From positions 1 to 23,167 of the IMG/VR virus record IMGVR_UViG_3300001349_001572: DNA of 23,167 nucleotides. One strand, given 5' to 3'. Made by a program: the position numbers and the translations under genes. The notes below the pieces were generated by a model. The model did no database searches and was not told the DNA's origin. It saw nothing but the letters and a program-made list of their open reading frames with translations. The first letter of the stretch is position 1, and every line of letters begins with the position of its first letter. The stretch is from a virus. Positions 1 through 23,167 of the stretch are shown piece by piece.

Positions 1-625
1 CATCTGCGGCATCCGAGATTGGTTCTGGTAATTCCGCTTCAGGTTCTGATGCGCCGGGCAGGCTTCCGAGTTCTTCATAGTTAGCCTTTACAGTTGTAAA
101 AACTTGCTTTGTTTTTTCAAACCCATCTCCGAACATCCACCAATCTGTTGGTCGAGCAAAAAATGCAACGTCGCCGCTGAATTGACTATGCTCTGCTGTG
201 TTTTCTCCACCGTATTCTAGAATTCTTTCCATGTTGGCTAAAAAGAATTCTACATGATCTTTTGGAGCGTTCTCTACATAACCATCGACCTTAATCACAA
301 TAAGTGCCTCAGCGGCTTCAGGCCCTAATAACTTATCGACATAATAACTGTGGCCGCCGATGATCTTTTTTGTCATCATAGTCGCTTTCTTATCTGATGA
401 AACCTTTGATTTTACATGCAATTGTAGTTTGGGAAAGTTTTGCTTTAGGTAAACTTGCCACTTTTTATTTTCTGTTGGGTGGTGTTGAATTACCCCCAAC
501 CATTCGTCAAAAGTTCCGAACCAGTGTCCATCAAAATCAGCTCCCAACTCTTTGTCGATAAATGGTTGATTAGATTCGTTTATGACAAATCTTTTCCATT
601 CATTTAATATTTTCTTCATCTTCAT
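1..625 (-). CDS. Hypothetical protein, N-terminal part (gene continues past window start)
   Basis: About 208 residues are visible and the frame is open to base 1, so the C-terminus is missing. I chose the ATG at 625 (protein begins MKMKKILNEWKRF) because AGAGGA lies 7 nt upstream; the ATG at 619 is the alternative. It overlaps the end of the preceding gene by about 25 nt. The N-terminus (KKILNEWKRFVINE) is an amphipathic helix of the kind seen at the start of several hypothetical proteins in aquatic phages; this is from memory. The middle part is mixed alpha/beta with many Trp and Phe, and the last visible part is Pro/Glu/Ala-rich and probably disordered. I do not recognise a family. It is the last visible gene of the transcript that starts near 2781. 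Confidence 0.8.
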   Translation of the reverse strand, partial: MKMKKILNEWKRFVINESNQPFIDKELGADFDGHWFGTFDEWLGVIQHHPTENKKWQVYLKQNFPKLQLHVKSKVSSDKKATMMTKKIIGGHSYYVDKLLGPEAAEALIVIKVDGYVENAPKDHVEFFLANMERILEYGGENTAEHSQFSGDVAFFARPTDWWMFGDGFEKTKQVFTTVKANYEELGSLPGASEPEAELPEPISDAAD

Positions 626-848
626 TTTTTAGTCCTCTTAAAACTTCTTCTGGGACGTTCTTATAGGTTCGTCCATCAAACATTACATCATAAGCATAAA
701 ACTTAAGTTTTTCGCCTTGTGGGGTGGTGTGAGCATACATTAGAACTGCTGTAGTTACAATGATTCCAACATTAGATGCTGCTTCCAACGAATAATAAAT
801 TGTTGTATCCGCCTCAAGCATCACCAGATCGCCTCGTTCAAACCTCAC
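600..848 (-). CDS. Small SH3-like (KOW-type) phage protein, 82 aa
   Basis: The protein starts at a GTG at 848 with GGGAG 7 nt upstream, and overlaps the end of thyX by 11 nt. The sequence begins RFERGDLVMLE, followed by a stretch with NVGIIV and then YDVMFDG and VPEEVLR. This GD-[LV]-hydrophobic ... [IG]-I-[IV]-V layout suggests a small SH3-like beta barrel. The same layout occurs in the three tandem proteins at 16690-17293 and, more weakly, in the 56-residue protein at 15384-15554. No catalytic residues are evident. A nucleic-acid or protein binding role is possible but is inference. Confidence 0.8.
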   Translation of the reverse strand: MRFERGDLVMLEADTTIYYSLEAASNVGIIVTTAVLMYAHTTPQGEKLKFYAYDVMFDGRTYKNVPEEVLRGLKNEDEENIK

Positions 849-1545
849 CTCTCAACTCCCTATAAGCACCAACTGAATAGGGCCAGATCTCGGTCGCTAT
901 GTCCAAGCAGGCCTCGGCAGTCTTTTGAATTTCCCACTGGGCTCCTTCATGTGTTCGTAAGTCTATGAACTTAAGTAGGTTCGATAGATTCACAGTTCCG
1001 TAATACTTTGCGTAAAGATTTTGAGGAAGTACGCCTCTGGCTTGTTCTCGACAAACTCCTTTAGCGATCAAATGGTTGAATAGATCCAAAGCATGCTTGT
1101 GAAAAGCAACCATGGCGTCCGATGACTTAATGTAAGTGTCGGCAAACCGTGGCGTGATTATTGGGTCGATCAAGCCGTCTAAATTGGAAGCTTGACGATT
1201 ACTCTCATGTTGAGTTCTGAAAGCCTTTGGTTCATAGAACTTCAGGTCAATTTCAGTATATCGTCGTGAGATTTCGTTGTAAGCCCAAGTCCGGTGTCTC
1301 ATGTGCTGAGACCTTACGAACATTGGAACTTCGAACATAAATGTAATCGAGTTGTGCTCGAATGGTGACGTGTGTCTATGTTTAATCAAATACTTAATCA
1401 AACCCTTATCTTTTTTAGTTAAGGGTTTAATGTTGTCTTGACCGAACGACACACGGGCAGCATTAGCTATCATCTTATCATCTCCAACATGTTGGACATA
1501 AGAGACTTTGCCAATGCCGTCTCCGTAAAGTTCTATTTCTTTCAC
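838..1545 (-). CDS. thyX: Flavin-dependent thymidylate synthase ThyX
   Basis: This enzyme makes dTMP from dUMP using methylene-tetrahydrofolate, FAD and NADPH. The 235-residue length is normal for ThyX. The family signature RHR-x7-S is present: RHR at residues 83-85 and Ser93 within HRTWAYNEISRRY. The C-terminal EQARGVLPQN segment (Arg170) matches the conserved dUMP-contacting region. The start is a GTG at 1545 that overlaps the preceding stop (GTGA), with only a weak upstream ribosome site, so translation is probably coupled. It lies in the transcript from the promoter at 2788-2816. With the class II ribonucleotide reductase at 3035-4891 it supplies deoxynucleotides for phage replication. 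Confidence 0.95.
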   Translation of the reverse strand: MKEIELYGDGIGKVSYVQHVGDDKMIANAARVSFGQDNIKPLTKKDKGLIKYLIKHRHTSPFEHNSITFMFEVPMFVRSQHMRHRTWAYNEISRRYTEIDLKFYEPKAFRTQHESNRQASNLDGLIDPIITPRFADTYIKSSDAMVAFHKHALDLFNHLIAKGVCREQARGVLPQNLYAKYYGTVNLSNLLKFIDLRTHEGAQWEIQKTAEACLDIATEIWPYSVGAYRELRGEV

Positions 1546-2444
1546 TTAGTTTTCCGGATCAAATTTGCGAGTTGTTTTTTCGCAGATCTCATTCTCAATC
1601 TAGCGTAGTACTTAGAAGATCCAAGCCTATTGCCTTCAACTATCTGCTTAGAGAGAATCGAAATAGACTCAGCTAATTTTCGAGCAGCCATTGTTTTAGG
1701 AACATCCGACTTCTTAATGAAAATGTATTTTGCTTCTCTAACGTAGCGTGGATTGCCCAAGTCTTCTTCTGGTTCATAACCTTGTGCTTGAGATGCATCA
1801 AAGTCTAAATCAACAGAGAATCGTTTCCCAGCTTTTCCACCTGCAGGACGTGGTTTTCCGTCTTTAACTTTCGCATCCCACTTCTTGTCTGGAACATGAG
1901 AATAGTAATCCGATGCGGATGCCATATCGTCGTGACCAAGCACTGAATCAGCAGGTGTTGAACTAGAGATGTTTACGGTTGGTGGAACTTTCATAATCGG
2001 ACCAAACGTGGCTTCATCATAAGATTCATCCGTAGCTTCGTCAGAATAGTCTGGATATTCAAGACTGTGTCTCATACCCTCGTCTCCCTTGCTTGAGTGG
2101 ATAAACGACTCTTGACCATATTTGTAAGCGTATCTCTTGGCATCATCCAAACTCATGTGAGGAACTAGGTAAGAGTCCTCTGGGCCTTCATACATGCCAG
2201 ATACAGTTCTAAATCCATACCCTGCGGCGGCGAGTTCCTTTTCAAACTCTTGTGACCGAGCAGCATTCTGTTCAGGACTCATCGGCTTAGCTTTGGGGTT
2301 CTCTGGAGTTAAGATAGCTGTTTGGTCTACCGATTCCACATCTCCTCTGAGCATGTCCATAATTCTTCTATATTGCGTTTCTTGTGTACCCTCGGACAAT
2401 GCCTCGAGGATCATATTTTTTAGTGTTTTGGTTGTCAATTTCAT
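1542..2444 (-). CDS. DUF3293-like protein with N-terminal LxxMILEAL helix
   Basis: The 300-residue protein starts at the ATG at 2444, which overlaps the preceding stop by 4 nt (ATGA). Residues 1-17 form an amphipathic helix (MKLTTKTLKNMILEALSEG), nearly the same as a motif in the protein at 8258-8809. Residues about 42-115 contain AILTPENP, then SPEQNAARSQEFEKEL, GMYEGPEDSYLVP and KYGQESFI. This order matches what I remember of DUF3293 proteins (TA-x-NP, N-R pair, G-x-Y-x-G-x-x-E-x-S, FGQ-x-S). The middle is low-complexity Asp/Ser-rich, and the C-terminal 60 residues are basic and helical. Function is unknown. The domain call rests on recall, not on a search. Confidence 0.75.
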   Translation of the reverse strand: MKLTTKTLKNMILEALSEGTQETQYRRIMDMLRGDVESVDQTAILTPENPKAKPMSPEQNAARSQEFEKELAAAGYGFRTVSGMYEGPEDSYLVPHMSLDDAKRYAYKYGQESFIHSSKGDEGMRHSLEYPDYSDEATDESYDEATFGPIMKVPPTVNISSSTPADSVLGHDDMASASDYYSHVPDKKWDAKVKDGKPRPAGGKAGKRFSVDLDFDASQAQGYEPEEDLGNPRYVREAKYIFIKKSDVPKTMAARKLAESISILSKQIVEGNRLGSSKYYARLRMRSAKKQLANLIRKTK

Positions 2445-2722
2445 TCTTCTAGTCTCCCATAGACATAATTTTCTTTTACGACGTAAATAGTCTCAAGATC
2501 CGCTTTAATCTCCTGAACTGTAGTTCTTTCAATGACAACGATGTCACCAAGTTTAAGGCCTATGGTGCAATCATCGGCGATGGCGATGATGGTACAAGTC
2601 ATATACGGAGATTTAGGTGGTTGATACTCTTCTGGCATCACAAATAGCGGTGCCTCTTTGTCTTCCTTCTCTTCTTTCTTAGGTAACACCTGTAAGTGTC
2701 TGTTGAATGGTTCAAAATGCAT
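2441..2722 (-). CDS. GroES-like co-chaperonin (gp31-like)
   Basis: The 93-residue length is that of GroES, the lid of the GroEL folding chamber. The order of elements matches GroES: EPFNRHLQVLPKKEE (cf. RPLHDRVIVKRKE), a mobile-loop-like stretch EAPLFVMPEEY, TIIAIADD...LKLGDIVVIE (cf. VLAVGNGR...VKVGDIVIF) and a final strand ETIYVVKENYVYGRL (cf. EVLIMSESDILAIV). I chose the ATG at 2722, which has GGAGG 4 nt upstream; the longer frame from 2746 has no ribosome site. It is the first gene after the promoter at 2788-2816. No GroEL is visible, so the partner is presumably the host chaperonin, as for T4 gp31 in capsid folding. That role is inference. Confidence 0.75.
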   Translation of the reverse strand: MHFEPFNRHLQVLPKKEEKEDKEAPLFVMPEEYQPPKSPYMTCTIIAIADDCTIGLKLGDIVVIERTTVQEIKADLETIYVVKENYVYGRLEE

Positions 2723-2740
2723 AATTCCTCCAAATAAAAA

Positions 2741-2806
2741 AATCATAATGTGTTATATTATAAACAAAATTAATTGTTCTTATTTATAATATAACACATT
2801 ATGATT
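2741..2806. repeat. Perfect 24-bp inverted repeat around a promoter start site
   Basis: Bases 2741-2764 are the exact reverse complement of 2783-2806, with an 18-nt A/T-rich spacer. The right arm contains the -10 element (2788-2793) and reaches into the -10/-35 spacer; the left arm lies just after the expected transcript start. It could be a two-site operator or a promoter-derived duplication. Confidence 0.85.
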
Positions 2807-2816
2807 GTGTTGTCAA
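2788..2816 (-). promoter_or_regulatory. sigma70-like promoter for the GroES-thyX operon
   Basis: On the minus strand TTGACA (2811-2816) is followed after exactly 17 nt by TATATT (2788-2793), with TGT directly before the -10. The expected start is near 2781. The sequence TATAAATA (2781-2788), a T4-late-type box, overlaps it but may be chance. Confidence 0.88.
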
Positions 2817-2827
2817 GAAAAAAAGTT

Positions 2828-3022
2828 TTACTTTTCTTCGTGATTCTTCTTGTGCTCTTGAACAATTCCGCGAATTTCACGAAGTTCTTTCGATGCTTCC
2901 ATCAGACTTTTTCGTGCACGAGGTGCTGCAGACTTATAACCATAAGACCCTGCTTCGACTTTGTCCAAGTCTTCCGCAATCTCTTTCAAGTCACGAATAA
3001 TGTTTTCCAATTGTTCTCTCAT
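2828..3022 (-). CDS. Histone H1-like (Hc1-type) small protein, 64 aa
   Basis: The start at 3022 has AGGAG 6 nt upstream. The protein is entirely helical and highly charged. It carries LDKVEAGSYGYKSAAPRARKSL followed by KELREIRGIVQEHKK. This resembles the N-terminal domain of bacterial Hc1 histone-like proteins (pattern K-AA--R-RK-L-EL---A-E-R-E-QE), recalled from memory. The lysine-rich DNA-binding tail of classical Hc1 is absent, so it may act in protein contacts rather than compact DNA. It is the last gene of the helicase-RNR transcript, and the next promoter lies directly downstream. Confidence 0.8.
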   Translation of the reverse strand: MREQLENIIRDLKEIAEDLDKVEAGSYGYKSAAPRARKSLMEASKELREIRGIVQEHKKNHEEK

Positions 3023-3034
3023 ATCTTTCTCCTG

Positions 3035-4891
3035 TTAAAAAATTTCACAAGATCCACCACCGCAGGCGATTTCGCCTGACAGATCAGTTTCATCTGTTGT
3101 CTCTATAACTAGGTTCAGGTCAACGTTTTTGACCAACGAGAGCATTTTTTCATAGGTCTCAGCGTCGCAGTCAGTGTAAGGTGCTTGGACGTAACTTCCG
3201 CCGTCGTAAGGCAAAACGCTCAAACCATTGTATACACCTCGGTTATTCCACATCCAATCTCCAACAGTTTCCCACTCGCCATCTCGGATGCTTACTGTAG
3301 CTGAGACGTTGTGAGTATTGTTCCCTTTCTTGTGACCTGGCTTAATCCATTCTGCAGAGACCTTCTTAACTCTCTCGAGTAGATCAAGTGCTGTTTCATG
3401 GCGCGTTATTGCGCCTTCAGGAGCTTTTTGTGGCACAGATAGGATAGCAGTGTCGTGTGGCCTAAAGCGACAGTCCTCGACAAGCTCAGGCAGGTTATTG
3501 AGGAGATACGAATAGATTGCTTCATTTTTTCCAACGCGAAGTCGTCTGATGTAATAGTCATTATGCCACGCATGGATGCCACTTGACGTGCCAAGAGTAA
3601 GCGAAGTTGTTCCTGCTGGTTTAACACATGTCTGTCGCGCTGCTTGGTTGATGCCAGTTTGCATTGCGACTCTGCGGTTCATCTTTGAAACTTCCAAAGA
3701 TGCTTCGGTCATGTTTAAGTTGAGCACTCCACCAGATGCAATGCCGGTCATTGAGACGCCGATGAGCGCATCTTTCTCCGTTGTCCGTTGCCAGACAGGG
3801 CGAAGGTAATGAAAGTCCGTGTAGGACGCCTGAAGGGTTCCTATGAACGATGCTGCACGAGAGCGAGCATTCAACTCGTCCTGTGTGTTCACATCTGAGA
3901 CATTGATCTCGACCAAGTTGCAGAACTGATTTGGTCTCAAACCAATCTCACAACATGGGTTACAGCCCCAGTCTTTATCGTTTGAGAAGTAGAATCCTGG
4001 TTCTCCCGAACGTGACTCTTCAACTCGTTTCCACAAGTTCATGAACGTAGGCTTGTCAATGCGATGACGCATTACAACTACAGAATTGTTTGCTCGTCCT
4101 CGTTGAGGGTTGAGTTCCCACCATGCTCCTGCTTTTGCCGAGAGCATGTCTTCGTCGTCAGCACTGAATAGAGATATGAGAGCGGCACGACGAATACCCC
4201 CCGCCAAAACTGCATCCGCAATGTAGCAGATGATATCATGAACCTCAATGGGAGTGAGTTTATCACCGGTTTCTTTCGCATCTAAAACTCCTTCTATCTT
4301 TACTAGACATTCTCTAAGTGGTTGTGGGCCTGGAGCCTTACCACCGGATGTAACTAGTCTCGCGCCTTTCGGACGGATGTCCGAGAAGTCAAAACGTAAT
4401 TTTGATGTGCCTTTAAAATAGGACATCATAAGAGCCTTTACTGAGTCAGCCCATCCTTCGATAGAATCTCCAATAAGAAAACGACGTGTGCGCTTTGAGG
4501 ATGGTCTATGTATCTCTGGTAAACTATCTACATGATGGTTTTGTACTGAATAGCCAACACCTGTTCCGCCAAGAAGCAAGAACATAATCTCTCCGAACAC
4601 TCGAGGGTCATCTGCGGGCGTGTAAGCGCAATTAAAGATGCGGTTTGGAGAAACCTCGATTGGCTTACCTCCGAACTGCATTGAGCGCATAGATGGGAGA
4701 ACTTGCTTGTTGTAGACAAACCTATAGTTCTCACGAATTTCCTGTTCTAAACTGGGAAATTTTTTGATGTGCATTGACATGTTTCTGGTAACTAATTCGT
4801 CCCAGTTCTCTCGTCTTTGTTCTTTTTCCATGTATCGTGCATACTTCATGTGCACTGTTATATCTGATAAAATCTTTTTCTCTAAATCCAT
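3035..4891 (-). CDS. nrdJ: Adenosylcobalamin-dependent (class II) ribonucleotide reductase
   Basis: This enzyme reduces ribonucleoside triphosphates to deoxy forms by radical chemistry started from coenzyme B12. The 618-residue length fits the short monomeric class II type. NPCCEI (Cys313, Glu315) matches the radical cysteine and glutamate of the NPCGEI motif. FNCAY (Cys87) and FCNL (Cys324) match the cysteine pair that reduces the substrate. The tail CGGGSCEIF (Cys610, Cys615) is the shuttle pair reoxidised by thioredoxin or glutaredoxin. PAGTTSLTLGTSSGIH is also typical. The start ATG at 4891 has GGGAG 6 nt upstream, and the gene sits 24 nt after the helicase. No separate activase or small subunit is present, consistent with class II. 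Confidence 0.93.
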   Translation of the reverse strand: MDLEKKILSDITVHMKYARYMEKEQRRENWDELVTRNMSMHIKKFPSLEQEIRENYRFVYNKQVLPSMRSMQFGGKPIEVSPNRIFNCAYTPADDPRVFGEIMFLLLGGTGVGYSVQNHHVDSLPEIHRPSSKRTRRFLIGDSIEGWADSVKALMMSYFKGTSKLRFDFSDIRPKGARLVTSGGKAPGPQPLRECLVKIEGVLDAKETGDKLTPIEVHDIICYIADAVLAGGIRRAALISLFSADDEDMLSAKAGAWWELNPQRGRANNSVVVMRHRIDKPTFMNLWKRVEESRSGEPGFYFSNDKDWGCNPCCEIGLRPNQFCNLVEINVSDVNTQDELNARSRAASFIGTLQASYTDFHYLRPVWQRTTEKDALIGVSMTGIASGGVLNLNMTEASLEVSKMNRRVAMQTGINQAARQTCVKPAGTTSLTLGTSSGIHAWHNDYYIRRLRVGKNEAIYSYLLNNLPELVEDCRFRPHDTAILSVPQKAPEGAITRHETALDLLERVKKVSAEWIKPGHKKGNNTHNVSATVSIRDGEWETVGDWMWNNRGVYNGLSVLPYDGGSYVQAPYTDCDAETYEKMLSLVKNVDLNLVIETTDETDLSGEIACGGGSCEIF

Positions 4892-4915
4892 TACTTACTC
4901 CCGTAAATGTTTGTT

Positions 4916-6271
4916 TTATTTTCCTGCTTTTGCATATTTGTCTTTGAGCATCTGTAAGGCATCCGACGTTGATTGCATTCTCTCCGCTGATTCATCTCTG
5001 TCCAACACTTTGATGGTAACATTAGACCAGTCAACGAAAGCATCGAACACAAGACCATCGGGACCATTCCTATTCTTCGCGATGAAAAGGCGGCCTTTGT
5101 TCGCTTGCTTGTCTTGCACAGTTCTCGATAAAGAAAAGATAAAGTCCGCAACGAAACATTTGTTAAACGCTTCAGAGATCGCTTCCATAGTGATAACTTC
5201 AGCATTAAGACCTCCTCGGTTTGTTTGAGATGCTGTCCAACAGGGGATCTCATAAGACTGGGCAAGCCCACGAAGACCTTCATAGGTCTCCTCCAACTCA
5301 TGACGCTTCTCTCCGGTTGCCCGAGGAGGTCGCAATAGGTCGGCATAGTCTACCAAGATCATGTCGGGCTCTATGCCTCGCTTACGTAATTTCTCAATGT
5401 GATTTTTGAGAGTTGCTACGGAAGCTGATTTGGTTGGATACTCTTTGATAATTAGAGTGCCTTCAAGGTCTTTCACCTTACCTACAATTTCTTTTTGTCT
5501 TTGCATGTGTTCATTCAGTGGAACGTCAGTTATGCAGCAGTCAAATCGTTGACCTACTACGGTGTCTTTAAGCTCCAAGGTATAATAAACAACAGTCTTG
5601 CCTTGCAAGAGGGCTTGTGTGGCTAAGTGAACGAGAACCATTGATTTTCCAGCACCTGTTGGGGCTACAACTACACCAAGTTCTGATTTACCAAGGCCAC
5701 CTTTCACAATCTCATCCATTCGAGACCATCCTGTTGAGACTGGGTCTCGTGATTTCAATTCAAAGCGCTTAAGTAAGTCCTTACGGAAGTCATGACCAAA
5801 GTTGTTATCAGTTCCTAAGACTAATGCATCCTTGATCACCTTCTCGATCTCTTCGAACGATGAACTCTTAAGTAGATTTACAGACTTCATCATGGCTTGT
5901 TTTAAAATCTGCTTACGGCAAAAATCAACAGCCTTGTCCTTAATGAACTCTGCCTCTTCGACTCCCTCTGACTTGTGCACCTTATCGAAGAAAGTTCTAA
6001 CCTTGGAACTGATGGCTTTGTCGTGGTGATTAAGCTCTGTTCTTAAGACAGTTATCATTACCTCAACATTTGGGTGAGTGTTATATTTATCTCTATAGTC
6101 AATCAGTGCTTTGGCAAATATCTGCAAATACTTTTTGTCAAAAAAGGATATATCCAAAACTTCCGTTATTTGATCAAAAAATGGTCTATCCTCAAACATT
6201 AATTGACACAGGTTTTCTTGAAAATTGCTTCCGAAACGCATAAAGGTTTCGCTCTTATTAAATTCGTTCAT
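4916..6271 (-). CDS. DnaB-family (SF4) replicative DNA helicase
   Basis: The 451-residue protein should unwind DNA at the phage fork, 5'-3', as a hexamer. Residues 1-130 form a helical N-terminal domain. Residues from about 178 form the RecA-like motor: STGWSRMDEIVKGGLGKSEL, Walker A APTGAGKS (203-210), H1a-like YTLEL, Walker B MILVDYADLL (Asp308) and the H3-like TASQTNR (Gln349). The start ATG at 6271 has GGGAGG 4 nt upstream and follows the promoter at 6301-6329 closely. It resembles T4 gp41/DnaB. No primase or loader is recognisable in the window. Confidence 0.92.
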   Translation of the reverse strand: MNEFNKSETFMRFGSNFQENLCQLMFEDRPFFDQITEVLDISFFDKKYLQIFAKALIDYRDKYNTHPNVEVMITVLRTELNHHDKAISSKVRTFFDKVHKSEGVEEAEFIKDKAVDFCRKQILKQAMMKSVNLLKSSSFEEIEKVIKDALVLGTDNNFGHDFRKDLLKRFELKSRDPVSTGWSRMDEIVKGGLGKSELGVVVAPTGAGKSMVLVHLATQALLQGKTVVYYTLELKDTVVGQRFDCCITDVPLNEHMQRQKEIVGKVKDLEGTLIIKEYPTKSASVATLKNHIEKLRKRGIEPDMILVDYADLLRPPRATGEKRHELEETYEGLRGLAQSYEIPCWTASQTNRGGLNAEVITMEAISEAFNKCFVADFIFSLSRTVQDKQANKGRLFIAKNRNGPDGLVFDAFVDWSNVTIKVLDRDESAERMQSTSDALQMLKDKYAKAGK

Positions 6272-6300
6272 TCGTCCTCCCAGACTTATTAGGTTACTTA

Positions 6301-6329
6301 AATATAACCTACTCTAACTTGTTTGTCAA
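6301..6329 (-). promoter_or_regulatory. sigma70-like promoter for helicase-nrdJ, with dyad
   Basis: TTGACA (6324-6329 on plus coordinates), 17 nt, TATATT (6301-6306). A 7-bp inverted repeat TAGGTTA/TAACCTA (6290-6296 and 6305-6311) covers the -10 and start region. The arms differ from those at other promoters while the symmetry is kept. Confidence 0.87.
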
Positions 6330-6336
6330 GTTTTTT

Positions 6337-7287
6337 CTATCGCTTTATTCTTCGAAACACCATCTGAAGGGCATTGAAGTTGAGGTGAGCGGCATCATCG
6401 CTGAATAACATTTGTGTGAACTTTATTTTATTAAAACTTGGTTCGAAGTCATGAACGGCTTTTGTAATCAATTCTCGATTCATTGGTCTAATGTTCGGGT
6501 ATTGCAATTGCATGATCTTGTAGTTCTCTTTGATTAGCTGCTCGTCCTTTTGAATGTTCTCATGTATCTTTAGTTTCTTACCAATCATAACACAGTCTTT
6601 CACAATGTCTCCAACTTCGTACTCATCCTCTCTGATGAGAAAAGGGAAGCGCTTAGCTATTGTCTTGAGACCTGCTCCTTTGATTCCGGGCAAGTTATCC
6701 GAAGGATCTCCAGCTATTGCCCTTGCTAATGCGAAGTTCTTTGGGTGAATCTTGAACTCATCAACAACAGATGCTTCTGTAACAATTTTTTTCTGAATTG
6801 GTCGGTAAATCTGAACGCCGTCTCGACACAACTGATAGAAGTCTTTATCCGATGAGATAATGGTCTTTAGCCAACCTTCGTATCGAGGATGATTGATTAC
6901 GTGGGCGATGATGTCATCAGCCTCTGTAAAGTCTGCTACAAGTTGAATTACAGGCATCTCATTGAGATACTCCATTAGCCTTACTTGTTGATAGCCTTTG
7001 TTCGCCAGTTCTTGCTCTGGTGATAATTCAATCATTCTACGGTTAAATCTCACAGGCTTACGTCCTGCTTTGTAGTTCTTGTTCATAGAACGCCTTCTTG
7101 TAGAGCCCTCATGGCCATCCCAAGCCACGATAACCTCATCAGCGTCAAAGTCCCTAGCCACCTTCTGTAGTGACTTCAGGAAGCCAATGGTGCCGCCTAC
7201 AGGGTTACCGCTCTTATCCATATGTGGGCTCACCACAAAACTGCGTAGAAACATGTTCAGCGCGTCAATTATTATTACATTTTTCAT
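6337..7287 (-). CDS. 5'-3' exonuclease / flap endonuclease (PolI N-terminal type, T4 RNase H-like)
   Basis: This 316-residue enzyme should remove RNA primers and process 5' flaps. The acidic metal sites of the family are visible: Asp8 (IIIDALNMFLRSF), Asp57 (AWDG), EADD at 122-125, SSDKDF with Asp147 and Asp149, and GDPSDN with Asp194 and Asp197. These are followed by the helix-hairpin-helix LPGIKGAGLKTIAK (199-212). The basic arch region RRRSMNKNYKAGRKP is present. It overlaps the AlaRS-like gene by 4 nt and shares its promoter. It supplies the 5' nuclease that the short PolA at 17284-18474 lacks. Confidence 0.92.
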   Translation of the reverse strand: MKNVIIIDALNMFLRSFVVSPHMDKSGNPVGGTIGFLKSLQKVARDFDADEVIVAWDGHEGSTRRRSMNKNYKAGRKPVRFNRRMIELSPEQELANKGYQQVRLMEYLNEMPVIQLVADFTEADDIIAHVINHPRYEGWLKTIISSDKDFYQLCRDGVQIYRPIQKKIVTEASVVDEFKIHPKNFALARAIAGDPSDNLPGIKGAGLKTIAKRFPFLIREDEYEVGDIVKDCVMIGKKLKIHENIQKDEQLIKENYKIMQLQYPNIRPMNRELITKAVHDFEPSFNKIKFTQMLFSDDAAHLNFNALQMVFRRIKR

Positions 7288-8147
7288 TTGTCCTCCAGAC
7301 TTTTTATGAAATCAATATCTATTCCCATGGTGTCGAACCACCATTCATTGGACTTGTCTTTAAACTTGGGTTTGTCCTTATTTCTGTTGTAGTTTTCTAC
7401 AACCTTGTCTTGCCTCTTCTTCTCTTTGAGATAGTGTTCGTTATCCCAATCTGAACCCAATCTGTAGAGTTCTCGCAGCAACTTTCGAAATACATAACCT
7501 TGTTCCTTGTTGCTTGGGTAATAACCAGAGTAAAGAAGCTTCTCGCATGCTTGGATCAGGATCTCTTCGCGAGTCTCTTCGTTCTTCCCGTTGACGAACA
7601 TGCTAAGTCTTTGAAGACCAAAGCCGACGTCAATGCACGTTCCAAGTGGGTTTACGATGTTTCCAATCTCGATGTCATCCTTGAAGAACTCTGTGCAATA
7701 GCCACCGATTTGTCCATCGGTCCATTTGCATTCCTCATCTGGTCTGACTTCAACATCATAGTTTTCGTAAAGGCTTTTCCAATCCCCCATCTTATCCGGA
7801 TGGATGGTAACGTAATCTACTTTGATCCCTAGGGTGTCTTCGACGAACTCCATCCAAAAGTCAACTGACTGCTGAACCGTAAGAGTTCTAAAAGAGAATA
7901 GCCCTATCATATCAAAATAAAGATAGTGTGTTCCATCACCTATCTCCTCAAGGTCATTGAGTCTTATGCATGACTGCACGTTTGCTAGTGTTCCCGTCTC
8001 TTCCGACTTAAACCTCTCTTTGAATTGCTGCATTCCTGCAGGACAAAACAATGTGGTATTGTCGTAAGGCCGGACATTGTCGTCCAATTGGAATTGAACT
8101 CCTTTGCTAGCACAAAAATTTCTATATAAATCAATTATATCTATCAT
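7284..8147 (-). CDS. Minimal alanyl-tRNA synthetase-like enzyme (class II catalytic core only)
   Basis: The 287-residue protein matches the N-terminal part of AlaRS in order. Motif 1 region LFCPAGMQQF (33-42). Motif 2 QSCIRLNDLEEIG...YFDMIGLFSF (58-86, Arg62). GGYCTEFF and EIGNIVNPLG (148-169), cf. GPCTEIFYD and EIWNIVFMQF. Motif 3 DVGFGLQRL (173-181). Then EQGYVFRKLLREL (215-227), cf. GRGYVLRRILRRA, and WWFDTMGIDIDF (269-280), cf. LYDTYGFPLDL. The editing and C-Ala domains of full AlaRS (about 870 residues) are missing. The start at 8147 fits GGAGG 7 nt upstream and the promoter at 8167-8195; the longer frame to 8195 would begin inside the promoter. The substrate may be a tRNA, another RNA or a peptide; this is open. 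Confidence 0.88.
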   Translation of the reverse strand: MIDIIDLYRNFCASKGVQFQLDDNVRPYDNTTLFCPAGMQQFKERFKSEETGTLANVQSCIRLNDLEEIGDGTHYLYFDMIGLFSFRTLTVQQSVDFWMEFVEDTLGIKVDYVTIHPDKMGDWKSLYENYDVEVRPDEECKWTDGQIGGYCTEFFKDDIEIGNIVNPLGTCIDVGFGLQRLSMFVNGKNEETREEILIQACEKLLYSGYYPSNKEQGYVFRKLLRELYRLGSDWDNEHYLKEKKRQDKVVENYNRNKDKPKFKDKSNEWWFDTMGIDIDFIKSLEDK

Positions 8148-8166
8148 AATATGTCCTCCGTATGAT

Positions 8167-8195
8167 AATGTAACATGTCCAAAGCGACATGTCAA
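8167..8195 (-). promoter_or_regulatory. sigma70-like promoter for the AlaRS-like/exonuclease operon
   Basis: TTGACA (8190-8195), 17 nt, TACATT (8167-8172) with TGT before the -10. The upstream CTTTTTA tract is identical to that at two other promoters. It excludes the longer start of the AlaRS-like gene. Confidence 0.87.
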
Positions 8196-8206
8196 GTAAA
8201 AAGGGT

Positions 8207-8237
8207 AAAAAAAAACCCCAAGACCGGAGTCAAGGGG
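8207..8237 (-). terminator. Intrinsic terminator after the 183-aa gene
   Basis: The RNA would form CCCC-UU-GAC-UCCG-GUC-UU-GGGG followed by nine U (plus-strand A at 8207-8215). The loop C(UCCG)G is a stable UNCG tetraloop and the U-U pairs form a small internal loop. Confidence 0.85.
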
Positions 8238-8293
8238 CTAGTGAGTAACTTCAGGATTTAACCTTCTTCGTCATCGCCTTCGAGACCAAAGCT
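8232..8293. repeat. Direct repeat copy 1 (gene tail plus terminator edge)
   Basis: 57 of 62 bases match 8876-8937. It covers the edge of the terminator hairpin, the stop codon and the last 11 codons of the 183-aa gene. The same copy lies at the end of recA. Confidence 0.9.
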
Positions 8294-8809
8294 TCTGATC
8301 GAAGAGTTCTTCAGGGCTTCCAAGATCATTTGTTTTAGCCTTGCTTCGGTGAGTTGAAATGGGCTGCTTTCTTGTAAGTCTTTTCTAGTTTTCATTTTTC
8401 TTTTCAGTTGTCCAATAAATTTGTCGATTCTAGCTAAAGTTCGATCTCCGTTTCTGGCGGCGGTTGTTGAAGCACCTGTAATCACTGGAAAGGTTCTGGG
8501 CATGCCTGGGCCTCTATGAAAGTCATGAACACTAAAGACAGGTGTTGGGCTGGGATCATAAAATGGCTCATTCGGATCACCCGCAATTGGGTTGCCAAGG
8601 TTATCTGTATAATTATGAAAAATTCTAACTGCTATGTTCATACGCTCTTGGCGGGCTTTTTTCATTGCGTCGTCTAGTTCCTTAACTTTTTCATAATAAT
8701 CTGGGCCATATGCAACGCGTGTCCACTCATTGTAGATTTGCCTTACTACCTCTTTGTTTTCTTCAAGGTCCATAATCGCTTGTTCAATAACTTTTCTTTT
8801 TGGGTTCAT
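8258..8809 (-). CDS. Hypothetical protein sharing RecA's C-terminal tail, 183 aa
   Basis: The start at 8809 has GGAGA 7 nt upstream. Residues 1-75 are charged and helical. A Pro-rich part follows (GDPNEPFYDPSPTP, HRGPGMPRTFP), then a basic helix (RIDKFIGQLKRKMKTRKD). Residues 153-166 read LTEARLKQMILEAL, almost identical to the N-terminal helix of the protein at 1542-2444. The final 10 residues FGLEGDDEEG match the RecA tail FGLEGENEEG. It lies between two terminators and has no promoter of the usual class directly upstream, so it may rely on read-through or a late promoter. I recognise no family. The shared tail could be a docking peptide or a remnant of duplication. Confidence 0.8.
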   Translation of the reverse strand: MNPKRKVIEQAIMDLEENKEVVRQIYNEWTRVAYGPDYYEKVKELDDAMKKARQERMNIAVRIFHNYTDNLGNPIAGDPNEPFYDPSPTPVFSVHDFHRGPGMPRTFPVITGASTTAARNGDRTLARIDKFIGQLKRKMKTRKDLQESSPFQLTEARLKQMILEALKNSSIRSFGLEGDDEEG

Positions 8810-8851
8810 GTGAAGTTCTCCATTAATGATATTAAATAGTGCTTTAAAAAC

Positions 8852-8883
8852 AAAAAAAGCCCCAACTGCGAAGAGAAGGGGCT
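8852..8883 (-). terminator. Intrinsic terminator after recA
   Basis: AGCCCC pairs with GGGGCU around a small UU/UU internal loop and a short CU/AG helix, followed by seven U in the minus-strand RNA. The stem differs from the 8207-8237 terminator while the flanking gene tail is duplicated. Confidence 0.85.
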
Positions 8884-8937
8884 AGTGAGTAACTTCAGGA
8901 TTCAACCTTCTTCATTCTCGCCTTCGAGACCAAAGTT
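8876..8937. repeat. Direct repeat copy 2 (recA tail plus terminator edge)
   Basis: This is the partner of 8232-8293 at an offset of 644 bp. It covers the last codons and stop of recA and the edge of its terminator. Confidence 0.9.
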
Positions 8938-10008
8938 CTTGCCTTCAGACTCAAATTTTTGGATGATTTCCTCATCCATGATGTCAAGCACAGCAGAGCG
9001 AAACTCTGGTTCTTGCAACTTGGTGATCCATTGAGACTTTTGGAATTTAAATTCTTTTCCTTTCGCGTCATAGATCTTGTTCCAAGCTCCCGGCTTAAAG
9101 CGATCAGAGCCTGAGACTCTTAATGCTTCTAACCAAGACTCTTCATCTTGAATGCCTACATTTTTGCCCCAAAGAATCTTAAAGCCACATGTGCGACCTT
9201 CAGACCCAAAGCGGGACTTCTCAACCTTTACTTTTACTTCGGAGCCAATCCGAAGTCCACTGTTATCAGTCACATATGACGCTTTTGATTTGCGCTTTGT
9301 GAGCCAGATGCGGAGCGAACAAAAGTATTCAATTGCCTTCCCGCCTGGGGCGACATATGGCGTCACCATAGCTTCCCAACCTTGAGCACCAATGTTTGTC
9401 TTAAGTTGGTTGATCAACAGCAATGTACATTGTTGATTCGCCAGTGGGATGGCAAGCTTTGGAAATGCTTTCGCAAAAATCCTTGGCTTGACGGCCATAG
9501 ACGACTGAGGGTTGAAGTCTCCTTCGAGGTCCTTCTCAGCAGATGTTGCTGCGATGGAGTCCCAAATAAACAGAAATTGCGTCTCTGCATACTCGGTCAT
9601 CAAGTCTTCAATTGTCTCGAGAACTTTCTCAACTGAAACAGCTTGAATGTACATGAAATCGCTGTTGGTGTCTATTCCAGAGTTCTTAAGGAACTTGGGA
9701 TCTATCGCAGACTCAGCGTCAAAGTAGACAACGAAATGTCCTTTCTTTTGTGCTTGAGAAGCTATTTGGCAAGCCATGTAAGACTTACCCGACGAAGACA
9801 AACCGGCAAGTTCAGTAATCTTCCCAACGGGGATTCCAGCCATCTTACCTCGGCAGGTAATAGAATCCAACCAGCGTGAACCAGTTGGAATCCATTCTTT
9901 GACCTCGGTAGGATTGTCTTCGTTTAAGTCGTGGGCGATGTTCAGACCAACTTTCTTGTTGACGAACTTCTTCATAGAACCAATATCAATCTTACCTGCT
10001 TTGGTCAT
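8902..10008 (-). CDS. RecA/UvsX-like recombinase
   Basis: The 368-residue protein is a strand-exchange ATPase for recombination-dependent replication and repair. Walker A is GLSSSGKS (69-76). The catalytic-glutamate region is YFDAESAID (95-103), Walker B is FLFIWDSIAA (145-153) and LLLINQLKTNIG corresponds to the L2-proximal NQ segment. EYFCSLRIWLTKRK resembles the RecA KFYASVRLDIRR stretch. The C-terminus is acidic and ends FGLEGENEEG, a tail copied onto the neighbouring protein at 8258. The start ATG overlaps the preceding lipoprotein stop (TAATG). It is the last gene of the ClpP-lipoprotein-RecA run and is followed by a terminator. Confidence 0.93.
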   Translation of the reverse strand: MTKAGKIDIGSMKKFVNKKVGLNIAHDLNEDNPTEVKEWIPTGSRWLDSITCRGKMAGIPVGKITELAGLSSSGKSYMACQIASQAQKKGHFVVYFDAESAIDPKFLKNSGIDTNSDFMYIQAVSVEKVLETIEDLMTEYAETQFLFIWDSIAATSAEKDLEGDFNPQSSMAVKPRIFAKAFPKLAIPLANQQCTLLLINQLKTNIGAQGWEAMVTPYVAPGGKAIEYFCSLRIWLTKRKSKASYVTDNSGLRIGSEVKVKVEKSRFGSEGRTCGFKILWGKNVGIQDEESWLEALRVSGSDRFKPGAWNKIYDAKGKEFKFQKSQWITKLQEPEFRSAVLDIMDEEIIQKFESEGKNFGLEGENEEG

Positions 10009-10202
10009 TACTCTTCACCCTCTTCAGAGCCTTCTTCGGTCTCCTCAGTTTCTTCGCCAGTTTCCTCTTCGGAACCTTCGGCTGCCGTGTCTTCTACTTC
10101 TTCAGCAGTTTCTTCGGTTGTCTCTTCAGCATCTACTGCTGTATCTTGTTCTTCTTCTTTGTCGCCGCAGGCCAAGAACATTGTTATCAATAAACTAATC
10201 AT
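10008..10202 (-). CDS. Very short acidic lipoprotein, 64 aa
   Basis: The start ATG at 10202 has GGAG 6 nt upstream. MISLLITMFLAC gives a lipobox (FLAC, Cys12) after an unusually short signal without a basic n-region. The mature part starts CGDKEEEQDT and is almost entirely Glu, Thr, Ala and Asp, so it is disordered and strongly negative. It would be a lipid-anchored surface or periplasmic tether. It overlaps the second lipoprotein by 8 nt and recA by 1 nt. A role such as superinfection exclusion is only a guess; the composition alone does not indicate an enzyme. Confidence 0.8.
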   Translation of the reverse strand: MISLLITMFLACGDKEEEQDTAVDAEETTEETAEEVEDTAAEGSEEETGEETEETEEGSEEGEE

Positions 10203-10443
10203 TGTTTACTCCTTCGTTTGTGTTAATAGTTTTGGTTGAAGTCGGTGTGACTTCTGTCTTAGATTCTCCAGATGTGCTATCATCAGCATCTTTAGAAACT
10301 TCGACTGCATTGTCTGTAGTTGCCTCATCAATTGTCTCCAAGGTCTTTGTCTCAACAACTTGAGTTGTCGTAGTTGCGGTTGTCACTTCTGTTGTGACTT
10401 CCTGTTCTCCGCAAGCGAAGAGCATTGTTAATAGTAACGTCAT
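10195..10443 (-). CDS. Thr/Glu-rich lipoprotein, 82 aa
   Basis: The start ATG at 10443 has AGGAGG 4 nt upstream and overlaps the clpP stop by 4 nt. MTLLLTMLFAC gives a lipobox (LFAC, Cys11), again with a minimal signal and no basic residue. The mature chain starts CGEQEVTTEV and is rich in Thr, Glu, Val, Asp and Ser, without Cys or aromatic residues, so it is probably disordered. It is similar in design to the next gene and may be a divergent duplicate. The two lie between clpP and recA, which is an odd place for envelope proteins. Confidence 0.8.
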   Translation of the reverse strand: MTLLLTMLFACGEQEVTTEVTTATTTTQVVETKTLETIDEATTDNAVEVSKDADDSTSGESKTEVTPTSTKTINTNEGVNND

Positions 10444-11051
10444 GTTACCTCCTGTAGGTTTATATCTAATTTTACATTTATCTCTAATCTTGGCATTCCA
10501 ACTTTGTCGGCAATACCAAGGTCAATTGCTTCTTTGGCCTCGATGAACCAGTCCGATCGGCCTTTCTCGTTTAACTTCTTATTAAACCACTTCTCTGACT
10601 TGTTTGAGTTTTCTGATAAGATTTTATAAATCTTGTCATTCAATCTCTTTACTTCTTCTGCACTTGCTTGAATCTCCGAGTTCTTACCCCATGAGGCTGA
10701 ACTTACATCGTGGATCATCAAAGTTGCGTCCTCTGTGATGTAGCGATGACCCTCATCTCCACAAGAAAACAGAATGACTCCACAACTCATCGCCTTGCCC
10801 TCTACAATCGTTGCAATTGGCAGCTCCGAGTTTCTTATCGAAGCAATCATGCTCATGAGAGAGTAGACTTGCCCGCCATACGAGTCAATAATCACTGGGA
10901 TTATCTTTTGACCTGTATTGTGGGCTGTGGCAATTTTGTCTGCAAACTCTTTTGCTGATTTCTCATCAAACTTGTTAACCCTAATAACAACAGGGTTATG
11001 TCTCAATTCTACAACTTTCAGGTTGTGATCGAGTGTCGTCTTCCATAACAT
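10440..11051 (-). CDS. ClpP-like serine protease
   Basis: The 203-residue protein has the ClpP fold order: PVIIDSYGGQVYSLMSMIASI (52-72, the oxyanion-type GG), catalytic Ser89 in GKAMSCGVILFSCG, His114 in LMIHDVSSASWG and Asp182 in GIADKVG. AMSC replaces the usual AASM around the serine. Phage ClpP-like enzymes often act as prohead proteases, but here the gene lies with replication genes and no capsid gene is near, so regulatory proteolysis is also possible. The start at 11051 has AAAGGAG 5 nt upstream. A perfect hairpin lies just before it at 11073-11092. Confidence 0.88.
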   Translation of the reverse strand: MLWKTTLDHNLKVVELRHNPVVIRVNKFDEKSAKEFADKIATAHNTGQKIIPVIIDSYGGQVYSLMSMIASIRNSELPIATIVEGKAMSCGVILFSCGDEGHRYITEDATLMIHDVSSASWGKNSEIQASAEEVKRLNDKIYKILSENSNKSEKWFNKKLNEKGRSDWFIEAKEAIDLGIADKVGMPRLEINVKLDINLQEVT

Positions 11052-11072
11052 TTTATCTCCTTTGTTTGTTTA

Positions 11073-11092
11073 ATGGCACGGGGAAACCCGTG
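11073..11092 (-). other. Perfect 8-bp hairpin in the GHKL-clpP intergenic gap
   Basis: GGCACGGG and CCCGTGCC pair perfectly around a 4-nt loop, between the GHKL stop and the clpP ribosome site. No U-run follows on either strand, so it is not a standard intrinsic terminator. It may be a processing, stabilising or factor-dependent termination site. Confidence 0.7.
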
Positions 11093-11102
11093 CCAACCTA
11101 CT

Positions 11103-12857
11103 CTACTTTGCAGCGAGTGATTTTTTGCTGTGTCTGCCAAGATTACGACGAACAGCATTTGAAGAATCATGATTCCATGTTGCCTCTAGAACATCGGGGA
11201 CCCATTTTTGCTTTCTTTCGCCAACAGATTGTTTAGAGTATTGACTCTGGACATCAAAAATTCTCGACATTGCTCCCTTAAGGTGGTGCTTAATGACCTG
11301 ATCTTTAATTGGGATTGAATCAACATGTTGATACTCATCGATAAACCTTTTTTCCCTGTTCGAGTATAGAGGGTGGGATGTGTTCAGCAAAATCGTATAT
11401 GGCTCAAACATGAACTCCAACAATGGACCATCTTCTTCCTCTACAATCTCAACATGCGGATTCTGGAAAGATTTTAGCTTTTCTAGTGAACGTTTTTTTG
11501 AAACATTTCTTTTTTTTGTTTTTGATGCTGGTCGACCGTCGTTATTATCGGAATTCTTACTTCCTACTTGGTTAGACGGAGGATCATCATTATTATCAGA
11601 ATTACCAGATGCCCTACTTAGTGTCGGAAGATCTTTTACATAGTTTTTAAAAGCCTCCTTTAGCCACTTGCTAACATCTTTATAGTCTACATCCTTATGT
11701 GCATTTTTTGACATCCAGTCAGAGATTTCCTTTGGTAAGTTATCCCGGATGGCAGCATAAAAAGCAAACTCATTTATGTTAGATAGTTGAGTTCTATTTT
11801 CGGATGGGTGTCCTTGCCAGTCACATGGTAGTTCAACAACCAAAATCCACTCGGTGGCCTTGTGCCAGATTCCACACTGTCTTAGTTTAGAAGACCTAGT
11901 TGCGCCATTGTCACTCATGTCAAAATAGTTTTCTTTTTTCCATGCAAAATAAATGTTTCCATTAAGGGCAACATGTTTGGAGCTGGATGATTGATTGTAG
12001 AAATCTTCCTTAAGACAGTAGTGCAGAACCGTCCCTTTAGGAATCTCATCACCAGTTAAAATCACTGAAGAATATGAAGTTGACTGGGACATTATTTCAA
12101 AAGTTGTCAAAACACGCTGTGTTCTTTGGAGTTGGGCTTCATTTTCAGTGCTATATATATCAACATATATATCGTCTCCAATATCTCTAAAAAGTCTGTT
12201 TGAGATAAACTTATATAGTGACCAACCAGCGCTGGTTTTTTGTTCTTTAGGGGAACACTCGAAACACATTGTTTTCCATGTGTCTTCTTCCAAATGACTT
12301 CCCATTAAAACTGCTGTAGTTCCGGTGAAGGGTGATTCTTCAAGAACACTATTAAAAAAATCACGATATTGAAATTCTAAATTGTCTTCATGATAACCAC
12401 ACCACTTAGATTGCAAGCCGTAATACTCTGAATCTTCAATGAGTTTTAAATGAAAAGTGTGTCCTTCATTATCAGAGTCTTTAGAGACATACAAAATGCC
12501 TTCGCGGCAATGTGGTAGGTATGAAATTTTTGCGCCTTGTCCCATATTTGATGCCAAACCAGTTATAGCCTCATGGCTCTCATTACCTGAGTTGCCCATG
12601 GTATTTAAATTGTTTTTTGCTTCGTCTTCGGAGAAAAAATCTCCACCGACATTAGTTATGGAAATCTTGTTAGTTTGAAAATCATCTCTTTGAACATGTA
12701 TTTTTCCACGCTCTTGGCCTAGTTTTCTTCTGTTAGCTTCTGATCCGTTGATCAAAATTTCTCGAATAATTGAATTCAAAGGAGTGGCTAAACCCTTTCT
12801 ATTGATCTCTCTTGTTAGCTGTCTTTTTGGATCAGGCATGTTTATATAGATACTCAT
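11103..12857 (-). CDS. GHKL (Hsp90/MutL/rIIA-type) ATPase, 584 aa
   Basis: The N-terminal 110 residues carry the GHKL ATP-binding motifs: N-box IIREILINGSEAN (Glu33, Asn37), a degenerate G1 ISITNVGGDF in place of DxGxG, and G2 GLASNMGQGAKISYLP (100-114). The middle may be a transducer domain. Residues about 430-480 are a low-complexity Asn/Asp/Lys linker ending KTKKRNVSKKRSLEK. T4 rIIA has a similar RELITN N-box, so an rIIA-like membrane or exclusion role is possible, as is a MORC/Hsp90-like role. I chose the ATG at 12857 (GGAG 5 nt upstream), because the longer frame to 12905 begins inside the SSB terminator. No promoter is visible, so expression probably comes from terminator read-through. 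Confidence 0.83.
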   Translation of the reverse strand: MSIYINMPDPKRQLTREINRKGLATPLNSIIREILINGSEANRRKLGQERGKIHVQRDDFQTNKISITNVGGDFFSEDEAKNNLNTMGNSGNESHEAITGLASNMGQGAKISYLPHCREGILYVSKDSDNEGHTFHLKLIEDSEYYGLQSKWCGYHEDNLEFQYRDFFNSVLEESPFTGTTAVLMGSHLEEDTWKTMCFECSPKEQKTSAGWSLYKFISNRLFRDIGDDIYVDIYSTENEAQLQRTQRVLTTFEIMSQSTSYSSVILTGDEIPKGTVLHYCLKEDFYNQSSSSKHVALNGNIYFAWKKENYFDMSDNGATRSSKLRQCGIWHKATEWILVVELPCDWQGHPSENRTQLSNINEFAFYAAIRDNLPKEISDWMSKNAHKDVDYKDVSKWLKEAFKNYVKDLPTLSRASGNSDNNDDPPSNQVGSKNSDNNDGRPASKTKKRNVSKKRSLEKLKSFQNPHVEIVEEEDGPLLEFMFEPYTILLNTSHPLYSNREKRFIDEYQHVDSIPIKDQVIKHHLKGAMSRIFDVQSQYSKQSVGERKQKWVPDVLEATWNHDSSNAVRRNLGRHSKKSLAAK

Positions 12858-12878
12858 CTTTACTCCGATATTTACTAT

Positions 12879-12916
12879 AAAAAAGCCGCCCCTTTTTGTA
12901 ACCAAGGGCGGGCGGC
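12879..12916 (-). terminator. Intrinsic terminator after the SSB gene
   Basis: GCCGCCC (12910-12916) pairs with GGGCGGC (12885-12891) on the minus-strand RNA, followed by a run of six U. It should separate the highly expressed SSB from the downstream GHKL gene. Confidence 0.88.
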
Positions 12917-12939
12917 AATTCCCTACAACACAGGAGGAA

Positions 12940-13713
12940 CTATTCTTCGCTCATGAATGCTGCGAAGGCTTGATCTACACTCTCACCGGTTTGTTGCTTA
13001 CCACGTTGAGTCTCTGACGAAGAGGCTTCTGCTGAAGTGTCGGAGGACAAGTAACCATCCAACAGAGCCTGAACTTCTTCAGTTGTCTTAACATCAAACA
13101 ACTTGTCGATGTCTGGGACAGAGTCTACTAATTGTTGACAATCAGCAATTGCATCATCACACAACACAGATGGTCGTCGGCGAGGCTGCAAGCCTGTCTT
13201 TGGGAAGGCTCCAGGGCCTGATGCCAAAGTGTAAGTCAACTTAATATCTGTTCCAGTTTCAACATCGGTAATGTCTCCATAGTCAGGATCCAACACGTAA
13301 CCCAAAAGGGCTTCATATGCAGTTTTTCCATAAGCCCAGATTTTTACACCATCAGCTTCATGACCACGGATAAGAACCGGTGAATAGTAGCGCTTTCGAG
13401 CGAAGAGCTTTTTGGCTTCATTTTTAAGGTTTTGGTCATCAGATTGAGTACCTTCCCGCCAAAGTTTTGATGCGAAATCACAGATAGCGCATTCGCCGTT
13501 GTCATTACGTTTATTGCAGTAAATTCCAGGATTCTTTCCTACGTTGTAGTGAAAGTGGAACTCACGGAACGGATCGCCATCCGCTGTGGGTAAAATTCGG
13601 ATGTTCTGGTCACCAGCAGATGGTTTCCACATGGTAGAATTTCTACCAGTTCCTTTTTTACCGTTTTTTGATTGATCGAGCTTCGCTCGCATTGCTTCTA
13701 TATTAATAGCCAT
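12940..13713 (-). CDS. gp32-like single-stranded DNA-binding protein
   Basis: The 257-residue protein coats ssDNA at the fork. It has the T4 gp32 plan: a basic N-terminal LAST-like segment (KLDQSKNGKKGTGRN), then a core with a zinc site His53-x12-Cys66-x8-Cys75-x2-Cys78 (EFHFHYNVGKNPGIYC...CAIC), nearly the H-x12-C-x9-C-x2-C spacing of gp32. WAYGKTAYEALLGYV and PGAFPKTGLQP follow. The acidic C-terminus after about residue 215 (SSDTSAEASSSE...AFAAFMSEE) is the usual partner-binding tail. The start at 13713 has TAGGAG 6 nt upstream. It has its own promoter (13816-13844) and terminator (12879-12916), consistent with high independent expression. Confidence 0.92.
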   Translation of the reverse strand: MAINIEAMRAKLDQSKNGKKGTGRNSTMWKPSAGDQNIRILPTADGDPFREFHFHYNVGKNPGIYCNKRNDNGECAICDFASKLWREGTQSDDQNLKNEAKKLFARKRYYSPVLIRGHEADGVKIWAYGKTAYEALLGYVLDPDYGDITDVETGTDIKLTYTLASGPGAFPKTGLQPRRRPSVLCDDAIADCQQLVDSVPDIDKLFDVKTTEEVQALLDGYLSSDTSAEASSSETQRGKQQTGESVDQAFAAFMSEE

Positions 13714-13815
13714 AATTTACTCCTAAGTTTGGTTATTTTATTGTGTTTTATCACTAAGGTAGACAGGCTATTTTTTCATCCCGTCCCCATTTGTAATTCG
13801 TTTTTGTTATACTAT

Positions 13816-13844
13816 AATATAACATGTTTTGGTTTGCTTGTCAA
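13816..13844 (-). promoter_or_regulatory. sigma70-like promoter of the SSB gene, with dyad and A-rich leader
   Basis: TTGACA (13839-13844), 17 nt, TATATT (13816-13821), TGT before the -10. TGTTATA/TATAACA (13805-13811 and 13818-13824) forms a dyad over the -10 and start. The roughly 95-nt leader (13714-13809) ends in an A-rich, weakly structured stretch before the ribosome site, a layout used for gp32 autoregulation in T4. I infer the same possibility here. Confidence 0.88.
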
Positions 13845-13923
13845 GTAAAAAGTTAAACTTTTTTTCATAATCTCAAAAAAGTGTCGAAAAAAGTTTTGAC
13901 GATTTCGAGTTTTGCAGATTTTG

Positions 13924-14009
13924 TGCCCGAGGAGGGATTTGAACCCTACAATTCTAACGCTCTCTGGTCGCCTTGACCACGTTAGTTATCTGCAACCGTA
14001 CAGTCGGGC
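13924..14009 (-). tRNA. Non-canonical tRNA-like RNA (possible degenerate or unusual tRNA)
   Basis: The 86-nt stretch has a strong tRNA 3' half: T-loop TTCAAAT closed by AGGG/CCCT, then CTCGGGC, which pairs with a 5' GCCCGA (6 bp, then C-C). A D-arm-like CTGT/GCAG hairpin with GG in the loop is present. The middle is not normal: CTAACG/CGTTAG plus an inner TGGTC/GACCA stem form one long arm with a 5-nt bulge, and no 7-nt anticodon loop with U33 is found. Total length is that of a class II tRNA. CCA is not encoded. It may be a tRNA pseudogene, a tRNA with an insertion in the anticodon loop, or a tRNA mimic. Its 5' end abuts the stop codon of the 31-aa ORF. Confidence 0.5.
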
Positions 14010-14104
14010 TAATAAGGTGAAGAAAGAGGAGGTGGTTTGATTTCGCTCTCGATAATTTGAGGATCCTCATACGAAACCAACAATGTTATTATCAAAATAA
14101 GCAC
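14009..14104 (-). CDS. Putative 31-aa membrane peptide (GTG start)
   Basis: AGGAGG (14109-14114) lies 4 nt before a GTG at 14104. The product is MLILIITLLVSYEDPQIIES and a Pro-rich end (KPPPLSSPY). The N-terminus is one short hydrophobic helix like those of the two lipoproteins at 10008-10443, but without a cysteine. The frame extends upstream to 14206, but that part overlaps the structured RNA and looks non-coding. The TAG stop overlaps the first base of the tRNA-like RNA. It is supported only by the ribosome site and composition. Confidence 0.45.
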   Translation of the reverse strand: MLILIITLLVSYEDPQIIESEIKPPPLSSPY

Positions 14105-14174
14105 ACAACCTCCTGTTTCAAATCTCACGAATTCAGCTTCCAAGGTTCTCTTATGAAAGATTACTAGTCGTGAG

Positions 14175-14204
14175 AAAAAAGGCGGTCTTTTGAAAGGAGA
14201 CCAC
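14175..14204 (-). terminator. Hairpin unit 3 with U-run
   Basis: GTGGTCT pairs with AGACCGC (one G-U) on the minus strand, followed by CUUUUUU. It is the last transcribed of the three related units and could act as an intrinsic terminator. A further 8-bp inverted repeat (TCTCACGA/TCGTGAGA, 14123-14130 and 14168-14175) follows before the 31-aa ORF. Confidence 0.65.
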
Positions 14205-14234
14205 AAAACCTTTTATCAGCCGAGGAGGTTCGAT

Positions 14235-14264
14235 AAAAAAAGCGGCCTTTTGAGAGGTAGCCGC
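14235..14264 (-). terminator. Hairpin unit 2 with U-run
   Basis: GCGGC pairs with GCCGC around a 13-nt loop ending CAAAAG, followed by seven U on the minus strand. AGGTTCG before it and CGAACCT after it (14226-14232 and 14264-14270) can also pair, offering an alternative fold. Confidence 0.68.
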
Positions 14265-14292
14265 GAACCTTCTTATCAGTCAAGGAAAACAG

Positions 14293-14321
14293 GCCGCCTT
14301 TTGGTAGGTAGCGGCAAACCT
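14293..14321 (-). ncRNA. Hairpin/pseudoknot unit 1
   Basis: GCCGC pairs with GCGGC around a 13-nt loop with ACCT and CAAAAG. The upstream AGGT can pair with the loop ACCT. The following U stretch is interrupted (CTGTTTT), so termination would be weaker than in units 2 and 3. Confidence 0.6.
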
Positions 14322-14335
14322 TCAACCTTGGAGTT

Positions 14336-14602
14336 TTAGAACAATCGAATGCTTACATCACGAGATGAACTCGAGATGATTCCAATTTGAGTATTGGAGT
14401 TAAATGTGCGGTATTGTTGACGATCAATGTCCCACACGGTTTCATAGCCGGCTTTTAAGTTTCGTTCACGTAATGTCATGGGGAATACACCATCTGGTGC
14501 TTCTGAAATGCGAACAAAGTTCATTGTTCGTTGTTCTCCACGTTGTGTTACGAAAGTCCCGGTGTGTACGGTCATAGTGTTTGTGTTGTTTGTATTTGTC
14601 AT
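14336..14602 (-). CDS. Small protein, 88 aa, DUF2693-like
   Basis: The start ATG at 14602 has GGGAGG 4 nt upstream and follows the promoter at 14634-14662. An Asn/Thr-rich start (TNTNNTNT) is followed by MTVHTGTFVTQRGEQRTMNFVRI, then YETVWDIDRQQYRTFN and IGIISSSSRDVSIRLF. The pattern of a short beta protein with 'F-T--G--RTMNF' and 'V-D-----RTFN' reminds me of phage DUF2693 proteins (SH3/WYL-like small beta folds). This is recall and weak. Its own promoter suggests strong early expression. The structured RNA begins a few bases after its stop and is probably on the same transcript. Confidence 0.78.
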   Translation of the reverse strand: MTNTNNTNTMTVHTGTFVTQRGEQRTMNFVRISEAPDGVFPMTLRERNLKAGYETVWDIDRQQYRTFNSNTQIGIISSSSRDVSIRLF

Positions 14603-14633
14603 GATTCCTCCCAGAATATTGTTTGACTATTAT

Positions 14634-14662
14634 AATATAACATAGTTTTGATACCTTGTCAA
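14634..14662 (-). promoter_or_regulatory. sigma70-like promoter of the 88-aa gene
   Basis: TTGACA (14657-14662), 17 nt, TATATT (14634-14639), extended TGT, with an A/T tract upstream of the -35. Confidence 0.88.
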
Positions 14663-14681
14663 GTATTTTTTTAAAGTTTTT

Positions 14682-14759
14682 TTACTCTCTATCATCCAGC
14701 CATCGCCAGAATCCAGTAAAGACGATGAAGAAGATAAAGGCTGTTACTAGTAGTTCCAT
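14682..14759 (-). CDS. 25-aa single-pass membrane peptide
   Basis: The sequence MELLVTAFIFFIVFTGFWRW ends LDDRE and a TAA. The ATG at 14759 is preceded by GAGGAAAACAAA, a ribosome site with 7-8 nt spacing, and by a well-placed promoter (14787-14815). About 18 hydrophobic residues form one transmembrane helix with a short charged C-terminus. Such peptides in phages include superinfection, lysis-timing or host-takeover factors; the function here is unknown. It was found by reading the gap between two promoters. Confidence 0.65.
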   Translation of the reverse strand: MELLVTAFIFFIVFTGFWRWLDDRE

Positions 14760-14786
14760 TTTGTTTTCCTCATTTGTTATGTTAAT

Positions 14787-14815
14787 AATATAACACGTTG
14801 AGGATGTGTTGTCAA
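14787..14815 (-). promoter_or_regulatory. sigma70-like promoter of the 25-aa peptide
   Basis: TTGACA (14810-14815), 17 nt, TATATT (14787-14792), extended TGT. It is the downstream member of the tandem pair. Confidence 0.88.
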
Positions 14816-14871
14816 GTTTTTTCTTTAACTTTTTTAAAATGGTTTAAAGTGTTCCTCATTTGTTATACTAT

Positions 14872-14900
14872 AATATAACATGTTGAGGATGTGTTGTCAA
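14872..14900 (-). promoter_or_regulatory. sigma70-like promoter, upstream copy, with dyad
   Basis: TTGACA (14895-14900), 17 nt, TATATT (14872-14877). The TGTTATA/TATAACA dyad (14861-14867 and 14874-14880) is the same as at the SSB promoter. The upstream gene's stop codon TGA (14897-14899) is part of the -35. Confidence 0.87.
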
Positions 14901-15391
14901 GTAAAAAGGCAAACTTTTTTTATAAAAGTTTCATTTTCCCTAATTGAGTCCATCTTTACGGTGAACCAATCATCGTTTGTCTCGCCACCGTCTCTGACTC
15001 TCTCTGCCCACTCTATTTTAGTCTTGATGTATTCCTGTAACTCTTCTTCTGTGTCAAATAGATAAGTTGAGTAGTCCATCCCATCTCTGATGGATTTCTC
15101 ATATTGAGGAAAAAGTTTGATTGCTGTTTTGTAAACTTGTCTGTAGTGTCTTGCGTCTTGCAAGTGTGTCTCTTTCGAAAATGAGACGTAGACTCTAGGT
15201 GAGCCAAACTTTTCCTTTGTTTGTAGCACCGCTATGTTTGACAAGGGCGTGATGTCCGTTGTGTAAGGGGTGTGTCTCGGGCCTATTAGTGCATAGCCAA
15301 TCCAGCTGGCAATAGTCCCTATTGTGTAGAAGTAGTCCTTGTGCTCTTCGCTTTGGCTACCCCACATACTATAGTAAATTTGTTCAGTCAT
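14897..15391 (-). CDS. Hypothetical protein, 164 aa
   Basis: The start ATG at 15391 has GGAG 5 nt upstream and overlaps the previous stop by 8 nt. The N-terminal third is rich in Tyr, Trp, Gly and Ser (MTEQIYYSMWGSQSEE, YTIGTIASWIGYALIG). The centre looks like a beta strand pair (RVYVSFSKETH) and the C-terminal half is helical and charged. No signal peptide or known motif is seen. Its stop codon lies within the -35 box of the promoter at 14872-14900. I do not recognise a family. Confidence 0.8.
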   Translation of the reverse strand: MTEQIYYSMWGSQSEEHKDYFYTIGTIASWIGYALIGPRHTPYTTDITPLSNIAVLQTKEKFGSPRVYVSFSKETHLQDARHYRQVYKTAIKLFPQYEKSIRDGMDYSTYLFDTEEELQEYIKTKIEWAERVRDGGETNDDWFTVKMDSIRENETFIKKVCLFT

Positions 15392-15554
15392 TCATTCTCC
15401 ATTGGTTTCCGACATAAAAAATGTCTTTTATTTTTTTTTTGACTTCATCTCCGGTAACAAAGTAAATTGTCGCCTCTTCATTCATTATTCTTTTGATTTG
15501 GCCTGTGAGCTTTCTCTTGTTACACCAAACGTCATCTCCTCTTTTAAGTCTCAT
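15384..15554 (-). CDS. Small SH3-like protein, 56 aa
   Basis: The sequence starts MRLKRGDDVWCNKRKLTGQI and ends with YVGNQWRMND. The RGDDVW start and short beta-rich body suggest a small SH3-like fold, a distant relative in style of the GDL/GIV proteins elsewhere in the window. The ATG at 15554 overlaps the end of the preceding gene by 11 nt, and the stop overlaps the next start by 8 nt, so translation is probably coupled. It exactly fills the gap between two good genes in the same orientation, which supports it. Confidence 0.68.
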   Translation of the reverse strand: MRLKRGDDVWCNKRKLTGQIKRIMNEEATIYFVTGDEVKKKIKDIFYVGNQWRMND

Positions 15555-15735
15555 CACCTTTCATTTTCTCCAAAAATTGTTTTAGCGATACAATGTACTC
15601 AACAATCTCAAAAAGTTTCGAACACATGTAATCTTGATCTTTCTCACTACCTTCTTCACTAGCCAATATGATGAGGAGCCTTGTTTCGGCATCCATCATC
15701 TCTCTTAGCTCTTTCTTTATTTCTTTTCTCGTCAT
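15544..15735 (-). CDS. Small coiled-coil protein, 63 aa
   Basis: The ATG at 15735 has GAGGA 8 nt upstream. The chain is one or two charged helices (TRKEIKKELREMMDAETRLL and FEIVEYIVSLKQFLEKMKGD) with a short Gly-containing turn, so it is probably a helical hairpin. It has no recognisable motif. It overlaps the end of the 15659-16024 frame by 77 nt and the next gene by 11 nt. Confidence 0.72.
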   Translation of the reverse strand: MTRKEIKKELREMMDAETRLLIILASEEGSEKDQDYMCSKLFEIVEYIVSLKQFLEKMKGDET

Positions 15736-16024
15736 TTATACATTCCTCTATTAACTTTACAAGCTTGGAGTCAATCGCCCATGGCGCTCCATTAATAAGT
15801 AACATGGTTGTACCGTAACATTCTCTTATTTTCTCGATTTTATCGATGTTATAATGATTGACGAGTTTTTTTACTTCAGAATAACTCTTGAACGTAGTGA
15901 GTGTAGTGTTTCGCGATGTAAAAGTTTGGGTCAGAGGATCTCCAAATGGCAAAAGAAGACTCTCTATCTTTCGCAATGTTCTCTCGAACAATCTGTTGAC
16001 ACGTTGGCAAAATTGTTTCATCAT
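15659..16024 (-). CDS. Possible overprinted gene, up to 121 aa
   Basis: The C-terminal half (SEVKKLVNHYNIDKIEKIRE, TTMLLINGAPWAID, KLVKLIEECINDEKRNKERA) fills the gap between the tubulin-like gene and the 63-aa gene and looks like protein. The only ATG with a ribosome site (AGAGGA 8 nt upstream of 16024) would make its first 49 codons overlap the tubulin-like gene in another frame. An excellent promoter (16053-16081) is placed just right for that start. The overlapped part is less protein-like and the ribosome site also encodes Glu-Glu-Asp of the tubulin frame, so the true start may lie further in (for example ATG MLLING). It overlaps the 63-aa gene by 77 nt. Confidence 0.5.
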   Translation of the reverse strand: MMKQFCQRVNRLFERTLRKIESLLLPFGDPLTQTFTSRNTTLTTFKSYSEVKKLVNHYNIDKIEKIRECYGTTMLLINGAPWAIDSKLVKLIEECINDEKRNKERAKRDDGCRNKAPHHIG

Positions 16025-16688
16025 TATCTAAATCCTCTTCTTCTATGTTCATATAATAACACGTCTCGGTAACATTGTCAAGCGTAAAGAGCATTTTTTC
16101 TTCTGCGTCTTGTAGGTCTGCTATTGAGATGGTTGAGATTCTAGAGTGAGACTTTGTTTTGTGAATTCGTCCGTAATCACTCTTTACATTTGTACAATAA
16201 TTCAGATTCTGGAATGTGGAATAGATGAAGAAATTGACTTTTTCGTAATAGTTTGTGATTGGACCTGATCCATTCATCTGCAGCATGGTTTTGTTATCTA
16301 GAACCAGCATTTCTTTTATCTTTCCCGATCTTGCATATTCCTGCAAGACATGGAAGTGAACTCGGTGCCTTAACTTCTCTTGTGGATCTGCGAATTCTAA
16401 ATCAGGCACAACATAGACAACGCTCATTTGGTGGCTCGAGAATGCCTCTAGAACACGTAGTGAAGCTCCAGCGACCTTACCACTCCCACACAGGAACAAA
16501 ACGCCTTCAGGGTGAGATTTGAGTCCTCTAGACTTAATCTTGATTGGGTGCTCGTCATATTCCTCAACTGTCTCTCGAGCATCAATGCCGTCGTTTTCGT
16601 CAAGAATTATTACTTTATAATTTTTTGTATGAGGTTTGAACAATTTGACGATGTTCTTTCCTGCTTCTCCTAATCCTACTAAGATCAT
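15876..16688 (-). CDS. Divergent tubulin/FtsZ-superfamily protein, 270 aa
   Basis: Start at 16688: AGGAG lies 6 nt upstream and the preceding stop is 1 nt away. The chain follows the tubulin/FtsZ GTPase order: MILVGLGEAGKNIVKLF (T1-like glycine loop, cf. GVGGGGGNAV), VIILD, then VLFLCGSGKVAGASLRVLE (64-81, cf. the GGGTGTGAAPVVAE signature), SVVYVVPDLEFADPQEKLRH (cf. TVAVVTKPFPFEGRRR) and EMLVLDNKTML (126-136, cf. LIVIPNDKLL). A second strand-rich part with RISTISIADLQ may match the activation domain. The signature loop is altered, so GTP binding is uncertain. Phage relatives (PhuZ, TubZ) form filaments that position DNA. The assignment rests on ordered similarity by eye. The promoter at 16053-16081 lies inside the gene. 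Confidence 0.75.
   Translation of the reverse strand: MILVGLGEAGKNIVKLFKPHTKNYKVIILDENDGIDARETVEEYDEHPIKIKSRGLKSHPEGVLFLCGSGKVAGASLRVLEAFSSHQMSVVYVVPDLEFADPQEKLRHRVHFHVLQEYARSGKIKEMLVLDNKTMLQMNGSGPITNYYEKVNFFIYSTFQNLNYCTNVKSDYGRIHKTKSHSRISTISIADLQDAEEKMLFTLDNVTETCYYMNIEEEDLDNDETILPTCQQIVRENIAKDRESSFAIWRSSDPNFYIAKHYTHYVQELF
16053..16081 (-). promoter_or_regulatory. Intragenic sigma70-like promoter
   Basis: TTGACA (16076-16081), 17 nt, TATTAT (16053-16058), with TGT before the -10, the same design as the intergenic promoters although it is inside the tubulin-like reading frame. It would drive the small genes at 14897-16024. Confidence 0.7.
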
Positions 16689-16689
16689 T

Positions 16690-16896
16690 TCACTCTCCTG
16701 CTTTTTTAACATATAATGTTGGAATTGTAACTATCTTTTCAGAGGCAAAGATAAAAACTCTTACTGACGGTAGGCTGATTTGGTTTGGATAAGGAAAAAT
16801 CTCTAAAACAATTCCCAAATCTCCATTTTGGTATCCAAAGAGCGATCTCTCGTCCCATGGGCTTTTAGCAATTGTGATTAAATCACCTTTTTTCAT
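16690..16896 (-). CDS. Small SH3-like protein, tandem copy 3, 68 aa
   Basis: It starts MKKGDLITIAKSPWD, with GYQNGDLGIVLEI in the middle and a hydrophobic end (EKIVTIPTLYVKKAGE). It shares the GD-[LV]...GY-x-[DNT]-G-[DH]-[IL]-GI-V layout with the two preceding genes, so the three are probably ancient tandem duplicates that have diverged strongly. It overlaps the previous gene by 14 nt and is followed after 1 nt by the tubulin-like start. Probable small beta barrel; function unknown. Confidence 0.8.
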   Translation of the reverse strand: MKKGDLITIAKSPWDERSLFGYQNGDLGIVLEIFPYPNQISLPSVRVFIFASEKIVTIPTLYVKKAGE

Positions 16897-17101
16897 CTGA
16901 TTCGCTCAACAATCTCATAAAACTTCTCAGGACTGGGTGTATATCTTCACTATGAAAAAAGAATATTTCATAAATTGGATCTCTAGAGTCTACTGTTGTA
17001 ATTCTCATTTTTACCACCATCCCAATATGACCCGTAGTATATGTTGACCAAGACCAGTCAGGTAATGACTCAACTATTATTATCAGATCTCCTACTTTCA
17101 C
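16883..17101 (-). CDS. Small SH3-like protein, tandem copy 2, 72 aa
   Basis: I chose the GTG at 17101 because AAGGG lies 6 nt upstream; a TTG at 17104 is the alternative. The protein reads MKVGDLIIIVES, then TYTTGHIGMVVKM and a beta-rich part (YEIFFFHSED), ending in a charged helix. It has the same layout as its neighbours on both sides. No known domain beyond a likely SH3/KOW-like fold. Confidence 0.78.
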   Translation of the reverse strand: MKVGDLIIIVESLPDWSWSTYTTGHIGMVVKMRITTVDSRDPIYEIFFFHSEDIHPVLRSFMRLLSESDEKR

Positions 17102-17104
17102 CAA

Positions 17105-17293
17105 TCACCCTTTCTCATCAACTGTTCTCAGCTCTTCAGGCCAAAATGGGACTGTGATGTCATTTCGCATGAGAACCCAACAGATCTCACACTTTGGACT
17201 GACTTGTTCGATATTGACAATGATGCCAATGTCACCATCTTTATATCCAGACGTTTGATTACTTTCTAGAACTACAACATCGCCTACTTCCAT
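17105..17293 (-). CDS. Small SH3-like protein, tandem copy 1, 62 aa
   Basis: The ATG at 17293 has GGAG 5 nt upstream and overlaps the end of the polymerase gene by 10 nt. The sequence reads MEVGDVVVLESNQTSGYKDGDIGIIVNIEQV, a short linker with two cysteines (KCEICW), then VPFWPEELRTVDEKG. The final 'FWPEELR' resembles 'VPEEVLR' in the protein at 600-848, linking the two loci. Probable SH3-like beta barrel; function unknown. Confidence 0.8.
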   Translation of the reverse strand: MEVGDVVVLESNQTSGYKDGDIGIIVNIEQVSPKCEICWVLMRNDITVPFWPEELRTVDEKG

Positions 17294-18474
17294 TTGAACT
17301 CCTTCATGTCGCCAAGATTTTTACCCAAAGAACAGTTTGTCTTAAATCTACCTAGTTTGGTATCACTAAACATCTCAACAAGTTCCGGGATTAGGCGCCT
17401 GTCATCTTTGTGTAGGTCGATGACAACGCTATCATGAACAACGAAAGCAACATGGGATCTCGTTGCCCTAAGAAAGTTAGAAATTTTGCAAAATCTGTCA
17501 AGGGTGTTGTCACTGGAAGTTGATTGGAGTAGATAGTTGAGTGCCTTGCGAAGGGGACAAGCGATTTGTCTACCGAAAGGGGTTTGAACCGTTTCTCCGT
17601 CATAATGTTCTTCCAAGAGGCTTTGCCTATCGTAGAAATCTGATTGGATAGTTTTGGATTCGGAGTTGTAGAGCCAAGCAAATAATTTTGTTTTAGCTTC
17701 TTCTCGGCTAAGTTCTTGTTTAAAAATGTTTTTAATGTTCCATTCATGAATGTCCTCCTCGGGTTGAATGTGATTCTGTAGTGCCAACATTGTTCTCACT
17801 TCCGCTGCATTGAAGTCCAATTCTAAAAACGCATGGTTGTTTGGCCTAACGTGTTTCTTCAACTCTCCTTTGAGATTTAAGATTGGAAAAGAGTTTTTCT
17901 TGGTTGTCAATCGTCCTGTGATGGTTCCAAAGATGTTGAAGTCAACATTTGGTTTCGAGTCACCGAACTGATCATAAAGTTGTTTTGCTTTCAGGTCATC
18001 AGCAGCAGCGACGTAAACAGCAAACGAGTTTAGGTTCACTGGATGCTTTCTCAATTCCTTCACGGCTGCTTGTGTACGTTTTAGTAAAGTGTAGTGTCGA
18101 GGTTTCTCGATATTATCAAACACCCATTTTGTGATCTCGTTTTTGGTGTCGAAGTAATGTCGTAAATGCTTTTTAGGAATGAGATCGTAAAAGCAAACAT
18201 CTGAAATGTCAATTAGTGATGTGCCAATCGCCTTGTAATGGCTCTTAAGGAGTTTGTTTGCCTCTTCCCAACGTTGAGATAGGTGAGGTGGACAAACGTC
18301 GTTCAGCGGCTTACCAGCCACCAGCAATTGGGCATAATCAATGTCCATGCCGTAGAGATGATCTGAGTAACCCCAAGTCTTCGAAAGCCCGTTTGGAATC
18401 TTGTCCCAAATAAACTGTCCGTCAAGGTAAGTTCCTGCACAATCGAATTTGTTGTCTAAAAGTTGAAAAAACAT
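17284..18474 (-). CDS. Short family A DNA polymerase (polymerase domain only)
   Basis: The 396-residue protein carries the palm and fingers of PolA: TGRLTTKKNSFPILNLKG (186-203), motif A FLELDFNAAEVRTML (Asp220, Glu225), motif B REEAKTKLFAWLY (Arg257, Lys261, Phe265, Tyr269, the R-x3-K-x3-F-x3-Y spacing) and motif C VVHDSVVID (His347, Asp348). The usual HDE reads HDS. PLRKALNYLLQSTSSD matches the O1/Q helix region. There is no 3'-5' exonuclease domain and only about 180 residues precede the palm, shorter than T7 (704) or PolI. The start at 18474 has GGAGG 9 nt upstream, after the promoter at 18523-18551. A separate 5' nuclease lies at 6337-7287. It may be the replicative or an accessory repair polymerase. 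Confidence 0.9.
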   Translation of the reverse strand: MFFQLLDNKFDCAGTYLDGQFIWDKIPNGLSKTWGYSDHLYGMDIDYAQLLVAGKPLNDVCPPHLSQRWEEANKLLKSHYKAIGTSLIDISDVCFYDLIPKKHLRHYFDTKNEITKWVFDNIEKPRHYTLLKRTQAAVKELRKHPVNLNSFAVYVAAADDLKAKQLYDQFGDSKPNVDFNIFGTITGRLTTKKNSFPILNLKGELKKHVRPNNHAFLELDFNAAEVRTMLALQNHIQPEEDIHEWNIKNIFKQELSREEAKTKLFAWLYNSESKTIQSDFYDRQSLLEEHYDGETVQTPFGRQIACPLRKALNYLLQSTSSDNTLDRFCKISNFLRATRSHVAFVVHDSVVIDLHKDDRRLIPELVEMFSDTKLGRFKTNCSLGKNLGDMKEFKWK

Positions 18475-18490
18475 CTGCGGTGTCCTCCGT

Positions 18491-18535
18491 AATATGTTAT
18501 AATGTATTGTAGTGGTTACTATAAGATAACATATT
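18491..18535. repeat. 10-bp inverted repeat spanning the polA start site
   Basis: AATATGTTAT (18491-18500) and ATAACATATT (18526-18535) are perfect inverted copies 25 nt apart. The right arm overlaps the -10, the left arm lies in the early leader. The layout is like that at 2741-2806. Confidence 0.75.
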
Positions 18536-18551
18536 GGAGGTGAGCTGTCAA
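18523..18551 (-). promoter_or_regulatory. sigma70-like promoter of the polymerase operon
   Basis: TTGACA (18546-18551), 17 nt, TATCTT (18523-18528), TGT before the -10. The stop codon of the upstream gene (18548-18550) is inside the -35. Confidence 0.86.
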
Positions 18552-19717
18552 GTATTCTTTGTTCTTTTTCTGTAATAAGTCAAGGAGCCATGTTTCTGGT
18601 TGTAGAAGACTTTAAACTGGTCTTCAATGTAGAGCATTGCTTTTTCCCTGTCATGTTTAGCGATAGTTCTCGCTGTATGAGTAATTTGTTTCTGAGTTCC
18701 TTCAGACAATGGTGAACCCTCAAAAAAGTTTTTCATATTTATATATAATAACATTAGTATATTATAATCTATATTAGAAATATTCTTAATATTAGTAATA
18801 GAAGATATAGTATTATTATTACATGATTTGTAATATGTGTTATAAGGATTAGTAGATACATAATTGTTATAAGTCTTTATCAATAGGTTTTCTAATAACT
18901 CCAAATCACTAAAAATTGTTTTATGATACTGATCATCAAATACAGATTGGACTGTTAATAGGAGATATCTTTTTCGATAATCAGCAGTGACAGGAGAAGC
19001 TAAATCAGATAAGAGTACACCGGGATTATTCTGATCTACTCTGAATCCATATTGTTTGGCTATGTTTATGTAATATTTGAAAGCTGGTGAATTAAGCATT
19101 GCGCTTTCTTTTCCTGCATCATCTGCATAATCTAAACCTGCTATATCCAAAGCAAGTCCTGATTGAAAGATATTTGAATTCTGTGACTTCATGTAATCAG
19201 ACAATAGTACTGTTTGAATTATGTCTGACTGGAGATAGAAGTTCAAAAACACCCTTGTGAAATCTTGAAAGTTGTTAATTTTATCCTTGTGTTTTAAGAT
19301 GAAATTGTCAAGAACATTTTTCATTGCGGATTCTGAGGTCACTTTGAATCCAACCAATGGATCTTCAAATGATCTTCTTATTTTTAGAGATGAGAGAATC
19401 GGGTCATCGATCGGTATGACGCCTAACCTACATGCCTTTGCGAAGTGAAGCTCCATGTCTGCAAATTGATCAACCACAAAGTTCATTGCTCGATGGGATG
19501 TTACTTGGTTACCACTAACAGTAATTTCTTTTAAAAATTCATGGTTTACGATGACTGGCTCTAGTAATCTATTGACACGTCCGTAAAACGTCCTCTCGGC
19601 AAACCCGAAGTCATAGACGTGCGGATGCTTCTCTGCGAATGCTCCGAGCCTATACTTAGCTCTTTCGAATGCTAACCTACTAGTTTTTAAGCTATTTTTT
19701 CCATTAAATTTTGTCAT
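18548..19717 (-). CDS. Hypothetical phage protein, possibly structural, 389 aa
   Basis: The ATG at 19717 overlaps the stop of the large structural gene by 4 nt, so the two are probably translated together. The protein is mostly helical and soluble. The N-terminal part (RLAFERAKYRLGAFAEKHPH, RTFYGRVNRLLEPV) and the middle (LALDIAGLDYADDAGKESAM) show no known motif. Residues about 280-335 form an Asn/Ile/Tyr-rich stretch with an I-x-N repeat (SITNIKNISNIDYNIL) encoded by extremely A/T-rich DNA (about 18735-18885). By position it may be a virion or virion-assembly protein. I recognise no family. Confidence 0.8.
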   Translation of the reverse strand: MTKFNGKNSLKTSRLAFERAKYRLGAFAEKHPHVYDFGFAERTFYGRVNRLLEPVIVNHEFLKEITVSGNQVTSHRAMNFVVDQFADMELHFAKACRLGVIPIDDPILSSLKIRRSFEDPLVGFKVTSESAMKNVLDNFILKHKDKINNFQDFTRVFLNFYLQSDIIQTVLLSDYMKSQNSNIFQSGLALDIAGLDYADDAGKESAMLNSPAFKYYINIAKQYGFRVDQNNPGVLLSDLASPVTADYRKRYLLLTVQSVFDDQYHKTIFSDLELLENLLIKTYNNYVSTNPYNTYYKSCNNNTISSITNIKNISNIDYNILMLLYINMKNFFEGSPLSEGTQKQITHTARTIAKHDREKAMLYIEDQFKVFYNQKHGSLTYYRKRTKNT

Positions 19718-22700
19718 TTGTAAAGTACCGCTGGCTTTCTAGAAAAAATTCTACTATCTGATTCAACCTTGTGGGCAAAGTATTCTTTATCATAAGACCA
19801 AAACAATATTAAATCTCCCGATTGTAGGAAGAAACCTTTCGTAGTTTTGCCTCTGAAACCCATGTGAGTGCTACTGCTAGATATTGTGCCTTCTATTATA
19901 AATTCTCCTTCGAACTTATATGTTGCTACGTCTTCTAGTGTTTCCTGTGTTACAACAACAACGCCTTCCTCTTCCTCGATTTCCTCAGTCTCTGTGGGTG
20001 GCACACCTGCTGTCGGTTCAGTAGCGGCTGGCGCCGCTGGTGTGATCCCAGGATCCGCAACCACCTCTGCAACAATACTTGTCTCTTCGCTAGCGTCGAT
20101 TAGCTCTTCTTCTCCAGCTTCGATTGGCGTTGTCGTAGCTGACGGTGAAATTGCTGGTGTTGGACTGTCTTCTTCAATATTGCTTAGTCCATCTCCGAAT
20201 TGAATACTAGAGATAACCTTGTTGCATGACTCAGCAACATTCTCACTTTGTTTGCCATCGGCCCATAATGGTGTATAATTCTCTATATCTTGTTCACCAT
20301 CAACGTCTGGAGGTTGGCCATTGCTTTTTCCAGTTTTATCTCCAGCGTAGTACTGTCGCCCTTTTACGCTCGTGGAAAACTTGCCGGGTGTCAAAGTTGT
20401 TCTCACGCTTAGAATTGTATGGTACCCGCCAATACCCATTTTGTTGGCAATGGAGGTCTTGTCTTGGGGTCTTCCAAATGTTGTCCCCCCGCCGAGACCA
20501 TATGGATTAAAAAAGAACTCCATTCCCGGATAAAAAATTGTATTTCCGAACATCTCTACTGTTGCCACATAGACATTTGATAACTGAAGAAGTCCATCAG
20601 TCCCATTTTGCATATACCTGGCTTCTCTCAAGTAGGTCGTGTTTGTTTTGGAGAGCGAAATCGATTTAACTAACCCAGAACTCTGCCCTAATTGGACGTG
20701 AAATCGACCGTCCTCAATGTCTTCTTCGTATTTTCCTGTTCCACCGTAGCTGAGAGTGGAACCCAGTGCACTTAGAATGATATAGTTATAGTAACTACCA
20801 TTATCGGATTGTTCTGATGGACTTCCTTTTAATGGGAATGTTCCAACGCTTCTATAAGCGTCCACATCAATCGTCGGAAAATTATTGTAAAAAGATTCTT
20901 CTGCAACAGTCCTAAATGGATCTTTCCCGTCTTTACTGAATGCTGTTATTTGAGAAGTTTGAAATCTTAAGTTTTTTTCCATTTTCCGATTGACGCAATT
21001 TTCCACAATAGATTTGCGTATTAGAGAATTCGACAATTGTCGGATGAACAGTAAAATTGGGAATGTCTTTCTGGTGTCTTTTTGAGTAGTCACATTATCC
21101 AAAAACCATCTAGAGAAGAAGTCTATGGAGATGGGCATTTCGTGTATGCCGTAAATAGAGCTGCTGCTACCTTCGTCCATAAAGGATTCGAACTCAAACG
21201 AACCGAGAATGATTCTATTGTTCTTCATTCCTGGCTTAGCAAGGTCGTTTTGGTCAAAAGCACAATCTAAAATTGTATAGAGCAGGTCTCCAAAATAAAA
21301 ATATTGCACTAGTTGATCTTTGGAGTCTAAGAAATCGAAATCGTCTGATTCCTCAGGTAATGACGTCATCAACACTTTCCCCAAATCAGTATCCAACTCT
21401 GTGGTTTCCTCGTTTACAGTTTCGAGATCGCATTTGGAGAAGTATCCGTTATTTAAAAAGAACGCTCTGTCTCTTTGTTTTATTTTTGTGGAATAGATCA
21501 CCCCTCTTGATTCTAGTCTTTCAAGGATTGATTGAAGAGATTCTTTGGTTACCTTTTCCTCCCTTGATTGCAAAGAGATTTGCAACTCCCTCAATTGAGC
21601 TTTCGAACATGTTCTTTTAGCCATCATCTTGGCAACTAAGGAGTTATTTTCCACTCTCATTTGTTGCAGCTTCGGACTTGCAAGAGCATCCAACAACGGG
21701 TGCTTTAGGAGGGATTCCAAATAAGCTCTATAGTCTATCGTCAAGTTTACACTACCGTCTTTGTTAAATGACAGGTCGTGGTCTACCATTGTTAGGGTAA
21801 AAGACTTGTTAGTTTGCTCAATAGACTCTCTGAGGTCCTCATCTGCGTAATCAGGTATGTTATAGCCTAGATCTGCTCTGATTCTATAGAATGACGGGTG
21901 ATATTGCCTATTGTTGATGACATCTTCACCGAAACTCTTGCCGGTCTTTTTGTTCGGCATTGGATGAATTACGAGATCTGCATATCTATAAACTTCTGAT
22001 GAAGTTGGGTCTGTTCGATATCTAATGAAGTCTTCAAATGTTTGAAAAAACAATTTTAAAGTTGCTTTAATATCGTTTCTCGCCTCAGCAGGATTTGTTC
22101 CTTCAAATGAAACAGAAAACTCTTTCATTCCAACTCCAGAGCCTTTATCTATCTCGGCATCTAGAAATTTTGTTGCAGGAGAAGAGTAGTCTGGCCCTGT
22201 TGCCCCTTCTCTGTCAATCTTTGAAGTTCTTTCGAAGGAGAATTCAACTTCTTTGATTTTTCCCTCAGCAGTTTCCATGGATTTGAACAATCTAATTTTC
22301 GGTGTCAAAGAAGAAATTTGCCATGGCTGAAGTTCAAATAGTTTTTGCTGCTCTTTGGAAGATACAAGTTTAGTTATGAACGATTCTTGATTTGATTTAC
22401 CGTCAGCACCGCTAGCGCACTCGCCTATGTAGAATCTACCATTGTAAGCCAAATCACTGTAATTTTTTAGTATTTCTGATTGATAATCTTCCTTTAGTTT
22501 GCTGATGTTAAACATTAGAGCACACTGTTTGAATAGCTTCTGCATGTTTTTTAATGCTTCATCATCTAAAACGTCGTAGTCAATAGCCCCAGCGTCAGTT
22601 TTCAACCACTCTTCTTCTGATTGTTCCTTAGCTTTCTCTATCTCATCCTCAGTGAAAGGTGTGTCTTCTTGGTCTTCTGGTCTGTCTTTTTCTATTTTTT

Positions 22701-23167
22701 CAAGCATTCTTATGAAGGAAACTCTTCTGGTTATCTCCTTCTCCATTGCTACCATTGAATAAAATCTTCTTGCCAAATCTATATTGAAGACATTGTCGAA
22801 TTTTTTTGCGACGGTTGTTGTTTCCAGAGCTTCTTTGAATCCCCCATCTAGTGCAAGAATCTGTAAGATGAATTCAAAATATCCTTCTTTAAAAGTTTGC
22901 TTAATTAAGTTTTCTGGTGAAGGGTCGCTTTGGCCTCGAGTCCACTCAATCAAACTACTAACCCAACCTAAACCAGTGGTATTATCTAGATAATCATGAT
23001 CAATGTCAGTCCATCTTTCAAATTTGAATTTCGTTATATCAGTGTTTTCATTTATTTCGTCAAAATTTTCAAGCTTTTTTATGAATCTTGCGAACTCTGG
23101 TGGATCTTGTGTGTTGGCACCGGGCATGAAGTCATTTGGAAAATTGACAATGTCATTGTTTAAAAAG
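19714..23167 (-). CDS. Large probable virion structural protein (5' end cut by window)
   Basis: The frame is open to the window edge (FLNNDIVNFPNDF precedes the ATG at 23127, which has no ribosome site), so about 1150 residues are visible and the true start is probably outside. Residues 1-250 are helical and acidic. The middle is mixed, with a charged coiled-coil-like part (KAQLRELQISLQSREEKVTK). A beta-rich part follows (TIFYPGMEFFFNPYGLGGGT, GIGGYHTILSVRTTLTPGKF), which resembles baseplate or tail proteins of large phages as I remember them. A roughly 75-residue Pro/Thr/Glu/Ala linker then separates a final 70-residue domain (YKFEGEFIIEGTI ... GDLILFWSYDKEYFAHKVES). A baseplate, tail or fibre-related role is inference. 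Confidence 0.83.
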   Translation of the reverse strand, partial: FLNNDIVNFPNDFMPGANTQDPPEFARFIKKLENFDEINENTDITKFKFERWTDIDHDYLDNTTGLGWVSSLIEWTRGQSDPSPENLIKQTFKEGYFEFILQILALDGGFKEALETTTVAKKFDNVFNIDLARRFYSMVAMEKEITRRVSFIRMLEKIEKDRPEDQEDTPFTEDEIEKAKEQSEEEWLKTDAGAIDYDVLDDEALKNMQKLFKQCALMFNISKLKEDYQSEILKNYSDLAYNGRFYIGECASGADGKSNQESFITKLVSSKEQQKLFELQPWQISSLTPKIRLFKSMETAEGKIKEVEFSFERTSKIDREGATGPDYSSPATKFLDAEIDKGSGVGMKEFSVSFEGTNPAEARNDIKATLKLFFQTFEDFIRYRTDPTSSEVYRYADLVIHPMPNKKTGKSFGEDVINNRQYHPSFYRIRADLGYNIPDYADEDLRESIEQTNKSFTLTMVDHDLSFNKDGSVNLTIDYRAYLESLLKHPLLDALASPKLQQMRVENNSLVAKMMAKRTCSKAQLRELQISLQSREEKVTKESLQSILERLESRGVIYSTKIKQRDRAFFLNNGYFSKCDLETVNEETTELDTDLGKVLMTSLPEESDDFDFLDSKDQLVQYFYFGDLLYTILDCAFDQNDLAKPGMKNNRIILGSFEFESFMDEGSSSSIYGIHEMPISIDFFSRWFLDNVTTQKDTRKTFPILLFIRQLSNSLIRKSIVENCVNRKMEKNLRFQTSQITAFSKDGKDPFRTVAEESFYNNFPTIDVDAYRSVGTFPLKGSPSEQSDNGSYYNYIILSALGSTLSYGGTGKYEEDIEDGRFHVQLGQSSGLVKSISLSKTNTTYLREARYMQNGTDGLLQLSNVYVATVEMFGNTIFYPGMEFFFNPYGLGGGTTFGRPQDKTSIANKMGIGGYHTILSVRTTLTPGKFSTSVKGRQYYAGDKTGKSNGQPPDVDGEQDIENYTPLWADGKQSENVAESCNKVISSIQFGDGLSNIEEDSPTPAISPSATTTPIEAGEEELIDASEETSIVAEVVADPGITPAAPAATEPTAGVPPTETEEIEEEEGVVVVTQETLEDVATYKFEGEFIIEGTISSSSTHMGFRGKTTKGFFLQSGDLILFWSYDKEYFAHKVESDSRIFSRKPAVLYK

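Follow-up and report, generated by a model that had tools for sequence, protein, structure and literature searches.

Genes and promoters of the locus

The window, a 23 kb stretch of an IMG/VR virus record, carries a T4-like DNA-metabolism block on the minus strand, with genes for UvsX, a DnaB-type helicase, ribonucleotide reductase, ThyX, a PolA-like polymerase and a gp32-like single-strand DNA-binding protein (SSB), all in the minus orientation. Just upstream of gp32 lies a small gene of 88 codons, and three related RNA units occupy the gap between the two genes. A fourth element of the same kind lies behind gp32 itself (Table 1).

Table 1. Features of the SSB locus, in window positions; sequences are written 5' to 3' on the minus strand
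Feature	Position	Strand	Details
Sigma-70-like promoter of the small gene	14634..14662	-	TTGACA-17-TATATT; consensus match only
88-aa gene	14336..14602	-	stop at 14336; 3'UTR carries all three units
Unit 1 pseudoknot	14293..14321	-	AGGT-TT-GCCGCT-ACCT-ACCAAAA-GGCGGC; S1 AGGT(14321-14318)/ACCT(14309-14306); S2 GCCGCT(14315-14310)/GGCGGC(14298-14293); tail CTGTTTT to 14286
Unit 2 pseudoknot with T7 tract	14235..14270	-	AGGT-TC-GCGGCT-ACCT-CTCAAAA-GGCCGC (14270-14242); S1 AGGT(14270-14267)/ACCT(14258-14255); S2 GCGGCT(14264-14259)/GGCCGC(14247-14242); T tract 14241-14235
Unit 3 pseudoknot with CTTTTTT tail	14175..14213	-	AAAGG-TTTT-GTGGTCT-CCTTT-CAAA-AGACCGC (14213-14182); S1 AAAGG(14213-14209)/CCTTT(14197-14193); S2 GTGGTCT(14204-14198)/AGACCGC(14188-14182)
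Sigma-70-like promoter of gp32	13816..13844	-	TTGACA-17-TATATT; consensus match only
gp32-type single-strand DNA-binding protein gene	12940..13713	-	PHROG 1192 and Pfam gp32 (PF08804); start at 13713
gp32 3' pseudoknot with T6 tract	12879..12924	-	S1 AGGG(12924-12921)/CCCT(12908-12905); S2 GCCGCCC(12916-12910)/GGGCGGC(12891-12885)

The product of the small gene is predicted to fold into a small beta-barrel (AlphaFold2, 43 homologues, pLDDT 82). The structures nearest to this model are WYL domains, with Sm/Hfq-like rings ranking lower; as all Z scores stay below 6, the match is graded weak and the resemblance to WYL/Sm-like domains is suggestive only. The protein had no match in a profile search against the PDB or in NCBIfam.

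The two promoters of Table 1 belong to a set of four near-identical TTGACA-17-TATATT promoters (window 14900, 14815, 14662 and 13844, minus strand), in each of which TG precedes the second hexamer. The gp32 5' leader (about 13783-13740, minus) is conserved across relatives and apparently structured, reading GGGRCGGGATGAAAAA-TAGCCTGYC..ACCTTAG with changes on paired sides, and is a candidate autoregulatory operator. Elsewhere in the window, a gene for a Clp-protease-like protein (Pfam CLP_protease; 10440-11051, minus) is flanked by a 600-aa gene and by a pair of small frames resembling lipoproteins. Two further genes, one ending at 8258 and a UvsX-like one ending at 8902, share near-identical 3' ends (ATCCTGAAGTTACTCACTAGCCCCTT...) with terminator hairpins (8257-8200 and 8901-8840, minus).

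Architecture of the three units

Each of the three units is an H-type pseudoknot in the 3'UTR of the small gene, with the order S1a-L1-S2a-L2-S1b-L3-S2b followed by a U tract. L1 is short and U-rich, L2 measures 0-2 nt, S2 is GC-rich and L3 is A-rich. We read the units on the minus strand, as all genes here lie on it and the loop lengths are those of a classical H-type knot on that strand only. In this orientation, all elements listed by an earlier sequence-only reading are present, including the H-type topology with an A-rich third loop; that reading had missed the position of the units in a 3'UTR, as well as the pseudoknot of gp32. S2 alone is predicted to contribute -8.5 kcal/mol in units 1 and 2 (ViennaRNA), and S1 stacking would add about -6.6 kcal/mol to the S2 hairpin, a figure that leaves out pseudoknot penalties.

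In the spacers of the tandem array (about 14241-14209, minus), pairing is possible between the T tract of one unit and the A tract ahead of the following one, as TTTTATC/GATAAAA here and as TTACC/GGTAA in another lineage, which represents a possible alternative fold.

The compact H-type fold and the A-rich third loop had earlier brought preQ1-I aptamers to mind. A riboswitch-like sensor of this type is nevertheless extremely improbable: the units follow a stop codon, in the 3'UTR of the 88-aa gene, instead of forming the 5' leader of a queuosine-related gene, their unpaired conserved core is limited to the A-rich L3, and the 0-2 nt of L2 leave no known ligand pocket. The preQ1-I covariance model of Rfam was not matched, with no preQ1 match at E up to 10 and no match to preQ1 or any other riboswitch at gathering score. 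Across all Rfam families, there was likewise no match at gathering score, and E values up to 10 added chance-level matches alone.

Conservation and covariation of the units in relatives

Homologues were collected from viral contigs of IMG/VR by a degenerate pattern and through relatives of gp32 and of the small gene, yielding 59 distinct regions that follow the small gene, most of which extend to gp32. The number of units ranges from 1 to 3 in close relatives, which does not fit the single three-unit domain proposed earlier; their place is invariably downstream of the small gene. The 9-bp inverted repeat thought to close the set (TCCAAGGTT/AACCTTGGA) is present in the window and in L085, but is not conserved elsewhere. 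Five relatives (L009, L010, L018, L093, L100) have other sequences in place of its 5' side (among them CCGTTGGTT and CCTGTTGAC) and a largely unchanged 3' side, and the repeat is therefore not a conserved helix.

The pairings within the units are maintained. Among 30 distinct small-gene units, S2 is paired in all 180 of 180 cells (100%), and four of its six pairs change on both sides, in agreement with the earlier remark that its bases differ between units yet keep pairing. S1 was parsed element by element, since the MAFFT alignment puts it off by one base in some rows; in this way at least 4 pairs were found in 30/30 units. The AGGT/ACCT and AAAGG/CCTTT pairings noted in the window extend to homologues with compensatory variants, from AGGU/ACCU to GGGU/ACCC (L112, L114) and AGGC/GCCU (L007, L121). 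In eight units with the shifted register AAGG/CCUU the inner pair is lost, and an outer A-U pair substitutes for it in all eight.

Downstream of the small gene, a pseudoknot score of at least 24 is reached in 33 of 58 relatives, compared to 3.4 expected from dinucleotide shuffles; the score is a plain sum of pair weights, the contigs are metagenomic and the sequences are related to each other. Distant relatives build the same topology from other sequences, for example CGAG-UUA-GGGGAU-CUCG-UCAAA-AUCCCC in L043 and GCGG-UUUUU-GGGAAGUUU-CCGU-AAA-AAACUUCCC in L057. The AU-rich distant cases L016 to L025 look similar by eye, fall under the threshold and were left out of the counts. Outside the small-gene sites, the R1 covariance model gave just weak scattered matches in 20 records. 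The units have been kept as pseudoknots while almost every paired base changed. The three units are real, and the pseudoknot structure itself is close to certain.

An independent pseudoknot at the end of gp32

The knot at the 3' end of gp32 follows the same design in a single copy and is independent of the three units. Its S1 reads AGGG/CCCU in the close clade, and other relatives have very different stems. Scores of at least 24 occur in 79 of 89 regions downstream of gp32, against 3.5 expected in shuffles, and scores of at least 30 in 65, against 0.2 expected. When upstream segments were swapped among loci (500 permutations), an S1 score of at least 9 was obtained at 28 sites on average and at 39 at most; the actual sequences reach it at 63 of 68 sites. 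In an alignment of 26 sequences, 8 pairs show double changes, compared to 3.7 in shuffles and far fewer when the alignment is slid, and the pair-count tool finds 47 cells changed on both sides (15 in shuffles). Mapped on the gp32 tree, the S2 state changes about 51 times and the S1 state about 25 times, the latter being an upper figure because a few labels rest on doubtful parses (L039, L051, L057, L071). Both crossing stems are thus backed by compensatory change, as expected of an H-type pseudoknot.

Behind gp32 (12941-12928, minus), the stretch CCTCCTGTGTTGT is nearly invariant among close relatives. A CCTCC(T) motif similar to the 16S rRNA 3' tail occurs repeatedly, both immediately ahead of the knots and in the loops of spacer hairpins.

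T tracts and downstream neighbors

At least 5 T within a 6-base window follow the gp32 elements in 52 of 79 cases, with 4.2 expected. A GC-rich stem and a T tract downstream of a gene are the hallmarks of an intrinsic terminator, and a minority of the elements have no T tract. In L043, L045 and L057, the element behind the small gene stops 9-19 bases short of the following TTGACA-like promoter box; in L005, L006, L090, L097 and L100 its T run abuts the 5' end of a tRNA-Arg (anticodon UCU). The T run can also abut the tRNA-like RNA described below.

Some loci retain the knot without the tract, several of them where the next gene is presumably co-transcribed. This is the case for gp32 in L020, L027, L028, L032, L038, L052 and L055, and in four of these (L028, L032, L038, L052) a ribosome-binding site and ATG directly follow the knot. 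The small-gene knot persists without a proper T tract in L012, L113, L114 and L120, where another gene, with its ribosome-binding site and start codon, lies downstream. That the knot outlasts the loss of the T tract is the main argument for a role of its own beyond termination.

The tandem copies and the T tracts after most units could be read as ordinary tandem intrinsic terminators, with the pairing of the loop to upstream sequence as a by-product. Such an origin is unlikely, as S1 is kept far above the permutation level with both sides changing in step and loci without a T tract still have their knots; the covariation of S1 largely refutes it. Ribosomal recoding by the knots was also considered and rejected, since they lie at different distances from the stop codon and no slippery site is conserved.

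A small conserved frame of 31 aa (14104-14009, minus) separates the knots from the tRNA-like RNA. It is preceded by an AGGAGG site, opens with the hydrophobic sequence VLILIITLLVS and ends in a TAG stop codon that includes the first base of that RNA. The tRNA-like RNA is conserved and spans about 84 nt (window 14009-13926, minus; L163:4764-4847, L017:2264-2347 and others). It has a 6-bp acceptor stem, a D-like hairpin with GG, a canonical T loop and a third arm of 6 bp (CTAACG/CGTTAG or CTGATG/CATCAG), in which a loop of 18-25 nt replaces the anticodon loop. Acceptor and third arm covary. It is undetected by ARAGORN and Rfam, and in a 273-kb contig it closes a tRNA cluster. Its presence downstream led us to consider a tmRNA, which was rejected on a negative ARAGORN result and the lack of a conserved tag frame.

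A proposed role at the 3' ends of SSB-locus messages

We propose with moderate confidence that the pseudoknots form the 3' ends of the SSB-locus mRNAs, acting as intrinsic terminator and 3'-exonuclease barrier in one. Three units would end the message of the 88-aa gene and the fourth, independent knot that of gp32. Once the polymerase has passed S2 and enters the T run, S2 would close as the terminator hairpin, and S1 would lock its loop to the sequence just upstream. On the released RNA, the knot would be a compact block against host 3'-to-5' exonucleases, so that the very abundant messages of this locus would last long. Termination, exonuclease blocking and the effect on abundance are what we infer from the structures and their placement. 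Where transcription has to continue into a tRNA or another gene downstream, the T tract may become weaker or vanish while the knot stays, and a knot of this type would protect the upstream part of a longer transcript. Tandem terminators had been one of three functions guessed earlier, and they fit best of the three.

Several observations speak against the 3'-end reading. In relatives that carry tRNAs, a strong terminator would keep transcription from reaching them, and no separate promoter for these tRNAs can be seen. The gp32 terminator of T4 is a plain hairpin. Moreover, convincing knots in the two long relatives G001 (184 kb) and G002 (192 kb) are found at the gp32 locus only, which a general 3'-end device would not predict. 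Genome-wide, S1-type pairing at T-tract hairpins is no commoner in these two than by permutation or shuffling. A more lenient scan gave a few other places, and those inspected are ordinary hairpins split by the scanner. Pseudoknots as a general feature of this phage's terminators can be rejected on this chance-level frequency. The SSB genes of SPO1-like (Goe10), nickie and T4 end in plain hairpins.

The confinement of convincing knots to two neighboring genes leaves room for recognition by gp32 itself. As the main rival explanation, the phage's own gp32, or the small WYL/Sm-like protein, could recognize the knots, binding its message at the 3' end and regulating the decay or translation of that message. 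We hold this possible, though doubtful. It would be in keeping with the gp32 of T4 and RB69, which nucleates on a pseudoknot (PMC535899, PMC3014915), and with the small-protein model, whose nearest WYL/Sm-like barrels, weak matches at Z below 6, include some that bind ssDNA or RNA. However, the T4 knot lies in the 5' leader, from where binding spreads to the start codon, whereas the present ones lie behind the stop codon, and their stem and loop sequences diverge widely. An extended form of this idea, which we put forward tentatively and think rather improbable, is a locus-specific RNA code in which gp32, the small protein or both read the 3' knots of the two messages and set their lifetime by free SSB. 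If true, such a code would be the 3'-end counterpart of T4 gp32 pseudoknot autoregulation, in which the copy number of 1-3 units would serve for tuning.

Tandem H-type knots of variable number have a phage precedent in the pseudo-ToxI repeats of PhiTE, which neutralize a host type III toxin-antitoxin system (PMC3475682). That the units are a ToxI-like RNA antitoxin mimic, acting on the endoribonucleases of such systems, is very unlikely. T tracts follow nearly every unit, the S1 and S2 sequences are free to vary, and gp32 ends in a single copy of the same design. No toxin gene was recognized among the scanned window proteins, and the next large gene downstream of the array is gp32. ToxI gave no Rfam match at E up to 10, a comparison of limited sensitivity since the models are without pseudoknot.

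The preferred reading remains that of an mRNA 3' end. The elements occur in a large group of uncultured viruses of bacteria, where the knots are likely both to form the 3' ends of these messages and to shield them. Intrinsic terminators are usually treated as simple hairpins, and the phrases we tried returned no paper on a pseudoknotted terminator in the searched literature. Here one phage lineage has retained a second, crossing stem across an inferred 25 or so changes of S1, which makes a role of pseudoknots in termination efficiency or mRNA 3'-end shielding in bacteria testable.

Comparison with known systems

Like intrinsic (Rho-independent) terminators, the elements combine a GC-rich stem with a downstream T run and lie between a stop codon and the next promoter. 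They differ from these in the second conserved stem, which locks the loop to upstream sequence, and in the persistence of the knot at loci that have lost the T tract. The proposed role, blocking 3'-to-5' decay of the upstream message, is that of REP/BIME-type 3' stabilizers; the present element is a locus-specific pseudoknot and not a palindrome. ToxI-family antitoxin RNAs and the pseudo-ToxI of PhiTE are likewise tandem H-type pseudoknots of variable number in phage, whereas the present knots have T tracts and no Rfam match, are tied to mRNA ends and also occur in single copy after gp32.

The closest parallel in terms of genes is the leader pseudoknot of T4 and RB69 gene 32, also an H-type knot that belongs to gp32 in a large phage. 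In T4, gene 32 mRNA is the most stable mRNA of the phage (PMC3014915). The T4/RB69 knot lies 5' of the gene, upstream of the start codon, and controls translation, whereas the knots described here lie 3' of both stop codons, those of gp32 and of its neighbor, and come with T tracts; the 3' end of T4 gp32 is a plain hairpin, unlike the present gp32 knot. A second pseudoknot, at the 3' end, is thereby linked to gp32, a gene known from T4 as a classic example of autoregulation through a 5' pseudoknot.
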